Shown in pieces: positions 1 to 64,000 of a stretch of DNA of 64,000 nucleotides. Made by a program: the position numbers and the translations under genes. Under the pieces are notes generated by a model. It was not told the origin of the DNA, did not search any database, and worked only from the letters and a program-made list of their open reading frames with translations. The number at the start of each line of letters is the position of its first letter. Within the stretch, counting starts at the first letter, position 1. The stretch comes from Terriglobus albidus (GTDB lineage Bacteria > Acidobacteriota > Terriglobia > Terriglobales > Acidobacteriaceae): positions 2,046,001 to 2,110,000 of the forward strand of contig NZ_CP042806.1 in assembly GCF_008000815.1 (NCBI RefSeq), given 5' to 3'.

Positions 1-1976
1 GTTGGTGCATAGGGGCAGCTGCCTGAGGTGTCGCTCACAATTTCGAACATTGGGGTGCCTGACGGGAAGTTCGCGGTAGCGGAAGGCAAAATGCGGATCG
101 TCGAATTCATGCCCACGACCCGGTCAACCCAAGAGGGGATTTTGATGGGAGAGGATATGTACCAGATCCCATGGGGAAGGTACAGCGTGGACGTGCTTCC
201 GTTCTGACAGGTCAGTGCCGCATTAATCGCAGAGGTTGCATCAATTGGCGTGGTAACCTGATCGGTCCACTGTGCGGACATCCCTGATGCCGGGGCGAAC
301 CACTGCGAAGCCACATCGTAGGGAAGCACTGGCGTGTCCAGCTTGAGAGGAAGAAGGAAATCACTGCCTGAGTTATAGCTTTGAGCGCGAATGGTCCCAT
401 TGATCGTCCCGGAAGAGCCGCCAAGGTTGCTCTGTGCGGATGGAAATGAAGTGTTGCGAATCGACACAACACCCCCGGTCGACGAAACGTTATTGATCAG
501 GGCTGATCCAGCCTGATCGATCCTGCTATTGGCGAGAATGACCATTCCGTTGCCCGTCGAATTCGTGATGGCAGATGAGCCATGCCCTGACTTAATCCAG
601 ATGGCATTTGCATTGATCAAATCATCAGCATTGAAGATTGCGCCTGAAAGTTGATTGTCGAACGTCAGATGCTCCAAATTGATCGAGCAACAGTTATAGG
701 CGACATCTACGCCGCGGTTATACCCGGATATCGAGACATTTTCTACAAGACCTGGTCCCAATACGCCTCGTGTCATGTCGATTCCCATTCCAGTGCTTGT
801 GGAACTCGTATCTCCAAGGAGAGTCACATTGCGGATTGTGCCCATATTACTTACCAGGAAGCTTATTCCTGTGGCGGCTTGATTCCCGCTCGCACTGGTA
901 TCGACGGTTAAGTTTTCTATTACATTGTGGAATGCCTGATTTCCGAATTGCTGGTAAACGCCTCCGGATAGCGCCAGGATGGATTGAGTGAAAATAACAG
1001 GAGTGAGCACTGTGACTGCTGTCGCAGTCGCGGTCGTACTGGCACTAATCGACAGGGTGACAGAGTTGCTCCCGATCGCTGCAATGGTCGTTCCCGGACG
1101 TATGGCTGGCCCACGCAACTGCTGATTGACATATAGACCGGAAACGTTGGAGACATTCGAGATGACTCGATTTCCTGCGGTTGTATTTCCGGTAAATTGA
1201 AGGTTCGGCAAGGTATTTGCCGCAAGTTTGAGTACGCTGCCCGCCTGACTCTCTCCGACAAACACCATGCCGTAATCGGGCGTTCCATCGCTATAGTTCT
1301 TCGCCAAGGGCAAACAAGCCGGGTTGCTCAAAAGGTACGTGCCGTTTGGGAAAAAGACAATCAAGTCTTGCCATGGCGCCGCAGCCCCATACTTTACACC
1401 GTTGTGGGTTAATGTGGTGTTGTTCAGTAGCGCCTGTATCGCGCAGGCGGCGTCCGTCGTACCGGTGTTATCGACTCCCCCTTGGGTCACGACGTTCAGA
1501 AAGCCGGCACCTGATAGGGAAGGGTCTGCTAATGGAATCTCTTCAACATACGACACCTGCCCAGCTACCGTCGGAGCGTCCCACAGTGTTGGGGAAATAG
1601 TTGGAATAGGCACGGAAGCGGAGGCAACATCACTGTCCAGATATCCAGATGCAGTTGCGTATGCCTGAACCGTGCTGGTTGTGGTGATGGATAGAGGAGA
1701 CGAATAGACCGGCGAGGATGGCGTCGGAACAGACCCGTCGAGGGTGTAATAGATTACGGAACCGGGTGTAGAGTCAGTGATCGTAACGGGCCGGAGCGTT
1801 GTGTACATCGAGCCCCCTACCGTAATTGTGGGAGAATCTGTTTGTGTTGAGCCTTGTGCCTCGACGGAAACACCGTAGAGGATGGTCGCAATCAAAACGA
1901 TAGAAGCCGTACGGAACTCTAGCTTGGATAGGGCAGTTGCAACGAGCCAATAGAGAGATGTGGCCGGAAATGTCAT
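1..1976 (-). CDS. Secreted beta-helix glycan-active protein, partial (runs off left edge)
   Basis: The minus-strand frame is open from the ATG at 1976 to the window edge (658 codons), so the C-terminus is missing. A signal peptide occupies about residues 20-42, ending near VEAQG. It is followed by a chitobiase/beta-hexosaminidase C-terminal-like module (about 50-110; SVIYYTLDGSVPT). Next is a pectate_lyase_3-type beta-helix start (about 165-230; GVDNTGTTDAACAIQALL, then IVFFPNGTYLLS) and a long Asn/Gly-rich beta-helix. A second module of the same kind begins near residue 580 (DATSAINAALTCQNGS, LYLPHGIWYISSPIKI). Two successive beta-helix modules recall GH55 or GH28-related proteins, but I see no catalytic motif that would decide the activity. 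It is divergent from the gene at 2212, with a 235-bp shared promoter region. Secretion and the GH28 neighbour fit plant or fungal wall polysaccharide breakdown. Confidence 0.8.
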   Translation of the reverse strand, partial: MTFPATSLYWLVATALSKLEFRTASIVLIATILYGVSVEAQGSTQTDSPTITVGGSMYTTLRPVTITDSTPGSVIYYTLDGSVPTPSSPVYSSPLSITTTSTVQAYATASGYLDSDVASASVPIPTISPTLWDAPTVAGQVSYVEEIPLADPSLSGAGFLNVVTQGGVDNTGTTDAACAIQALLNNTTLTHNGVKYGAAAPWQDLIVFFPNGTYLLSNPACLPLAKNYSDGTPDYGMVFVGESQAGSVLKLAANTLPNLQFTGNTTAGNRVISNVSNVSGLYVNQQLRGPAIRPGTTIAAIGSNSVTLSISASTTATATAVTVLTPVIFTQSILALSGGVYQQFGNQAFHNVIENLTVDTSASGNQAATGISFLVSNMGTIRNVTLLGDTSSTSTGMGIDMTRGVLGPGLVENVSISGYNRGVDVAYNCCSINLEHLTFDNQLSGAIFNADDLINANAIWIKSGHGSSAITNSTGNGMVILANSRIDQAGSALINNVSSTGGVVSIRNTSFPSAQSNLGGSSGTINGTIRAQSYNSGSDFLLPLKLDTPVLPYDVASQWFAPASGMSAQWTDQVTTPIDATSAINAALTCQNGSTSTLYLPHGIWYISSPIKIPSWVDRVVGMNSTIRILPSATANFPSGTPMFEIVSDTSGSCPYAP

Positions 1977-2211
1977 CGTATTATCCTCAAAAATGCCTGC
2001 TACACATTCGGAACCGAATAACAAAAGTCTTCGGCTGACGTTATAAGAAGGAGTCGATGTGGCGGACAAGCGTTATCGGGATAAATGGGAAGGGTTTACA
2101 TGAGTCCTTCTCGAATCTCAGCACGATTTCGGGGGCGCAGGGAGGCCCTTGACAGGGGTTTCACGGATTTATTAGTTTTCAAAAGCTCCGTTAGGAAGCG
2201 GACGATCAGAG

Positions 2212-3483
2212 ATGGAAGGACAGACCACGACGCCTGGATGGATTCCACAGACTGACGCTGAAAAAAGTGCTGTCCTCAATCAGCTTGATCGGCTTCTGGC
2301 TGATCCGTCATTTGCGCGGAGCCAGAGGTATCCAAGCTTTCTGCGCTTTGTTGTCAGTCGCGCACTCGCTGGTGAATCTGATTTGCTAAAAGAGCGTATC
2401 CTCGGGATCGAGATCTTTGGGCGTAAACCCGACTACGATACGACGGAAGATCCGATCGTTCGAGTTACTGCCACGAAAATTCGCAAGCGCATCCTGGCAT
2501 ATTACGCGCGACCAGAACATTACAGTGAGTTGAAGCTGAGCTTTCCGGCGGGTTCGTATGTCCCAATCTTTGAGTCACCGCTAGAGGGAAGCCAACCGGA
2601 ACCTGCAGCCGAACATCTTCTGCCGGTCTCCATGGATGGGATCGAAGCTCAGCAATCTCCGAAAAACGGGGAAGCAGAACCGTTCCCGGTGGCCAAGGCT
2701 CCCGCGAGGCCATCGTGGAAAATCATATGGGCGGCTATGTTCTGCCTACTCATAATAGCTGCGGTCTGCGTGTTGGTGTGGCGAGGCGAACGCAAGAGCG
2801 CCTTCGACGCGTTCTGGGGCTCCCTGCTAGGTTCGCATCAGAACATATTGTTGTGTATTGGAGATGAGCCTCGCGGTACAGTTGCACTGATGGACGCTTC
2901 CAATCCGGTCCTCCCGAGCGTCCCCGGAAATCCGCCGTCCATTGTAGACGTAGACAATGTCGGCCCGGTATCAGCCATTGTCAAAATGCTTTCCACTCAT
3001 GGACAAGAGTCCACGGTTCAGGGACAACGCAGAACAACACTCTCAAACCTTTCGGGTGGGCCAACAATCCTGCTTGGTGCGTACAACAATGTGTGGACGC
3101 TGCGATTTACACAGAATATGCGGTTTCACTTTGCCGATGAGATGGAAAGCAAGACTTATTGGATTGAAGACCGCAATAATCCAGGAAATCGTGCATGGAT
3201 GCGTGACATCCGAATGCAGGCGACGGAAACCGGGACAGATTATGCACTCGTTGCACGTTTTCGGGCCCCTGATACCGGCCAGCCGACTGTTGTGATCGCC
3301 GGCATTAGTCACTACAGCAACTTGGCCGCGGTCAATTTTCTTCTCTCCGCGGAAGCCTTGCGGCAGCTAGATGCGATCGCTTCTCCACACTGGCGCGATG
3401 CCAACCTGGAGTTCGTCCTGAAAATGACTAAAGTTGACGGTCATACGGGCACGCCAGCCATTGTGGCTGCGGATGTCTGGTAG
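2212..3483 (+). CDS. Membrane-anchored regulator-like protein of acidobacterial type
   Basis: 423 residues. The N-terminal 115 residues are the conserved module with LNQLDRLLADPSFARSQRYP, LLKERILGIEIFGRKPDYD and VRVTATKIRKRILAYY; it looks helical and basic like a DNA-binding domain. One transmembrane helix lies at about 168-188 (IIWAAMFCLLIIAAVCVLVW), followed by a predicted extracytoplasmic domain of about 230 residues. From memory, proteins of this build often sit beside TonB-receptor and glycoside-hydrolase genes in Acidobacteria, which suggests a CadC-like one-component sensor. That role is inferred from layout, and no ligand can be read. It is divergent from the beta-helix gene and upstream of the disrupted receptor, fitting a local regulator of the locus. 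Confidence 0.7.
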   Translation: MEGQTTTPGWIPQTDAEKSAVLNQLDRLLADPSFARSQRYPSFLRFVVSRALAGESDLLKERILGIEIFGRKPDYDTTEDPIVRVTATKIRKRILAYYARPEHYSELKLSFPAGSYVPIFESPLEGSQPEPAAEHLLPVSMDGIEAQQSPKNGEAEPFPVAKAPARPSWKIIWAAMFCLLIIAAVCVLVWRGERKSAFDAFWGSLLGSHQNILLCIGDEPRGTVALMDASNPVLPSVPGNPPSIVDVDNVGPVSAIVKMLSTHGQESTVQGQRRTTLSNLSGGPTILLGAYNNVWTLRFTQNMRFHFADEMESKTYWIEDRNNPGNRAWMRDIRMQATETGTDYALVARFRAPDTGQPTVVIAGISHYSNLAAVNFLLSAEALRQLDAIASPHWRDANLEFVLKMTKVDGHTGTPAIVAADVW

Positions 3484-3955
3484 TTCCCACGCCTTCGAAC
3501 GATCGCAGAAATTGCCGCAAACCGTATATTCTCCTGACACAAACCTAGCTGTCGTTGCGGCTCCGTGTATCCTGAACGGTTCTTTGCCGGTATCGCATAC
3601 GGAGACGAGACCGTTTTGTGTTGCTTAAAGGTCAGTCGAGCCCTGTGCCTTCGTCTGTCACGTGGCTTAACCTCGAAAATACATAATCCGAATCAGCTCA
3701 CGCTGCTATCCGTACTGCTTCTCGGTTTCCGCCTCAGAAGGAGGCTGAATTTGTGGATGAAAGCCATTTGTGAAGGCTACTGTTATCAGGTTACCTGCAT
3801 GGTTTATCTTCCCGGTTACCCGTAAATACTTGTCAATCATCTCCTGCGATCTCTATAACCCAAATGCTTTCAATACAGCATTTTCTGCCGCAATGAGCCC
3901 GCCCGGTGTTTGAGAGGCTGCTTCCAGCACAGATCGTGAATGACAAAGGAGTGAT
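3484..3955. other. Intergenic stretch upstream of the TonB receptor
   Basis: 472 bp between two plus-strand genes. Short open frames here have no recognisable protein content. The last bases (AAAGGAGTGAT just before 3956) are the receptor's ribosome binding site. I see no RNA gene or clear terminator hairpin. Confidence 0.5.
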
Positions 3956-4711
3956 ATGAACAGACCGAAGAGGCCGGAAAACTTGCGGATATATCGCCCG
4001 GGTGTTTTGACTGAGAGCAGGGAGGAATTCCCCTCATGGAACCAGATCCGGGGAGGTTTTACCCCGTTGTCCACGATGGTGTCGTATCTCTGGTCAAGGC
4101 CCGTTCTGCTACTCATCCTGCTTGCCATCATTGTCTGTAACGCGCATACGCAAACAATTTATGGTGGCCTGACAGGCACCGTACTGGATCCGACTGGGAT
4201 CCCAATTCAGAATGCATCTGTGACCATTCGAAGTGTGGAGACCGGGGTCGTAATCTCAATCAGTACAAACGACCATGGCTTATACACAGCAAACACCCTA
4301 GTGCCCGGGGTCTATACGGTTTCCATCAATGTATCCGGGTTTAGTCCGGTACGTGTGACGGGGGTTGTTGTTGCCGTCAACGCGACCCGGCAACTGGATG
4401 AAACATTGTCACTTGCGTCGACTTCTGATCAGGTCGTCGTGACGGCGGCTTCTCCGGCACTACAGACCGAGCGAGCGGATGTCAGCTATGAGATCTCGAC
4501 GGAGATGATGGAGAACCTGCCGACTACCTCCACAACAGGCCGCAACTTTCAAAGCCTCTATCAGTTGGTTCCCGGAGCGACCCCTCCCGCCGAACAAAAT
4601 TCGGCCAGTGGCAATCCGCAACGTTCCCAGGCCACCAATGTCAACGGAACGCCGAATATTGCCAATAGCACCAAGATCGATGGCGCCATCAATACCTATC
4701 CGTGGGTGCCC
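3956..4711 (+). pseudogene. TonB-dependent receptor (Oar-like), 5' part before the IS insertion
   Basis: Start at 3956 is fixed by AAAGGAGTGAT directly upstream. Residues 44-62 form the signal/membrane segment (VLLLILLAIIVCNAHTQT). Then comes a carboxypeptidase-regulatory-like domain (GLTGTVLDPTGIPIQNASVTI, about 68-155) and the start of the plug (TSTTGRNFQSLYQLVPGA). True coding ends at about 4711 (YPWVP); the following in-frame residues to the stop at 4742-4744 come from the inserted element. The right half resumes in a compatible frame at 6087, so the intact receptor would have been about 1150 residues. The receptor would have been an outer-membrane importer for oligosaccharides, energised by TonB. 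The gene is probably inactive unless the element excises. Confidence 0.85.
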
Positions 4712-4714
4712 TTC

Positions 4715-4947
4715 GATAAGGAAGAAGACTGTGTCAAGGGGTAAAAAGAGCGTACGTCATTATTCGATGCGAGGGCACCGTTTGAGAGTCCAGAGGCAAG
4801 GGGTTAGAGGACCGGTGTCTTCTGGGGTAACTCAACGCTGCATCACATCTCTGTGGGGCCTAGCCCCACCAACCATCGATTCGACCGTATACAACAGGCC
4901 ATGATGCTTCTATGCGGACATCCAGCCTGTGCTGGATGCGAAAGCGC
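4715..4947 (-). ncRNA. Candidate bridge RNA region of the IS element
   Basis: Non-coding DNA downstream of the transposase stop, where IS1111-type elements encode their bridge RNA. In the minus-strand transcript it would start with a perfect 8-bp hairpin, CATCCAGC-loop-GCTGGATG (4919-4938). A perfect 7-bp hairpin GTGGGGC-CTA-GCCCCAC (4853-4869) follows. No protein-coding frame is convincing here. The exact RNA ends and the two guide loops cannot be assigned by eye; the assignment rests on element type and position. Confidence 0.45.
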
Positions 4948-6000
4948 TCACTCAACGTCACGACCATGGATGGCCAGGGGCACCCCCGAGCTGCTCTCGA
5001 TATGGGCGATCTCTGGATAGCGTTTGTTCAGCCTGAGCATCCAGTAGAGTCGCACTGCTAACCTCCTTGCTGCCGCCACCTTGGCCACTGCTTTCGGCTT
5101 GTGGTGGCAGCGAGCCTGATACTGCTTTCGAAATCCCTCATCCAGCCGGCAGGCCGTCTGTGCTGCTTCCACCAGCAACTGGCGCATGAACCGGTTACCC
5201 TGCTTGCTGATGGCTCCCAGTTTCCGCTTGCCGCCCGAGGTGTATTCGCTGGGGATCAGGCCCAGATAGCTGGCGACCTTCCCGCTGTACTCGAACCGGC
5301 TCACATCGCCGATCGTCAGTACGAAGGCCATCGCCGTGATCGGGCCGACTCCCGGCTGGCTCATCAACAGCTCCGCCTTCGCATCCTCCCTGGCCGCTTG
5401 TACGACTGCCTCATCCAGCTCCTTGACCTGCCGGTCCAGACCCTTCATCAGTTCCAACAGATCCTCCCGTCGACGAGCACTCCAGCCCTCCAGGGGAAGC
5501 TTTTCCAACTCAGCCCTCCCCCGAACGCTCCACAGCCGCGACTGCTTCTGTACGCCACGGTTCATCGCCAGGTGCTGCAGCCCGTTCTTCACCCGGGTCC
5601 GGATCTCCACCAGCTTGTGTCGGTGGATCAGCAGCTGACGAAGATCCCGCTGCTTGGCTGAAGGCGTCCACAACCGCGGAAACCGGTCCTCCACCAGCAG
5701 CTTCAGGATATGGTCCGCATCCCGGCGGTCCGTCTTCTGCTTCCGTACATAGCTGGCTCGGATCTTCGCCGCATCTCCGACCCACACCGTGTGACCCAGA
5801 CTGCTTAGAAGATCAATAAACCACTGCGCGTTGCCGCACGACTCGATCCCTACAAGCGCTCCTGGAGACAACGACCGGTAGAACCGCTCCGCCTCCCCAT
5901 CACCGTTGACTAGCTTCGCTTCCCGGTACTCGCCAGTCTCCTGATCTAAAAATGAAACCTGCTGCCACTGCGGATGGAAATCACAACCTACAATCTGCAT
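4948..6000 (-). CDS. IS110-family transposase (DEDD/serine recombinase)
   Basis: 350 residues, full length for the family. The N-terminal RuvC-like DEDD domain starts with GCDFHPQWQQVSF, followed by GIESCGNAQWFIDLL and KTDRRDADHILKLL, which carry acidic residues in the expected order. The C-terminal Tnp_20 domain has QPGVGPITAMAF and SKQGNRFMRQLLVEAA, the latter containing the presumed nucleophilic serine. The frame is intact, so the element may be active. In this family the enzyme acts with a bridge RNA made from the element's non-coding end, which pairs with donor and target DNA. Confidence 0.93.
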   Translation of the reverse strand: MQIVGCDFHPQWQQVSFLDQETGEYREAKLVNGDGEAERFYRSLSPGALVGIESCGNAQWFIDLLSSLGHTVWVGDAAKIRASYVRKQKTDRRDADHILKLLVEDRFPRLWTPSAKQRDLRQLLIHRHKLVEIRTRVKNGLQHLAMNRGVQKQSRLWSVRGRAELEKLPLEGWSARRREDLLELMKGLDRQVKELDEAVVQAAREDAKAELLMSQPGVGPITAMAFVLTIGDVSRFEYSGKVASYLGLIPSEYTSGGKRKLGAISKQGNRFMRQLLVEAAQTACRLDEGFRKQYQARCHHKPKAVAKVAAARRLAVRLYWMLRLNKRYPEIAHIESSSGVPLAIHGRDVE

Positions 6001-6086
6001 AAGAAGGCTTCTCCTGATCTTCCCGATAGGTCAGTCCTCTAACCCTTACCTATCTCGATCTTCGCTGAAGCCTTCTTCCTTATCCC

Positions 6087-8783
6087 ATCAATGTGATTGC
6101 GTACGTCCCATCGCAGGATGCCATCGCGTCCGTTAACTTCTCGACTAACTCCTTCACCGCAGAGCAGGGGCTTGCGGGTGGCGCCGCGATCAATGTCATC
6201 ATCAAAAGCGGAAGCAACAAACTTCACGGAACATTATTCGAGTACAACCAGAGCACACCATACAATGCAAAGACATGGAAGTATGCGGCAGCGACCGTAC
6301 CAAAAAACATGTTCAATGAATTCGGGGGATCGATCGGTGGGCCCATTCTCAAGAATAAGCTCTTCTTCTTTTTCGACATCGACCGCTTCACCCAGCGAAA
6401 GACTCTAAGCGGCTACTACAACATCCTCGATAAGAACAGCGCGCTAGCCAAGGGAGATTTCAGTGGGGTTTCTGCCACAATCTATAACCCAGCGACGGGA
6501 AATGCGGATGGATCGGGCAGAGCAGCATTTGCAAACAAACAGGTTCCGGTTTCCTCAGTAGCACAGAAGCTCATCGCCAGCTTGCCCTTGCCGAATGTGG
6601 CCAGCACATCCTCCATCACCAGCAACTACTTCGCGACGACAACCTATAGCTTTGATCGCTACCACCTCGACAGCAAAATCTCATATACGCCGAACCAGAA
6701 AATGTCCATGTTTGGGCGTTATTCGGAGTCTCCGGCCACGATCAACGACCCGCAGGCGCTTGGCGCAGCAGGCGGCCCAGCCGTTGATAATGGTCAACCG
6801 GGCTTGGCCCAAAGCCGCGTTCAAAATATCGGTCTTGGCCTGACCTATGCGGTTTCTTCCAGGCTGTTCTTTGATACGAATGCTGGCTACACGCGGCAGT
6901 TTATTCAGTACGCGCCTACGAATTTAGATTCGAACTATGGTTCCGATGTATTGGGCATTCCAGGGACAAACGGTTCGACGACGAACTATGGAGGGCAGCC
7001 GTTCTTCCAGTTCGTCAGCGGAAGCTTCACCTCGTTGGGGAACACGCAGCCTTCCAGCCCGGGCCAGTTCCGCGACAACCAATATTCCTACAATGCCAAC
7101 GGCACCCTTCTGCGCGGACGCCACACCTTTCGTGCAGGGGTGGAATATACGCATGCCGCGTTGAACCACTTCCAGACAGGTGGAACATACGGTCCACGTG
7201 GAGGCTTTGTCTTCTCCGGCGCAATCACTGCGCTCAAAGGTGGAGCTGCGCCTAACGCCTACACATCACTTGCCGACTTCATGCTCGGCTTGCCCCAGGC
7301 GTTTGGAAAAGCCACACAAATCCAGGATCCCAATGCCCTTCGCTTTTCCTCCTACGCGGCCTACATCCAGGACACATTTCAAGTCACACCGAGAATGGTC
7401 CTCACATACGGAATCCGTTATGAACGTTATCCTTTCGCTGGTCGCGATCACTCAGGTGCATACCGCTATGACCCCATGACGGGAAATGTTCTGATAGGCG
7501 GTAAGGGGGGTGTCCCACGGGACACAGGAGAGAAGATCGGGTGGGGAATGGTCGTGCCTCGTCTGGGCGTTACCTATCGGCTTGACGATAAAACGGTTGT
7601 GCGCAGTGGTTTCGGTATGACGGTTGACCCGGACAACTTCCGTTATCTCAGGGACTCCTATCCCGCTGTGATCCTTCAGTCTTACAACGGAGCATCGAGC
7701 TACAACGTGGCGGGATGTCTCAATTCTGGAAGCTATGCCCCCGTCGGTGGTTGTCAGACAGTAGGAATTCCTACAGCAACGCTTCCCGACCTGAGCCTTG
7801 GGACGTTGGCATTGCCGGCAAGCGTCAGCACAAATACTGTTCCGCAAAACTTCCGACGCGGGTATCTTTACACATACAATCTAGCGTTTGAACGTCAACT
7901 TCCGGCGTATCTGGTCGCAACAATTACCTATGTTGGAACGAAAGAGGTCCGTGCGACGTCGCCCGTGAATATCAATGCTGGAACTGTCGGAAACGGTCAG
8001 GCAGGCAGGCCGCAGAACATCGCTTTCGGAAAGACAGCCGACATTTTCGAAGAGGCTCCGTTCGGTTCTGTGAATTACAACGGTTTGCAAACGCAATTGC
8101 GAACGCAGCACTACAAAAGCGCCCAGGCGGGTGTCATTTACACGTGGTCGCACGCCTTCGATGTCTCGGACAACAGCACCTATGGAACAATCCTTTTTGC
8201 TGATCCTGCCTATTACCGGCGCAACTATGCGACATCGGGTTACGACAGGACGAATAATCTGCAGGTGTGGGGCGTTTTTCGCTCTCCCTTCGGAAAACAA
8301 GGCCGTTTCGTGCAACAAGGATTGGCAGGCATGGCGCTGGGTGGTTGGCAACTCAACACAACTCTCAGCAAAGTCAGCGGCACACCCTTAACGATCGCGG
8401 CTTCCACGACATCGCTCAACGCTCCAGGCAGTACACAAGTTGCCGACCAGATAAAGCCAACGGTCGCCATTTATGGCGCTCATAATACTGGCAACGTCTA
8501 CTTTGATACCTCAGCTTTCGCCGCAGTGACCGCAGTGCGGTACGGAACAAGCAGCCGCAACTCCATACGTGGTCCAGGCTACTTCACCTGGAACGCAGGG
8601 ATGTTCCGCTCTTTTTCCATCTGGCATGAGTCTACATTCCGCTTTGGTGTAGAAGCATTCGATGTGACGAACACGCCCGGCTTCAGCAGTCCCGGCGTAA
8701 ACATTTCGGGTTCCGGGTTCGGCCAGATTACAGGTGCCTTCAATAACCGGACGATGCGCATTAGCGGCAAGATAGCTTTTTAG
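6087..8783 (+). pseudogene. TonB-dependent receptor (Oar-like), 3' part after the IS insertion
   Basis: About 900 residues continuing the receptor begun at 3956. It opens with INVIAYVPSQDAIASVNF, the end of the plug, then AEQGLAGGAAINVIIKSGSNKLHG and the long beta-barrel. The barrel includes NMFNEFGGSIGGPILKNKLFFFF, typical of Oar-type receptors of Acidobacteria, and ends with RTMRISGKIAF. No other lesion is visible, so the only damage is the insertion. A GTG at 6093 could start translation, but a barrel lacking signal peptide and plug would not reach the outer membrane. Confidence 0.85.
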
Positions 8784-8859
8784 TTTCTGGAGTGTGCGGG
8801 AACGGGTGTTGCATTGCGATATGCGCCCTCGCCCGCATATCCGCTATAGGCAACAAATT

Positions 8860-9600
8860 ATGTGGAGAAAACCTGTGACCACCTTGCGGAATGTCGCATA
8901 TCTCATGATTTCAATTGTGCAGCTCTTATCAGGAGCAGCTTCCACCGCACAGAACCGTTCCGCAAATGAGATCCCTCTTTTTCTGATCGGAGACAGCATC
9001 TCCCTTCAGTACACGCCTTATCTCAAAGAAGATCTTGCCCCCCGGGTTGCCTTTTCGAGAAAGGAGGGAACCGTCCACGCGTCGAACCTTGATGTGCCGG
9101 ACGATGCGAACGGCGGAAATTCCAACATGGTGTTGTCGTACCTCGAAAAGAGATATAAGGATAAAACGTTTGCTCCAGCGATTCTACTGGTCAACGCAGG
9201 ACTTCACGACGTCAAGCGCGATGTGCATACAAACCAACTGGCCGTCCCGCCTGAGATTTATCGCCGTAATCTGATGCGGATCGCTTCGCTCGCACTCAAA
9301 CATCACGCCACGCTGATCTGGGTGAACACCACTCCTGTGGACGACATCCGTCACAATCGTCTGTCCCATGATTTTCACCGTTTCGATTCCGACGTGCGCA
9401 CGTGCAATCTGATTGCGAGCGCTGTCTTTCGCGCAAAAGCCGTTCCCATCATCGATCTCTACGAATTCACAGCCAAATCGGCCACAACCCATTACATCGA
9501 TCACGTGCACTATGACGATGCCATGAGAGCGTTGCAGGCTGCGTTCATCGCTGGCGCTGTCAATGCTCTGGCAGATGCGCTGCAATTGCACACTAAATAG
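8860..9600 (+). CDS. Secreted SGNH/GDSL-family esterase
   Basis: 246 residues from the ATG at 8860; the frame is open upstream to 8794 but only with GTG and an unlikely N-terminus. A signal peptide (about residues 10-30, LMISIVQLLSGAASTAQ) precedes the family block I motif IPLFLIGDSISLQY (GDS serine). Later come NGGNSNMVLSYL, LLVNAGLHDVKRD and the C-terminal D-x-x-H type motif YIDHVHYDDA with the catalytic Asp/His. Such enzymes remove acetyl or other acyl groups from polysaccharides; beside a GH28 enzyme a pectin or rhamnogalacturonan acetyl esterase is plausible, but the substrate is inference. It follows the receptor by 76 bp and probably belonged to its operon. Confidence 0.8.
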   Translation: MWRKPVTTLRNVAYLMISIVQLLSGAASTAQNRSANEIPLFLIGDSISLQYTPYLKEDLAPRVAFSRKEGTVHASNLDVPDDANGGNSNMVLSYLEKRYKDKTFAPAILLVNAGLHDVKRDVHTNQLAVPPEIYRRNLMRIASLALKHHATLIWVNTTPVDDIRHNRLSHDFHRFDSDVRTCNLIASAVFRAKAVPIIDLYEFTAKSATTHYIDHVHYDDAMRALQAAFIAGAVNALADALQLHTK

Positions 9601-9654
9601 TGATTGACGTACTGCAGAAAAACCACTCGACGCATGGAAGGTTGAACGAACTTA

Positions 9655-11259
9655 ATGCTGCGCAGAGAATTTTTTAGAACTCCCCTCCTGGCGGTCGGCG
9701 CCACGCTGCCGCTCGCGTCCGTCCATGGCGAAGGAACGGCTGTATATGACGTGCGACGATTCGGTGCCCACCCTGACGGAAAAACCCTTTGCACTGTGGC
9801 CTTGCAGCGAGCGGTCGATGCGGCATACCGCGCGGGTGGCGGACTGGTCTACGTTAGCCCGGGCGTCTATCTAACAGGAAACGTCGAGTTGAAGAGCCGG
9901 GTCTGTCTCTATCTCGAAGCCGGGTCAGTCTTGCTGGGAAGCACTCGCATTGAGGATTACACGGAACAGGCAGGGGCGGTAAGCGGTGCGGATGCGAATG
10001 GAAGACATCTTCTTTACGCGCGAAAAGCAGAAGATGTTTCTCTCTGTGGCATGGGCCGTATCGACGGCCAAGGCGAGCATTTCTGGAAGAGAGTCAACCG
10101 CAGGCCGATTGCGCCGGAGGATTTATGGAAAGACGTAATCACATACGATTACGCACCTGCGGATGGTAATAAGCGGCCTTCCCCCATGATCGAGTTCGCT
10201 GAATGCCGCAATGTTCACGTGTCGCTTTTGACGATTCAGAATTCCGCGGGATGGACGCTTCGTCTTGTTGCATGCGACTCTGTCACGGTTCAGGGCATCA
10301 AGCTGCGTAACCCGATCTATGGCGTCAATACTGACGGAATTGACGTTACTGCATCCCGCAATGTTGTCATAACGGGCTGCGACATTCGAACCGGAGATGA
10401 TGCCATCTGCCTCAAGAGCGAAAACCCGTACAGTGATCTTTCTCTGACGAAGAATGTCGTTGTCAGCAACTGCGTCATAACGACCTCGTGCAATGGCTTC
10501 AAGATTGGTACAGGGACTCAGGGCCGCTTTGAAAATATCGTATTTACCAACTCTGTGATTTATAACGACGCTACAAGCCCATTGAATGCCCGTGTGATTG
10601 GTGGTGTATGCGTCGAGATGGTTGACGGAGGCATCATAGATGGAGTGACGGTTTCCGATGTGAGAATGGCCAATGTACGCACACCAGTATTTGTTCGTCT
10701 GGCAACTCGAAAACGATCAGGCGCAACCGCACTGAGTAATGTTTCTATCCGAGGCATCGATGCATCCGGCGCCTTGCTGACCAGTTCGATTACGGGACTC
10801 CCGGAAACGCGCGTTGCGGATGTCACAATAAGCGACTGCAGCTTCAGGACGACCGAAGACAGCAGGGGAGCGCAAATAGTCCCAGAGCTTCCATCCGATT
10901 ATCCCGAACCTCGCATGTTCGGCCGTCTTCCCGCATATGGCTTGTATGTTCGTCATACAGATCGGCTTCGCGTTCGCAATGTCGAATTTATCTCAAGCGT
11001 TACGACCGAGCGGCCAGCCGTCATCTGCGACGATGTGGAGGACGCCATTCTTGATGGAATTGAAGCAACACCTTCCTCCGTGTCGCCACTGATTCAAGTG
11101 CAAGACGCCCGCAAACTTTTTCTCACACGAACTCGACTCAAAGAACCTGGACATACGCTTCTTTTAACCAGCGGTACTTGTCAGCAAATCCAGGTTGCTG
11201 GTAATGCGCTAATGGATCAACAGAGGGAAATTGTATCCAAGAGAGCGGGTGATCGGTAA
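9655..11259 (+). CDS. GH28 polygalacturonase-like enzyme
   Basis: 534 residues. The N-terminus MLRREFFRTPLLAVGATLPLA resembles a Tat-type signal (two arginines, hydrophobic stretch). VYDVRRFGAHPDGKTLCTVA begins the beta-helix, as in GH28 and pectate_lyase_3 proteins, and VCLYLEAGSVLLGS follows. The catalytic region has VNTDGIDVTASRNVVITGC and GDDAICLKS, giving the Asp of NTD and the DD pair expected for inverting GH28 enzymes. SCNGFKIGTGTQGRFENIVF stands where the family has its G-H-G motif; the His is not evident, so the activity may differ from plain polygalacturonase. It lies 54 bp after the esterase and is likely co-transcribed for pectin breakdown. Confidence 0.82.
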   Translation: MLRREFFRTPLLAVGATLPLASVHGEGTAVYDVRRFGAHPDGKTLCTVALQRAVDAAYRAGGGLVYVSPGVYLTGNVELKSRVCLYLEAGSVLLGSTRIEDYTEQAGAVSGADANGRHLLYARKAEDVSLCGMGRIDGQGEHFWKRVNRRPIAPEDLWKDVITYDYAPADGNKRPSPMIEFAECRNVHVSLLTIQNSAGWTLRLVACDSVTVQGIKLRNPIYGVNTDGIDVTASRNVVITGCDIRTGDDAICLKSENPYSDLSLTKNVVVSNCVITTSCNGFKIGTGTQGRFENIVFTNSVIYNDATSPLNARVIGGVCVEMVDGGIIDGVTVSDVRMANVRTPVFVRLATRKRSGATALSNVSIRGIDASGALLTSSITGLPETRVADVTISDCSFRTTEDSRGAQIVPELPSDYPEPRMFGRLPAYGLYVRHTDRLRVRNVEFISSVTTERPAVICDDVEDAILDGIEATPSSVSPLIQVQDARKLFLTRTRLKEPGHTLLLTSGTCQQIQVAGNALMDQQREIVSKRAGDR

Positions 11260-11264
11260 TCGCT

Positions 11265-11498
11265 ATGATGAGCCGGATACATCAAAGCGGAGCATTGGCA
11301 TCTTTACGATCTCCTAATGATGTGTTGGCGAAATTGGCTGTGGCTTTGGATGTGACCATCGAGGATCTCCTTTTTGTCGAGGGTCTCAAGGAGACTCCAA
11401 AAGAGATTAGAGACCAAATAAATCGTTGGTTGGAAACCACAGATACAAAGAAACTACGTGAATACTACCGTCTGCTTCTACTCGTGGTTGAATCTTAG
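11265..11498 (+). pseudogene. Truncated XRE-type regulator fragment
   Basis: 77 residues starting 5 bp after the GH28 stop. Only the last part of a Cro/CI-type helix-turn-helix domain is recognisable (SRIHQSG..., then VLAKLAVALDVTIEDLLFVEG), followed by a basic helical tail. The first helices of the fold are missing, so it probably cannot bind DNA as XRE proteins do. It is likely the 3' remnant of a regulator of a former mobile element. Confidence 0.55.
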
Positions 11499-11699
11499 CC
11501 GAGCTTTCCGATTTGTTGAACTTGTGTAATGAAGATCCCCCTATCCATCGGCGATGACCTCGCTCTTTACCTAACGCTGAAGGGCGCGGCGCTGTGAAAG
11601 CGGTGTCTTCGCAGAATTCGTCTTCATTATCTCGGGCGCGTCGGTTGGCTGCGTGACGGGTTGGGAGAATCGCTCTGCCCGATACACTTCGATCACGAG

Positions 11700-12027
11700 A
11701 GTACCTACATGCCGAACACCTCCGTTCTCCACGAGCCGTTTTATTGGCAACGCCAAACAGAAGTGTTCGAAGACGCCGTTTTGCGAGAGTTCTACCAGGC
11801 CCTAGATCTTGGTGGCCCACTTCTACGGCGGGTCCGTCATTACCTAGGCGGGCGCGGATAACCCCAGGGTCAAAGGCCTCGTCTACGCCGCGGCAGTGAT
11901 GCCCGCGGCAGGGAAGCCGCAAGCCATTTGCTCGAACGGTTTCCAGCAGCACATTTCCCACGTCCGTCGAGGCGGTCATCTACATCCTGCCCGACGGAAC
12001 CAGCGGCACATATCTCCTCTACCAGGC
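11700..12027 (+). pseudogene. Alpha/beta-hydrolase remnant cut off at the att repeat
   Basis: Readable only by switching frames. VAHFYGGSVIT, a stop, then AGADNPRVKGLVYAAAVMPAAG lies around 11812-11913; EAASHLLERFP continues in a second frame; SVEAVIYILPDGTSGTYLLYQADL in a third ends at about 12030. This matches hydrolases with the VGHSYGG nucleophile elbow, but the elbow serine position reads Phe here. With an internal stop and at least two frameshifts it is dead. Homology stops where the tRNA-derived repeat begins at 12028, so the gene was probably cut by island integration or an earlier event at the site. Bases 11499-11700 hold nothing I recognise. Confidence 0.6.
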
Positions 12028-12159
12028 CGATTTGTGGGGCAAAAAGGGTGCCGAAATGTGTCCTTTTGCACCTTCGAATGGAAGGCGAAACTCCGTGTGA
12101 GTCTTTGAAAGGATTTGGCGTCCCCGACGGGATTCGAACCCGTGTTATCGCCGTGAAAG
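12028..12159. repeat. Left attachment repeat of the genomic island, with tRNA-Glu 3' fragment
   Basis: About 132 bp that repeat, with only a few mismatches, the segment 32101-32233 beside the intact tRNA-Glu gene. Positions 12119-12159 are the 3' 41 nt of the tRNA (minus strand), ending exactly where homology is lost in the anticodon region. The other 90 bp match the DNA just outside the tRNA 3' end. This is the att site left by site-specific integration; the opposite copy lies 20.07 kb away. Confidence 0.88.
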
Positions 12160-12549
12160 AAACGGTTCAACTCGCAACAATAACGCATCGCTGAGAATCA
12201 GAATGCATCGGAATGAATCCCAGCAACAGGAACGAACAGCATAAGTACTCCGCAATTGTCCGCGACAATGATACGCCTACTTGGCCAGTTTGCATCAGGA
12301 ATGCGGCGGACCCTGAAAACGAATTAGGTCTTGGGCAACCTCGAACGCCGATCCCAAATGTGCCGGCCGCAAGCCAAGGTTGAAATCCGGGCGAAGACTC
12401 ATCTGTCGATCCGAAGGATGAAGATCTGGAGAATGCCATCGGCTCGAAAAGTAGATCCACCTCGACGCCAGCCCGAGAGCTCCGGGACGAGACCGTTTGC
12501 CCGCATCCGACCGAGCCATCTGGAAAATATGGCGCACTAGTCTAAAGCT
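12160..12549. other. Left end of the island, no supported gene
   Basis: 390 bp. Several overlapping small frames exist on both strands (largest under 100 codons) but none has recognisable content, a clear ribosome binding site or a plausible composition. I see no hairpin worth naming. Confidence 0.4.
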
Positions 12550-12828
12550 TTAGCGATATCGTCTCCGACCTTCTTTAAGGACTTCCTCCGAGACAAAGCC
12601 TTTATTGCACCGATCACAGTAAAACCCATCGATGAACTGCTCTAGTGGGCGCTCGCGGACACTCTGGTCCTGAACGTCGTCCACCCGAAGGTCTGCATGG
12701 TATTTAAGTCGTGGATCCTTGCCAGGAGCCGGGACCCATGCCTCATCAATGAGCAAAAGCTTCGGACGAACCGCCGATGATGAACCACAAACGGGACAAG
12801 CTTCGAACTGCATGATGATCATTATCAT
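12550..12828 (-). CDS. Small zinc-ribbon-like protein, hypothetical
   Basis: 92 residues, possibly starting at the internal Met at 12813. Two Cys pairs, CPVCG near residue 11 and CDRC near residue 71, are spaced as in small zinc-binding proteins. The acidic middle (DLRVDDVQDQSVRERP) is followed by a basic end (EGRRRYR). It is the last gene of the immunity row of the island. Function unknown; it could be an immunity or accessory protein. The Cys pairs argue that the frame is real. Confidence 0.5.
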   Translation of the reverse strand: MIMIIMQFEACPVCGSSSAVRPKLLLIDEAWVPAPGKDPRLKYHADLRVDDVQDQSVRERPLEQFIDGFYCDRCNKGFVSEEVLKEGRRRYR

Positions 12829-13049
12829 GCTGATGTGAGATATGAGCTCACAAAAAGAGCCTCCCTCAGTCCCTCAAGGGCCTACAATACGCGGGTTATT
12901 GGACGGCGGTTTCGCCATTGCTTCATGGTGGTTCTTGCCCCATCCCTTAGGTGGAGAACGCTATGGACGCTGCTGGGAGTTCCCATGGCCTTGTACTGGC
13001 CGGTCTGGCTGCTCTTCCATCGAATCCCCGCATGCTACTGGCAGCACAA

Positions 13050-13124
13050 CTGTATATAGGAGTCTTCGCTGATGAACTTTCCTTTCGCGGGATTGTAGTA
13101 CTTCGCGATCGGAAGGTATCCCTC
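13050..13124 (-). pseudogene. Remnant of an RHS C-terminal core
   Basis: Twenty-five codons read GYLPIAKYYNPAKGKFISED and then SYIQ, which matches the strongly conserved end of RHS cores (RYYNP-x-x-GRFISEDP) just before the variable toxin tip. It begins at the stop codon of the gene at 13123-13437, in another frame, and runs into a stop four codons later. Its wording differs from the two RHS copies at 16353 and 18342 (RYYTPQTGRFLSEDP type), so it came from a different RHS gene. Confidence 0.55.
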
Positions 13125-13437
13125 ATTTGAAGTCGAAGGTGTAGCACCGCGCGAAGGCTTTCACGATTTCCTCGGCGACAGCTGGATGCTTTTGCCTGAA
13201 TTGATCGGAAGCCAGCTTTTCCATCTCTTCAAGATTGACGGCAGTGAGCCGGGCATCAGAGACGTCGAAATCATCCTCTAAAGATTTGATTAGGGGAAGC
13301 AGCTTAGTGGCATCCTCGCCAAATTGATCTGCCAGCCGCTGGTCACTTCGGCTAGGCATCGCGCTTTGGCCCCATCCGGTCCAAACACGTACCGCCTCAA
13401 TGAGTTGTGCGGAGTTGAGGACGTTCATCTCGACCAT
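13123..13437 (-). CDS. Hypothetical protein, candidate immunity protein
   Basis: 104 residues, acidic, no membrane segment, no family recognised (VNLEEMEKLASDQFRQKHPAVAEEIVKAFARCYTFDFK). It sits in the row of immunity genes behind the RHS toxin and is followed immediately by an RHS-core remnant, the same order as lipoprotein gene then RHS tip at 17386. By that layout it may be the immunity protein of a lost toxin. The function is inference only. Confidence 0.5.
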   Translation of the reverse strand: MVEMNVLNSAQLIEAVRVWTGWGQSAMPSRSDQRLADQFGEDATKLLPLIKSLEDDFDVSDARLTAVNLEEMEKLASDQFRQKHPAVAEEIVKAFARCYTFDFK

Positions 13438-13695
13438 AACAAAACACTCTCTCCTCTATTCGGGCTATCGCTCGCTTCGCGTCAGGATTTGCCTCCGCTT
13501 GCCTCGGTTGAGACATCGCTGCTGCGAAAGGCTTTGCCGGCGGACGATATCCCCGGAATCCAGATCCTGTCGGGACGCGGATCGATCACAGTTCAGCGAT
13601 GGTGGCGTCCTGGTTTGAAGAGATCCGTTTCGCATGCGTCTCACCATACTTTGGTTGGTCTATTCGGTTGGGGAACTCTTATATGTCCTTTGGCG

Positions 13696-14007
13696 TCAGT
13701 TTGGGATGCCTTGAGAAAGTCTGTCCGCAACACTTTCGAGCCAGGCTTTCGCGGTGAGGCCGTCAGCACTCGGAAGATAGTAACAACGAAGCTCTGTGAA
13801 AAGTCTTCTCTCTAATTCTTTCCCGTCCGAGTACCGTGTAGAGTACATCCGTATCGCGTTAGAAACTGTGCGAAGCTCCTCGGGCGTTTTCCAGCGAGCA
13901 AAATCGTCTACGACCGCCTCCGTGGTGTCAGCCTCGCACAGCCAATCTTCGTGAAAATAAGCTCCGAAAAATTTTCGAAGCAATCGGAATTCATCGAGTT
14001 CACTCAT
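13696..14007 (-). CDS. CdiI-like immunity protein, copy 2
   Basis: 103 residues. The N-terminal AYFHEDWLCEADTTEAVVDDFA matches the CdiI_2 / contact-dependent-inhibition immunity type (YFHQDW, then an acidic VVDDF stretch). It aligns without gaps to the gene at 14608-14919 with 66 of 103 residues identical. No signal peptide, so it would act in the cytoplasm and bind an incoming nuclease-like toxin. The Met at 14007 aligns with copy 1. Similarity with copy 1 continues about 40 bp upstream of the start, where the matching toxin end would lie. No intact partner toxin is seen. Confidence 0.72.
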   Translation of the reverse strand: MSELDEFRLLRKFFGAYFHEDWLCEADTTEAVVDDFARWKTPEELRTVSNAIRMYSTRYSDGKELERRLFTELRCYYLPSADGLTAKAWLESVADRLSQGIPN

Positions 14008-14162
14008 GGCAAGGGAAACCCTGTCAAAATATAGTACCCGCCGGAACCGTCCAGCCTTTTCTAAAAGACGATAATTTGACGACAGTTAGGAACAACAGTG
14101 GGTGTACGTTGAGGCCATGGTGGAAATGGCCAAGGACGTTCAGAATCCAGCTGGGATCAACG

Positions 14163-14363
14163 TCAGATCTGATTTGTTCTCTTCAGAAACCGAATCAGCA
14201 ATATTCCAACGATCAGCAGCGGCATGCTCAAAATCAAGATCGGATACCCGTGGCCTATGGCCCCGACTCCAGCCCAGACTCCAGAAAGCAAGATCAATAG
14301 CGTTAAGCTCCCTCCCAAAAGGATCAGAACGCTCCCGAGCAGTGCCAGACAAACAGCTTTCAC
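14163..14363 (-). CDS. Small two-helix membrane protein
   Basis: 66 residues starting with GTG, preceded by GGAG seven bases upstream (GGAGATAACGGTG), which supports this start. Two hydrophobic helices (about 5-30 and 38-58) and a basic tail (RFLKRTNQI). It lies between two CdiI-like genes. Small membrane proteins serve as immunity proteins against pore-forming or membrane-acting tips, which is the likeliest role here, but there is no family match. Confidence 0.5.
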   Translation of the reverse strand: MKAVCLALLGSVLILLGGSLTLLILLSGVWAGVGAIGHGYPILILSMPLLIVGILLIRFLKRTNQI

Positions 14364-14607
14364 CGTTATCTCCTTTATCTGGGATTTGTGTGGAGCGCCT
14401 GAAATTCATCGCGCCAGATTGCGTTACTGCGAAGGGTATCACCTTGGAGAACCCGGACGTCTCCGCTTCCGCCGGCAGCAAATCGACTGAGGCTTGCCGC
14501 CATGCCAACTGTTGCGGGATCGCTCGCACTATCTTCCCCAAACCGTTTGTGAAAGCAGTCGAAAATCTAATTCCCAGGTGATTCAACAAATACGAAATGG
14601 CAGTTTA

Positions 14608-14919
14608 TTAGTTTGGGATGTCTTGAGAGAAGCGATTGGCTATACCTTCCATCCAAGCCTTTGCAGAAAGCCCTGTGCCACTCGGCACGTAGTAACAACC
14701 GAGGTCCTTATCAAGTCCCTTCTCCAGATCGCGGTCATTCGAGAATCGGGCGGCGTAGCTTCGTATCGCATTGGCTACCAGGCGAAGCTCTTCTGGGGTT
14801 CCCCCTCGCGCGTAGTCATCTACAACGGCCTCGGTTGTATCAGCGTTGCAGCGCCAATCTTCATGAAAATACGCTGCAAAAAAATTACGAAGCAATGAGA
14901 GTTCTTCGTGTTCACTCAT
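14608..14919 (-). CDS. CdiI-like immunity protein, copy 1
   Basis: 103 residues from the Met at 14919, chosen because it aligns with copy 2; the frame is open to 14943. AYFHEDWRCNADTTEAVVDDYA carries the family signature, and the C-terminus GLSAKAWMEGIANRFSQDIPN matches copy 2 closely. It is a predicted cytoplasmic antidote to a CdiA/RHS tip. It is preceded by toxin and lipoprotein fragments (15023-15139), so its own toxin has been lost or displaced. Confidence 0.72.
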   Translation of the reverse strand: MSEHEELSLLRNFFAAYFHEDWRCNADTTEAVVDDYARGGTPEELRLVANAIRSYAARFSNDRDLEKGLDKDLGCYYVPSGTGLSAKAWMEGIANRFSQDIPN

Positions 14920-14950
14920 GGTTGAGGGAATCCCGTCGAACATATAGTAC

Positions 14951-15139
14951 CGCCCGAGCCATCACATCGCCCCCCTGTGTACACCCTGAGGTTAGCGTCG
15001 AACAAAGCAGCACACACATATACCCGCATCGCAGTTTTCATTGGTACTGAAACGCAAATGGTCGTAAGCAAATCAAATAGCGATACCATTTACTCGCACC
15101 CGCACGATCTGCCAGCCGTTGAAGCAGCACTTGCCTTAC
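14951..15139 (-). pseudogene. Toxin-tip end and immunity-gene start, remnants
   Basis: On the minus strand a frame ends in GKASAASTAGRSCGCE and a stop (near 15090), like the end GRSCGCQ of the displaced RHS tip at 16353. About 47 bp further on, at 15041, a start reading MKTAMR begins. The 19 bases around it (15023-15041) are identical to the start of the lipoprotein gene at 18312-18330; after that the frame loses resemblance. The layout toxin end then immunity start is preserved in miniature, so this is the scar of an older toxin-immunity module. Confidence 0.45.
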
Positions 15140-15199
15140 CAAACGCAGCGGAATCGCCTGCACTACCAGGATTCGGGCGAGTTGGGCATTTGCTACAGG

Positions 15200-15517
15200 T
15201 CATTTCATTCGTTCGATTACCGTCAGGCATCCGCCGTGCTTGTTGATCCACACAGCAAAGCTGCCACCCACTTGAGGGCGCCCTTCCTTGTCCTTGAGCA
15301 TGCCCTGCACTAGCCAAGCATTCTTGCCGATTCTCGCTCGCAACGGCAACTGAGCATTTACCCGCTCCTGACCGAACTGGGCAATGAGTACGGCTTCTGC
15401 GATGTGCTCGGCGGTTTTCTCGTCCGGTACGTAATCAGGATGAGGCAGCGTTGTCCGTGTGTTTTGTCCAACAGCGACCATCGTCGACAGCAACAAGAGA
15501 CCAAAACGTCTGTGCAT
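15200..15517 (-). CDS. NTF2-fold immunity protein (PF15631-like), exported
   Basis: 105 residues. A short signal peptide (MHRRFGLLLLSTMVAVGQ) precedes YVPDEKTAEHIAEAVLIAQFG, then WLVQGMLKDKEG and GGSFAVWINKHGGCLTVIERM. These match the NTF2-like immunity family (VPDE-x-TA-x-x-IAEA, W-x-V-x-G, GG-x-x-x-x-x-I-x-K-x-x-G). The signal peptide places it in the periplasm, implying a toxin that acts there. It follows remnants and has no intact adjacent toxin, so it is an orphan antidote kept against neighbours or a past tip. Confidence 0.7.
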   Translation of the reverse strand: MHRRFGLLLLSTMVAVGQNTRTTLPHPDYVPDEKTAEHIAEAVLIAQFGQERVNAQLPLRARIGKNAWLVQGMLKDKEGRPQVGGSFAVWINKHGGCLTVIERMK

Positions 15518-15709
15518 CCTCTCCTCCCTTTTAGAACCTTCAGAACTGCTTACAGCCGCAGTTTCTCCTCAAAGTGCTACCGTATTCCGTCACTGGATGA
15601 CCGGAACAGGTAGGTTCTGCTCGATCGTGCTGCGCGGCATCTGGGCAGCTGGGTTGGGCTCAGGTTGCATCAATGAACTACATCTCTGCCGCAAAGCCGC
15701 TCATCGCTT

Positions 15710-15910
15710 CTATTGCTCTCTCTCGTCATTCGGGGAAAAGTAATTATCTATATACAGTTCAGCACCAAATTCTCCTAGTCTCTTGAGGAGGGCTGCGGAC
15801 AAGGTCGGCCCGCCATCGATTGATGACTGAAAATTTCCACACCACCACACAAGGGCTCCCGCTACCAATAAGAGCAAGGTGGCAAGGCTCTCATCTCGAT
15901 TCCCATGCAA
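15710..15910 (-). CDS. Small single-helix membrane protein, hypothetical
   Basis: 66 codons starting with TTG. One hydrophobic helix (LATLLLLVAGALVWWCG) is followed by an acidic soluble tail (ELYIDNYFSPNDEREQ). The start is weak and no family is recognised. The position between a membrane protein and an immunity gene allows an immunity role, but it could be a chance frame. Confidence 0.3.
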   Translation of the reverse strand: MHGNRDESLATLLLLVAGALVWWCGNFQSSIDGGPTLSAALLKRLGEFGAELYIDNYFSPNDEREQ

Positions 15911-15951
15911 TTCGTGGCTGCACCAGCTGCCCGGCGCAGCAATAACGAACG

Positions 15952-16275
15952 CTAGGACAAACCTTGACCAACCGGCTCGCGCTGTTTCTTAATACGTTCC
16001 TCGCGGATCGCCCTCCAGAACATCAGAATGAGCCCTAAGATAACTTCCGGAAAAAGCACACGATCAAAGATCTTATGATCTGTGCCTGGGGAGGCAAGGC
16101 GCTGCCACATGTGAGCTTGGAGAACGATGATACCTCCTAGTCCAGCTATCCAAAGAGCCGCGAGCAACAATTTGATCCAACTCCACCTGGGAAGTCTGTA
16201 TGCACACCAGATGACAAACCAAATAATTCCCCAAAAAAACGGATCCAGCAATGAAGCAACCAGTACAGGCATCAT
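15952..16275 (-). CDS. Membrane protein downstream of displaced RHS tip, candidate immunity
   Basis: 107 residues from the ATG at 16275 (a second ATG follows at 16272), with GGAGG eight bases upstream; the longer frame to 16326 lacks a site. Two or three transmembrane helices are seen: PFFWGIIWFVIWCAYRL, LLLAALWIAGLGGIIVLQA and LFPEVILGLILMFWRA. The tail is basic. It starts 77 bp after the end of the displaced RHS tip, whose C-terminus is Gly/Ala-rich and hydrophobic. A membrane immunity protein against a membrane-acting tip would fit; this is inference from position. Confidence 0.5.
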   Translation of the reverse strand: MMPVLVASLLDPFFWGIIWFVIWCAYRLPRWSWIKLLLAALWIAGLGGIIVLQAHMWQRLASPGTDHKIFDRVLFPEVILGLILMFWRAIREERIKKQREPVGQGLS

Positions 16276-16352
16276 CCGCCATTCCTCCCGTAAAAACCTT
16301 GGCCCCTTCCTCTGGGCAATAAGCACCTTCAGCCGCCGTCACTACGGAAATA

Positions 16353-17426
16353 CTATTGGCATCCGCAACTGCGACCTTTCATAGCATTTCCAACTCCTCC
16401 GCCAGTAGCCGTGGAAATCAAGCTGGCATTGCCAGCGAGGAGGCTCTCAGCAAATGTAAGGGCATTTCCAGTGAGACCGGCCTCGGCACCAAGCGCTTCA
16501 AGTCCTACTCCGAGTCCTCCGCCCAGTCCTGCTCCTACGCCAGCTCCTGCAACTTCTCCCCAGTTGTAGCATCGAGGACTCATGTTTTGCCCATGACGCC
16601 ACTTATGAAACGCCTGTCCAGCCAGATCAGCTCCGGCACTGATGGGAACACTTGATACGGCGCCTTCTGTTGGGTCGAGTAAGCCGAGTCCGAAACCCGC
16701 GGCCGCGCCGAGGACGGCTCCTCCGACCACGTCTTGCCAGTCCCAATCATCGCCGGTCATTGCGCCCAAACCGCCGAAGACGCCGCCATTAATTGCGCCG
16801 ACCACCGCCCCAAACGGCAATCTTCCTGAGGGATCGTTGAAGTCGATGGGATCAGCCCCAACATAGGCATACTTATTAATTCCGCCGGAGAATCCAGCAG
16901 GGTCTTCTGAGAGGAACCTGCCGACTGCCGGATTATAGTATCTGGCGCGGAAGTAATAGAGTCCGGCGGCATCCAACTCTCTACCTGTAAAAGCCAAAAT
17001 GTTTGTTGAAGGATTACCAGATTGGGTAGTGATTCCAAATGGATCGTAGGCGTACTGAGTTTGGATTGTCCCACTCGCGTCTGTCAGAGCGACCGTGCTT
17101 CCTAATGCATCAGTCAGAAAGTTGAAAGTTCCGCTCATATCAGTCCTGACGAAGTATTCGTCGATATAGCCAGTCAACAGATTAGCCGTAGGAGATCCGC
17201 CACTGATCTCTTGGACAGCGTTCGATCTGTCGTAGAGAAGGTTTGTGCTTCCCATTCCCGCAATGCTCTTTGTGACTCGTCGTCCAAACGCATCGTAACC
17301 GTATGTGGCTGCGCCTCCGGAATCGATGGAAGTGAGCTGATTACGTGCATTCCAGGAATATGTGTGTAACCCGTCGCTCGTCAGACTATAGATAGAGGCC
17401 GAAGCCGTACAACCACATTGTCGCAA
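16353..17426 (-). CDS. Displaced RHS core end with alternative C-terminal tip
   Basis: 357 codons. Residues 15-185 repeat the end of the RHS core of the gene at 18342: LTSDGLHTYSWNARNQLTSI, YDAFGRRVTKSIAG, FTGRELDAAGLYYFRARYYN and GRFLSEDPAGF. The tip begins after DPIDFNDPSGRLP and is unrelated to the main tip. It is about 160 residues, rich in Gly and Ala with hydrophobic stretches (VVGGAVLGAAAGFGLGLL, GVGAGLGGGLGVGLEALGAEAG), ending GRSCGCQ. Homology to the main gene starts abruptly one base after the lipoprotein stop at 17386. It lacks a signal and core, so it is probably silent until recombination through the shared DNA (about 500 bp) moves the tip onto the main RHS gene. Confidence 0.72.
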   Translation of the reverse strand: MRQCGCTASASIYSLTSDGLHTYSWNARNQLTSIDSGGAATYGYDAFGRRVTKSIAGMGSTNLLYDRSNAVQEISGGSPTANLLTGYIDEYFVRTDMSGTFNFLTDALGSTVALTDASGTIQTQYAYDPFGITTQSGNPSTNILAFTGRELDAAGLYYFRARYYNPAVGRFLSEDPAGFSGGINKYAYVGADPIDFNDPSGRLPFGAVVGAINGGVFGGLGAMTGDDWDWQDVVGGAVLGAAAGFGLGLLDPTEGAVSSVPISAGADLAGQAFHKWRHGQNMSPRCYNWGEVAGAGVGAGLGGGLGVGLEALGAEAGLTGNALTFAESLLAGNASLISTATGGGVGNAMKGRSCGCQ

Positions 17427-18330
17427 GCATCTGTTCAGAAGATGCCTCGCTGTCCAATGGAATATTTACCTCCCAAACTCCCTGGTTGCCTGGTCGCAAC
17501 GATGGTAGCTTTGCCGCTGAGTTTAGCTTCTTCGCCGTGCTGTCGTCCGATGCGAAGAGGCGAAGCACTCCAACTTTTTTCTCCGGATCGACAAAAAAAC
17601 TCAGCGCTTGGGCAGCGGGCGTCACATCTGTCATCCCTGCTGCATCCCTATATTTGATATCGACCTGTTGATAATGCCTATACCCCCACACGTCATGCTG
17701 ACTCAGACGCTCCCAATCGGAGACCTCGGGCAAAGTCGGAGCGCTGTGATTTGCCGAAGATAACCTCCCTGCCATCGACTGGAGGCTTCCCATGTCATTC
17801 GAGATCAGGAGGTAAGAATGAGCAATCTGAGTAGCGTAGAAGGCCTGCGGTTCATGCCGCCCCTCTGTCGGTTTTGCTAACCATTTCCACGTCGCCCCAC
17901 CTGCCGAAGAGATCGGCCCAGGCTTCTTGGCAAGTGTGCCAAGGTCAAGAACGCTGCGTTTTCGAAGGAGGACGACGTAACAGAACTGCGACTGCACTCC
18001 CCCGAGTCCCGCTGGCGGCCGGAAGTCTTTGGCCCCTACTAAGACAGCATCAGCGTCGTTAAATATTTCGACAGATGTCTGTTGTCCAAGGACGTTGAGA
18101 CCTCCAAGCAAGTCTCCATATGGAATACGGAGAGTCCCAGAAATGCCCCCTGGAAGCCCTTTATAATCACCTGAATCCCCCAGCAAGCTCGCCTTCACAT
18201 AAAACACGGAATCAAATTGACTAAGAAGAGCCGCCGCCGCCTGATTTGTGTTAGCCATGCTCCGGTGACATCCAGATAGAAGGATAACGAATAAGACCGG
18301 CACTCCATATGCCCGCATCGCAGTTTTCAT
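17386..18330 (-). CDS. Lipoprotein, predicted immunity protein of the main RHS toxin
   Basis: 314 residues from the ATG at 18330 (GAGGG nine bases upstream); upstream Mets at 18345 and 18363 overlap the RHS stop. MKTAMRAYGVPVLFVILLSGCHR is a lipoprotein signal with lipobox LLSGC. The rest is a soluble alpha/beta protein of no recognised family (TSVEIFNDADAVLVGAKDF, YATQIAHSYLLISNDMGSLQ). It directly follows the RHS toxin gene, where the matching immunity gene is expected. A lipid-anchored antidote would act in the periplasm, which hints that the main tip works there. The end (LYGFGLYL) may be truncated by the junction with the displaced RHS tip. Confidence 0.62.
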   Translation of the reverse strand: MKTAMRAYGVPVLFVILLSGCHRSMANTNQAAAALLSQFDSVFYVKASLLGDSGDYKGLPGGISGTLRIPYGDLLGGLNVLGQQTSVEIFNDADAVLVGAKDFRPPAGLGGVQSQFCYVVLLRKRSVLDLGTLAKKPGPISSAGGATWKWLAKPTEGRHEPQAFYATQIAHSYLLISNDMGSLQSMAGRLSSANHSAPTLPEVSDWERLSQHDVWGYRHYQQVDIKYRDAAGMTDVTPAAQALSFFVDPEKKVGVLRLFASDDSTAKKLNSAAKLPSLRPGNQGVWEVNIPLDSEASSEQMLATMWLYGFGLYL

Positions 18331-18341
18331 GATCGTTGCCC

Positions 18342-21300
18342 TCATCGTATTGGCGTGTTCCAACCGACAGATCCAGGAGGAGCCGTAGGGTTGAAGCCGC
18401 CAGCAGTACCGAGACTATGTGCAGCACTGTTGCTGTTGGGTCCATGCCAACTATAAGGAATTGTGTTTTGCGGCCAGTTGTTAGCCGCGTTTAACAAATT
18501 GTCAACCCCAGTGCAATTATTAGGTGAAGAGCCGCTATCCCAAGCTGTAGGAGCGCCAAGATTATCTGGACCAGCACCGGTTCCACCCGGTGTGACCGGA
18601 GTTACCCATTCGTTCAGCATCTGATTTGCACCAGTTTGGGGCCAAGGGCCACCTGAAATCAAATATTGTTGTCCACTGCTGCCTTGTACGTACCAGAACG
18701 AATGTGTAGCACCAATCATCTTTGCTCGCCAATCGTCGACGGGTCTATATTTGAGTTGAGCAAAGCATTTAGGTTTGCAACTCAGCCCCATTGGATCTTC
18801 GAATGACATTGGATTGTCGAGCACATACGAATAGAGATTCGTGCTGCCGCCGTTGAACCCAATCGGATCTTCGGAGAGGAACCTTCCTGTCTGCGGGGTA
18901 TAGTATCTGGCGCGGAAGTAGTAGAGTCCGGCTACATCGAATTCTCTACCTGTAAAAGCCAGGCTATTCGTTGAAGAAACGCCTGATTGCGTCGTGTTAC
19001 CGAATGGATCGTAGCTGTACTGGGTTTGAACAGTTCCACTCGCATCTGTCAGCGCTATAGTGCTCCCCAACACGTCCGTTAGAAAGTTGGATGTCCCGCT
19101 CGCATCCGTCCTAGTGAAATATTCGTCTATTCCGCCAGTCAGGAGATTTGCTGTCGGAGATCCGCCACTGATCTCCTGCACTGGATTCCATCTGTCGTAG
19201 AGGACGCTGGTACTCACTGCTCCAGATATGCTCTTCGTGGCTCGCCGCCCAAAGACATCGTATGCGAATGCGGCGGAACCTCCAGAATCGATCGATGTGA
19301 GTTGATTCCGCGCATTCCAGGAATACGTGTGCAGCCCATCGCTGGTCAGGTTCCCGTTCAGGTCGTACGCAAGAGTCATTGAAGCTGATTGTGTAAGCTG
19401 GTTGTTTACGTTGTAGAGGTTTCCGGTAATGGACTGAGGCAACATCGTCCTTGCGAAACTGCCAGCGACTGAGGTTCGACGACCCGCGCCATCGTAGCTA
19501 TACTTGAGGTCCCCGATCGCGAGGGATGCCGTGCTATATGTGATCCCGGTGAGTTGGGATGCGACGTCGTATGCATATTTTGCGACAATGCCGTTTGGGA
19601 GAGTCATACTTGTCCGGCGCCCCAACGAATCATAGCCAAACTGAACGTTCGATGTTCCTTGAGTGATCTGGGTTAAGCGATTGCCCGTGTCGTAAGTGTA
19701 GGAAATTTGAGGCTGTCCGCTGATGGTCATCGTTTGACGTTTCCCAATGGCATCAGAAGTATAAGCTATCGTGCCTTGCGGCGAAGTCACAGAGGTGACG
19801 TGGTCGAAATCATCGTAGGCTATCGTCGTCGTACCTGCACCCGAATCGACTGCCTGCGTTATTCGGTCGCCAGCGTCCCATGTATAGGTGATCGAACTCT
19901 CATACGTGGGACCGGCTGCCGTGCCAAAACCGATAAACGTCGGGCGGTTTAGAGCATCGTATTGATATGACGTAACCTTTCCTCGTCTATCCGTATACCG
20001 GATCAGGTTTCCGTTCGGGTCAAATGTCGACGAATCAGGATTGCCTAGTTGATCAGTTTTTGCCTGTAGGCGATCCATATTGTCAAAGACGAAAGATGTG
20101 GGAGTTGCAGTATTGCGTGCATCGGTTACGCTGGCGACATTTCCATTAGGATCGTATCCAAATGTTGTCGCGCTTCCCATGGGGTCAGTGAGCTGTGTGG
20201 CCTGATTGAGGGAGTCAAAATTTATCTGCTGAACTTGTCCGAGCGAGTTCGTTATGGATGTTGTTCGACCAGCCTCATCAACAAACAAAGATATAGACCT
20301 GTGGAGAGCGTCGGTAATCCCGCTTAGATCGCCGCCCGAATAAACCACCTGTGTTGTGTTTCCGGCCTCATCCGTAATCGAACCCAGTTGCCCAGCGGAA
20401 TTGTAAGAGCCCGTAACAGTCGTGCCGTCAGCATTTGTGATTTCGACGAGGTTGCCAATATTGTCATATTGCAATGCGATGGTCTGTCCCACTGCATTCG
20501 TCAGGGATGCCAGTTGGTTGAATCGCGGCTCGTATACGAGAGAGGTCGTCGTTGCGTTGGCAGTTCCGCTCAAGCGAGTGATACTTGTGGGATTGCCCGT
20601 CGCGTCATAGGTGTAGCTGGTGGTCCGGTTGAGTGCGTCGGTGACACTTAGTAAAAGCCCTGTCCCTGCCTGGCGGTTGTACGTGATCGTTTGTTGCTCA
20701 GGCTTTCCAAAAGCGCGAATGTCGGAACTCACGAAACCGTCTGCGTTGAAATAGACCTTGCGGACGTTTCCCCGTGGATCGGTGACATCAGTTTCAAAGC
20801 TTGTCAGCCCCGGGACAACGTAGGTGGTAATCCCCAAGGCGTTCAGCCCGTAATTGAAGAGGTATGTCGAACCGTCCACCATCACCTGCTTCCACACCAT
20901 GTTGTGAGAGTCATAGTAGTTCGTCAAATACGTTATGTTCCTCGCGTCTTTGATGGTGGTCATATTGCTATTGCCGTCATAGCCGAAGGTTGTTATGCCG
21001 CCATTGGCGTCCTTGACCGTACTAAGCCGCCCAGTCGTGTCATACGTGTAGTAGACCGTTCGGCCGGCGTTGTCGGACGCCTGGGTCACACGATTTGACG
21101 TGTCGTACGTATATTGAATCCAACGTCCGTTCGGCGAGGTCACTCGCGTCAGATTGTGATTCTGGTCGCGAGTCAATGTGAGGGTATTCCCGTAGCGATC
21201 TACGACACCGATAAGGGCCGCTTGAGAGAACGTAGTCGCCCCAAAGCTTTCCGGGAAAAACATCCGCGTCCCATCCTTCAGGGTCAACGTCCACCCACTC

Positions 21301-23657
21301 TCACTCCTGCTTGTATCCCAGACGATCGTGGAGCCGTAAAAGGGTGTTGATATGCTGAGGTTTTTAAAGACACCGTCCCCAAAGCCAATGCCATTCGAAA
21401 CGCGATCATAGCGAACGCGTCCGCCATTTGGCAGAATGAGATCCATATACGTATACGTGCTTCCATCTCCGGCGAGATAGATGTCGTAGTTGGACATTGT
21501 CCCGATGCCAAATGCATAGGAATTCGAGTCCATTTGGCGATACGTACGGGTTAACGTAGCCGGGATGACGTCCGGTAGAGCCAAGTCCGTCTTGCTATAC
21601 ACAAACAGGCCCGTTTGCAGGTCAATGGGTTCGCCGTCTTTGCCCTGGTCATTGGCGCCATTCGGCCCCGTCTTTGGTGGTGTGCTGGTGTTGCCGACCA
21701 TTGCACCTGTGAACTCATAGATGACGACACCGGGATTGGGAACAATCTGTTTGGCGTCGGCGGTGACGAATCCCTGACCGTACACATACCATCCTTTTGC
21801 GTCCGCATCGTAGTTCCAGAAATTGAAGCTTGTGCCAGACGGCAGTTGAGCGGGGTTCGGATAGAACAGGCGAGCGCCCGGCGCGTTGCTTCCTTCGTCA
21901 TATCCTTCCAGGTAAGCGCCTCCGGGTTGAATCGTGAAGTAGATCGGCACCTTGACGCCTTTGGGCAATGGAAAAGGGGGCTGATTGATCGGTATAGGCG
22001 TGATGCCAACCTTTGTGACCGGTTTGTCGTTTCTATCGTGGATCACTGCGCCGGCAGGCAAATGAAGCTCCAGACCTGGCAGGAGTGGCGTGGACACGAT
22101 CGTCTCGCGATCGGTAGGCGAAGGAATCGTTACTTGATTTGTCTTATCTAATGCAGTCATCCAGATCGTGTACGGAAGAACGTTTGTCTCTTTGGCTATG
22201 ATGTCAACGCCATCCTCATAGATTCCATAGGTGAGATTCCCATTCTTCGCGGTCGAACCATCAATCCACATCACTTGATGACCGCCGGGGATATTGGTCA
22301 GCAGGAACCGGCCAGTCCCATCGGTATGTGCAACAACATCGCCGATCTGCAATGTCGTGTTGCGTAGTGGCTCACCATCGAGTTGCAGGACTTGTCCTGA
22401 CACAGCGGTGACACCTTTCGGAGCCTTCAGCGGCGGCAGCTTGCGTGCTGGGGAGTTGAATGGGTCAGACGGTCCTGAGGCGGGAACGAGGTTGCCCGTT
22501 GTTGCATCCGTGCCATCGCCAAGCGTTTTGAAACGAACAGTACTGTATGCGAGCTGGCTTCCTGCGGGATCGGCAGCTCCTGAGATCGCGAGAGTGTAGT
22601 CGCTTCCGGCGCGGAGAATCTGCGAGGGAGTTACGAAAACAAGACGGCCAGCTTCCGCCGCAACTATTTGAACCGCAACGTCTCCGTCCTGCCCCTGAAG
22701 CGTCACGGTCTTCTGAGTGAGGCTGGTTACGGCCAGTGGACGGGAGAATCGCAGCGCAATGATCGTGGAAAGAGGGACGTGTTGCTCGCCGTCCTGAGGG
22801 AGAGAGCGGGCAATGGATGGCATTGCTGCGTCATTGTTTGCGGGCACAACGGGAAGAATCTGGACGGTCTGTGTCGCCGGATAGAAGATTTCGGAAGAAG
22901 TCAGGTTGTTACCGTTGGAATCCACACCTCCCTTGAAAAAAACCGTCCCATCCGCTTGAAGCGACGCAATATGAGCCGCTCTGGATAGAGAGAGTTTGGC
23001 ATTAGCGGTCTCGCCTATGGAGCTCCGGTAGTCCCAGAACTCGAGTAGATTTGTGGCCAGTCCAGATTCAGAGACGCCACCTGCAATTAAGACTCGTCCG
23101 TCGGTGAGTAGCGTTGTTGTATGGAACGCTCGAGGCGCGAGACCTGACGTCCCAATGGGATGGAAGGTGAGGGTGGCCGGGTCAAAGATTTCAGCGTCCA
23201 CGAGTATCGTCCTGTCAGATCCTAAGCCGCCAAGAATGAGCACGGTTCCATTTGGCAGGACCGTCTCAGTGTGGCCGTACCTCGCTTTCAAGAGACCGGT
23301 GGGAAGCTGCGTGACTCCGCCGGTAATAGGATCTTCGATGAACGCACTACTAACTGCATTTTCTCCTTCCGTTCCGCCGGTCAATAGCAGGCGGCCATCA
23401 GGTAATAATGTCGAGCTCTGGCCAGAAGTCCTCTTCGCGGCATTCGGATGTGTCGTTTCTACTTCGCTAGTGCCAGATGCCTTGGCAGCTTGAAGGACAG
23501 TTGTTAAGAATGCATTTGCGGCGGGTCTTTTCGAGGCTGTGTCAGCTTCATGTCCGCCTACACCGGCCAGAGCGTGAGAACAGTCACAAGTTGTGAAAAA
23601 GGCGATTGCGACAGTGCAACGCACGAGTAACGCGATGAAGAATCTAGTGCTTTTCAT
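18342..23657 (-). CDS. Large secreted RHS/YD-repeat toxin protein
   Basis: 1771 residues from the Met at 23657 (GGAG upstream; signal peptide FIALLVRCTVAIAFFTTCDCSHALA follows); the frame is open to 23747. In order: kelch-like repeats (about 40-270; GRVLIAGGV), a Big_5-like domain (RFSRPLAVTSLTQKTVTL), a carboxypeptidase-regulatory-like domain (GEPLRNTTLQIGDVVAHTDG), a DUF6531-like entry (GEPIDLQTGLFVYSKTDLALP), about 850 residues of YD repeats, and the RHS-associated core end FRARYYTPQTGRFLSEDPIG. After DPMGL comes a variable tip of about 145 residues. By analogy the YD shell encloses the tip, which is released into neighbouring cells. No PAAR or VgrG domain is present, so export is probably by signal peptide rather than type VI secretion. 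Confidence 0.85.
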   Translation of the reverse strand: MKSTRFFIALLVRCTVAIAFFTTCDCSHALAGVGGHEADTASKRPAANAFLTTVLQAAKASGTSEVETTHPNAAKRTSGQSSTLLPDGRLLLTGGTEGENAVSSAFIEDPITGGVTQLPTGLLKARYGHTETVLPNGTVLILGGLGSDRTILVDAEIFDPATLTFHPIGTSGLAPRAFHTTTLLTDGRVLIAGGVSESGLATNLLEFWDYRSSIGETANAKLSLSRAAHIASLQADGTVFFKGGVDSNGNNLTSSEIFYPATQTVQILPVVPANNDAAMPSIARSLPQDGEQHVPLSTIIALRFSRPLAVTSLTQKTVTLQGQDGDVAVQIVAAEAGRLVFVTPSQILRAGSDYTLAISGAADPAGSQLAYSTVRFKTLGDGTDATTGNLVPASGPSDPFNSPARKLPPLKAPKGVTAVSGQVLQLDGEPLRNTTLQIGDVVAHTDGTGRFLLTNIPGGHQVMWIDGSTAKNGNLTYGIYEDGVDIIAKETNVLPYTIWMTALDKTNQVTIPSPTDRETIVSTPLLPGLELHLPAGAVIHDRNDKPVTKVGITPIPINQPPFPLPKGVKVPIYFTIQPGGAYLEGYDEGSNAPGARLFYPNPAQLPSGTSFNFWNYDADAKGWYVYGQGFVTADAKQIVPNPGVVIYEFTGAMVGNTSTPPKTGPNGANDQGKDGEPIDLQTGLFVYSKTDLALPDVIPATLTRTYRQMDSNSYAFGIGTMSNYDIYLAGDGSTYTYMDLILPNGGRVRYDRVSNGIGFGDGVFKNLSISTPFYGSTIVWDTSRSESGWTLTLKDGTRMFFPESFGATTFSQAALIGVVDRYGNTLTLTRDQNHNLTRVTSPNGRWIQYTYDTSNRVTQASDNAGRTVYYTYDTTGRLSTVKDANGGITTFGYDGNSNMTTIKDARNITYLTNYYDSHNMVWKQVMVDGSTYLFNYGLNALGITTYVVPGLTSFETDVTDPRGNVRKVYFNADGFVSSDIRAFGKPEQQTITYNRQAGTGLLLSVTDALNRTTSYTYDATGNPTSITRLSGTANATTTSLVYEPRFNQLASLTNAVGQTIALQYDNIGNLVEITNADGTTVTGSYNSAGQLGSITDEAGNTTQVVYSGGDLSGITDALHRSISLFVDEAGRTTSITNSLGQVQQINFDSLNQATQLTDPMGSATTFGYDPNGNVASVTDARNTATPTSFVFDNMDRLQAKTDQLGNPDSSTFDPNGNLIRYTDRRGKVTSYQYDALNRPTFIGFGTAAGPTYESSITYTWDAGDRITQAVDSGAGTTTIAYDDFDHVTSVTSPQGTIAYTSDAIGKRQTMTISGQPQISYTYDTGNRLTQITQGTSNVQFGYDSLGRRTSMTLPNGIVAKYAYDVASQLTGITYSTASLAIGDLKYSYDGAGRRTSVAGSFARTMLPQSITGNLYNVNNQLTQSASMTLAYDLNGNLTSDGLHTYSWNARNQLTSIDSGGSAAFAYDVFGRRATKSISGAVSTSVLYDRWNPVQEISGGSPTANLLTGGIDEYFTRTDASGTSNFLTDVLGSTIALTDASGTVQTQYSYDPFGNTTQSGVSSTNSLAFTGREFDVAGLYYFRARYYTPQTGRFLSEDPIGFNGGSTNLYSYVLDNPMSFEDPMGLSCKPKCFAQLKYRPVDDWRAKMIGATHSFWYVQGSSGQQYLISGGPWPQTGANQMLNEWVTPVTPGGTGAGPDNLGAPTAWDSGSSPNNCTGVDNLLNAANNWPQNTIPYSWHGPNSNSAAHSLGTAGGFNPTAPPGSVGWNTPIR

Positions 23658-23757
23658 ATTTGAGCCACTCCGGTGTGCAATCGAGCCTTTCATTTGCCTA
23701 TCCGATACTTGAGTTTGTCGTTGAATCGATTTCGCTGATGTAGGCACGGTCCACTCC

Positions 23758-26700
23758 TCACTGAATCAACGAGGCAGTTACCGTTACTCCGCCGGTGCCC
23801 AGTGCCGGGTCAATCAAGACCGAGTACGTTCCTGTAGTCGGCAAAGTCAGATTGCCTGTATTCGCGGAACTTGCGCAGGAAAAGCCACTGTTGAGGGTGC
23901 TGCCGTCTGGCTTGAGAACTGCATAGTTCCAGCAAGGGTAATAGCTCGCGTTCGTCATGGAGACGTTCACAACCTGGTTCGCACTTCCACTGAATGTAAG
24001 GTTGAAGACCTGGCCTGCGAGCGTACTACTTACCGACGCTGGAGTATTGAATGTCAGCGATTGGCTGATCTGCTGAGTCAGGATCGCGGTTAGTCCACCG
24101 ACACCGGCGCCGGGGTCGATCAATATCGAATATGTTCCCGAACTCGGCAGGGTCAAAACACCGGTTGTGGCTCCGCCTCCACAAACAAGGCTACTTTTCA
24201 GCGTACTGCTGTCCGGATTGAGAAGGGTGTAGTTCAAGCACGAGCCGTAAGTGTCGCTCGCCAATGCAAGGTCGATGATCTGGTTTGTACTTCCGCTAAA
24301 GGTTATGTTGAAGATCTGGCCCGCGAGTGTACTGCTTATTGGCAACGGTGTATTGAGCGTCAGCGACTGGTTGATCCTTTGAGTCAGGGTCATCGTTAGG
24401 CCGCCAACACCTGGGCCGGGATCGATCAATAACGAATAGGTTCCCGAACTCGGCAATGTCAAAGCACCAGTTGAAGCCCCACTTCCACAAACAAGGCTAC
24501 TTTTTAGCGCGCTACCGTCTGGATTGAGGAGGGTATAGTTCAAGCACGGGTTGTACGCGCTGCTGGTCAATGCAAGGTCAACAATCTGGTTTGCACTGCC
24601 ACTGAAGGCTATGTTGAAGAGCTGGCCCGCAAGCGTGCTGCTTATTGACAGCGGCGTGTTGAGCGCCAGCGACTGGTTGATTCTTTGGGTCAGGGTTGCT
24701 GTCACTGCCCCGACACTGGATCCGGGATCGATCAGTAACGAATATGTTCCCGAGCCAGGCAGGGTGAAGACACCGGTCGCAGCCCCGCTTCCACAGATGG
24801 GTCCATTTTTCAGCGTGCTGCCGTTCGGGTTGACAATGGTATAGCTGAAGCAGGTGCTGTATGTCTTGTCTGTCAGTGCCAGATCAAGGATTTGGCCGGC
24901 TACTCCGCTGAATACAAAGTTGGCTTTCTGGCCGGGATAACTTGTACTGATCAGTGTCGGGGCAGCAAACTGCAGAACTCCCGTAACGGTACTGAATCCG
25001 TTTAAGGTGATCGGCGCAGCGCCAGTCGTGCCACCGGGGTCTATTCCGACCGTGTATGTACCGCTGTAGGTGAGGGTTTGAGTTGGAAGGTATCCGCCTG
25101 AACCGCACCCAGTGGTGGCGAGCTGATTACCGAAGGGGTCGATTAGCAATAGGCTGCAATAACCGAAGCTACTGCTACCTACGTTGATTGAAACGTTCTG
25201 CCCCGCAACCCCATCGAACAGCATCAAACCAATTTTTCCCGCCGTGCCAATCGAAACAGTTTGAGTGCTGTTCGTTGTCATCCGCCCGGTGAATCCAATA
25301 TCTGTTGCGGCATGTGTTCCGAATGGAACATAAAAGTCCTGCGTACTTGTTGCCATCCCGGACTTGGTCCCGACGGAGATATGTCCTGAGGCTGTAGATC
25401 CAGGCAAGGACACTGTGAGTGAAGTGGCCGTTGCGGCACTGACGGAAGCGGCAGAAAGACTGATTTTTACTACATCATTGATCGGTGTCGGATCGAATCC
25501 CGTTCCGGTGATGGTGATCGAAGTGCCCGGAACCCCACTCGTTGGAGTAAAGCTTGTGATCGTCGGAGCGCCGGTGCCGCTCGTGACGGTGAAAGGCCCT
25601 GAACTTGTGGCAGACCCACCGGGCGCTGTAAGGCTCACAGTTCCAGTTGTCGCGCCGGTCGGAACGCTGACTATCAGTTGAGTGGCGCTTGCGGAGGTCA
25701 CCGTCGCCGACGTTCCATTGAACGCGACTGAATTCTGGCTTGGTGTTGCGCTGAAGCCGGTTCCCGTGATTGTCACTGCCGTTCCGACCGGGCCACTGCT
25801 TGGCGCCAATTGGATAATCGCTGTCTGTGATGATGACTGGCGGCCGATTGAAAGAAGATTTCCGACCGCATCATACTGATACGTGGCCGTATCGCTCTGA
25901 GAATCCGAAACGCTTATCAGTCGTCCGCTCGCATCGTATGCGTAGCTGATAACGGATTGTCCCTGGAGAGTGAAGTTGGCGGAAGTTGCGCCGGTACTGA
26001 CGCTCAATCCGGAAATGGTTGCACTCGTGTAACCGGGGCTCGCTGCGGTGGCCGTATATGTTCCGGCGCTGAGGCTCGCGATCGAGTAGTTTCCAGAGGA
26101 ATCGCTGGTCGCGGTTCCCATGACTTCTCCTCCCTGTGACATGCTTACGGTGGCGCCGCTGATTCCGGTGACTCCATCCGTTTTAGTGACGTGACCTGAA
26201 ACGGTTCCAGGTGTCGCCAGAGCGAAATTGGCTGTAGCCGCTGAATTCACCGTCACGGCGATGTTTGGAGTTCTGCTGGTGCCATAGCCAGTTGCCGAGG
26301 CGATTACGTCATATGTCCCCGCCGCCAGGTTGGCTATCGAATAGGTGCCGTCCGCTGCTGTAGTGGCATTGCCGGCCACTGTTCCAGCTTTTAGGACTTG
26401 TATATTGCAGCCGGAAATGGGACTCCCATCGGAAGTCTTGGTCACCGTTCCTGCCAAACTACCGCTGCCGATTGTGAAAGCCACACCATTACTCAACAAG
26501 CCGTTTGCTGCTACGACGACCTGGCCGCTGACGGTACCCGCTGGAACCGGAACAACGATCTTGGATACAGACCAGCTTGTTGGGCTTGCGGTCATGCCGC
26601 CGAACGTAACGTACCCAGAACTTTGTAGTGCGCCGAAATTCGATCCTAGGATTGTGACGCTTGTCCCGGCGACGCCAGAATTGGGCGTTAATGAAGCGAT

Positions 26701-29055
26701 CGTTGGGCCTGTAGTAAACACGATGCCATTACTGCTGGAGCCATTCACAACCACGGTAACGGGGCCGGTTGATGCGCTTGACGGCACTGGCGCGACGATC
26801 GATGTGTCACTCCAGGACGAGGGTGTAGCGACTATCCCGTTGAAGAGCATCCTGCTCCCACCCTGTTGCGCACCGAAGTTTGCCCCTGAGATGGTCACGG
26901 TTGTGCCCGTGCCGCCTGAGGTGGGCGAGAGCGAGGCTATGCTGGGCGCCACGGAGAAACTGAATGAATTACTGGCGATGCCACCGGCGGTCACAACGAC
27001 GGGACCGGTTACGGCGCCTGCGGGAACCGTTGCGACGATGGATGTGTTTACCCAGTTCCCAAGCGTGGCCTGCACGCCGTTGAACGTGACGGTTCCTTGT
27101 GTCGTGCCAAAGTTATAGCCCTGAATCCTGACAGCGGATCCCACCGCACCCGCAGTCGGCGCGACCCCGATAATCAGTGGCGTTACGGTGAAGGTCCCAC
27201 CGCTGACAACGACGCCGGATATGGTCACTGTGACAGGCCCCGTCGAAGCCCCAACCGGTACGGGTGCGACGATCGTGTTGCCGCTCCATGATGTTGGTGC
27301 GGCGGGTATGCCATTGAAGCTTATGCTGCTCGATCCTTGCGAGGCGCCGAACCCGCTGCCACTCACCGTGACGGACGTACCTACGGGCCCGCTCGAAGGC
27401 GAAATACCCGTAATTGCCGGGAGCACGGTGAAGGAGCTCCAGGTTGTACTCTGCCCGGCAACCGTTATAACAATTGGTCCCGTCGAGGCGTTTGCCGGTA
27501 CTGGTACGGTAATGCTCGAATCCGTCCAGTTCGAGGGAGTTCCCGCGACACCGTTGAAGGTGACAGTACTCGATCCCTGGGTCGATCCAAACTGCCCGCC
27601 AGTGATTGTCACTGATGTTGCAGCTGCACCCGATGAGGGGGATACGTTCGAGATGTATGGATATAGGACCTCAGGTATTGTGATCGCAGAGTCGTAGTTG
27701 AGATTCGGCGTTCCCTCAATGTAAAGCTGTATCTTCACGGATTTGGTGATGGTTCCGGCGGCCGCGTTCCAGACCCCTATCTGGGCATATAGCTTGTCGG
27801 TTTGATCGAGCGTCATAGCGCTCGGAATCGAACAGGTGAATGTATATTTCGTGAGCGTCGTCGTCAGATAAGTCGTGCCATTCTGATAACAAAGGCCCGT
27901 CAACGATCCCGAGCCATTGATGTAGCTGAGAGCCACATACGGCTCAAGTCCCGAGACCGAAGCCGTCTCATTCATCCAAAGATTGAAGGTGAGGCTTGTT
28001 GAGGCCGGAATATATCCAGGGACGACTGCTGCCGTCGTAAACGTATTGATGAACGTGTATCCGCCGCTACTCCCTTTGAGATCTACGCTCTGGAAGAAAG
28101 TGCTCGCGGTGTCGGGTCCCGCGGTGCTCAAGAGAAGCGTCCCAGACACTCCTCCCGTCTCTTGGTGAAGGTGGTAAGGCGCGGTCGAAAGAACGCCTAC
28201 GACGAAGTAAAAGTTGTTGCTTGGATTCCCCCCAACGGTGACAACGACGTTGCCAGTGGTTGCTCCAGACGGCACAGACGTCGCGATCGAGGTGGCCGAC
28301 CAACTTGTGACACTGGCGGATACTCCGTTGAAGGCAACTGTACTGCTCCCTTGACTACTTCCGAAATTAGCTCCGGTAATCGTTACGGAACTGCCTGTCG
28401 CCGCCACCCCTGGACTCACCGAAGTGATACGAGGCCAGGCAGTAAAAAGAGCTCCGTTGCTATTGACACCGCTGGTCTGAACGACAACGTTCCCGGTCAC
28501 CGCATCTGAAGGGACGATGGCAACGATCGATGTATTGCTCCAACTCGTAATGGAGGCATATTGACCGGATTGGTAAAAAATGACGTTTCCATTTCCCTGG
28601 GAGGCGCCGAAGCCGCTTCCCGTGATCGTTACGGACGATCCAGTCGGTCCGGAAGTCGGCGAAATGCTGCTAATCGTCGGCGTTGGGAGGAGCGTGAACG
28701 CAACGCTATTGCTCGTCCTACCGCTTACCGTAACAACGACATTTCCTGAACTCGCGCCCGATGGGACTATTCCGACAATGGAACTGGCGGTCCAACTGGA
28801 AATGCTCGTCACCGCCGTTCCGTTGATCTTTAAGGTGCTCGTTCCTTGGCTCGCGCCGAAGTTGCTGCCGCTGATATTTATCGTGGCTCCAACAGCCGCT
28901 GCATTCGGCGAAATGCTGCTGATATTTGGGTTAGCAGCGAGCGCAGCCGTGTCGAGTGAAATCACGAAAGCGAGAACCCAGAAGAACGGTAGCGAGCGCC
29001 TGGACCCACACGTACGGTGCAGTAGCCATGCCAGAATTGGCCTTATCGTTGTCAT
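23758..29055 (-). CDS. Giant secreted IPT/TIG-repeat protein, partner of the RHS toxin
   Basis: 1765 residues; start at 29055 with GGAGAG upstream. A long signal peptide ends near ALAANP. About ten IPT/TIG domains follow the pattern ISPSSGPVGTSVTISGSGFG, interrupted after the third by an all-beta domain of about 180 residues (AGPDTASTFFQSVDLKGSSG). Two carboxypeptidase-regulatory-like domains follow (SGCNIQVLKAGTVAGNATT), then a short YD stub (YAYDASGRLISVSDSQSDTA), two more IPT domains and five tandem units of about 100 residues resembling PPC domains (SGTYSLLIDPG). It ends 101 bp before the chosen RHS start and is surely co-transcribed. It is likely an extracellular or surface adhesin or carrier; the YD stub links it by descent to RHS proteins. 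Confidence 0.8.
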   Translation of the reverse strand: MTTIRPILAWLLHRTCGSRRSLPFFWVLAFVISLDTAALAANPNISSISPNAAAVGATINISGSNFGASQGTSTLKINGTAVTSISSWTASSIVGIVPSGASSGNVVVTVSGRTSNSVAFTLLPTPTISSISPTSGPTGSSVTITGSGFGASQGNGNVIFYQSGQYASITSWSNTSIVAIVPSDAVTGNVVVQTSGVNSNGALFTAWPRITSVSPGVAATGSSVTITGANFGSSQGSSTVAFNGVSASVTSWSATSIATSVPSGATTGNVVVTVGGNPSNNFYFVVGVLSTAPYHLHQETGGVSGTLLLSTAGPDTASTFFQSVDLKGSSGGYTFINTFTTAAVVPGYIPASTSLTFNLWMNETASVSGLEPYVALSYINGSGSLTGLCYQNGTTYLTTTLTKYTFTCSIPSAMTLDQTDKLYAQIGVWNAAAGTITKSVKIQLYIEGTPNLNYDSAITIPEVLYPYISNVSPSSGAAATSVTITGGQFGSTQGSSTVTFNGVAGTPSNWTDSSITVPVPANASTGPIVITVAGQSTTWSSFTVLPAITGISPSSGPVGTSVTVSGSGFGASQGSSSISFNGIPAAPTSWSGNTIVAPVPVGASTGPVTVTISGVVVSGGTFTVTPLIIGVAPTAGAVGSAVRIQGYNFGTTQGTVTFNGVQATLGNWVNTSIVATVPAGAVTGPVVVTAGGIASNSFSFSVAPSIASLSPTSGGTGTTVTISGANFGAQQGGSRMLFNGIVATPSSWSDTSIVAPVPSSASTGPVTVVVNGSSSNGIVFTTGPTIASLTPNSGVAGTSVTILGSNFGALQSSGYVTFGGMTASPTSWSVSKIVVPVPAGTVSGQVVVAANGLLSNGVAFTIGSGSLAGTVTKTSDGSPISGCNIQVLKAGTVAGNATTAADGTYSIANLAAGTYDVIASATGYGTSRTPNIAVTVNSAATANFALATPGTVSGHVTKTDGVTGISGATVSMSQGGEVMGTATSDSSGNYSIASLSAGTYTATAASPGYTSATISGLSVSTGATSANFTLQGQSVISYAYDASGRLISVSDSQSDTATYQYDAVGNLLSIGRQSSSQTAIIQLAPSSGPVGTAVTITGTGFSATPSQNSVAFNGTSATVTSASATQLIVSVPTGATTGTVSLTAPGGSATSSGPFTVTSGTGAPTITSFTPTSGVPGTSITITGTGFDPTPINDVVKISLSAASVSAATATSLTVSLPGSTASGHISVGTKSGMATSTQDFYVPFGTHAATDIGFTGRMTTNSTQTVSIGTAGKIGLMLFDGVAGQNVSINVGSSSFGYCSLLLIDPFGNQLATTGCGSGGYLPTQTLTYSGTYTVGIDPGGTTGAAPITLNGFSTVTGVLQFAAPTLISTSYPGQKANFVFSGVAGQILDLALTDKTYSTCFSYTIVNPNGSTLKNGPICGSGAATGVFTLPGSGTYSLLIDPGSSVGAVTATLTQRINQSLALNTPLSISSTLAGQLFNIAFSGSANQIVDLALTSSAYNPCLNYTLLNPDGSALKSSLVCGSGASTGALTLPSSGTYSLLIDPGPGVGGLTMTLTQRINQSLTLNTPLPISSTLAGQIFNITFSGSTNQIIDLALASDTYGSCLNYTLLNPDSSTLKSSLVCGGGATTGVLTLPSSGTYSILIDPGAGVGGLTAILTQQISQSLTFNTPASVSSTLAGQVFNLTFSGSANQVVNVSMTNASYYPCWNYAVLKPDGSTLNSGFSCASSANTGNLTLPTTGTYSVLIDPALGTGGVTVTASLIQ

Positions 29056-29715
29056 AATCGAACTCTCCGCTTGCAGACATCCAGAGCCTCGAGAAAGCGC
29101 CCCTATCGAATTGATATCGGGAATAAACTAGCCTGATTGGTCTTAGAGCGACGACAGAAAATCACGAAGTCTCTCCCGTTCTTGCAGATTGAGCCTCTTG
29201 ATAAAAGGCATAGGTGTCCGCAGGGCTGACGTATCGTCAACTCAAAAGATCTATCGATTGTCTGAGGATTATCTAAGGAGAGAAGTAACTGAGGTAGCTT
29301 GAGTCGATAGTGGCTTGCGCCGTACCGGAATAAATATGTGAGTAACTAAGAAATGAGAAAGCACGCAACATGGGTATCACCTCGGGAGGCAAAGCAAATG
29401 GAAACCCAAAGCTCAATAAGCGTTTGAGCTTTCAAGTACGAAACGTAGCACTTGTGAGAAAGCTTCACGATATTGCGGACAGATTTGCACATTGTCAATA
29501 TGTTTTTACGCGTCGAGTGCAAAATAGTTTGTTACTCCCATTCTGGGAACAATTTTCTGCAGATCACCGGGAGTGTGCAAACGATTGCAACTATTTATGT
29601 CGGTTACATAACTACCGCATTACATGTCAGTTTGTGCTCTCATAGTACCGATAATGCGAATTGGGAATCTCACCTTTGTGTGCGAGCCCATCTGAGCCTT
29701 CGAGATAATCAGGGA
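29056..29715. other. Divergent intergenic region of the island
   Basis: 660 bp, more AT-rich than its surroundings, between the IPT gene (minus) and the DUF1152 gene (plus). It should hold the promoter of the toxin operon. An 8-bp hairpin AAGCTCAA-loop-TTGAGCTT lies at 29409-29431. Short frames in it, including the upstream extension of the DUF1152 frame, have no protein-like content. No known RNA family is recognised. Confidence 0.4.
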
Positions 29716-30663
29716 ATGGACAAACTTTATTTACCGACCGCGTTGGAAGATAGTCGGCGGGTGCTCGTTGCGGGGGCGGGCGGTGGTTTCGATGTCTATG
29801 TAGGGTTGCCGATTTACGAGCGCCTTAAATCGATGGGAAAGACCGTGTTTCTGGCGAACCTGTCGTTTGCACAACTGAGGGCGACGACTGCGGTTGAACT
29901 TCATCCGGCTCTGTTTGAAGTGAACCTAAACACAAAGGGGGAAGAAACCTATCTTCCGGAGCGGAGCCTTGCCCGTTTCCTTTCGCAACGATTTCAGGAG
30001 CCTCTATCGGTTTATGCAATCGACAACGTAGGGGCGAAGCCCGTGCGAGCGGCATATGCCCATCTCGCCTCAATGCTTGATATCGATGCGGTGATGCTAG
30101 TGGATGGCGGCACTGACATTCTCCTTCGTGGCGATGAAGCGAGCCTGGGAACGCCGGCAGAGGACGCGGTCAGTCTCTCGGGTGTTCACTCTCTGGATAT
30201 TCCAACACGCATCTTAGCCTGCCTGGGGTTTGGCATAGATACTTTCCACGGTGTATGTCACGCGAGTTGGTTGGAGAACGTTGCAGCACTCACGGCTGTG
30301 GGCGCTTTCCTCGGCGCTGGAGCATTGATTGCGAAGATGCCCGAAGTGCAACTCTACCTCGATGCAGTATCCCACTCCGAATTAGAGACTCCGAGCCGTG
30401 CCAGCATCGTAAACGCATGCATTGCCTCGGCAATCGAGGGGCAGTTTGGTAATTTTCATCGTTCACGCAGAACTCGATCAAGCGAGCTTTTCATCAGTCC
30501 ACTCATGACTTTGCTTTGGACTTTTGACCTTGAAACGGTAGCGAAGCGGAATCTTTACCTCGACACACTCCGCGAAACCGAGACAAACCGCGAAGTTCTA
30601 CTTGCTATCGAGGGATTCCAAGCCACTGTGCGCTCCAGACCTCCACAGCGGATCCCATATTAA
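29716..30663 (+). CDS. DUF1152 domain protein
   Basis: 315 residues from the ATG at 29716; the frame continues upstream to 29473 but that part looks non-coding. Signatures of DUF1152 are RRVLVAGAGGGFDVYVGLPIYE near the start, a glycine-rich nucleotide-type loop, and MLVDGGTDILLRGDEASLGTP in the middle. The family has no firm function. It is cytoplasmic with no signal peptide. It sits between the toxin operon and the integrase as island cargo and has no evident link to the toxins. Confidence 0.75.
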   Translation: MDKLYLPTALEDSRRVLVAGAGGGFDVYVGLPIYERLKSMGKTVFLANLSFAQLRATTAVELHPALFEVNLNTKGEETYLPERSLARFLSQRFQEPLSVYAIDNVGAKPVRAAYAHLASMLDIDAVMLVDGGTDILLRGDEASLGTPAEDAVSLSGVHSLDIPTRILACLGFGIDTFHGVCHASWLENVAALTAVGAFLGAGALIAKMPEVQLYLDAVSHSELETPSRASIVNACIASAIEGQFGNFHRSRRTRSSELFISPLMTLLWTFDLETVAKRNLYLDTLRETETNREVLLAIEGFQATVRSRPPQRIPY

Positions 30664-30927
30664 GCGTTGTCTTGTCGCCGGCCCTAGTCGGGACACGAGG
30701 CCCCGAAACGATACTTCGGAAAGTCGACCCGGACTGAGGCGGCGACCTAGCGGGCAGAGCGTCCCAGGTTTGACACGATCTACGACGCGCGATCTTGCGA
30801 TACCGGCACGACGACTGTCGGAATGGCTTTACCTGTAAAAAGAAGTGTCCTAAACGCGCGAAGGCAGCCTTGTCGGGACACGAATCGTGCAAAACTCCGT
30901 TAGCTGTATGAGACGGAGGTGACTTTT
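30664..30927. other. Region upstream of the integrase with a direct repeat
   Basis: 264 bp. GTCGGGACACGA occurs at 30687-30698 and again at 30872-30883. Such repeats near an integrase can be arm-type or excisionase sites, but this is only a suggestion. The integrase ribosome binding site GGAGGTG is at the right end. Confidence 0.35.
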
Positions 30928-32094
30928 ATGCAGCAGGGAAGTGTCATCCAGGCGAGCCGAAAGAATGGTCCGGACGTATGGTTGTTTCGTTGGTCCGAGA
31001 AGGATCTAGGCGGGCGGCGTGTGTATCGCAAGAGAGTTATAGGAACCATTTCGGACTACGTCGATGAAGAGGCTGTACGTCAGGCGTCAATCGGCATCCT
31101 GTCGGAAGTGAATGTCAGATCTAGTCAAGAACGGATCGGTTTTATAACAGTTGACCAACTTTGCGAGCACTTTGAGCAACGTGAAATTCGATCCGGCCTG
31201 AGCCTTTGGAGCATCTCGACTGAAAGAACCTATCGAGGCTACATTCGTCGGTGGATTCGACCGCGGTGGGGATCATTGTCCCTGGATGAGATCAAGGCTG
31301 TGGAAGTCGAAGCCTGGCTGCATCGCCTCAATCTTGCTCGTGCGTCCAGAGCCAAGATCCGAAATGTCTTCTCAGTTTTGTTTACACATGCCTGCCGATA
31401 CGAACTGTTTGACAGCAATCCCATACGGTTCGTCCGTCAGAGTGCTAAACGCCGCCGAGCTCCAGACGTGTTGACAGGCGCGGAAATCAAGGCGCTCGTT
31501 GAGGGGCTGGCTCTACGCGAGCGAACTCTCGTCCTACTTGCGGCGTCGACCGGCCTACGGCAGGGCGAACTCTTCGGACTGAAATGGTGCGATATTGACT
31601 TCGAACACAACGAGATCAATGTAATCCGATCTTTCGTGTGCGGTGCCGAAGGCCGATGTAAAACCGAGTCCTCACAAAAGCCGGTTCCTATGCACTCCCA
31701 GCTTGTCTCGTTGCTAATGACGTGGCGGGGGCAGTGCAACTTCCAATCGCCCACTGACTGGGTATTCGCCAGTAGACTGCACGGCGGGCGAAAGCCTTAT
31801 TGGGGAGCTTCAATCCTCCGCCATTTCATTCGTCCCGTCGCTAAAGCTGTGGGTATCGACAAACGGATCGGATGGCACACTTTCCGGCACACATACTGCA
31901 CCCTTCTCAGGAGCCTGGGAGTTGAATTCAAGGTGATGCAGGAGCTGATGAGACATTCGTCTCTGCGTTCCACGCTCGACGTGTATACCCAAGCCGTAGG
32001 TCCGGCAAAGCGGGCTGCGCAAGCTGCCGTGCTTTCACTCTTATTCCCGGTGGCCGGGACAGATCTGGACTCAGAGATCATTGGAACGGCCTAG
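30928..32094 (+). CDS. Tyrosine recombinase (integrase) of the genomic island
   Basis: 388 residues from the ATG at 30928, with GGAGGTG seven bases upstream; a GTG at 30919 overlaps that site. The N-terminal SAM-like core-binding domain spans about 70-160. The catalytic domain has ASTGLRQGELFGLKW (first Arg), WHTFRHTYCTLLRSLG (H-x-x-R), LMRHSSLRSTLDVYTQ (second His and Tyr nucleophile). All catalytic residues are present, so it may be active. It ends 6 bp before the repeat at 32101 and points at the tRNA-Glu gene, the standard position of an integrase next to its attachment site. Confidence 0.92.
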   Translation: MQQGSVIQASRKNGPDVWLFRWSEKDLGGRRVYRKRVIGTISDYVDEEAVRQASIGILSEVNVRSSQERIGFITVDQLCEHFEQREIRSGLSLWSISTERTYRGYIRRWIRPRWGSLSLDEIKAVEVEAWLHRLNLARASRAKIRNVFSVLFTHACRYELFDSNPIRFVRQSAKRRRAPDVLTGAEIKALVEGLALRERTLVLLAASTGLRQGELFGLKWCDIDFEHNEINVIRSFVCGAEGRCKTESSQKPVPMHSQLVSLLMTWRGQCNFQSPTDWVFASRLHGGRKPYWGASILRHFIRPVAKAVGIDKRIGWHTFRHTYCTLLRSLGVEFKVMQELMRHSSLRSTLDVYTQAVGPAKRAAQAAVLSLLFPVAGTDLDSEIIGTA

Positions 32095-32100
32095 AAGGTT

Positions 32101-32233
32101 CGATTTATGGGTGCAAAAAGGGTGCAAAAATGTGTCCTTTTGCACCTTCGAATGGAAGGCGAAACTCTGTGTAAGTCTTTGAAAGGATTTGGCGTCCCCG
32201 ACGGGATTCGAACCCGTGTTATCGCCGTGAAAG
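32101..32233. repeat. Right attachment repeat of the island
   Basis: Matches 12028-12159 nearly base for base and covers the 3' 41 nt of the tRNA-Glu gene plus about 90 bp beyond it. Together the two copies bound a 20.07-kb element. The small differences (for example TGCAAAAATG here, TGCCGAAATG on the left) show that the copies have diverged since integration or came from different elements. Confidence 0.88.
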
Positions 32234-32267
32234 GGCGGTGTCCTAGGCCGGGCTAGACGACGGGGAC
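32193..32267 (-). tRNA. tRNA-Glu (anticodon TTC)
   Basis: 75 nt on the minus strand. The acceptor stem is GTCCCCG paired with CGGGGAC, discriminator G, no encoded CCA. The D arm has TCTAGCCCGGCCTAGGA, the anticodon stem-loop CCGCC-CTTTCAC-GGCG carries TTC, and the T arm has the standard GGGTTCGAATCCC. It serves as the integration site; the island's att sequence restores the 3' half so the gene stays intact. Confidence 0.95.
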
Positions 32268-32332
32268 GCTTAGGCTGAAGTGCCTTGGCGCAGAATTGCA
32301 GGCCTCTATTACGCTATCAATACTGGAAGCTC

Positions 32333-33040
32333 ATGTCAAAAATACAGCCGCACGGATACAAGTACCTTGATGCCCTGATCACCGCATTTGTCGTAATTCT
32401 GCTGGTCAGCAACCTGGTGGCACAGAAGATCTGCCGTATCGGACCGCTAGAGGTCAGCGGTGCGGTGATCCTGTTTCCCATCACCTACATCTTCGGAGAC
32501 GTCTTTACCGAAGTCTACGGCTATGGAGCGTCGCGCCGGGCCATCTGGCTCGGCTTCTTCGGAACGGCGCTGTTGTACGCGATGGCCACCATCACCATCT
32601 CATTGCCTGCGGCCAGCGGATGGCATAACCAGGCGGCCTTCGAGACCGTCTTTGGATTTATTCCGCGCATCCTGTTTGCCAGCATCATTGCGTATTTCCT
32701 GGGGGAGTTCGCCAACAGCTACACCCTGGCGCGGATGAAGCTGGTCACCAACGGCAAGATGCTGTGGACGCGCACGGTGGGTTCCACCATCGTCGGTCAG
32801 GCCGTCGATACCGCCGTCGTAATGACGCTCACCTTCGGTTTCACGCTTCCGTGGGCCGATATCGGGCGGCTGATCGTGACCGGCTACTTGTTGAAGGTGG
32901 TCTATGAAGTGCTGGCTACACCGGTGACCTACGCTGTAGTGGGCTGGTTGAAGCGGTCAGAGGGTGTAGATGCCTTTGACCAGCACACCAGCTTCAATCC
33001 CTTTCACTTCGGCGGTGGTGAGCTCGGTGACCGCGATTAG
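32333..33040 (+). CDS. yhhQ: Queuosine precursor transporter (VUT family)
   Basis: 235 residues from the ATG at 32333 (GGAAG five bases upstream). It is a six-helix membrane protein with the VUT-family signature: LVAQKICRIGPLEVSGAVILFP, ITYIFGDVFTEVYGYGASRR and GSTIVGQAVDTAVVMTLTF. It imports queuosine precursors such as preQ0 or queuine across the inner membrane. It is the first backbone gene beyond the island and converges on dgt, with the two stops overlapping by 4 bp. Confidence 0.88.
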   Translation: MSKIQPHGYKYLDALITAFVVILLVSNLVAQKICRIGPLEVSGAVILFPITYIFGDVFTEVYGYGASRRAIWLGFFGTALLYAMATITISLPAASGWHNQAAFETVFGFIPRILFASIIAYFLGEFANSYTLARMKLVTNGKMLWTRTVGSTIVGQAVDTAVVMTLTFGFTLPWADIGRLIVTGYLLKVVYEVLATPVTYAVVGWLKRSEGVDAFDQHTSFNPFHFGGGELGDRD

Positions 33041-34173
33041 AGCTTGGTAACCAATGCCCCGTACTGATCGAGGATGTAAGAGTCGGTCATGCCGGCGATA
33101 TAGTCGGCAACGGTGCGGGGCACACCTTCGGTCTCCAGATCGCCGTAATAGTTGCTGGGAAGCTGGCTGGGGTTCTTGACCCAGTAATTAAAGAGCGACT
33201 TGATGACGATAACGCCGTGCTTGCGCTCCACATCCAGCGGGCCGCAGGTATAGAGCGCCTCGTAGAGATAGCGCTTTTCTTCCAGGCGTATCGCCTCGAT
33301 CTCCGGCGAAAAGACGGCGATTCGGTAGGGGTATTCGCGGATCTGTTCCAGCGTCTCAATGCCCAGTTCTTCGATCTGGCGCGTGACGTTGTTGATGACA
33401 TCGTCGGTAAGACGATGTTGCATCCACTGCAACGCCTCGTGGAAGAGATACTTCTGTTCCACGCCCGGATGCCGGCGATGCACGAACTCATAGAGCTCGC
33501 GAAAGATGGTGAGATGTTCGCAGAGTTCGCCAACTTCCAGAATCTTTGATTCGACACCATCATCCAGATCGGCGGTCAGGTAGGCAACCTCATCGACAAG
33601 ATCGATGATCTGGGCTTCGAGCGGTGGCCGCTGGCCGAGGAAGTATTCTGCAAGCTTTGGATATTTATCGGCCGGGTAGTCGCGCGAGTGTTTGATGATG
33701 CCTTCCCGGACACCGAGGGTCAGGTTCAGGCCGCGATGCGCGGCGTAGCGCTGCTCGAAGCGTTCGACCGTGCGGAGAGCCTGCAGATTGTGATCGAACC
33801 GCAGCCCGTGCGGCTGCAGACACTCGTCGAGGGCGCGCTCGCCGGTGTGACCGTAGGGTGGATGCCCTATGTCGTGAACCAGGGCGAGCGTTTCGGCAAG
33901 TTCGACATTCAAGCCAAGAGCAGAAGCGACCTCGCGCGCGATCTGAGCGACCTCAATCGAGTGGGTCAGGCGCGAACGGAAGTGGTCTGAGGTGCGGGTG
34001 GAGAAGACCTGCGTCTTACCGGCCAGGCGGCGAAAGGCGCGTGACCCTACGACGCGATCGCGATCGCGTTCAAACGGCGAGCGCGACATCCGCTCTGGGT
34101 AAGGCCATTTGCGCTGGATCAGCGGATCATCCGCATCGCCGCGTACAGCATAGGGTTTGCGCAAGGTCGACAT
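33037..34173 (-). CDS. dgt: Deoxyguanosinetriphosphate triphosphohydrolase-like protein
   Basis: 378 residues. HD-domain enzyme: FERDRDRVVGSRAFRRLAGKTQVF, then RLTHSIEVAQIAREVA, the HD metal motif LALVHDIGHPPYGHTGE, and VDEVAYLTADLDDGVE with the final Asp. It hydrolyses dGTP (and likely other dNTPs) to the nucleoside and triphosphate. The length and order match the bacterial dGTPase-like family. The start at 34173 gives the family's usual N-terminal extension. Confidence 0.9.
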   Translation of the reverse strand: MSTLRKPYAVRGDADDPLIQRKWPYPERMSRSPFERDRDRVVGSRAFRRLAGKTQVFSTRTSDHFRSRLTHSIEVAQIAREVASALGLNVELAETLALVHDIGHPPYGHTGERALDECLQPHGLRFDHNLQALRTVERFEQRYAAHRGLNLTLGVREGIIKHSRDYPADKYPKLAEYFLGQRPPLEAQIIDLVDEVAYLTADLDDGVESKILEVGELCEHLTIFRELYEFVHRRHPGVEQKYLFHEALQWMQHRLTDDVINNVTRQIEELGIETLEQIREYPYRIAVFSPEIEAIRLEEKRYLYEALYTCGPLDVERKHGVIVIKSLFNYWVKNPSQLPSNYYGDLETEGVPRTVADYIAGMTDSYILDQYGALVTKL

Positions 34174-34229
34174 GCGATCGTACGAAAAGAAGCTCCTAAC
34201 AGCAGGCTATCAGCCGGAGGGTTAAGGAA

Positions 34230-34259
34230 AAGGAAAAAGGCCAGCCTGAGGCCGGCCTT
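34230..34259 (-). terminator. Rho-independent terminator of the TPR gene
   Basis: On the minus strand AAGGCCGGCC-TCA-GGCTGGCCTT forms a nearly perfect stem, followed by a T-rich tail (TTTTCC and more). It lies just after the TPR gene stop at 34285. Confidence 0.75.
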
Positions 34260-34284
34260 CTCCTTGGCAACGAAAGCTGTCTGG

Positions 34285-36366
34285 TTACTTGTCCTGCAGG
34301 GCTGAGGTGCGTGAAGGCGTAGCGCGGGCGAGCTTGACGCGGGCGCTGTCGAGCTTCTTCTGCACCTTGGCCTGGTCCGCCGGATCGGCGTCCGGGGCCA
34401 GAGCCATCTTGTATTCCTTCATCGAGCGCTCCCACCAGGTGACGGCTTGCTTCAACTTGCCGGTCTGGAGGTAGAGCTCACCCAGATGGTCATAGACCGT
34501 CGGGTCGGTCGAGATGCGATCCTTCGCCTTCAGCAGGTACTCCTCGGCAAGCGTGTACTGCCCGCTCTTGAAGTAAGCCCAGCCGAGAGAATCGAGATAG
34601 GCGCCGTTCTGCGGATCGAGCTCGACAGCTTTGCGGACCATGTCGAGAGCTTCATTCACCTTCTGCCCGCGGTCGGCCAGCATATAACCCAGATAGTTGA
34701 GGGTGGCGGCATTGTTGGGGTCGAGCGTAAGCACCTTGCGGAACTCGATCTCGGCCTGATCAAAGAGCTTCTGACGCTCTGCCAGCGTACCACGCGAGAA
34801 ATAGAGGTAGATCTTGTCTTCGTTGCGCGAAGTGATTCCTTCCACCTGTGAGAGCTGCTCGTCGGCATCTTTCCAGCGCTTCAGCCGGATGTACATCTGC
34901 GCGAGCTGCATGCGGGTATCGCGATCGTCGTCACCGCCCAGCTGGGCCTTGGCAATCGTAATCGCTTCGTCAACCTTGCCGGTATCGGCGAGCGTGCCCG
35001 CATAGACCATCTGGACGGATTTGTCTTTGGGCAGAGCCTTGGCTGCCTCAGCCGCGGCGGCCGTCATCTTCGCCCATTCGTGGTTATCGCGATAGGCATC
35101 GACCTCACCCATATAGCCACGGGAGACGTTATCGCCGCCGAGGGCGATAATCTGCCTATAGGCGTCGACGGCCTGGGCGGTCTTGCCCTGTTCCTTGAGC
35201 ACAATGCCAAGACGATCGAGGAAAAGCCCACGATTGTTCTTTTCGCCATCGGTGTAGTTGCCATCGGCGTGAGCTGTGTCGCCAAGCAGCTTGGTCAGCG
35301 TTGCGACAGCATCATCGAAGCGGCCGAGTGAATCGTAGAGAAGGGCTTCGTTGTAGCTGAGCTCAAGCGAGTCTGTGACCAGGGTCTTGGCCTTCTTGAG
35401 CGTGGTGAGTGCTTCGTCGTAATGTCCCTGCCGGCGCTGGATCTCGGAGATGCGGATGTACGACTGAGCATCCTGCGGCTCTGCGGTGACGATGTCCTGG
35501 TATTGCTTCAGAGCGGCGTCGAACTGACCATCCAGCAGCAGAGCACTGGCAAGGCCGCGCTGCGCGTCGAGATTGTCGTTGTCGATATCAAGAGATCGCT
35601 GGTAGGCAGCAGCGGCCTCCTTGGGCTTCTTCAACTGGTCATAAGTCAAGCCCAGGGAGTACTCCATCCGCGCGGTACGATCCGTGATGGGCAGCGCGTT
35701 GATGAGCTGCGCGATGCGGTCGTATTGGTTCTGTTCCCCATAGAGGCGAACCATCGCGAGGATGACCTCTTCCGAGGTTCCGTCAAGCTTCTGCGCCGTC
35801 TTCAGTTCTCCTTCAGCCTTATCGTTCTCGTGGTTCAGGGCATAGAGCTGGCCGAGCAGAAGATGATCTTCCACGCTGTCCGGCTTCAGACGGACGATGG
35901 CCTTGTACTCGGTAAGAGCTAACTGCAGCATCTGCTGCGACTGATTGTTGGGTGTTCCATCGCCAAGCGAGCGGAGATAGATCTTGCCCAGGATGTTGTG
36001 GGCTTCCACATCATCGGGATTCTTCTTGACCTGTTCCTGCGCGACCGAAACGGCTTCACGGACGCGGCCAAGTTTCAGATAGAGATCGGCAAGACCATTC
36101 TGCAACTGTGCTGAGTCAGAATCGGCATTCAACGCCAGCTTGTACTCTTCGATAGCCTGCGTGGCGTAATCGGTGCGGCCCTGGTTGATGGCCAGCTCTT
36201 CATACATGTGGGCGAGGCTGTAGTGGTAGTAAGCAGCAGAACGATCAGGACCCCTGGGCGGCTCAGGCGCGTTTTTTTGCTGGGCAGCAACGGGCAGGGT
36301 GGCCAGCAGCGCAGCCGCCGTGAGAAAGACTGGACGAGCCGAAAAGATACGCCGGAAGAATGTCAT
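34285..36366 (-). CDS. Exported TPR-repeat protein
   Basis: 693 residues with a signal peptide (FFRRIFSARPVFLTAAALLATLPVAAQQ style). About 14 TPR units fill residues 50-670; examples are AQLQNGLADLYLKLGRVREAV, AATLNYLGYMLADRGQKVNEAL and YLDSLGWAYFKSGQYTLAEEYL. It is probably a periplasmic or outer-membrane-associated scaffold in cell-envelope assembly. No enzymatic domain is seen and the partner is unknown. It stands alone between dgt and purH with its own terminator. Confidence 0.8.
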   Translation of the reverse strand: MTFFRRIFSARPVFLTAAALLATLPVAAQQKNAPEPPRGPDRSAAYYHYSLAHMYEELAINQGRTDYATQAIEEYKLALNADSDSAQLQNGLADLYLKLGRVREAVSVAQEQVKKNPDDVEAHNILGKIYLRSLGDGTPNNQSQQMLQLALTEYKAIVRLKPDSVEDHLLLGQLYALNHENDKAEGELKTAQKLDGTSEEVILAMVRLYGEQNQYDRIAQLINALPITDRTARMEYSLGLTYDQLKKPKEAAAAYQRSLDIDNDNLDAQRGLASALLLDGQFDAALKQYQDIVTAEPQDAQSYIRISEIQRRQGHYDEALTTLKKAKTLVTDSLELSYNEALLYDSLGRFDDAVATLTKLLGDTAHADGNYTDGEKNNRGLFLDRLGIVLKEQGKTAQAVDAYRQIIALGGDNVSRGYMGEVDAYRDNHEWAKMTAAAAEAAKALPKDKSVQMVYAGTLADTGKVDEAITIAKAQLGGDDDRDTRMQLAQMYIRLKRWKDADEQLSQVEGITSRNEDKIYLYFSRGTLAERQKLFDQAEIEFRKVLTLDPNNAATLNYLGYMLADRGQKVNEALDMVRKAVELDPQNGAYLDSLGWAYFKSGQYTLAEEYLLKAKDRISTDPTVYDHLGELYLQTGKLKQAVTWWERSMKEYKMALAPDADPADQAKVQKKLDSARVKLARATPSRTSALQDK

Positions 36367-36426
36367 CAGGTCCTAGGGGCGGCTGGTAGCCGCGTCACTT
36401 GGGGTTAGACGATTGTACCCACAGGT

Positions 36427-36452
36427 GGGATGCTGACAACCGTCAGCATCCC
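36427..36452. terminator. Hairpin behind purH
   Basis: A perfect 11-bp inverted repeat GGGATGCTGAC-AACC-GTCAGCATCCC lies 5 bp beyond the purH stop. The tail lacks a run of T on the minus strand, so it may act as a transcript-end stabiliser rather than a classical terminator. Confidence 0.5.
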
Positions 36453-36456
36453 TATA

Positions 36457-38064
36457 TTATCCGTGACGGAAGTGACGAATTCCAGTGAATACCATCGCCA
36501 GGTTGAGCCGGTTGGCGGCGGCAATGACGTCAGCATCCTTGACCGAGCCGCCCGGCTGAATGACGGCCGTCGCTCCAGCCGCTGCCACGGTTTCCAGGCC
36601 GTCCGGGAAGGGGAAGAAGGCATCGGAGGCGGCAACGGTCCCGGCCAGCGGTAGAACCGCCTTCAGGGCGCCGAACTTCGCAGCGTCTACGCGCGACATC
36701 TGCCCGGCGCCGATACCGACGGTTTGGCCGAAGACCTCCTGGCCGTGAGCCTCGGCACGGGCATAGACAATCGCGTTTGATTTCACATGCTTACAGACTC
36801 GCCAGGAGAAGAGCAGGGCTGTCAGCTCCTCCGGGGTGGGCTCGCGGTGGGTGACGATCTTCAGGTCACCGGCTTCGATCCTCTTGCGATCAGCATCCTG
36901 CAGCAGCAGGCCGCCGGAGATCTGCTTGATGACCTGCTGAGCTGGGTGCGCCTTCACCTCAACCAGCCGCAGATTCTTCTTCGCGGCAAAGATAGCCTGA
37001 GCCTCAGGAGTAAAGCCGGGGGCGGCGATTGCTTCAACGAAGAGCTTGGCCATTTCAGCCGCCGCGGCTTCGTCAACCACCCGGTTCACACCAATGACGC
37101 CGCCGAAGGCGGAGATGGGATCGGCAGCCAGAGCTCGGACGTAGGCGTCGGCGACCGAGGTGCCGGTGGCCGCGCCGCAGGGGTTGGTGTGCTTGATGAT
37201 GGCGACCGCAGGCTCTGCAAATTCGCTGGCGAGCTCCCAGCAGGCATCCAGATCCACCAGGTTGTTGAACGACAACTCCTTACCCTGCAACTGTTTTCCG
37301 GCGGCGATGCCTTTGCCGGAGGCATCCAGATAGAGCGCTGCCGACTGATGCGGATTCTCGCCGTAGCGGAGGGTCTGCGCCAGTTTGAAGCCGAGCTCGA
37401 GGTGCTGCGGATACTCCCCGGTTTTGGCCTCCGGCTGGGTCAGAACCGTTTCCGGCTCGGCGTAAGGCAGTTTCGCCAGGGTCGCGGCGATGGCGGAATC
37501 ATAGGCGGCGGTGGTGGCAAAGGCAGTTTGGGCCAGCCGCCATCGGGTCTCGCCGGAGAGCTGGCCGCTGTTGGCCTGGAGCTCTGAGGAGATGGCGGCA
37601 TAGTCGGCTACGCGGGTGAGGATGGCGACGTCCTCGAAGTTTTTGGCGGCAGAGCGCACCATCGAGGGACCACCAATATCAATGTTTTCAATCAGTTCGC
37701 CGAAGGTAACGCCGGGCTTGGCGGCGGTGGCCTCGAAGGCATAGAGGTTGACTACAACCATGTCGATGTCCTCGATGCCGTGCTCGCGGACGGCAGCGAC
37801 ATGCTCAGGAACGCTGCGGCGATGCAGGATACCGCCATGGACCTTGGGGTGCAGCGTCTTGACGCGGCCATCCAGCATCTCGGGGAAGCCGGTGAGGTCG
37901 GAGATATCGCGAACAGCAAGACCTGCGTCACGCAGCGTCTTTGCGGTGCCACCAGTCGAAACGAGCTCGACGCCCTGCGCGGCCAGGGCGCGGGCAAAGT
38001 CGGTGAGTCCGGATTTATCGGTGACGGAGAGGAGGGCGCGGCGTACAGGCTTCAGGTCAGTCAT
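36457..38064 (-). CDS. purH: Bifunctional AICAR transformylase / IMP cyclohydrolase
   Basis: 535 residues, usual length. N-terminal cyclohydrolase (MGS-like) domain: ALLSVTDKSGLTDFARAL, GVELVSTGGTAKTLRDAGL, FPEMLDGRVKTLHPKVHGGIL. C-terminal transformylase: RYGENPHQSAALY, GKELSFNNLVDLDACWEL, and IKHTNPCGAATG with the catalytic Lys-His. It makes the last two steps of IMP synthesis from AICAR and 10-formyl-THF. AAGGCGGA precedes the ATG. Monocistronic in this context. Confidence 0.96.
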   Translation of the reverse strand: MTDLKPVRRALLSVTDKSGLTDFARALAAQGVELVSTGGTAKTLRDAGLAVRDISDLTGFPEMLDGRVKTLHPKVHGGILHRRSVPEHVAAVREHGIEDIDMVVVNLYAFEATAAKPGVTFGELIENIDIGGPSMVRSAAKNFEDVAILTRVADYAAISSELQANSGQLSGETRWRLAQTAFATTAAYDSAIAATLAKLPYAEPETVLTQPEAKTGEYPQHLELGFKLAQTLRYGENPHQSAALYLDASGKGIAAGKQLQGKELSFNNLVDLDACWELASEFAEPAVAIIKHTNPCGAATGTSVADAYVRALAADPISAFGGVIGVNRVVDEAAAAEMAKLFVEAIAAPGFTPEAQAIFAAKKNLRLVEVKAHPAQQVIKQISGGLLLQDADRKRIEAGDLKIVTHREPTPEELTALLFSWRVCKHVKSNAIVYARAEAHGQEVFGQTVGIGAGQMSRVDAAKFGALKAVLPLAGTVAASDAFFPFPDGLETVAAAGATAVIQPGGSVKDADVIAAANRLNLAMVFTGIRHFRHG

Positions 38065-38130
38065 TCCGCCTTCTATTTTAGGGGAGTGGGGGATTACCGG
38101 TTGGGCGAGGTGTCCTGCAAAGGCGAAGCG

Positions 38131-38201
38131 GGTCCTTCGCTGCGCTCAGAATGACAGACCCGAAATATATCGGTTGTCATCCTGAGCAGGGCGAAGGATC
38201 C
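38131..38201. repeat. Palindromic intergenic repeat (REP-like)
   Basis: Two imperfect inverted arms, GGTCCTTCGCTGCGCTCAGAATGACA at one side and its counterpart TGTCATCCTGAGCAGGGCGAAGGATCC at the other (38173-38201). They form a long hairpin around an AT-rich centre (ATATATCGG). It lies in the purH promoter region. Similar TCATTCTGAGCG-type repeats are, to my knowledge, scattered through acidobacterial genomes. Confidence 0.6.
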
Positions 38202-38213
38202 GCTGTTTGAGAG

Positions 38214-38996
38214 CTACGGCAGTTCGCGAGCCCAGATATTACGGAAGCTGAGCGGCTCGCTCTTGTCGCCATGGGCTTGCAGCTTGATCGGCGCGCGGTC
38301 GTAAGCCTTGTAGACCGGCGGGCCGATGTACAGGGTTTCTCCCTTGAGCTGGAAGTGGTTCTCCACCAGTACGCCGTTGAACAGCACGGTAGCGTAGGCC
38401 GGAGTCTTTACAGAACCATCGGTGTTGAAGGTCGGCGCAGTCCAGATGACGTCATAGCTCTGCCACTCGCCGGGCTTCAAGCCTGGGTTGGCAAGCGGGA
38501 TCGCCTGTTTGTAGAGGCTGCCGGCCATGCCATTGACGTAGGTCTTGTTCTGGTAGGAGTCCAGCACCTGTAATTCGTAGCCTGTGTCGCCGGTACCGGT
38601 AGATGCGAGGAAGATGCCGCTGTTGCCGCGGCCCTGGCCTTCACCGGCGATGGTGGCAGGAACACGCCACTCAATATGGAGCTGGTAGTTGCGGAAGGTT
38701 TTCTTCGTCTCGATGTTGCCGACGCCCTTCTCCTTGTTCACGGTGAGGATGCCGCCATTGACGCTCCACTTTGCGGAAGACTTGTCACTGACCTGAACCC
38801 ATTGGTCGAGATTTTTGCCATCGAACAGCACGATCGCGTCCGAGGGAGGAGGCGTGGTAACGGCGCCAGCGGGAGTCACAACCGGCGGGACCGGCGACCA
38901 GACCTCGGTGTCTTCTGGCTTAGGCTTGGCCGTCTCCTGAGCGAAGACGGCAGTTGCGGCGAAACTTAGGGCGACGGGAAGCAGTAAGCGGCGCAT
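38214..38996 (-). CDS. Secreted DUF1080 (3-keto-disaccharide hydrolase-type) protein
   Basis: 260 residues with a signal peptide (RRLLLPVALSFAATAVFAQ). The beta-sandwich DUF1080 domain covers about 50-258: DAIVLFDGKNLDQWVQVSDKS, FRNYQLHIEWRVPATIAGEGQGRGNSG, IFLASTGTGDTGYELQVLDSY, and the end PIKLQAHGDKSEPLSFRNIWARELP. Family members bind or cleave glycans in the periplasm. It stands alone between purH and pyrD. Confidence 0.85.
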   Translation of the reverse strand: MRRLLLPVALSFAATAVFAQETAKPKPEDTEVWSPVPPVVTPAGAVTTPPPSDAIVLFDGKNLDQWVQVSDKSSAKWSVNGGILTVNKEKGVGNIETKKTFRNYQLHIEWRVPATIAGEGQGRGNSGIFLASTGTGDTGYELQVLDSYQNKTYVNGMAGSLYKQAIPLANPGLKPGEWQSYDVIWTAPTFNTDGSVKTPAYATVLFNGVLVENHFQLKGETLYIGPPVYKAYDRAPIKLQAHGDKSEPLSFRNIWARELP

Positions 38997-39023
38997 GCCG
39001 TGCCAGCATACGTCAGAGCGGCC

Positions 39024-39950
39024 TCAGGCGGAAAGCATGGCTCCGGTAAGATCGCGCACCCGCTCCACGTCGTGCGAGCGGCACCAGGACCTCACGCCGG
39101 TAGCGATGACCTCCACCGCACGCGGATCTGCGTAGCTTGCTGTGCCCACCTGAACCGCTGTAGCGCCAGCCAGCATGAACTCCACGGCATCTTCCGCACA
39201 GACAATGCCGCCCAGGCCGACAACGGGGATCGCCACGGCGCGCGATGTTTCACGGACCATACGCACAGCGATCGGTTTGATCGCCGGGCCGGAGAGTCCG
39301 CCCGTGGTATTGGCGATGCGCGGCTTGCGGGTCTCGATATCGATGGAGAGCGCCAGGAATGTATTGACCAGCGAGACGGCGTCGGCGCCGGCATCCTGGG
39401 CGACCCGCGCCATCTGCCCGATGTTAGTGACATTGGGAGAGAGTTTCACCATGATGGGCCGCTGCGTTTCTCTACGGATGCGCGCCACCAGGTCGTAGAG
39501 CATCATGCCGTCGGTGCCGAAGACCATGCCGCCGTGCGAGGTGTTCGGGCAGGAGGCGTTCAATTCGTACATAGCGATACCGTCGGCCTGGTCAAGAGCG
39601 CGGACGACCTCAATGCAGTCTTCGACGGTGTAGCCGAAGACGTTGGCGATGCAGACGGCTCCGCGGATCTGGCGAATCTTCGGAAGCTTTTCCTCGATGA
39701 AGGCGCGGACGCCGACGTTCTGCAGGCCGATGGCATTCATCATGCCGCTGGCGGTTTCGATGATACGCGGCGAGGGATTGCCGGCCATGGGCTCGGCCGA
39801 GAGGCCCTTGGTGACGAAAGCGCCAATCTTGTCGAGCGAGAGGATGTCTTCAAATTCGACACCGTAACCGAAGGTTCCGCTGGCGGCGATGACAGGAGAA
39901 CGAAGCTCCACGCCGGCGATAGTAACGCGCATGTCGGGCGACTTGATCAC
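39024..39950 (-). CDS. pyrD: Dihydroorotate dehydrogenase, class 1B type
   Basis: 308 residues. The start is either GTG at 39950 or ATG at 39932 (MRVTIAGVELRSPVIAAS); neither has a strong ribosome site. FMN-barrel motifs: SPVIAASGTFGYGVEFE, NAIGLQNVGVRAFIEE, and YELNASCPNTSHGGM with the Cys base of class 1 enzymes. Then VKLSPNVTNIGQMARVAQDAGADA, NTTGGLSGPAIKPIAVRMV and VVGLGGIVCAEDAVEFMLAGATAVQVG. It oxidises dihydroorotate to orotate. No pyrK-like electron-transfer gene is next to it. Confidence 0.92.
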   Translation of the reverse strand: MIKSPDMRVTIAGVELRSPVIAASGTFGYGVEFEDILSLDKIGAFVTKGLSAEPMAGNPSPRIIETASGMMNAIGLQNVGVRAFIEEKLPKIRQIRGAVCIANVFGYTVEDCIEVVRALDQADGIAMYELNASCPNTSHGGMVFGTDGMMLYDLVARIRRETQRPIMVKLSPNVTNIGQMARVAQDAGADAVSLVNTFLALSIDIETRKPRIANTTGGLSGPAIKPIAVRMVRETSRAVAIPVVGLGGIVCAEDAVEFMLAGATAVQVGTASYADPRAVEVIATGVRSWCRSHDVERVRDLTGAMLSA

Positions 39951-40061
39951 TCTTTCTCTATGTTATCGCCCATGGGCGTTTCACGGTCTGGAAGGTAAAT
40001 TTGACAAAAAACAGGCGAATTGCGGTGTATCGTGTGGGCACTTATTCCTAGGGAGGGTGCC

Positions 40062-40553
40062 ATGCGTTGTGATCATCGTAGTGTTGCCCTGTTTGCCTGC
40101 TGTTTATCGATCGGTGCTTTTGCGGCCGCGCAATCGCCGGAGCCAATGGTCTTCAAACCAGCGGTTGGAACAACAATGACGCATCATCCGGCTCTGCCGG
40201 CATGCGCGCAGCTTGCGGTTCAGGAAGGAGACCCGTCGAAGGGGAGCTCCACGATCCTGATGAAGGCTACTGCCGGTTGCGTTATCCCTTGGCACTTCCA
40301 TACGGCCAAGGAGCGCCTGGTCATTGTTAGCGGAACCGCTAAGGGCGAGATGCGGATGAAGGATATGAAGCCGCTAACGTTGAAGGCAGGTGATTACCTG
40401 GTGCTGCCAGCCAAGGAAATTCATCAGTTCACCGCCCTAACGGCAGTGACGCTCTTCAATTTCACCGATACCACCTTCGATATTCACTATGTCGACGGTG
40501 CGGGGAAAGAGATTCCGCCCGATCAGGCGGTGAAGACAAAGAAGGCGAAGTAG
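40062..40553 (+). CDS. Secreted cupin-domain protein
   Basis: 163 residues from the ATG at 40062 (GGGAGGGTGCC directly upstream; the open frame to 40020 is not needed). A signal peptide (VALFACCLSIGAFAAAQS) precedes a single cupin barrel: CVIPWHFHTAKERLVIVSGTAKGEM and GDYLVLPAKEIHQFTALTAV. These give the metal-binding His-x-His and later His typical of cupins. The substrate is unknown. Its 3' end is part of an 85-bp tandem duplication. Confidence 0.8.
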   Translation: MRCDHRSVALFACCLSIGAFAAAQSPEPMVFKPAVGTTMTHHPALPACAQLAVQEGDPSKGSSTILMKATAGCVIPWHFHTAKERLVIVSGTAKGEMRMKDMKPLTLKAGDYLVLPAKEIHQFTALTAVTLFNFTDTTFDIHYVDGAGKEIPPDQAVKTKKAK

Positions 40554-40658
40554 ATCACTGCGCGACGGCGACCATGTCGACAGTGCAGGAAAAGAGATTC
40601 CGCCGGATCAGGCAGTGAAGACCAAGATGGCGAAGTAGATCACTGCGCGACGGCGACC
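40489..40658. repeat. 85-bp tandem duplication at convergent gene ends
   Basis: The unit 40489-40573 recurs at 40574-40658 with a few base changes (GTCGACGGTG versus GTCGACAGTG). It spans the last codons of the cupin gene and the last codons of the opposing pseudogene. 85 is not a multiple of three, and the second copy lies outside the cupin gene, so the cupin protein is unaffected. Confidence 0.85.
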
Positions 40659-40911
40659 GGAGTCTCGTCGACTTCTTTGTATCCGGTGGGCACTTCAAAG
40701 AGTTCCTGTGGAGGCTCGTGGCGGTCGACATTGCGGACGGCGACGATCTGTTCGCCGGAGCGCGGGTCCTTATGGCTTATCAGCATGTAGATCTGCAGAT
40801 TCCGTGGATGAAGGTCTGCGGCCCGCGGTAGTCCGGCGGCATGGGCTGCTGGGCCGAAACGGCGGTGGCAGCGAAAAGGGCGATGGTTGCCAGGGAAGAG
40901 GAGCGGAGCAT
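40640..40911 (-). pseudogene. Secreted protein gene reduced to its two ends
   Basis: From 40911 the frame gives a signal peptide and start (LATIALFAATAVSAQQPMPPDYRGPQ), then a shifted frame gives LQIYMLISHKDPRSGEQIVA and VRNVDRHEPPQELFEVPTGY, ending with a stop at 40640. Both parts resemble the start and end of one acidobacterial secreted family of roughly 300 residues, with PPDYRG near the N-terminus and a DPR-x-GEQIV motif near the C-terminus. The middle of some 200 residues is missing and the frames do not match, so an internal deletion killed the gene. The family has no known function. Confidence 0.6.
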
Positions 40912-40978
40912 CGGGAACTGCACCTCCGCAGCCAGCATAGCGCAGCCGGGCGGGCCGGACGATAGAATAGAAGCAACT

Positions 40979-42298
40979 ATGTTGGATCTGGGATTTGTCC
41001 GGGCGAACCTGGACGTGGTTAAGGCAAAACTGCGCCTGCGCGGCATGGACCCCGAGGCGGCGTTGGGCGATTTCGCCACGCTGGACGCGGAGCGTCGCGC
41101 AGCGATCACCGAGGTGGAAAACCTGAAGGCGGAGCGTAACCGGCTCTCGGCCGAAGTGGCTAACATCAAGCGTGCCGGCGGCGATGCTGCGTCGGTGATG
41201 GAGCAGACGAGGTCCTTAAAAGAAAAGATTGAAGGCCTGGAAGGCCACGCTGCGGAACTGGATGCGGCGCTGCTGAAGACCCTGCAGGCCATTCCTAATC
41301 TGCCGGCTGACGACGTGCCCGAGGGCGCCGACGAGCATGGCAATCTCCTGATCAAGACCTGGGGCGAGAAAGCCAGCTTCGATTTCGAGCCGAAGCCGCA
41401 CTGGGAGATCGCCGAGGCCCTGGGCATTGTGGACTTTGAGCGCGCTGCCAAGATCTCCGGTGCGCGCATGGTGGTGCACTTTGGCCAGGGAGCCCGCCTG
41501 GAGCGTGCCCTGGCGGCCTTCATGCTGGACCTCCACACCCGCGAGCATGGCTACATGGAGGTGCTGCCGCCCTTCATGGTGAATTCGCGCACCCTGTTCG
41601 GCACCGGGCAGTTGCCGAAGTTTGCCGAAGATCTCTTCCACTGTGACGACAGTGGCCCTTATGAAGGCGAGCTGAAGGACGGTGATCACTGGCTGATCCC
41701 GACCTCGGAGGTTCCCATCACCAACCTTTATGCCGGCGAAACGCTGGACGCGGGCCAGTTGCCGATCAGTTATACCGCTCATACGCCCTGCTTCCGCGCC
41801 GAGGCCGGATCGCACGGCCGGGATGTGCGCGGCATGATCCGTCAGCACCAGTTCCAGAAGGTAGAGCTGATCAAGTTCACTACTCCGGAGACTTCACCCG
41901 AAGAGCACGAGAAGCTGACCCACAACGCTGAGACCGTGCTGGAGAGGCTGGGCCTGCCGTACCGGCGCATGCTGCTGTGCACCGGTGACATGGGCTTCAG
42001 CTCGTCGAAGACCTATGACCTTGAGGTCTGGTTGCCAGGGCAGCAGACCTACCGCGAGATCAGCTCCTGCTCCAACTGCGGCGACTTCCAGGCGAGGCGT
42101 GCCGGCATTCGCTACCGCCCTGCGGGCGCGAAGAAGAGCGAGCTGCTGCACACGCTGAACGGCAGCGGTCTGGCTGTGGGCCGGACGTATCTGGCGATCC
42201 TTGAAAACTACCAGCAGGCGGATGGCACCGTGCGCGTGCCCCCGGCTCTGGTGCCTTACATGAATGGCGAAACCGTCATCGGAAAGCAGGTACGCTGA
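40979..42298 (+). CDS. serS: Seryl-tRNA synthetase
   Basis: 439 residues from the ATG at 40979 (MLDLGFVRANLDVVKAKLRL). The N-terminal coiled-coil arm is at about 25-110. Class II core: motif 2 FRAEAGSHGRDVRGMIRQHQ, LIPTSEVPITNLYAGE for serine binding, SCSNCGDFQARRAGIRYR, and motif 3 LNGSGLAVGRTYLAILENYQ. It charges tRNA-Ser. The stop overlaps the start of the next gene (TGATG), so translation is coupled. Confidence 0.96.
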   Translation: MLDLGFVRANLDVVKAKLRLRGMDPEAALGDFATLDAERRAAITEVENLKAERNRLSAEVANIKRAGGDAASVMEQTRSLKEKIEGLEGHAAELDAALLKTLQAIPNLPADDVPEGADEHGNLLIKTWGEKASFDFEPKPHWEIAEALGIVDFERAAKISGARMVVHFGQGARLERALAAFMLDLHTREHGYMEVLPPFMVNSRTLFGTGQLPKFAEDLFHCDDSGPYEGELKDGDHWLIPTSEVPITNLYAGETLDAGQLPISYTAHTPCFRAEAGSHGRDVRGMIRQHQFQKVELIKFTTPETSPEEHEKLTHNAETVLERLGLPYRRMLLCTGDMGFSSSKTYDLEVWLPGQQTYREISSCSNCGDFQARRAGIRYRPAGAKKSELLHTLNGSGLAVGRTYLAILENYQQADGTVRVPPALVPYMNGETVIGKQVR

Positions 42299-42654
42299 TG
42301 CGGCTCCTTCGTAACTACATCTTCTGGACCTATGAGCGGGGCAGCCTGCACTACGACATCATGGTCACGCTCATTCTGGCGTTCCTGTTTATCTCGCCGC
42401 ACTACATCGATTTCAAGGATCGTCCGCAGGACAGCCCGCTGGAGCCGACGCAGACGCTGGTGCAGGAAGCCGGCAGCGGCTATGTCTATACCTTGCGCCC
42501 ACAGGACATCCGTCATGACACAGGCGACCTGAGTGGCGACCTGCTGTACGCGGTTGTTCAGTACGCCGGTCCGGTGACGATGGACAGGTATGAGGTCGTG
42601 AAGGACGCTCATGGCAAGGTGATCCGGTACAAGGTCTGGGTCCATCGCCCCTAG
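42298..42654 (+). CDS. Hypothetical inner-membrane protein coupled to serS
   Basis: 118 residues. The ATG overlaps the serS stop by one base. One transmembrane helix (DIMVTLILAFLFISPHYI) follows a basic N-terminus, then a periplasmic domain (GYVYTLRPQDIRH, YEVVKDAHGKVIRYKVWVHRP). No family name is known to me. It precedes a LolA-like gene by 59 bp and may work with it at the envelope. Confidence 0.7.
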   Translation: MRLLRNYIFWTYERGSLHYDIMVTLILAFLFISPHYIDFKDRPQDSPLEPTQTLVQEAGSGYVYTLRPQDIRHDTGDLSGDLLYAVVQYAGPVTMDRYEVVKDAHGKVIRYKVWVHRP

Positions 42655-42713
42655 CGAAGGTGACCTTTCCTGGCTGGTTGCATCCAATCACTCTGAGGAT
42701 TTGTTGAAAGCCT

Positions 42714-43409
42714 ATGCGCTTTGCATTCGTTAAGTTCACTGCCGCGGCCGCGCTGATACTGGCCGCTTTCTCTGTGAAACCATCGTCGGCCCAGAACGCC
42801 GACGTACAGAAGATCGTGCAGCAGATGGATGCCGCCGCTGCGAAGTTCCAGTCCGCAACAGCCGATCTCCGCTGGGATAACTATGAGCGGGTAGTGCGCG
42901 AGACCACGACGCAGACCGGCATCATCTACTTCCAGAAGAAGGGCAATGCGACCGACATGGGCGCGGTGATCCAAAAGCCGGCGAAGAAGGTGGTCGCCTA
43001 CTCAGGGGGGCTGCTGAAGATGTATGAGCCGAACATTGACAGTCTCACGCTCATCGATACCAGCAAGAACCAGGCTGAGGTAGAGAGCTTTCTGACACTG
43101 GGCTTTGGCGGCTCAGGAACAGCACTGGAAAAGCAGTGGGCGATTACTTCGCAAGGTACGGAGACGATTGACGGCGTGCAGACGGCGAAGCTTGACCTTG
43201 TTCCTAAGCAAGAGTCCATCAAGAAATCGTGTACGCATATCACGATCTGGCTGGACACTGCTCGAGGTGTCACGTTGAAGCAGCAGATATTTATGCCCTC
43301 GGGAGACCAGAAGATCTCCTACTACACCAACATCAAGGTCAACGGGAAGATCGACGCCAAGACCTTCGAGATTAAGACGACGAGCAAGACTGCAGTGAAG
43401 AGGCCTTAG
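42714..43409 (+). CDS. LolA-like outer-membrane lipoprotein-sorting protein
   Basis: 231 residues with a signal peptide (FTAAAALILAAFSVKPSSAQ). The LolA-type beta-sheet fold is suggested by VQKIVQQMDAAAAKFQSATADLRW, QTGIIYFQKKGNATDMG, YSGGLLKMYEPNIDSLTLID and GVQTAKLDLVPKQE. Such periplasmic carriers bind lipoprotein acyl chains or other lipids. It ends the serS transcript, with a strong terminator behind it. Confidence 0.8.
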   Translation: MRFAFVKFTAAAALILAAFSVKPSSAQNADVQKIVQQMDAAAAKFQSATADLRWDNYERVVRETTTQTGIIYFQKKGNATDMGAVIQKPAKKVVAYSGGLLKMYEPNIDSLTLIDTSKNQAEVESFLTLGFGGSGTALEKQWAITSQGTETIDGVQTAKLDLVPKQESIKKSCTHITIWLDTARGVTLKQQIFMPSGDQKISYYTNIKVNGKIDAKTFEIKTTSKTAVKRP

Positions 43410-43428
43410 TCAAAGTTAGATGAGTGAC

Positions 43429-43461
43429 GAGAAACCCCGGCATTTGCCGGGGTTTCTCGTT
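43429..43461 (+). terminator. Rho-independent terminator after the LolA-like gene
   Basis: A perfect 13-bp stem GAGAAACCCCGGC-ATTT-GCCGGGGTTTCTC is followed by GTTT. It closes the serS transcript, 20 bp after the stop codon, and may also serve the opposing ADOP gene region. Confidence 0.88.
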
Positions 43462-43544
43462 TGGCCGTGGGACTTCAGTTCTCCCCCATTGACGCTCTCA
43501 GGCGCTCTCAATTTAGCAATGAGGTCTCTTGTGCGATTACAAGA

Positions 43545-45989
43545 TCATTCGTGCCGTAAGGCAATAAGCGGATTAACAAAGGCAGCGCGAGTCGCTGGCC
43601 AGACGGACGCTAGAAAAGCGGATGCGGCTAAGAGAAGTGCTACCGACGCGAATGTCGTGGGATCATCCGACTTCACGTCGTAGAGCAAACTTGTCATGAG
43701 CCGCGTTAGTCCAAATGAGACGAGGAGGCCGATGGAGATACCGATGATTGCCGTCCTCATTCCCTCACATACAACCATGCAAACGATGCGTCTTCGGTCC
43801 GCACCGAGTGCCATTCTTATCCCAATCTCGTGCGTCCGCTGAGCTACTGAATAAGCAATGACTCCGTATATACCGATCAGAGCCATCAGCAGCGCGGATA
43901 TCGCAAACGTTCCCAGCAGAAATAGATTGAAACGGCGAGGAGAGATGGATTCTGAAAGGGCCTCCTCCAGGGTTTCTACGTTGTACACAGGCTGAGTGGG
44001 GTCGATGCCAGAAACCAGTTGCTGGATCGCGCTTCCGTTTGGTCGGTGGTCTCCCGACATTCTTACGAAGGCATGTACTGACATGGACTTGGTTAGCGGA
44101 GCCAATTCATACGAAGCATACATTTCGGGTTGCGTTTCAGCGTCCAGCTGCGAGCCCCGAAAGTCTGCCACGACGCCGACGACTCGCCCTATAACGAAGC
44201 TCCCATTGACCTCCTTGCCCACAATGTCCTTATCTCTCGTGAGACCGCGAACAAAGGTCTCATTTACAAGAACGTCGCCGTACATCATCTCCCGGTCGGA
44301 TGGCCAACGACCCGAAACAAGCGAAACGCCCATAGCGCGAAGATATCCTGCAGAGACAGCTCGGATGCTGGCGAAAGATTCTTGCTGCGATCGTGTCTCT
44401 ACTCCCTTAACTCTTACCTTGGTGTGCAGTGTGTAGGTGTCTAAACCCGCCGCCTGCGCGCCGGGCACGCTTTGTAAGCGATCAAGCATTGTATGCAGGT
44501 AGAACTGTCTTGCCGGCCAGCCACTATACTGTGTGCCCGAAAGAGACAGTCGGAGGGTGAGGATGCTTTCCGGGGAGAGGGACGATGCATGATTGCTCAA
44601 TCGCCAAAAACTTTTGACAAGCAGGCCAGCACCTGTAAGAAGCACGATCGCAAGAGCGATTTGAACGCAAACTAGCAGGCTTCTTATCTGGATACCAAAT
44701 GCTCCCTGAAATAAATTCTGAGTCGTGTCTTTCAATGCTGCTTGGAGATCATCTCTCCAAAGCGTCACTGCGGGTGCGAATCCGAAGAACAGGCCCGTTG
44801 CTGTTGAGACGGCAAGCGTAAAAAGTAAAACAGAAGGATTTAGTCCCACTTCTGCCAGCCGCGGGACTGCCTGAGGCCAAAATCGAGCGATCACGTAGAG
44901 CGCCCAATGCGCAAGAACTAACCCCGCGCCACCTCCTAACGAGGATAGAAGGACACTTTCGGCGAGGAACTGGCGAATGACACGAGTACGACCGGCGCCT
45001 AAAGAGGCGCGAATTGCAATCTCTCGTTGCCGGGTGTTCGCTCGCGCGAGCAGAAGATTCGCCACATTCACAACTGCAATCAGGAGAACAAAGCCCACCG
45101 CAGCCAGCAGGACCAGGAGTGCCGCACGAGCATTCCCGGAGATCTTGTCACGCAAATAGGCAACGTGCAGGAGCGGATGTCGGATGGGAGTTGGATATTG
45201 TTTAGCGATATTGCTATTGATGATCTGCATCTCAGCATTCGCTTGTTCAATAGAAACCCCAGGCCTAAGCTTGCCGACAGCAGATATCCACGGTGGGGCC
45301 GGACCGCTCGAAGGTGATTCACGTATCTCATCACCTGGTGTCTCGATCGATTGTGGAAGAGGTATGTACGCAGCGATCTCTCGTCTAACGTCTCCCGAGT
45401 AAACCAGCTCAGGAAAAAGATAGCTAAAGCCCTTTGGAAGAACACCTATAACCGTAACCTCATACCCATTCAGTGTGGCAGCTTTGCCAACTACATCTGG
45501 ATTACCTCCAAAACGCCTTTCGAAGAGGTCATACGATAAAACCACTGCATGCGATTCCTCTCGCGTGTACAGGCGACCTAGATAGGGTTTTACTCCCGTA
45601 ATATCCCAGAAATCTCCGCCTGTAGAAGCCACGGTCTCCTGACTGGATATGCCGGAAACAACAAGCGCTAGATCATGATTCGCAAACGCCGCCATTGCCT
45701 CAAAGGACTGTGCCTGACGTTTCCAGACCATGAAATCTGCCCTGGAAGCCCAGTCGTCATGTTCTGCATCTCTATACTGTGCTATCCACACCAGGCGGCT
45801 TGACGCGGGATAGGGTAACGGGCGAAAAAGCACGGTATCCACAATGCTGAACACCGCGGTATTCATGCCAATCACGATGCCTAGTGTTGCAATCACTACT
45901 GCGGCAAAGCCCCAGTTCCGTCGCAATGTACGGACTGCGTACCGAGTATCTTGGAGCAGTTGTTCGATCCAAAAGTGCCGTCGGCTCAT
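43545..45989 (-). CDS. ADOP-type ABC permease (MacB/FtsX-like, duplicated)
   Basis: 814 residues from the ATG at 45989, chosen because a promoter predicts a transcript starting there. The N-terminus LLQDTRYAVRTLRRNWGFAAVVIATLGIVIGMNTAVF is typical of acidobacterial duplicated orphan permeases. Two MacB-like periplasmic domains and two sets of FtsX-type helices follow (RQREIAIRASLGAGRTRVIRQ and AQRTHEIGIRMALGADRRRIV). No ATPase gene is adjacent, as usual for these. It is probably an efflux or envelope-stress transporter. A PadR regulator lies 4 kb away in the same direction. Confidence 0.85.
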   Translation of the reverse strand: MSRRHFWIEQLLQDTRYAVRTLRRNWGFAAVVIATLGIVIGMNTAVFSIVDTVLFRPLPYPASSRLVWIAQYRDAEHDDWASRADFMVWKRQAQSFEAMAAFANHDLALVVSGISSQETVASTGGDFWDITGVKPYLGRLYTREESHAVVLSYDLFERRFGGNPDVVGKAATLNGYEVTVIGVLPKGFSYLFPELVYSGDVRREIAAYIPLPQSIETPGDEIRESPSSGPAPPWISAVGKLRPGVSIEQANAEMQIINSNIAKQYPTPIRHPLLHVAYLRDKISGNARAALLVLLAAVGFVLLIAVVNVANLLLARANTRQREIAIRASLGAGRTRVIRQFLAESVLLSSLGGGAGLVLAHWALYVIARFWPQAVPRLAEVGLNPSVLLFTLAVSTATGLFFGFAPAVTLWRDDLQAALKDTTQNLFQGAFGIQIRSLLVCVQIALAIVLLTGAGLLVKSFWRLSNHASSLSPESILTLRLSLSGTQYSGWPARQFYLHTMLDRLQSVPGAQAAGLDTYTLHTKVRVKGVETRSQQESFASIRAVSAGYLRAMGVSLVSGRWPSDREMMYGDVLVNETFVRGLTRDKDIVGKEVNGSFVIGRVVGVVADFRGSQLDAETQPEMYASYELAPLTKSMSVHAFVRMSGDHRPNGSAIQQLVSGIDPTQPVYNVETLEEALSESISPRRFNLFLLGTFAISALLMALIGIYGVIAYSVAQRTHEIGIRMALGADRRRIVCMVVCEGMRTAIIGISIGLLVSFGLTRLMTSLLYDVKSDDPTTFASVALLLAASAFLASVWPATRAAFVNPLIALRHE

Positions 45990-45994
45990 GGATG

Positions 45995-46039
45995 GAAGAT
46001 TAGTACGATATTTGTCGTACGTCAACGATTTGTGTCGTA
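45995..46039 (-). promoter_or_regulatory. Promoter of the ADOP permease with two operator palindromes, leaderless
   Basis: Minus strand: -35 TTGACG, 17-bp spacer, -10 TAATCT, then seven bases to the ATG at 45989, so the transcript would start at or next to the start codon. The palindrome GTACGA-n6-TCGTAC (46003-46020) fills the spacer. A second, AACGA-n6-TCGTA (46024-46039), covers the -35 and lies 21 bp away, two helix turns, on the same DNA face. A repressor dimer pair bound here would block RNA polymerase. Confidence 0.6.
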
Positions 46040-46074
46040 TTGAGAGGAGGTCGTCCGCCGTCAAAAAATATTGA

Positions 46075-47067
46075 TTACTGTTTTAGGGGGGTGCGGTGAA
46101 GAGCAGCGCTCATTGTTTCCCGAATTGCTGCAACTACTGCTGCTGGATCTTCAAGGTGAATAGCGTGCCCCGAATCTTGGACCTCTATGACCTTGTTGTT
46201 CGTGGATAGAGTATGCTCCGCTCTCTTTGCCGTGATCTTTTCTTCGTGAGAGGCGTGATCTTGCATGCCGATCATAATGACCAGTGGTTTGTCTCCGAAG
46301 GGGTGCCCAAAGTCCTCCAACTCGTACAGGAACTCGAACTCCTCCGGCGTGTAATCGTCCTGCTCGGTCAGTCCTACCTTAGGCGGCAATGTCTGTGCCC
46401 AGAGCTGCAGCTTTTGAATCTCAAGCGGTAAACGATCAAATGGGGGTTGAATCCTGTGACTCTTGTATTTCATCGCCCGTTCCCGCTCCGCATCAGTGAT
46501 TGGGATAGGAGGACTGGTTTCCATGGTGTGAATAGGTGGGATCGTTCGTTTGGCCAAATCTCGTACCCGGACTAATTTCCCCCAGAAACCGAGGGTCGAA
46601 TCTGGGCTTGGTGTGTCAACGAGAACGATACCGGAAGTTTCATCCGGATACCCCTCCGCGAACGTCATCATAACCAGGCCCCCGATTGAATGACCGGCGA
46701 CGACATACGGACCTCTCTCGCCAGATAGCTTCAGAGCTCGCTCCAACTCGTAGGCTTCTTGTCGCAGGGTTAACGGTTGCGGACCGGGATCGCTCCACGC
46801 CGAGCCCGCACGATCATAGGTGCAAACGCGGGCAGAACTTTGTAGTTGCTGTTGAACTAAGTACCATACAAAAGAAAAGTCTCCGCCTCCCGGCGAGAGT
46901 ACAACCGTCTGCTTCCCTCTGCCCGTGCAGTAAAGGTGAAGGCGGTAGCCACCAAGGTCAACCATTTTGCCCAGAGGCATGGGATTTGCCGGCTGCGAGT
47001 GAGCAGTCGCGGCAAAAATTGCAAGCAGGGTCATATTCCAAAAAGCAGATCGAATATTCCTGGCCAT
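46075..47067 (-). CDS. Secreted alpha/beta hydrolase
   Basis: 330 residues with a signal peptide (MTLLAIFAATAHSQP). YRLHLYCTGRGKQTVVLSPGGGD leads to the nucleophile elbow VVAGHSIGGLVMMTFAEGYPDE. The acid is likely in IVLVDTPSPDS or later, and the His is in VQDSGHAIHLEDP. This resembles esterase or proline-iminopeptidase-like enzymes; the substrate cannot be told. It is followed by the ADOP gene, and its neighbour at 48400 is a second hydrolase of a different subfamily. Confidence 0.82.
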   Translation of the reverse strand: MARNIRSAFWNMTLLAIFAATAHSQPANPMPLGKMVDLGGYRLHLYCTGRGKQTVVLSPGGGDFSFVWYLVQQQLQSSARVCTYDRAGSAWSDPGPQPLTLRQEAYELERALKLSGERGPYVVAGHSIGGLVMMTFAEGYPDETSGIVLVDTPSPDSTLGFWGKLVRVRDLAKRTIPPIHTMETSPPIPITDAERERAMKYKSHRIQPPFDRLPLEIQKLQLWAQTLPPKVGLTEQDDYTPEEFEFLYELEDFGHPFGDKPLVIMIGMQDHASHEEKITAKRAEHTLSTNNKVIEVQDSGHAIHLEDPAAVVAAIRETMSAALHRTPLKQ

Positions 47068-47218
47068 CGCTGTCCTCGATTGCGTGTTCTTGCCCGTTCT
47101 CGATCCTACCGGCTCACCAGATGAAAAGACCTGCTAATTGTTTAGAACACCGCTTTGACAGATCACAAAAAGTGCCCAGCGATCGGGGCATCCTATTTCG
47201 CGCTCAAAAGAAGGCACG

Positions 47219-47950
47219 CTATGGCTTCATGGATTCCGGCTGCGCAACTTCATCCGTCACTTTTAGGTGATATGCCTCAGCCAACATATGTTTGTAGACC
47301 ATTAGCGGTGGGAGCATAGCCCGCTCGCGTCGCTCCGTAAGATGCTCTGGATCTTCCACTGCATACATTTGCATCTTTCCGTCGGCGAATTTGAAATTCA
47401 TCCCATACCGCTGCGGCTTGCCCGAGGCGACAAGAATCTTATCAAGCAGCATCGCGAAATCGGACTCGGGGATCTGCTGGTTTCTGGCGAGTCTTTCTAA
47501 TTGCGGCAACATCCCTCGTTGCCACGTGTGGTCGGCAGAATGGTTCAGGATCAAGAGTGCCTGGCTTGCCCCTTCACTTCCAACCAGTCGGAATGTGGGC
47601 CACCCGTACGTGTTTACAATCTCTTTCAATTGCAATGTCAATGTAGCGTCTGTGTCTCGCTGCTGTTTCCTCAGCGCATCTGTCCACTCAGCTGGCGGTA
47701 AGGTCATCATGAGCCGACGTGCATCCTGATCGCGTTGATATATCGCCTGTAGCTTTTCGCGAAGCACCGGATCAGTGCCTTTTCCCCACCGCTTTATTAG
47801 GGCATCATGCTGTGCTTCGACTGCTTTTTCCCACGTTACTTGCTGCAAAGCAATATCTTGGCCACGAGCAGCCGTTGCCAAAGATAGCGCGGCGATGAAT
47901 AGGAGGCTTCGCACGGGTAAGAGGATAGCAAATAGCTGAGACGGTATCAC
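47219..47950 (-). CDS. Exported DUF6624 protein
   Basis: About 243 residues if it starts at the GTG at 47950; a GTG at 47914 is also possible, and the open frame up to 48106 overlaps an EF-G fragment and is not believed. A signal peptide (LFIAALSLATAARGQ) is followed by the DUF6624 domain: LREKLQAIYQRDQDARRLMM, YGWPTFRLVGSEGASQALLILNHSAD and YGMNFKFADGKMQMYAVEDP. The family is common in Acidobacteria and Bacteroidetes and its function is unknown. Confidence 0.65.
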   Translation of the reverse strand: MIPSQLFAILLPVRSLLFIAALSLATAARGQDIALQQVTWEKAVEAQHDALIKRWGKGTDPVLREKLQAIYQRDQDARRLMMTLPPAEWTDALRKQQRDTDATLTLQLKEIVNTYGWPTFRLVGSEGASQALLILNHSADHTWQRGMLPQLERLARNQQIPESDFAMLLDKILVASGKPQRYGMNFKFADGKMQMYAVEDPEHLTERRERAMLPPLMVYKHMLAEAYHLKVTDEVAQPESMKP

Positions 47951-48000
47951 GCCCCTGCGAAGCTTTCTGACATAGAACTGAGGAGGTGACTCCTTGCCCC

Positions 48001-48245
48001 AGCCATTCATTATCTCGGTAGAGCCGAAGACCAAGAGTGAATCAGGAGAAATGGGTATGGCGCTGGCGAAGCTGGCGCAGGAAGATCCCACCTTCAAGAT
48101 GCACACCGACCCTGATTCGGGTCAGACCATCATCTCGGTATGGGCGAGTTGCACCTCGAGATCATCGTTGACCGCATGATGCGCGAGTAACAAGGTCGAA
48201 GCGAATGTTGGTAAGCCGCAGGTGGCCTACCGTGAAACCATTCTC
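48001..48245 (+). pseudogene. fusA: Fragment of an elongation factor G gene
   Basis: Reads [40 protein letters not shown], then after a one-base loss [17 protein letters not shown], then after a further shift KVEANVGKPQVAYRETI. This is the domain III region of EF-G (about 80 residues), with two frameshifts and no flanking parts of the gene. It is a dead fragment lying between the hydrolase and the DUF6624 gene. Confidence 0.85.
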
Positions 48246-48399
48246 TCCATTCTCCAGACGGCCGGAGGTTTCCGGCCCACACTTTATAGCAAGATCGAGT
48301 AACCGTTATGATCCCTTGTCGGCTAACTGCAACACATGTCAGCCTGAACCGCGCATTGACGCTGAATATGAATGTGGGAATAGGCCAGTCGCTCGGATT

Positions 48400-49503
48400 T
48401 TATTCGGGCAAGCTATCGATAAAACTCTTCACTTCTTTAAGAACATCGGCCTCATTGGACAAAAACACTTGGTGATCAGCGTGCGAAAGGCGAACCACGT
48501 GTGCCGAAGGCACAAGTCTCTCAAGCGACGCAGCTGCGATTTCTGTGCCGTGACCATTGCCCATTGCGAAGATTGCAAGGACTGGAACACGTGGTTCTGT
48601 GAACTTTCTTTGTCCGTCGAAGACCAAACCATTGTGTTCGTTTGGAATCCACCTTCCAACGCTACCGTCTGAGTTCGTCACAAATTCGTTGCGAAGCTCA
48701 GCTTCCGGGAAGGTGAATCCCTGGACTCGAACTTGGTATGCCCTATACGCAGGAAAACTGGCACGGTCAGCCGCAGTTGGCGGAGGAGGATCGGATCCTC
48801 TTTGGGGCAGGTTTTCCCAGTAATCTCGCATGTTCTGAAGGTCTTTTAGAAAAACAGGTAGATCCGTGTCGATGAGTTCATGCACGATGGGTCTTGAGTA
48901 CCGGGTTTGCTTTGCAAAAAGTTCAAGCTGCTTCTGAAGTACCGGTAAATCCAAATGCCAGTCGCCCACCTTGGGGTCGTATAACGCAAAGGAGTAGGCA
49001 GCCTCAAGATAAACTGCTCCGGCGATACGTTCTGGGCATCGAGTGGCTATCGAACTTAATTCCTCACCGGCGATCGATTCTCCCACCAGTATTGGCTTGT
49101 TCAACTTCAAAACATCCAGAACGGCGACGACGTCGTCTCCAAGCCGGTCGGCTCCATAACCATCGGCGGGCCGGCTTGAAGCACCGTATCCACGTCGGGT
49201 TATCCCGTAGACGTGATACGTTCCGGTGAGTTTTGGCGCGAAATCATCGAATATGTGAGCCGTGTCCCCAAGGCCGCTGAGAAGTATGACTGGCCTGCCA
49301 GTTCCTTTCCAATCGAGCACTTCCAGCTGGACACCTTTGTCTGCGGTGATCATCTGCACTGAATGAGGGGATGTATCGTGCCAACTTGCCGACGTTGCAT
49401 CACTAACGTGGTTCTGTCCGGGACAAGATAAAGCCGCGAAAGAAAGCTGCGAAAGCAGCAGTAGCTGGCTCAATAGACGACGCAACGTGCAATCGAAAAG
49501 CAT
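48400..49503 (-). CDS. Secreted alpha/beta hydrolase, second type
   Basis: 367 residues with a signal peptide (LLSQLLLLSQLSFAALSCPGQ). QLEVLDWKGTGRPVILLSGLGDTAHIFDDF forms the oxyanion region. The nucleophile elbow is GESIAGEELSSIATRCPERI, and the His is in VVRLSHADHQVFLSNEADVLKEV. It resembles epoxide-hydrolase or haloperoxidase-like esterases; the substrate is unknown. It lies behind the PadR transcript with a 45-bp gap to the 49549 gene, so it may be part of that operon. Confidence 0.82.
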   Translation of the reverse strand: MLFDCTLRRLLSQLLLLSQLSFAALSCPGQNHVSDATSASWHDTSPHSVQMITADKGVQLEVLDWKGTGRPVILLSGLGDTAHIFDDFAPKLTGTYHVYGITRRGYGASSRPADGYGADRLGDDVVAVLDVLKLNKPILVGESIAGEELSSIATRCPERIAGAVYLEAAYSFALYDPKVGDWHLDLPVLQKQLELFAKQTRYSRPIVHELIDTDLPVFLKDLQNMRDYWENLPQRGSDPPPPTAADRASFPAYRAYQVRVQGFTFPEAELRNEFVTNSDGSVGRWIPNEHNGLVFDGQRKFTEPRVPVLAIFAMGNGHGTEIAAASLERLVPSAHVVRLSHADHQVFLSNEADVLKEVKSFIDSLPE

Positions 49504-49548
49504 TCGAATCTCCGTAATTTCGATTGAATAAAGTGCTGGCTGTTGAGG

Positions 49549-49968
49549 CTATTTACCGAGGTGTTCAATGCGTATGGGTGCCTGAAGCTTTCGTGGGAGA
49601 CCTTGTACTGCACTAGCAGGCTGAGCCGAAGTGAGAGGCTTAGATGACCTGCTTAAGGCAGATACGAATGCTAAAAGGAGTATTGAAGCTGCAAGTCCTG
49701 CCTGAACCAAGCGTGTTGGACTCATTCCTGAACTAACGATTTGGCACCCTATTCCCTTAATCCGACTTTGATACACATCATCGTCATCTTTTGCGTGTTG
49801 ACGCAGGAGCGAGATCATTCCGTCCCGCAGCATTCGGAATGCGCCTCTTTCGCGACACTCTTCATCAAAGATCCAGAGCATCTCGTTCGAAAACCTATCG
49901 CGAAATGCACGTGGATGAAGGCGAAGAACCAACCGATAGACAAGGCGTGAAAACGTTATGGCCTTCAT
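49549..49968 (-). CDS. Small membrane protein coupled to PadR regulator
   Basis: 139 residues. The N-terminus FSRLVYRLVLRLHPRAFRDRFSNEMLWIFDEE resembles the permease-prefix segment seen in ADOP-associated proteins (RLYP-x-x-FR-x-x-Y-x-x-EM). A single transmembrane helix (LAASILLLAFVSALS) follows. Its ATG overlaps the PadR stop (ATGA), a translational coupling usual in these modules. It may link the regulator to envelope signals. Confidence 0.65.
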   Translation of the reverse strand: MKAITFSRLVYRLVLRLHPRAFRDRFSNEMLWIFDEECRERGAFRMLRDGMISLLRQHAKDDDDVYQSRIKGIGCQIVSSGMSPTRLVQAGLAASILLLAFVSALSRSSKPLTSAQPASAVQGLPRKLQAPIRIEHLGK

Positions 49969-50306
49969 ACATTTCCCGGCCTAATGTGTTGAAGACGTGA
50001 TCTGGCCTTCCGGACGATTTGTTGAAGCCGATCTATCTCCGCAGACAAAGCGGCCCACCCGTCCGATGTCAGAGTGTAAAAGCGTCGTTCTTCATCGCTC
50101 TGCGATGACGGCTTGAGAACATCCGCGACCAACCCAAGATCCATCAGCTTTTTCAGGTTGTCATATAAAGTTCCAGGACCCGGTCTGTAATGGCCTTCGG
50201 AATGACGAGCAATCTCTTGGATAATCCCATAGCCATGCAAGTCTCCCGCTGCCAGGGCAAGAAGGATGTGCAAGGTCGCAGGCGATAGCGGTGGCGCTTT
50301 TTCCAA
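49965..50306 (-). CDS. PadR-family transcriptional regulator
   Basis: 113 residues starting with TTG at 50306: AGGAGG stands five bases upstream, and the resulting length is the family norm (the open frame to 50462 runs through the operator and is rejected). Winged helix: LSPATLHILLALAAGDLHGYGIIQEI, YRPGPGTLYDNLKKLMDLGL and RRFYTLTSDGWAALSAEIDRLQQIV. It is a repressor relieved by small ligands in known members. A perfect palindrome covers its own promoter, so autoregulation is likely. Confidence 0.88.
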   Translation of the reverse strand: MEKAPPLSPATLHILLALAAGDLHGYGIIQEIARHSEGHYRPGPGTLYDNLKKLMDLGLVADVLKPSSQSDEERRFYTLTSDGWAALSAEIDRLQQIVRKARSRLQHIRPGNV

Positions 50307-50317
50307 ACTAGCCTCCT

Positions 50318-50346
50318 GTCGGATTCCGACTATATCGGAATCCGAC
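50318..50346 (-). promoter_or_regulatory. PadR promoter with a perfect palindromic operator
   Basis: Arms GTCGGATTCCGA (50318-50329) and TCGGAATCCGAC (50335-50346) are exact inverted repeats with a 5-bp spacer. On the minus strand the -10 box TATAGT sits in the spacer, 18 bp after a TTGCCT -35-like box. The Shine-Dalgarno AGGAGG of padR follows directly. Confidence 0.7.
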
Positions 50347-50681
50347 TGTGGAAGGCAATGGGTACTCAATAAAAATCGTATGTAGTACGGGCGTCTGTAA
50401 TCGTGAAGGGATCGCAGTATTGGCCATCTCTGGTATGGAATCAGCCCTGTAGGGGCGAGCATCCGCGCCGTGCGGCTGCCTCCGGACGGCGCTTAGTGTC
50501 GAAGACTCCAAGCTCACGGGTTTTTCGATGATGATGCTGCTCTGAGATATTGATCTGGATGTACAAATCGCCTGCACAATTCCTACACAGCGAAAATTGT
50601 ACTTTTCAATGCCAATCAAATCAGTAGGATAAAGAACCGTTATCACACCTGCGGGATGACAAACAAAAGCGTTCGAATCTG

Positions 50682-51476
50682 CTAAATCTGTGAGCAAGCC
50701 AGCGGGCTCAGATAGAGGTTCGTAATATTGCTCACGATCTCTGCATCCGTATTTCCCGGCCGGTGCGATAGCTCCTTCCATGCCGGATCAGAAGCGAACT
50801 TCGACCAGTTGGCAGAAAGCGTCGGCAGATCCGGGAAGGTGAGCATGTAGGTGAGATTTGGTAGCAACGGCCCGGTGAGAGCACTGCCAAAGAAGACCGG
50901 GGCTAGGCCGGATCGGACAAAGATCTCAATCTCTCCGTTGTTGAACATTTCGACCTTCTTCAGGTGCGCGGCATAGCCGGAGCTCTCATAAGTGCGGAGC
51001 TGGAAGATGCGTTTGCCGGGCTTCGGCGCTGTGAGCTTTGGCCAGCCGGTAAAGGCGGAGAAGATCGAGCTTTCTACGCGGATAAACGCGGGTGTTGCGG
51101 CAGGTGCATCCCAAAAGCCGGCGGCCGCCTTGAGAAACTCCGCGTCCTTCGTGAGGCGCTGGTTGACGGTAAGCAGTGTCTCGGCTGAGTTGGAAGGCAG
51201 CAACAGGTAATACGTGGGCGTCTCCGGTCCGATATCGACTTTGAAGGCGCCGACGGGCGAGATTCCCATGCGGTTGAGTGAGGGAATCATCGCCTGCGCA
51301 AAGAAGTTCTCCGTCAGTTTCGGTCCGGTGCCATTGCGGAGTGTGTACTTGCGGAGTTCATAGAACTCCTGTGTCGGGGCGGACGGTTTCTCCTGCATCT
51401 CTGCCTCGCTGGATTTAAGGGTGATGGCTGTGGCCGCGCCTGCGGCCATGGAGCGGATAAATTGCCGCCTCTTCAT
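50682..51476 (-). CDS. Exported NIPSNAP-family protein
   Basis: 264 residues from the Met at 51476. MKRRQFIRSMAAGAATAITL is a Tat-type signal. Two NIPSNAP-like ferredoxin folds follow: EFYELRKYTLRNGTGPKLTENFF and IFQLRTYESSGYAAHLKKVEMFN, with FPDLPTLSANWSKFASDPAWKEL near the end. Function is unclear; family members are often in dimeric small-molecule-binding proteins. It stands alone before the ilvC terminator. Confidence 0.82.
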   Translation of the reverse strand: MKRRQFIRSMAAGAATAITLKSSEAEMQEKPSAPTQEFYELRKYTLRNGTGPKLTENFFAQAMIPSLNRMGISPVGAFKVDIGPETPTYYLLLPSNSAETLLTVNQRLTKDAEFLKAAAGFWDAPAATPAFIRVESSIFSAFTGWPKLTAPKPGKRIFQLRTYESSGYAAHLKKVEMFNNGEIEIFVRSGLAPVFFGSALTGPLLPNLTYMLTFPDLPTLSANWSKFASDPAWKELSHRPGNTDAEIVSNITNLYLSPLACSQI

Positions 51477-51517
51477 GAATGGAAATCTCTCCTCGAGAGA
51501 CATCCTATACAAACACG

Positions 51518-51550
51518 AAGGCCCCGGTCTTTCGACCGGGGCCTTCGTGG
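51518..51550 (-). terminator. Rho-independent terminator of the leu-ilv operon
   Basis: A perfect 14-bp stem CGAAGGCCCCGGTC-TTTC-GACCGGGGCCTTCG, followed on the minus strand by TGTTTGTAT. It lies just after the ilvC stop and closes the operon. Confidence 0.82.
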
Positions 51551-51554
51551 CTGA

Positions 51555-52595
<1,041 letters not shown>

Positions 52596-52657
52596 TTACG
52601 TAGAAATTCTAGTGGAACCGGCCCCGGGTCGTCCCGGAGGGCAATAGGGAAAACGCT

Positions 52658-53275
52658 TTATGTTTCGTCTTCCTCAAACTGGTTGGGGAGGTCGTCTTCT
52701 TCCGGACGGACCGGATAGGCGACCGGCTGTTCTGCTGGCGTTTTAGTGCCCAGGGCCTTTAGCACCTTGCTGGTGTGGTGTCCGCGGCGCATGGCCATGC
52801 GGCCGGTGCGTGAGACCTCCAACACGTCATAGTTTGACTCACGCAGGACCTGCAGCAGACCCTCGATCTTCGAGGCGGAGCCGGTCATCTCCAGCATGAT
52901 GGACTCCGGCGCCAGATCAACGACGCGGGCACGAAAGACCTGTGCCAGCTCAAAGATCTGGGTGCGCGAATGGACGCCGTGGGGTGAGTTGGGGCCGGCG
53001 CCGACCTTGATGAGGCAGAGCTCGCGAATCACGGCTTCTGCGCGCGAGGCCTCATCGACCTCGCGCGTGACCTCGAGCTTATAGAGGGAAGCCCGGATGC
53101 GGTGAGCCGCGTTCTCGGCGCCCTCGCACACGATAGTCATGCGCGAGACTCCCTCGCGCTCACTCTCACCCACGGTCAGCGAGACGATATTCACCGAAAG
53201 GCGGCGAAAGAGGGAAGCCACGCGCGTCAGCACGCCTGGCTTGTCGTCAACAAGTGCAATAAAGGTATGCAGCAT
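52658..53275 (-). CDS. ilvN: Acetolactate synthase small (regulatory) subunit
   Basis: 205 residues from the Met at 53275. ACT domain: LHTFIALVDDKPGVLTRVASL, FRRLSVNIVSLTVGESEREG, SRMTIVCEGA. The second half has QVFRARVVDLAPESIMLEM and LLQVLRESNYDVLEVSRTGRMAMRR. It binds valine for feedback control and stimulates IlvB. The tail is longer than usual by about 40 acidic residues. It is separated from ilvB by a lipoprotein gene rather than directly following it. Confidence 0.94.
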   Translation of the reverse strand: MLHTFIALVDDKPGVLTRVASLFRRLSVNIVSLTVGESEREGVSRMTIVCEGAENAAHRIRASLYKLEVTREVDEASRAEAVIRELCLIKVGAGPNSPHGVHSRTQIFELAQVFRARVVDLAPESIMLEMTGSASKIEGLLQVLRESNYDVLEVSRTGRMAMRRGHHTSKVLKALGTKTPAEQPVAYPVRPEEDDLPNQFEEDET

Positions 53276-53292
53276 CTGATCTTCTTTCCTGG

Positions 53293-53820
53293 CTATTTCG
53301 TTGCGGTGTAGGGCGCTTCGGTGTCCCAAAGTTCGATCTCTTTGTCGCCGGAGACATGCAGGACACCACGGTCCCACAACTTGGATGGAAGCTTGGAGAG
53401 CGTGTAGTCACCGGCTCCGTGATAGCTGCCGCCACAGGGCGGCTCTCCCGGAGCATATTTTTCGGCGGCGCACTTCTTTCCGCGGTAGATATGCGCCCGG
53501 AAGTCATTGCCCTTCGGAGCTTTGATCTTCAGCGATGGCAGCGTACTGGAGCGTGCGGCATCGCGTACCTGCCAGACCAGCGATTCGATCTCGTCGTCTG
53601 TGGCATCTTCCTTCACGACGAGTGTGGCTGTGTCGTTATCGAAGTGAAACAGAGTGAATTGCGGTGCAGAAACCGTGGGCCGTGCCGGATAGGTGACGGC
53701 GGGTTTGGCCGGCTCCTTTGGAGCCGGCGCTGATTTCGGTGCCGAATTACATCCGGCCAATCCAACGGTCAATAGAACGATTGAAGGCAAAAACGCAAAA
53801 TGAACAGGAGCTCTGGTCAT
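53293..53820 (-). CDS. Lipoprotein of unknown function inserted between ilvB and ilvN
   Basis: 175 residues from the Met at 53820. The lipobox is LTVGLAGCNSA. A Pro/Ala linker and a domain with FTLFHFDNDTATLVVKEDATDDEIESLVWQVRDAA and FRAHIYRGKKCAAEKYAPGEPPCGGSYHG follow. No family is recognised. It ends 17 bp before ilvN, so it is in the transcript, but an envelope protein has no obvious role in valine synthesis. Confidence 0.72.
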   Translation of the reverse strand: MTRAPVHFAFLPSIVLLTVGLAGCNSAPKSAPAPKEPAKPAVTYPARPTVSAPQFTLFHFDNDTATLVVKEDATDDEIESLVWQVRDAARSSTLPSLKIKAPKGNDFRAHIYRGKKCAAEKYAPGEPPCGGSYHGAGDYTLSKLPSKLWDRGVLHVSGDKEIELWDTEAPYTATK

Positions 53821-53893
53821 GCGATGCCTCCCGTGAGCAGTAAAGATGCTGTTGCCGCGAATGACATAGCGCCAAAGGCGCGTTCCATACCAG

Positions 53894-53912
53894 CCTGGGG
53901 CGTAGCCCCAGG
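53894..53912. repeat. Hairpin CCTGGGGC-GTA-GCCCCAGG in ilvB-lipoprotein gap
   Basis: A perfect 8-bp stem with a 3-nt loop, between two genes of the operon. A smaller hairpin GCGCC-AAA-GGCGC lies 20 bp away. It may be an mRNA-stabilising element or a copy of a dispersed repeat. The rest of the 252-bp gap (53821-54072) shows no gene. Confidence 0.5.
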
Positions 53913-54072
53913 TATAAGACGTATTACGCATGAGGGCTGAAGGCCCGATCTATAATCGCCGCCATGCCCCAATCGCTCTCGTTTTTGCTGATCCATGTGG
54001 TGTTCAGCACGAACCTGCGCATCCCATGCCTGCGTGAGAAATGTTGTTAGACGTTTCGAGATTCGCACGGAT

Positions 54073-55824
54073 TTAGTCCTCCGCCGTTTCGATCAGCGGG
54101 TTCGGACGGCGCACCATCTCGTGCAGGGCGCTTCCCGGGGCGATCATCGGGTACACGCCGTCTTCCTTCTCAACCGCGAAGTTGATCAGGAACGGAGTAG
54201 AACCGGTGCGGGCCTTGGTGACGATCGGCGTGACTTCCTTGCGTTGCGTGATGTGCGCGGCGGGAATGCCGTGCGCATCGGCCAGCTTTACGAAATCCGG
54301 CGACAGGATCGGCGAGCAGGAGTAGTTCTTGTCGTAGAAGGCCTCCTGCCACTGGCGCACCATGCCGAGGAATCCGTTGTTGATGACGGCGATGTTGATG
54401 TGCAGCTTCTCCTGCACGATGGTCGAGAGCTCTGCTGCCGTCATCTGGAAGCCACCGTCTCCGGCGATCACCCACACATCCTTCTCGGGCGCTGCCATCT
54501 TAGCGCCAATGGCCGCAGGCAGAGCAAAGCCCATGGTGCCCAGGCCGCCGCTGGTGACCAGGGTGCGGGGAGCGTTGTGGCGGAAGTACTGCGCCTCCCA
54601 CATCTGGTGCTGACCTACGTCGGTAACGATGATGGTCTCGGTCTCGCGACCGGCGGCTACTGCCTCGCGCCAGATGTCGTGAATCACGTGCGCGGCGTAG
54701 AGGTGACCGTTGTCGGGCAGGTTGACGATGTCGCGTACCGCTGCTTCGCCCTTGCTGGCGTTGATCTGCTTCAGCCACGCCGCATCGCTGGCGGCGGGCA
54801 GCATGGGCAGCAGCGTCTGCAATACCTCGCGCAGATCGCCGATCAGAGCAACGTCGACCTTGACGTTCTTGTTGATCTCCGACGGATCGATCTCGATGTG
54901 GATCTTCTTCGCCTTCTGCGCGTAGCTGGTGAGATTGCCGGTGACACGGTCGTCGAACCGCATGCCAAAGGCCAGCAGGAGGTCAGCTTCCTGGATAGCG
55001 TTGTTCACCCACGACTCACCGTGCATGCCCATCATGCCGAGCGAAAGCGGATGCGAGGCAGGGAAGCTGCCCAGGCCCAGCAGTGTGCTGGCCACGGGAA
55101 TGTGCATGCGCTCCGCAAAGGCGATAACCTCGGCCTCTGCGCCGGACTGGTTGATGCCGTGGCCGGCGAGGATGACGGGCTTCTTCGCGTTTTTTATGAG
55201 CTCAACTGCCTGCAGAATGGTGCCGGACTCAGCGCGAAGCATCGGGTGCGGGCGCGCCGGCGGCGGTGCCGCGTCTTCGAAGTTGAAGACGCAGGAGGCC
55301 TGCTGCGCATCTTTGGTGATGTCGACCAGCACCGGTCCGGGGCGTCCATCTTGTGCGATCTGGAAGGCAAGACGAACCGTGGGAGCGATGTCTTCGGCGC
55401 GCGTCACCAGGAAGTTGTGCTTGGTGATCGGCAGCGTGATGCCGGTGATATCAACTTCCTGGAAGGCATCGGAGCCCAGCACCTTCGAGGAGACCTGACC
55501 GGTGATGGCGACCATTGGAATCGAGTCGAGCATCGCGGTCGCAAGACCGGTTACAAGATTGGTGGCGCCGGGGCCGGAGGTGGCCATGCAGACGCCAACC
55601 TTGCCGGAGGCCCGGGCATAGCCGTCTGCCATGTGCGAGGCGCCCTGTTCGTGGCGAACCAGCACATGGTGAATGGGGAACTTGCGTAGAGCGTCATAGA
55701 TGGGGAGGATGGCGCCGCCAGGATAGCCGAATACCGTGGATACACCCTCGCCTACCAGGGTGGCCCATAGAATTTCGGAGCCGGTGAGCGTGGTGTTACG
55801 GATGGCATCGATGGTGTCGGTCAT
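54073..55824 (-). CDS. ilvB: Acetolactate synthase large subunit
   Basis: 583 residues from the Met at 55824 (AAGGAGGAATAT upstream; the longer frame to 56031 overlaps the small Cys-rich gene). ThDP enzyme: VFGYPGGAILPIYDAL, catalytic Glu in VRHEQGASHMADGYARASG, GPGATNLVTGLATAMLDSIPMVAITGQV, and the ThDP pocket GDGGFQMTAAELSTIVQEKLHINIAVINN. It condenses two pyruvates to acetolactate, or pyruvate with oxobutyrate. Confidence 0.97.
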   Translation of the reverse strand: MTDTIDAIRNTTLTGSEILWATLVGEGVSTVFGYPGGAILPIYDALRKFPIHHVLVRHEQGASHMADGYARASGKVGVCMATSGPGATNLVTGLATAMLDSIPMVAITGQVSSKVLGSDAFQEVDITGITLPITKHNFLVTRAEDIAPTVRLAFQIAQDGRPGPVLVDITKDAQQASCVFNFEDAAPPPARPHPMLRAESGTILQAVELIKNAKKPVILAGHGINQSGAEAEVIAFAERMHIPVASTLLGLGSFPASHPLSLGMMGMHGESWVNNAIQEADLLLAFGMRFDDRVTGNLTSYAQKAKKIHIEIDPSEINKNVKVDVALIGDLREVLQTLLPMLPAASDAAWLKQINASKGEAAVRDIVNLPDNGHLYAAHVIHDIWREAVAAGRETETIIVTDVGQHQMWEAQYFRHNAPRTLVTSGGLGTMGFALPAAIGAKMAAPEKDVWVIAGDGGFQMTAAELSTIVQEKLHINIAVINNGFLGMVRQWQEAFYDKNYSCSPILSPDFVKLADAHGIPAAHITQRKEVTPIVTKARTGSTPFLINFAVEKEDGVYPMIAPGSALHEMVRRPNPLIETAED

Positions 55825-55849
55825 ATATTCCTCCTTTGTTACTGACGAG

Positions 55850-56131
55850 CTACTTTTCTTCTTCAATAAGGCAATCGCATGAAAATAGTTGGCCATGGCA
55901 TCGAGGACATTCCTCAAGGTCACAGCCCGGGTGGTGATAGTTACCCGGGAGGCAGCCACAGTCGCCACAGCGACGTGGCTGACCATCCCGATATGCCAGA
56001 TTCCGAATGCCAGAGTCGTCTTCTTCGCCAAACTTGATTGGCATCAACTCTCCGTCAGTAGTCGGAACTTTTTGCAAGATGCAGCCGGCGGCTTCGTTCA
56101 TTTCAAGATTGCATTGACCGCAGATTGCCAT
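55850..56131 (-). CDS. Small cysteine-rich, putative zinc-binding protein inside the operon
   Basis: 93 residues starting at 56131 with GGGAAG upstream. It carries MAICGQCNLEM at the start and a Cys/His cluster at the end: RRCGDCGCLPGNYHHPGCDL and EECPRCHGQLFSCDC. It lies 18 bp after ilvD and 25 bp before ilvB, so it is translated with them. The cluster is a recurrent zinc-binding module of small proteins, some on mobile elements. A link to iron-sulfur enzymes (IlvD, LeuC) is only a guess from position. Confidence 0.75.
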   Translation of the reverse strand: MAICGQCNLEMNEAAGCILQKVPTTDGELMPIKFGEEDDSGIRNLAYRDGQPRRCGDCGCLPGNYHHPGCDLEECPRCHGQLFSCDCLIEEEK

Positions 56132-56149
56132 CTGTTCTTCCCTTCGTGC

Positions 56150-57850
56150 TTAACTCGTTACCGCTCCAACGCTCGCGCTGGAGACGGAGTTGGCATACTT
56201 TGCAAAAACACCGCGCTTGTATCGAGCCTCCGGAGCCTTGAACTCTTTCAGGCGTGCGGCCAGCTCTTCGTCACTGATCTCGAGCGTGAGCTTGCGATTC
56301 GGAATATCGAAGGTGATCAGATCGCCTTCGCGCACTGCAGCAATCGGTCCGCCGAGCTGAGCTTCAGGAGCGACGTGGCCGGCCATCAGGCCGCGGGTCG
56401 CACCCGAGAAACGTCCGTCCGTCAGCAGGGCAACGGTCTCCGAAAGCTCCGGAATGCCCTTGATGGCGGCGGTGACAGCCAGCATCTCGCGCATGCCCGG
56501 ACCACCCTTCGGTCCTTCGTAGCGAATGACGCAGACATCGTTCGGCTTGATCTGTCCCGCCTCAACCGCTGCGAAGCACAGGTCTTCCGAGTTGAAGACG
56601 CGTGCCGGGCCCTGGTGATAGATGCGCTCGTGGCCCGCGACCTTGATGACGCAGCCCTCGGGCGCAAGGTTGCCCTTCAGGATGACGAGACCGCCGGTCT
56701 TCTTCAGAGGCTTGTCGACCGGGTAGATCACGGGCTGGCCTGGAGTCTCGACCGCTTCCTTCGACTCCTCGGCGAGCGTCTTGCCGGTGACGGTGATGGT
56801 GTCGCCTTTGATCAGGCCCGCGTCGAACAGACGCTTGGCCAGTACGCGCGATCCGCCGGCGTCCTGGTAGTCCTTTGCAGCGTACTTGCCACCTGGCGAC
56901 ATGTCGCAGATGTGCGGCGTGCGCTCGCTGATGCGGTCGAAGTCCTCCATAGAGATGGGGATCTTCAGCTCATGCGCGATGGCGATAAGGTGGAGCACCG
57001 CGTTGGTCGATCCGCCTGAGGCGGCGACAGCGGCAATGGCGTCCTCGATGGACTGTTTGGTGAGGATCTGTGATGGCTTGATGCCCGCCTCGGCCAGCTT
57101 CATCATCAGCTTGCCGGCCTCGCGGGAAGCGTGAGCTTTCTCCGCCGACATGGCGGGAACTCCGGTCAACTGGATGGGTGAGATGCCGAGGAACTCACCG
57201 GCCATGGCCATTGTGTTCGCTGTGAACTGTCCACCGCAGGCGCCGGGACCGGGACAGGCAGCGGCTTCAACAGCCTCAAGCTGGTCGTCACTGATCTTGC
57301 CGGCAGCATGCGAACCGATCGCCTCAAAGACGTTAAGGATGGTGATCTCTTTGGTGGTGCCGTCTGCCTGTGGCAGCTTGCCGGGCATGATCGATCCGCC
57401 GTAGAGCATCATGCCGGGGATATCGAGACGCGCCAGCGCCATGATGGCCGCGGGCATGTTCTTATCGCAGCCGGCGATACAGACCAGGCCGTCAAAGCTG
57501 TTGCCGCGCGCTACCAGCTCGATGGAGTCGGCGATGACCTCGCGAGAGATCAGCGAGGCCTTCATGCCCTCGGTGCCCATCGTGATGCCGTCAGAGATGG
57601 TGACGGTGTTGAACTCCATCGGGGTGCCGCCGGCCTCGCGGATGCCCTGCTTCACTGCCTCGGCTACCTGGCGAAGGTGGAAGTTGCAGGGGCCGATCTC
57701 GGTCCAGGTATTGGCGATACCGATGATGGGCTTATGCAGATCTTCTTTGCTGAAGCCCACGCCGCGCAGATACGAACGGGCTGCGGCGCGGTTGGGGCCT
57801 TCGGTCAGAACGACGGAATTCTTCTTTGCGGGGCTGAGTTTCTCGCTCAC
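56150..57850 (-). CDS. ilvD: Dihydroxy-acid dehydratase
   Basis: 566 residues, full length. Iron-sulfur ligands are seen in VCIAGCDKNMPAAIMA and AACPGPGACGGQFTANTMA, with PIIGIANTWTEIGPCNFHLRQ at the start. Later RYEGPKGGPGMREMLAVTAAI and LLTDGRFSGATRGLMAGHVAPEAQLGGPIA are family marks. It dehydrates dihydroxy-isovalerate to ketoisovalerate. It starts 12 bp after leuD. Confidence 0.97.
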   Translation of the reverse strand: MSEKLSPAKKNSVVLTEGPNRAAARSYLRGVGFSKEDLHKPIIGIANTWTEIGPCNFHLRQVAEAVKQGIREAGGTPMEFNTVTISDGITMGTEGMKASLISREVIADSIELVARGNSFDGLVCIAGCDKNMPAAIMALARLDIPGMMLYGGSIMPGKLPQADGTTKEITILNVFEAIGSHAAGKISDDQLEAVEAAACPGPGACGGQFTANTMAMAGEFLGISPIQLTGVPAMSAEKAHASREAGKLMMKLAEAGIKPSQILTKQSIEDAIAAVAASGGSTNAVLHLIAIAHELKIPISMEDFDRISERTPHICDMSPGGKYAAKDYQDAGGSRVLAKRLFDAGLIKGDTITVTGKTLAEESKEAVETPGQPVIYPVDKPLKKTGGLVILKGNLAPEGCVIKVAGHERIYHQGPARVFNSEDLCFAAVEAGQIKPNDVCVIRYEGPKGGPGMREMLAVTAAIKGIPELSETVALLTDGRFSGATRGLMAGHVAPEAQLGGPIAAVREGDLITFDIPNRKLTLEISDEELAARLKEFKAPEARYKRGVFAKYANSVSSASVGAVTS

Positions 57851-57862
57851 AATCTTCCTTCT

Positions 57863-58495
57863 TTACGCGGTTGCGGTCTTGGGTGCAGACCAGAATTCGT
57901 TGTCGTGTTTCGCTTCAAACTTGTCGAGTGCTTCGCCGTGTCGCAGCGTCAAGCCGATATCGTCCAGTCCGTTCAAGAGACATTCCTTGCGGAAGGGATC
58001 GATCTCGAAGCGAGCCTTGAATCCCTGCGCATCGGTTACGGTCTGCGCTTCGAGATCAACCGTGATCTCATAGCCGGGCGTCTGTGCGCGCTGCATCAGC
58101 GTGTTGACCTCGTCGTCCGTAAGGCGCGCGAGAACGATGCCGTTCTTACCTGCGTTCGAGAAGAAGATGTCGGCAAAGGTCGGTGCAATGACGGCGCGGA
58201 AGCCATAGTCGCTTAACGCCCAGGCAGCGTGTTCGCGGGAGCTACCGCAGCCGAAGTTCTTGCCGGCCACTAGAATCTCCGCGCCTTTGTACTGCGGGGC
58301 ATTCATCACGAACTCAGGGTTCGGCATTACGGAGTCGGGTACGTCAAGTTCGTAGCGCCAGTCGAAGAACAGAAACTCACCGTAGCCGGTGCGCTCAATG
58401 CGCTTGAGGAACTGCTTGGGAATGATCTGGTCGGTGTCGACGTTCGCGCGGTCAAGAGGTACGGCGATGGAAGTGATCCTGGTAAAGGGCTGCAT
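57863..58495 (-). CDS. leuD: 3-isopropylmalate dehydratase, small subunit
   Basis: 210 residues: [55 protein letters not shown], and [19 protein letters not shown], all typical of LeuD. It works with LeuC to isomerise isopropylmalate. The ATG overlaps the leuC stop by one base (TAATG). Confidence 0.97.
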
Positions 58496-59919
58496 TAGTT
58501 CTTGCCTCCGTTGTTCGGCCAGTTGCGCACATCGGTGAAGTGGCCGGCGATCGCTGCCGCGGCCGCCATCTGCGGCGAGACCAGGTGCGTGCGTCCGCCA
58601 CGGCCCTGACGGCCTTCGAAGTTGCGGTTCGAAGTTGAGGCGCAGCGCTCACCCGGCGACAGGATGTCTGGGTTCATACCCAGGCACATGGAGCAGCCTG
58701 GTTCGCGCCATTCGAAGCCTGCATCCTTGAAGATCTTGTCCAGGCCCTCTTCTTCAGCCTGCTTTTTCACGGCCTGCGAGCCGGGAACCACCATAGCGGA
58801 GACGGAAGAAGCTACATGGCGGCCTTTCACGATCTCGGCGGCAGCACGCAGGTCTTCGATGCGGCCGTTGGTGCAGGATCCAAGGAAGACACGATCGATG
58901 TTGATTTGCTCGATCGGTGTGCCGGCCTTCAGGCCCATGTACTCAAGGGCGCGCTCGTAGCCCTTACGGTCGATCTCGTTGGTCGCATCGTCCGGAGAAG
59001 GAACCTTGCCCTCGATGCTGGTCACCATGCCGGGCGAGGTGCCCCAGCTTACCGTCGGTGTAATCTCGGCAGCATCGATGTGCAGCTCGCGATCGAAGGT
59101 TGCACCTTCGTCACTGGGCAACGACTTCCAATGAGCCAGTGCTTCGTCCCACGCTTTGCCTGTCGGCGAGAAGCGGCGGCCCATCAGGTAAGCAAAGGTC
59201 GTCTCATCCGGAGCGATCATGCCGGCACGTGCACCGGCTTCGATGCTCATGTTGCAGACGGTCATGCGCCCTTCCATCGAGAGCGCTCGAATAGCCGAAC
59301 CCGCGTACTCGACGGCATAGCCTGTTGCACCGTCGGTACCGATGATGCCGATGATGTGCAGAATGATGTCCTTCGCGGTCACTCCGTAGGGAAGCGTGCC
59401 GTCGACGGTGATGCGGAAGGTCTTCGGCTTTGACTGCGACAGCGTCTGCGTGGCCATCACATGCTCCACTTCAGAGGTGCCGATGCCAAACGCCAAAGCT
59501 CCGAACGCTCCGTGGGTCGACGTATGCGAGTCACCGCAGACGATCGTCATGCCCGGCTTGGTCGCACCCAGCTCCGGCCCGATCATGTGCACAATGCCCT
59601 GCGAGGCGTCCTGCACATCGAAAAACTCGATGCCGAACTCCTTGCAGTTCTTGCGCAGTGCATTCACCTGCGCTGCCGAGGTCTGGTCGAGGATATGCAG
59701 ACGGTCCTCCGCAGAGGTCGTTGGAACGTTGTGATCGACCGTGGCGATATGACGGTCAGGACGGCGCAGCTTACGTCCCGCCAGGCGCAGGCCGTCGAAG
59801 GCCTGCGGTGAGGTGACCTCATGCACGAGCTGCAGATCGATATAGATCAGCGGTGGCTCACCTTCCGGTGAGGCGACGAGGTGGTTGTTCCAGACTTTCT
59901 CAAACATCGTTTGCGGCAT
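58495..59919 (-). CDS. leuC: 3-isopropylmalate dehydratase, large subunit
   Basis: 474 residues, aconitase family. [64 protein letters not shown], iron-sulfur ligands in [16 protein letters not shown] and [34 protein letters not shown]. Coupled to leuD. It follows leuB by 39 bp. Confidence 0.97.
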
Positions 59920-59958
59920 TGCGAGTTCCTCGATAAAGCAGATCCCTGCGGGATGAAA

Positions 59959-61035
59959 CTAAAGTTTGATGGCGTCGAGTACGGCCTTGCTCATCTCGCC
60001 GGTCGATACCTTCTTCTGCCCGGCATAGTCGCCGCGCGCGATATCGGCAGTGCGATAGCCGGCTGTCAGAACTTCCTGTACTGCGGCCTCGACGGCGGCA
60101 GCTTCCTTCTCCAGCCCGGCGGAGTGACGCAGAACCATCGCAGCGGTCAGAATCGCGCCCAGCGGATTGGCGATACCCTTACCTGCGATATCCGGAGCCG
60201 AACCGTGAACCGGCTCATACAGATTGACCTTGCCGCCAAGCGTCGCGGAGGGCAGCATGCCCAGCGAACCGGTGATGACACCGCACTCATCGGAGAGGAT
60301 GTCGCCGAAGAGGTTTTCGGTCAGCACAACGTCGAAGCTGCGCGGCGTATTCATCAGGTGCATCGCCATCGAATCGACAAGCTGATGCTCCAGGGTCACA
60401 TCCGGATAGTTCTTTGCGACCTCGCTAACAACGGCGCGCCAGAGCTGCGAGACCTCGAGAACATTGGCCTTATCGACGGAGGTCACCTTCTTGCGGCGCT
60501 TCTGTGCCAGCTCAAACGCGATCTTCGCGACGCGAGCTACCTCGGCCTCGCTGTAGACCATGGTGTTGTGCGCCAGCTTCTTCTCCTTATCCCACCAGCG
60601 CGGCTCACCAAAATAGAGACCGCCAAGAAGCTCGCGGACGAAGAGGATGTCGGTTCCCTCCGTCACCTCGGCACGCAGAGGTGAGTTGTCAGCCAACGGC
60701 TTGTAAGCAACCGAGGGGCGAAGGTTGGCGTAGCCGCCCAGCTCCGCGCGGATCTTCAGCAGGCCGGCCTCGGGACGCTGGCTCGGCGGATAGCTGTTGA
60801 ATTTGTTGTGGCCTACAGCGCCCAGCAGCGCGGCATCGCACTTGAGTGTTGCCGCAAGCGTTGCTTCCGGCAACGGTGAGCCGTCGGCATCGATGGCCAC
60901 GCCGCCGATGCGAAGATCCTCATACGTAAAGGTGTGGCCGCCATGCTTGGCCACAGCGTTCAGAACGTTCAGAGCTTCGTTCGTAACTTCGGGGCCGATA
61001 CCGTCGCCGGCCAGGACTGCAATCTTGAGGTTCAT
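59959..61035 (-). CDS. leuB: 3-isopropylmalate dehydrogenase
   Basis: 358 residues from the Met at 61035 (AAAGGAACG upstream; the longer frame to 61107 is not needed). NLKIAVLAGDGIGPEVTNEAL, LLGAVGHNKFNSYPPSQRPEAGLLKIR, VDKANVLEVSQLWRAVV and LSDECGVITGSLGMLPSATLG, with GSAPDIAGKGIANPLGAILTAA. It oxidises isopropylmalate to ketoisocaproate. A 7-bp hairpin GGAGCGG-TTTCG-CCGCTCC (61115-61133) stands in the gap to leuA. Confidence 0.97.
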   Translation of the reverse strand: MNLKIAVLAGDGIGPEVTNEALNVLNAVAKHGGHTFTYEDLRIGGVAIDADGSPLPEATLAATLKCDAALLGAVGHNKFNSYPPSQRPEAGLLKIRAELGGYANLRPSVAYKPLADNSPLRAEVTEGTDILFVRELLGGLYFGEPRWWDKEKKLAHNTMVYSEAEVARVAKIAFELAQKRRKKVTSVDKANVLEVSQLWRAVVSEVAKNYPDVTLEHQLVDSMAMHLMNTPRSFDVVLTENLFGDILSDECGVITGSLGMLPSATLGGKVNLYEPVHGSAPDIAGKGIANPLGAILTAAMVLRHSAGLEKEAAAVEAAVQEVLTAGYRTADIARGDYAGQKKVSTGEMSKAVLDAIKL

Positions 61036-61159
61036 TCGTTCCTTTGACACTTTCGTAGTCTCCGGACCCACCCTGACATTGCGAGGGTGAGGCACCCGGC
61101 GGTTCAAGATTCATGGAGCGGTTTCGCCGCTCCGTTACGGAATAGCAGCAAACACAGGG

Positions 61160-62341
61160 TTATACCGTCGGTGCGGACTCCGCTTCGAGCAGCGCCACGA
61201 TGTCCTGGTCGTAGATCGACTTCTTACGGTCCGCCAGCGCCGTGAAGCGGTGATAGATCTCGTTGATCTGCTCGTGGTTGAAGTTATAGCCCAGATCCTT
61301 CAGCTTCTGCTCCAGGCCACGGCGGCCGCTGTGCTTGCCCAGCACAATGGTGTTCGCCACAACGCCGAACGAAGCCGGCGTCATAATCTCGTATGTCAGC
61401 GGATTGGCCAACACGCCATGCTGGTGAATGCCGCTGGCATGAGCGAAAGCATTCTTACCAACGATTGCTTTGTTCGGCGATGGCGTGAAGCTGATGATCT
61501 GGTCCAGCGCCTTGCTGGTGGCCCCAATCTGCTTCAGGTCGAGGCCGCTGGTGAAGGGGTACTGATCCTTGCGAATGGACAGAATCGCCGCGACCTCTTC
61601 CAGTGCGGCGTTGCCGGCGCGCTCACCGATGCCGTGCATCGAGACCTCGACCTGGCGCGCGCCACCGAGGACGCCGCTGATAGTATTGATCGTTGCAAGG
61701 CCAAGATCGTCGTGGCAGTGCGTGGAGAAGATCACCTGCCCGCTGTTGGGTACGCGGGCCCGAACCGTCTCAAACATCGTCTGGTACTCGGACGGTGTCG
61801 AATAGCCGACCGTGTCCGGAAGATTGATGGTGGTTGCTCCCGCCTCGATGGCAATCTCCACCATCTTGCACAGGAAGTCGATGTCGGATCGCGTCGCGTC
61901 TTCGGCGGAGAACTCCACGTCCTCGCAGTGCGATTTGGCCAGGGCCACCATCTCACCGGTCTGGTCTAGCGCCTGCTGGCGGCTCATGCGGAGCTTCACT
62001 TCCAGGTGCAGATCGGAAGAAGCAAGAAAGGTATGAATTCTGTTCCGCGCCGCGGGAGCTACGGCGCGGGCAACCGCCTCGATGTCGTCGCGTTTGCAGC
62101 GGGCCAGACCAGCGATACGGGGGCTCTTGCCATCGCGGCCAACTTCGCGCGCGATCGAGTGTACGGACTGGAAGTCACCGTCAGACGCGATGGGGAAGCC
62201 GGCTTCAATGATGTCCACACCCAGCAGAGCTAGCTGATGTGCAAACCGAAGCTTCTCGTCGTGGTGCATCGTGCATCCCGGCGACTGTTCGCCGTCACGC
62301 AGCGTGGTATCGAAAAAGAGAACGCGATCGTTGGTCGACAT
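61160..62341 (-). CDS. leuA: 2-isopropylmalate synthase, short form without C-terminal regulatory domain
   Basis: 393 residues from the Met at 62341. HMGL-type barrel: VLFFDTTLRDGEQSPGCTMH, FSTHCHDDLGLATINTISGV (metal-binding H-x-H), GERAGNAALEEVAAIL, and the lid region FAHASGIHQHGVLANPLTYEIM, IVLGKHSGRRGLEQKL. It ends about 110 residues before typical leucine-inhibited enzymes, so the LeuA dimer/regulatory domain is absent. No leftover of it is seen after the stop. It condenses acetyl-CoA with ketoisovalerate; position before leuB supports the leucine role. Confidence 0.9.
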   Translation of the reverse strand: MSTNDRVLFFDTTLRDGEQSPGCTMHHDEKLRFAHQLALLGVDIIEAGFPIASDGDFQSVHSIAREVGRDGKSPRIAGLARCKRDDIEAVARAVAPAARNRIHTFLASSDLHLEVKLRMSRQQALDQTGEMVALAKSHCEDVEFSAEDATRSDIDFLCKMVEIAIEAGATTINLPDTVGYSTPSEYQTMFETVRARVPNSGQVIFSTHCHDDLGLATINTISGVLGGARQVEVSMHGIGERAGNAALEEVAAILSIRKDQYPFTSGLDLKQIGATSKALDQIISFTPSPNKAIVGKNAFAHASGIHQHGVLANPLTYEIMTPASFGVVANTIVLGKHSGRRGLEQKLKDLGYNFNHEQINEIYHRFTALADRKKSIYDQDIVALLEAESAPTV

Positions 62342-62402
62342 ACTTGGCCTTACACCTCTGCTTCCGGTTATGATAAACCCCACTTATCGAGCGAGTCTGG
62401 TC

Positions 62403-62417
62403 GATTAGTACTTCTAA
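62403..62417. promoter_or_regulatory. LysR-type binding site between leuA and the LysR gene
   Basis: ATTAG-TACTT-CTAAT is an inverted repeat containing the T-n11-A spacing of LysR boxes. It lies 22 bp before the regulator's start and 62 bp before leuA, where a LysR protein would control both directions. Confidence 0.55.
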
Positions 62418-62438
62418 TACTTCAATAAGCGAGCCGCC

Positions 62439-63368
62439 GTGGACCTCTTTCAGATGGAAACCTTCCTCGCCGTTGCCGAGGAGAAAAGCTTCTCTCGTGC
62501 CGCACTGCGCCTTCACCGCACCCAGCCGGCGGTAAGCCAGGTAATCGGCAAGCTGGAGGCGGAGTTGGGCGAATCGCTCTTTGAGCGCCAGACCGGCTCA
62601 CTCACTGACGCCGGCGAGGTGCTGCGCGAGTACGCTATCAAGCTCGTCAATCTGCGCGACGAGGCGGGTTCGGCATTGAAGGAGCTTCGTTCGCTGCATC
62701 GCGGCCGTTTACTGCTGGCGGCCAATGAGTACACCTGTCTCTGCCTGCTTCCGCTCATCCACGAGTACACCCGGCGCCATCCGAATGTAAAGGTGGAGGT
62801 CCAACGCTCGCTTGCCAGCCGCATCGGCGACGATGTCCTGGCCAATTCGGTCGAACTTGGCGTGCTGAGTTTTCAGCCCTCCGACCCCCAACTCCGTTCC
62901 GTCGTGATCTTCCGTGACGAGCTGGTCTGTGTGGTCAGCCCCAACCATGCGCTGGCAAAGGCAGGTACGGCGTCTGTGAAAGAACTTGGCCGCGAGCGTT
63001 TTGTCGCACACAATATTGCCTCGCCGCAGCGGCAACGAGTCTTTCAGGCGTTTGCCCAGCATCGGACAAAGCTCCCAATCTGGGTTGAGCTTCCGTCTCT
63101 GGACGCGATCAAGCGATTCGTGGCGATGGGCAACGGTGTGGCCTTATCCCCCAAGTTGACCGTCGCTTCCGAGTTGAGAACAGGCGCCTTGGTAGAGGTG
63201 AAGGCCCGGGAGCTGAACTTCGAGCGCAAGCTTCGCGTGGTGTATCGCAAACAGACGGCTTTGTCCCATACCGCACGCGCGTTTTTGAAGATTGCCGAGG
63301 AGTATGCGGTGCAGCAGGGGGATCCATACTACTTCCAGGCAGAGCGGGTTTCACGGGTTGGAAATTAA
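62439..63368 (+). CDS. LysR-family transcriptional regulator
   Basis: 309 residues starting with GTG at 62439 (MDLFQMETFLAVAEEKSFSRAALRLHRTQPAVSQVIGKLE; another Met follows at 62454). The winged helix-turn-helix (residues 3-62) is typical, and the LysR substrate domain follows with GRLLLAANEYTCLCLLPLIHEYTRRHPNVKV and FVAMGNGVALSPKLTV. It is divergent from leuA and shares a 97-bp promoter region with it, which suggests control of the leu-ilv operon by a pathway intermediate such as isopropylmalate; that ligand is inference. Confidence 0.88.
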   Translation: MDLFQMETFLAVAEEKSFSRAALRLHRTQPAVSQVIGKLEAELGESLFERQTGSLTDAGEVLREYAIKLVNLRDEAGSALKELRSLHRGRLLLAANEYTCLCLLPLIHEYTRRHPNVKVEVQRSLASRIGDDVLANSVELGVLSFQPSDPQLRSVVIFRDELVCVVSPNHALAKAGTASVKELGRERFVAHNIASPQRQRVFQAFAQHRTKLPIWVELPSLDAIKRFVAMGNGVALSPKLTVASELRTGALVEVKARELNFERKLRVVYRKQTALSHTARAFLKIAEEYAVQQGDPYYFQAERVSRVGN

Positions 63369-63465
63369 TCGGTTGGGCCGAGACAATTTGCAGGGCTCAA
63401 ACGTTTCCAGTGTGGGCGCGTTCTCTGGCAGGGACGCGCCGATGCAGGTCAAAGGGGTAACTTCC

Positions 63466-63870
63466 ATGAACCTGAAACAAATTGTGATGCGGGCGGCGAT
63501 TCTGGCTGCCTGTACTGTGGGTCCAGCCACGCTCAGCGCACATGCGCAGGGAATGGGCGGAGGTATGGGCCAGATGACTCCCGAGCAGCGCAGTGCCCGC
63601 CAGCTCGAGATGATGAAAACCCGGTTGAACCTGTCCGAGGACCAGACGAGCAAGGTCAAGGACTTTATGGCCGAACGCGATAAGAAGATGGCGGATTTGC
63701 GTTCGAGCGGCGGCGACATGGAGACCATGCGCCCGAAGATGATGGAGATCCAGAAGGACTACTCCGACAAGGTCAAAGGTATTCTGACGGACGATCAGAA
63801 AAAGACCTACGAAGAGATGCAGTCTCAGATGCGTGGCGGCGGTCGCCCCGGCCCACCGCCTCAGCAATAG
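63466..63870 (+). CDS. Periplasmic LTXXQ/Spy-like protein
   Basis: 134 residues from the ATG at 63466 (AAAGGGGTAACTTCC upstream; the longer frame to 63292 overlaps the LysR gene). A signal peptide ends near LSAHAQG. The helical core has QLEMMKTRLNLSEDQTSKVKDFM and VKGILTDDQKKTYEEMQSQM, repeats of the LTXXQ kind (LSEDQ, LTDDQ), with Met/Gly- and Pro-rich ends. It may be a periplasmic chaperone or metal-stress protein. Confidence 0.75.
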   Translation: MNLKQIVMRAAILAACTVGPATLSAHAQGMGGGMGQMTPEQRSARQLEMMKTRLNLSEDQTSKVKDFMAERDKKMADLRSSGGDMETMRPKMMEIQKDYSDKVKGILTDDQKKTYEEMQSQMRGGGRPGPPPQQ

Positions 63871-63980
63871 AGCATTTTCCTCGTGGGAGTAGTGTAGGGC
63901 TTCCCATCTATGGGCGTTTTCCGCGATGAAAGCGCCGCTGTATGCTCTTTCGGGATACCCAGCAACGGGAAAACGCTCTA
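63868..63980. repeat. 113-bp element with 13-bp inverted ends, MITE-like
   Basis: TAGAGCATTTTCC at 63868-63880 and GGAAAACGCTCTA at 63968-63980 are inverted repeats with one mismatch. The inside contains no gene; GCGTTTTCC and ATGCTCTTTC repeat motifs of the ends. The left end includes the stop codon of the LTXXQ gene. Confidence 0.45.
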
Positions 63981-64000
63981 AATCCTTTCTTGTTATCAAA

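What the first reader, a model, noticed from the sequence alone, without database searches (positions are those of the whole stretch)
4712..6086. Intact IS1111-type element with a candidate bridge RNA
The transposase is intact, inverted repeats are subterminal, and a 235-bp non-coding end with two perfect hairpins follows it. This is the layout of RNA-guided IS110-family recombinases. The known insertion point in the receptor gene gives the target sequence directly.
Basis: partly seen in the sequence, partly recalled or inferred. Interest (0 to 1): 0.6.

Follow-up and report, generated by a model that had tools for sequence, protein, structure and literature searches.

The report
Intact RNA-guided IS1111 insertion sequence
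This is an intact jumping gene that carries its own guide RNA telling it where to insert; comparison with dozens of relatives shows that its guide letters change together with the insertion sites, and that a second, unexplained pairing links the guide-RNA transcript to the start of the enzyme's own message.

Summary
The element is window 4713-6090 (1378 bp), one of 12 full copies in this genome. It has an intact DEDD/PF02371 transposase, 12-bp subterminal repeats with 7-bp and 3-bp extensions, and no target duplication. Removing it restores an 1149-aa receptor frame. The bridge (seek) RNA is real by comparative evidence. A covariance model finds it in 68 of 72 held-out relatives, and 27 of its 39 pairs show two-sided changes. 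Its core is 4839-5001 (-). Across 50 elements with distinct sites both guides covary with their own flanks (z 15.5 and 13.6; 0 of 20,000 permutations). The usual target is a REP-like repeat; the receptor site is a one-mismatch variant. Beyond the textbook layout, a second covarying inverted repeat (6034-6045 with 4801-4812) links the tnp 5'UTR hairpin to a hairpin 3' of the bridge RNA (z 11.2; 6.2 within clades). I saw it in one other family of the phylum, not in 8 of 10 plasmid IS110-family elements. Riboregulation of the transposase is my preferred but unproven reading.

The parts
4713..6090 (-). whole IS (1378 bp), LE at 6090, RE at 4713
   Evidence: ends shared by 12 genomic copies and relatives; flanks join in frame, 1149 aa, one terminal stop, and align without gap to uninterrupted paralogues
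4948..6000 (-). DEDD transposase/recombinase, 350 aa
   Evidence: PF01548 47.2 bits, PF02371 94.2 bits; GLIPSEYTSGG motif; best fold match IS621 recombinase 8wt9, E 1.4e-13
6072..6083 (-). left subterminal inverted repeat, with 7-bp extension 6084-6090
   Evidence: read from sequence
4716..4727 (-). right subterminal inverted repeat, with 3-bp extension 4713-4715
   Evidence: read from sequence
4839..5001 (-). bridge/seek RNA core (target loop + donor loop)
   Evidence: covariance model R1, 144.7 bits, E 9e-34 here; covariation
4977..4985 (-). T guide (right target guide) GGGTGCCCC, inside the tnp ORF
   Evidence: complementary to right flank; covaries over 50 elements, z 15.5
4955..4959 (-). 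B guide (left target guide) GACGT, inside the tnp ORF
   Evidence: matches left flank; positions -1 to -5 covary, -6 to -8 do not
4902..4906 (-). putative right donor guide CATCA, complementary to LE start TGATG
   Evidence: 33 of 37 scorable elements pair at the variable base
4873..4880 (-). putative left donor guide ATCGATGG, matches RE end / LE start ATCGA-TG
   Evidence: 37 of 37 scorable elements match at the variable base
4801..4812 (-). IR2', in a hairpin 3' of the bridge RNA core
   Evidence: complementary to 6034-6045, covaries
6034..6045 (-). IR2, in the upper part of the tnp 5'UTR hairpin
6001..6077 (-). predicted long 5'UTR hairpin reaching to the ATG and burying the ribosome-binding site
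   Evidence: -32.4 kcal/mol, z -6.2 here; mean z -5.1 over 57 elements, mononucleotide shuffles
4732..4737 (-). -35-like TTGACA of a promoter that would form when the ends join (17 bp, then GA|TGAT)
   Evidence: TTGACA at exactly 17 bp in 50 of 57 elements, GATGAT in 55 of 57
3956..8783 (+). interrupted outer-membrane receptor gene (3956-4712 + 6091-8783)
   Evidence: PF13620 and PF25183/PF00593 on the two halves; joined frame intact

Best explanation
The element is an autonomous RNA-guided IS1111-type insertion sequence. Inferred from known relatives: the DEDD transposase cuts the element out as a circle; joining RE to LE creates a promoter (TTGACA-17-GATGAT) that transcribes tnp and the RNA behind it. 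Shown by covariation here: a two-loop bridge RNA begins in the 3' end of tnp; its target loop pairs 9 nt (GGGTGCCCC) with the right target strand and 5 nt (GACGT) with the left, and its donor loop matches the element ends (weaker evidence). The complex inserts the element without duplication into GGGTGCCCC|AT of a dispersed REP-like repeat; in the window it used a one-mismatch look-alike in a receptor gene. An additional conserved complementarity joins the tnp 5'UTR hairpin to a hairpin 3' of the bridge RNA. Its most likely role is control of transposase translation or RNA processing (inferred, not shown).
For: 12 full copies with the same ends. 10 of 12 are flanked by GGGGCACCC on the right; the window copy has AGGGCACCC. 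The target is a repeat with 77 exact sites in the genome against 1 for the reversed control. Guide-target covariation over 50 distinct-site elements: T guide 8.0 of 9 against 5.87 permuted, B guide 3.2 of 4 against 1.51; 0 of 20,000 permutations each. It holds within clusters of at least 70% tnp identity. Fold: 27 of 39 pairs with two-sided changes, 0 of 500 shuffles. The model finds 68 of 72 held-out relatives. Donor guides 37 of 37 and 33 of 37. Junction promoter geometry 50 of 57. IS621/ISCro4 are the best structural matches.
Against: No transcript, circle or transposition was measured. 6 of 50 elements match their right flank at 6 or fewer of 9 positions (L065, L082 and L109 look poorly matched by eye). 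43 of 110 relative loci gave no usable pair of ends and were dropped. In 20 of 57 elements the donor-guide motifs were not both found by my search pattern, and the right donor guide base also pairs inside the RNA, so donor pairing is not cleanly separated from folding. Copy L005 has an aberrant right flank. The AlphaFold model is weak beyond residue 230.
Confidence: 0.93

Rival explanations
1. IR2 is not RNA regulation but a second pair of DNA sites at the two ends, bound by the transposase or paired by the bridge RNA as an extended donor contact.
For: The subterminal repeats also vary while staying inverted copies. Mismatches in IR2 are not enriched for G-U (6 of 36 non-Watson-Crick cells), which fits DNA sites at least as well as RNA pairing. 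The stems flanking IR2 on the LE side are only weakly above shuffles (z 3.2).
Against: IR2 changes between elements whose transposases are 81-83% identical and whose subterminal repeats are alike, with matching changes on both sides (L072/L075, L064/L067), which a protein site would not predict. The two arms lie at unequal distances from the ends. 8 of 10 plasmid IS110-family elements show at most one such pair.
Confidence: 0.3
2. The conserved flanks reflect protein recognition of a REP-like repeat; the RNA fold is a mere regulator and does not guide.
For: Most close relatives also sit in GGGGCACCC sites.
Against: Relatives with other targets (e.g. CGGAATGAC, CGCGTTACC, GAATACATT) carry the matching complement at the same RNA position. 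The T-guide effect remains without GGGCACC-type targets, z 13.0.
Confidence: 0.03
3. The element is a dead relic in a pseudogene and the RNA signal is inherited only.
For: The window copy interrupts a gene.
Against: 12 copies are 97-100% identical; their tnp frames are open and 98-100% identical in protein; the two hexamers of the predicted junction promoter and the guides are intact.
Confidence: 0.07

Closest known systems
ISPa11 and ISEc11 (IS1111 family with seekRNA; PMC11187229)
   Same: subterminal repeats with 7/3-bp extensions, RNA downstream of tnp, top-strand guide 5' of bottom-strand guide, no target duplication; ISPa11 also targets REP sequences
   Different: here the RNA starts inside the tnp ORF and a second LE/NCR inverted repeat is present; I could not compare ISPa11 or ISEc11 sequence directly
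IS621 / ISCro4 (IS110 group, bridge RNA; PMC11208160)
   Same: recombinase fold, target loop plus donor loop
   Different: IS621 carries its RNA in the left end upstream of the gene and lacks long subterminal repeats
ISPpu9 (PMC8450116)
   Same: sits in REP sequences; tnp 5'UTR hairpin thought to bury the RBS; small RNA pairing tunes tnp translation
   Different: in ISPpu9 the activator is an antisense RNA (Asr9) from the left end and the downstream Ssr9 pairs with Asr9; here the downstream RNA itself is complementary to the 5'UTR

Membership tests
IS1111 group | DEDD transposase with PF02371 and GL-P----S(T)G motif | tested here: met
   D7, E53, D91, D94, S255, G256 invariant in the 8 aligned proteins; that these four are the catalytic DEDD is my assignment from position
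IS1111 group | subterminal inverted repeats about 11-13 bp, 7-bp left and 3-bp right extension | tested here: met
   12 bp, TGATGGG / CGA
IS1111 group | longer non-coding region downstream of tnp | tested here: met
   235 bp downstream against 90 bp upstream
IS1111 group | insertion without target duplication at a specific site, one orientation | tested here: met
   joined frame intact; ungapped against paralogues; 10 of 12 copies with GGGGCACCC on the RE side, one mismatch in the window copy, one aberrant
seekRNA / bridge RNA | top-strand match precedes bottom-strand match | tested here: met
   T guide 4977-4985 then B guide 4955-4959 on the minus strand; covariation
seekRNA / bridge RNA | donor-binding nucleotides matching the element ends | tested here: inconclusive
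   37 of 37 and 33 of 37 agree but few states, shared ancestry, and intramolecular pairing of the right guide
seekRNA / bridge RNA | RNA of about 70-170 nt bound by the transposase | not testable with these tools
   needs RNA co-purification
IS1111 group | circular intermediate with active junction promoter | not testable with these tools
   promoter geometry conserved 50 of 57; no circle observed

The most novel reading that the evidence does not exclude
The guide-RNA transcript is bifunctional: beyond guiding recombination, its 3' hairpin (IR2') pairs with the loop region of the tnp 5'UTR hairpin (IR2), in cis or in trans, and so sets how much recombinase is made or how the RNA is trimmed. 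This would couple guide supply to enzyme supply, and it is maintained by compensatory evolution in an acidobacterial lineage of IS1111 elements.
Probability: 0.35. Interest if true: 0.6.

Novelty: new variant of a known kind. Interest (0 to 1): 0.42.

Why it matters
IS1111/IS110 elements are one-protein, one-RNA DNA-insertion systems. This lineage gives about 50 natural guide-target pairs, which map the guide limits directly (9 nt right, 5 nt left) without an experiment. The guide sits in the recombinase gene itself, so retargeting also rewrites the protein's last residues. If the extra pairing is regulatory, it would show how such an element balances guide and enzyme.

Tried and rejected
Considered and rejected: that the target is what the receptor gene shows (it is a one-mismatch site; the paralogues carry Tyr at that codon, so the T is probably original); that the T guide could be GGTGCCCT at about +171 or the GTGGGGC hairpin (both match in some copies, but neither follows the targets in relatives); that IR2 is chance (permutation); that IR2 is general to the family (not seen in 8 of 10 plasmid IS110-family elements; of three other IS110 families in this genome, L026 shows no pair, L029 one, L032 one perfect and three weaker).

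Led nowhere or weak: Rfam has no model for this RNA at gathering threshold. The LE flanking stems are only mildly enriched. G-U counting did not favour RNA. R1 gave no significant match in 30 loci of other IS110 elements and target sites. Phylum scan: 11 of 297 genomes matched, with stricter filters that missed some own copies (9 of 13 own matches kept), so 11 is a lower bound. The tandem copy L005 is not explained. Literature searched for the extra repeat: and word searches inside PMC11187229 and PMC11208160. I saw nothing on it, but most subscription papers are not held.

Full report
WHAT IS THERE. The window lies in a 6.4-Mb single-contig genome; close relatives of the element are in Acidobacteria assemblies. 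The ORF 4948-6000 (-) is a 350-aa transposase with PF01548 and PF02371 and the motif GLIPSEYTSGG. Its predicted fold (mean pLDDT 67, poor beyond residue 230) matches best the IS621 and ISCro4 recombinases solved with bridge RNA (E 1.4e-13).

ENDS AND TARGET. The genome holds 12 full copies and one partial. All 12 begin TGATGGG-ATAAGGAAGAAG and end CTTCTTCCTTAT-CGA, which puts the window copy at 4713-6090. Joining its flanks gives one open frame of 1149 aa. At the joint..AINTYPWVPYVIAYVP.. lines up without gap with two uninterrupted receptor genes..AVNAYPWLPYLVAYLP.. (L218 in this genome, L203 in another of the genus). So insertion was exact, without duplication. Ten of 12 copies have GGGGCACCC on the RE side, the window copy AGGGCACCC, and one (L005) abuts a remnant of another copy. 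The common site is GGGTGCCCC|AT at the edge of a dispersed palindromic repeat: 77 exact GGGTGCCCCAT sites against 1 for the pattern read backwards, often followed by a hairpin and GTGGG in the 30 of 77 sites I read.

THE RNA. I fetched relatives by protein: 85 of 398 family genomes had a match at 1e-60, with 60 further stretches and 21 loci from named assemblies. Of 110 relative loci, 67 gave both ends; 6 of these I treated as second records of a locus already held. With the window copy, and without 5 cut or unanchored ones, 57 elements were used, 50 with distinct flanks. The aligned region downstream of, and overlapping, the tnp end folds into a target loop (closed by CGAGAGC/GCTCTCG-type stems that change to GCAGGA/TCCTGC or GCAAGGC/GCCTTGC), a hairpin, and a multi-branched donor loop. 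On 45 sequences 97.9% of cells pair against 83.4% in shuffles, 27 of 39 pairs have two-sided changes, and sliding the partners destroys the signal; this alignment was fitted to the model and so leans towards it. Model R1, built on 23 sequences, finds 68 of 72 held-out relatives, the four misses being L085, L087, L131 and L160, and all 12 own copies plus the partial one. It does not match other IS110 elements of this genome or the ten plasmid elements beyond chance.

THE GUIDES. In the window RNA, GGGTGCCCC (4977-4985) is complementary to the right target strand except at the base next to the insertion point, and GACGT (4955-4959) fits the left flank CACAT with three standard pairs, one G-T wobble and one mismatch (read). 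Over 50 elements the T guide scores 8.0 of 9 against 5.87 permuted. The B guide effect is present at positions -1 to -5 and absent at -6 to -8. Both remain when permuting only within clusters of at least 70% tnp identity (T z 7.0, B z 8.7). Elements with quite different sites carry quite different guides at the same place. In 44 of 51 elements with a clear T guide the tnp frame runs on through it, so guide and protein tail share letters. Donor loop: AT[C/A/T]GATGG matches the RE end in 37 of 37, and [C/A/G]ATCA pairs with the LE start in 33 of 37 scorable elements (20 of 57 not scorable). This is weaker evidence, because the latter also pairs within the RNA.

EXPRESSION. When the ends join, RE TTGACA and LE TGAT form TTGACA-17-GATGAT; TTGACA lies at exactly 17 bp in 50 of 57 and GATGAT occurs in 55 of 57. 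Junction promoters of this family are published (PMC11187229; I read the abstract, the first three of nine parts, the 'Many IS' and Discussion sections, and passages). Of PMC11208160 I saw passages only.

THE EXTRA REPEAT (IR2). A 12-bp perfect inverted repeat joins 6034-6045 (LE) to 4801-4812 (3' of the RNA core). In 57 elements the best LE-NCR 12-mer scores 10.8 of 12 against 9.5 when LE and NCR are swapped between elements (0 of 5000), and z is 6.2 within clusters of at least 70% identity. 38 of 57 reach 11 or 12. Paired changes occur between elements with 81-83% identical transposases. The NCR arm sits in a hairpin (stems z 5.2 against shuffles), the LE arm less clearly (z 3.2). The whole LE folds as a long hairpin up to the ATG (mean z -5.1, mononucleotide shuffles). 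One element from another family of the phylum (L199) has both repeats at 12 of 12. ISPpu9 offers a precedent for 5'UTR folding and small-RNA control (PMC8450116; abstract and passages seen). Against an RNA role: only 6 of 36 mismatched cells are G-U.

JUDGEMENT. The finding is a sound new member of the IS1111/bridge-RNA kind, with two features I did not find described: guides inside the tnp frame, and IR2. I call it a variant for IR2. If IR2 proved irrelevant, 'new member' would be the right label.

Noticed in passing
L005/L013 (genome 833778-835414): A 263-bp right-end remnant of one copy abuts the right end of a full copy; its breakpoint falls exactly after the old copy's T-guide DNA (GGGTGCCCC|TGGCC), as if the guide DNA itself had been used as a site.
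   Followed up: partly
L034-L063 and 47 further sites listed: A REP-like family GGGTGCCCCAT + hairpin + GTGGG is dispersed through the genome and serves as landing site of this IS.
   Followed up: partly
L026-L033: The same genome holds other IS110-family elements (about 30% identical; 10 places, in groups of 3, 3 and 4 with the same score), not matched by model R1.
   Followed up: partly
window 53868-53912: Acido-Lenti-1 RNA (RF01687), 38.2 bits against gathering 37.
   Followed up: no
L070, L073, L074, L078: Some relatives carry an insertion of roughly 65-80 nt in the hairpin between target and donor loops, with a shared sequence.
   Followed up: no

Follow-up and report, generated by a model that had tools for sequence, protein, structure and literature searches.

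An orphan RHS tip and candidate immunity gene behind a full-length RHS gene of Terriglobus albidus, a probable case of C-terminal displacement

An orphan RHS core and tip follow a complete RHS gene

The DNA analysed here, a stretch of 64,000 nucleotides from the soil acidobacterium Terriglobus albidus (NZ_CP042806.1, positions 2,046,001 to 2,110,000; hereafter the window), contains on its minus strand a main RHS gene encoding 1801 amino acids (18342-23747), recognized through Pfam and NCBIfam matches, whose product comprises a signal-peptide-like N-terminus, Kelch and Big_5 domains, DUF6531, YD repeats and the Rhs_assc_core. The protein ends in an attached tip of approximately 147 residues without a Pfam match (tip 1; minus strand, 18342-18785), and no orthologue of the main gene was found in the 18 other genomes of the genus. 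Tip 1 is followed by a lipoprotein gene with an LSGC lipobox (minus strand, 17386-18330), the start of which is most likely ATG 18330, a codon preceded by GAGGG. On the other side, directly upstream of the main gene, 23758-29055 encodes a protein of 1765 aa in which ten IPT/TIG domains and a single RHS repeat were recognized, and the 3′ end of this gene carries internal 300-bp repeats.

The original prediction placed a second RHS core of about 500 bp one base behind the lipoprotein stop, followed by a different tip and then a membrane protein, and this arrangement is what we observed. The lipoprotein stop TAG occupies 17388-17386 of the minus strand, a single T follows at 17385 and homology to the RHS core begins at 17384 (junction, 17384-17385), so that the one-base gap was correct to the nucleotide. 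The alignment proposed with the prediction was performed as a blastn comparison of the window with itself, in which 16882-17384 matched 18847-19349 over 504 columns at 77.2% identity (E = 1.4e-106, 384 bits, versus 26.5 bits for the best of 50 shuffles). The identity, put at roughly 80 percent in the prediction, was measured at 77%.

The orphan RHS core thus delimited (503 bp, minus strand, 16882-17384) matches Rhs_assc_core/TIGR03696 with an E-value of 4.5e-25, and its translation aligns with that of the main core over 188 residues at 77% identity. Mismatches between the two cores are distributed 19/21/73 over codon positions 1/2/3, with a dN/dS of approximately 0.1 (NG86, 0.12/1.29), indicating that both copies have a past as protein-coding RHS core. 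Within its own genome, the orphan finds its best match in the main RHS core at 304 bits, compared with 39 bits for the next RHS gene, which assigns the two cores to one lineage. The longest identical run shared by the two cores measures 21 bp, and none reaches 30 bp.

Behind the orphan core lies a glycine-rich tip of 158 aa (tip 2; minus strand, 16353-16829), a putative membrane-acting toxin that has no sequence match to tip 1. The next open reading frame encodes a small membrane protein (minus strand, 15952-16275), of 107 aa when read from ATG 16275, with three predicted hydrophobic segments; an alternative span extends to 16326, and ATG 16275, with GGGAGG upstream, is the better start. Pfam hints for this protein fell below any threshold and were set aside. 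The full-length RHS gene lies directly upstream of the orphan on the same strand, and the 357-aa frame of the orphan opens at TTG 17426, inside the lipoprotein gene. No ribosome-binding site was found at TTG 17426 or at the early in-frame starts, and neither a signal peptide nor N-terminal RHS domains were found in the orphan. In contrast, good ribosome-binding sites precede the membrane protein gene, the lipoprotein gene and the NTF2 immunity gene described below. Given the missing usable start, tip 2 is probably silent, whereas the membrane protein gene is probably still expressed and probably guards against neighbours bearing the old tip.

Each tip keeps its neighbour in other genera

Each of the two tips has a candidate immunity gene directly downstream, a pairing conserved in other genera. 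For tip 1, genome G211 encodes a homologue of the tip (34% identity) followed by a homologue of the lipoprotein (39%). The pair recurs there behind an RHS backbone that shares only about 25% identity with that of the main gene in the window; the lipoprotein is accordingly a putative tip 1 immunity protein. Because this partner is a lipoprotein, tip 1 probably acts in the periplasm. The structure model of tip 1 (pLDDT 32) was too poor for use, a match in genome G029 was discarded since it sits in a TonB-receptor-like gene, and PDB matches to light-harvesting proteins were weak and below any threshold.

For tip 2, searches of 250 genomes of the family and of 84,980 genomes both yielded one and the same relative. 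It is encoded in an Acidobacteriaceae MAG of another genus (G129, JASHNW010000102.1), shares 64% identity with tip 2, and is likewise an orphan. An RHS-core fragment precedes it, and behind it lies a membrane protein gene whose product is 34% identical to the membrane protein of the window, which marks the latter as the putative tip 2 immunity protein. No RHS gene was found within 10 kb upstream of this relative, and in neither genome set did we find tip 2 attached to a full-length RHS gene. Plasmid sequences yielded no match, and one match in viral contigs, covering 25 glycine-rich residues, was judged to be due to chance. Mismatches between tip 2 and its relative fall 38/41/95 by codon position, a pattern indicative of purifying selection on tip 2 between the two genera.

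Comparison of tip 2 with PDB sequences gave no match, and no known domain was found in it; its structure model was all-helical, of low confidence (pLDDT 42) and too poor for fold comparison. In function, we nevertheless liken tip 2 to Tse5, the pore-forming Rhs toxin of Pseudomonas aeruginosa with a membrane-acting tip of 149 aa (PMC10684867): tip 2 is of similar size, predicted helical, glycine-rich and partnered by a membrane protein, albeit without detectable sequence similarity to any solved structure. By this analogy, tip 2 is probably a membrane-acting pore-former that would be neutralized by the membrane protein.

Further immunity genes and a tRNA-Glu island surround the cassette

Beyond the membrane protein gene, four more genes follow on the minus strand. 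Three are orphan immunity genes with domain matches, namely one Imm-NTF2-2 gene (15200-15517; PF15631, E = 7e-10) and two CdiI_2 genes (14608-14943, PF18593, E = 9e-16; 13696-14007, PF18593, E = 2e-20), and the fourth, a small ORF at 13123-13437, is a probable orphan immunity gene according to its position in the array and the GAGGAGAG upstream of it. The CdiI_2 genes are diverged duplicates of each other, at 62-64% identity in protein and 70% in DNA, with no tip beside them. At most 19 bp from the stop of the small ORF lies KYYNPAKGKFISED (minus strand, 13062-13106), which tblastn aligned to RHS core at 73% over 15 aa (E = 0.004); as it has no NCBIfam match, we regard it as a probable decayed RHS-core remnant. 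The geometry of this remnant behind the small ORF is the same as that of the main junction. The four immunity genes and the remnant suggest earlier rounds of displacement.

A tyrosine recombinase gene (plus strand, 30919-32094; PF00589, E = 7e-27) abuts a 133-bp att repeat (32101-32233) that lies over the 3′ part of tRNA-Glu(TTC) (32190-32267), and a second att copy, 95% identical and in direct orientation, is found at the opposite end (12028-12159). The RHS locus is thus the cargo of a 20-kb island integrated at tRNA-Glu, which shows that islands integrated at a tRNA can carry RHS loci of this probable displacement type. The original prediction had missed both the island and the longer graveyard in which the cassette is a single step. 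Genome G248 also harbours this integrase (96%), again at tRNA-Glu. Outside the window, fragments of the tRNA-Glu end recur at distances of 2.3, 20 and 26 kb, and the sequence becomes collinear with genome G128 again at about 39 kb; together, these observations point to several elements piled up at tRNA-Glu. Separately, a 115-bp element at 63867-63984 has several intergenic copies in G128 at 83-84% identity and is probably a dispersed intergenic repeat.

Orphan-tip arrays are common in the genus and family

A scan of the genus for RHS-core fragments with the TIGR03696 profile showed that 16 of 19 short-frame RHS fragments lie downstream of a longer RHS frame on the same strand; the other three comprise two in G128 (contig C28) and one at a contig edge. 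Behind a longer RHS gene, such fragments stand seven in a row in G148, three in G031 and two in G180, and singly at two G128 loci and in G194. These loci (L090/L097 in G148:C15, L091 in G031, L092-L093 in G128, L094 in G180 and L095 in G194) hold one to seven orphan tips each behind full-length RHS genes, every tip with a small ORF next to it downstream. Within the arrays, an ORF starts between -43 and +22 bp from the stop of most tips, often in an ATGA overlap; the core fragment after it begins, in most cases, 5-200 bp past the stop of that ORF. The tips differ from one another; one is a Tox-GHH nuclease (E = 9e-20) and another is deaminase-like at a sub-threshold score.

The second orphan tip of G148 resembles the attached tip of a full-length RHS gene in G128:C22 (39%, E = 6e-30), and its neighbour, a 249-aa DUF4262 protein, resembles the 244-aa neighbour of that gene (49%, E = 2e-87). 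The same tip-immunity pair is thus attached in the species of G128 but an orphan in that of G148, which points to tip exchange between species. In the wider family, the core domain scored above cut-off in 145 of 200 genomes, and further runs of fragments were visible. Giant RHS open frames of 4,500 to 6,000 codons also occur in the family (L112 in G006:C5, G169:C12 and G134:C164). A special 55-bp leader on the orphans of other species was dropped as a separate element, as by our reading it resembles an in-frame, decayed YD/core segment, and it is not a genome repeat.

The orphan unit probably arose by C-terminal displacement

On this evidence, the tip 2 unit is best explained, with a probability of roughly 80%, as an orphan RHS tip and its immunity gene left by Rhs C-terminal displacement. 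In the published model, an incoming segment consisting of a core end, a tip and an immunity gene recombines into the RHS core (PMC2935791). Applied to the window, the ancestral RHS gene would have ended in the glycine-rich tip 2, with the membrane protein gene next to it. A donor segment in which the end of an RHS core led into tip 1, with the lipoprotein gene next, would then have entered inside the RHS core and become the new ending of the gene. The previous ending, with its part of the core, its tip and its immunity gene, would have been shunted downstream. The expected outcome is an old core that begins right behind the new immunity gene. Both a circular intermediate (PMC2935791) and the illegitimate-end model of Kirchberger et al. 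(PMC5361080) are compatible with the sequence.

Since the pairs recur, tip 2 with its neighbour in G129 and tip 1 with its neighbour in G211, the tips are decoupled from their backbones and coupled to the genes behind them, as would be expected for toxin and immunity. That the cassette is a displaced RHS tip with its own membrane protein gene, as originally proposed, is well supported by the recurrence of the tip 2 pair in another genus, by the orphan arrays of related genomes and by the pair that G148 holds as an orphan and G128 as an attached ending.

The locus is real, well explained and belongs to a known kind of RHS system. The arrays described by Jackson et al. in 2009 (PMC2935791) share its order, in which a full-length rhs gene is followed by same-strand core fragments of varying length, as well as unrelated tips, small ORFs, tips decoupled from cores and fragments without start signals. 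In contrast to these enterobacterial arrays, the acidobacterial RHS protein of the window carries a signal-peptide-like start and Kelch repeats, with no PAAR domain found. Moreover, the displaced cores in the literature hardly differ from the gene above them, with 91.6% amino-acid identity in Serratia and complete identity in E. coli (PMC2935791), whereas the orphan core in the window is only 77% identical, so that the event is old, or the donor diverged, or both.

The rhs-main/rhs-orphan locus of Salmonella Typhimurium LT2 (Koskiniemi et al. 2014, PMC3967940) is a close counterpart, with a main gene and an orphan tip that each have an immunity gene, an orphan without start or export signals, and a configuration in which recombination would fuse the two; such fusion was detected in evolved lineages, and the window differs from LT2 in its low core identity. 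The row of retained immunity genes behind the active pair (NTF2, two CdiI_2 and one unknown) is analogous to the T6SS arrays of Vibrio cholerae, in which immunity-gene arrays arise by sequential effector displacement (Kirchberger et al. 2017, PMC5361080); unlike those arrays, the window has kept one complete tip as well. Rhs C-terminal displacement, a process worked out in Enterobacteriaceae, thus also shapes the RHS loci of Acidobacteriaceae. Keeping displaced tips as a weapon reserve is a known bacterial strategy that is common across this family, and the arrays, with up to seven spare tips, offer a ready supply of unknown toxins paired with immunity proteins.

That homologous recombination could move the orphan onto the main RHS gene, deleting tip 1 and its immunity gene, was the second part of the original prediction; that the orphan is kept for such a live use, as reported for LT2, we consider possible but rather doubtful. 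The geometry is as proposed: wherever in the 503-bp core the exchange took place, the reading frame would be kept and 1,965 bp would be lost, exactly tip 1 and its lipoprotein gene. Evolved Salmonella in which the orphan was reported to have fused to the main gene provide a precedent (PMC3967940). Efficient switching today is a different matter: the cores are only 77% identical, without an identical run longer than 21 bp, no recombinant was seen, and no second strain with the locus was found among the 18 other genomes of the genus. In G148, where two orphans share identical runs of 92-120 bp with the main core, switching is plausible; at the window it is doubtful and should be rare today.

The same divergence of the cores would also fit an arrival of the unit ready-made, in which a stand-alone core fragment with tip and immunity gene inserted after the lipoprotein gene without ever having formed the end of this RHS gene. 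The island is mobile, and the G129 relative stands alone, without an RHS gene in the 10 kb upstream. We nevertheless hold this origin to be improbable, given that the main RHS core is by far the best match of the orphan in its own genome (304 versus 39 bits), as expected for a displaced end, and that related arrays sit downstream of RHS genes on the same strand.

It is less probable still that the orphan works as it stands, being translated from an internal start into a small toxin that acts inside the cell and has the membrane protein as its antitoxin. Such a role has been claimed for Salmonella RHS elements (PMC7043789), and the purifying selection on tip 2 between two genera (38/41/95) would fit it, although that selection may stem from the period when the tip was attached, and the lack of a ribosome-binding site at TTG 17426 or the early in-frame starts speaks against translation. 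A duplication of the RHS 3′ end within the genome followed by divergence, which could account for the direct repeat of the core, is refuted as far as the tips are concerned, since these are unrelated and each has its own conserved neighbour in other genomes; tip 2 therefore did not diverge from a copy of tip 1.

A conserved word recurs at orphan starts

We surveyed the FTGKERD box at loci L090-L095 and L107-L123. In RHS cores with this box, the word TTCACCGGCAAAGAA, which encodes FTGKE, hardly varies: among 21 copies inside a longer core, the codons were TTC in 20, ACC in 21, GGC in 21, AAA in 20 and GAA in 20, against background frequencies of 0.32 for ACC, 0.36 for GGC, 0.41 for AAA and 0.49 for GAA. 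The residues that follow (R, D, E and G) vary almost as little, yet many codons are used for them. Approximately 12 orphan tips, from G031, G148, G180, G194 and three more distant genomes, begin at TTCACCGGCAAAGAA, and among the matches listed in a phylum-wide pattern search, ACCGGCAAAGAA was present in 52 of 68 FTGKERD boxes.

The copies of the box in the window read TTTACAGGTAGAGA, and the breakpoint of the window falls at another place, immediately after the YDxNGN box and close to the point at which orphans of several other genomes begin. With a variant box and an orphan start behind YDxNGN, the window would represent a second class of breakpoint. It is conceivable, though we think it unlikely, that tip exchange in Acidobacteriota is anchored at TTCACCGGCAAAGAA as a DNA-level recombination site rather than proceeding by plain homology; the word is a lead, as the sequences are related and alignments readily start at conserved boxes. 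Its conservation at the codon level offers a concrete test of a preferred DNA site in tip exchange.
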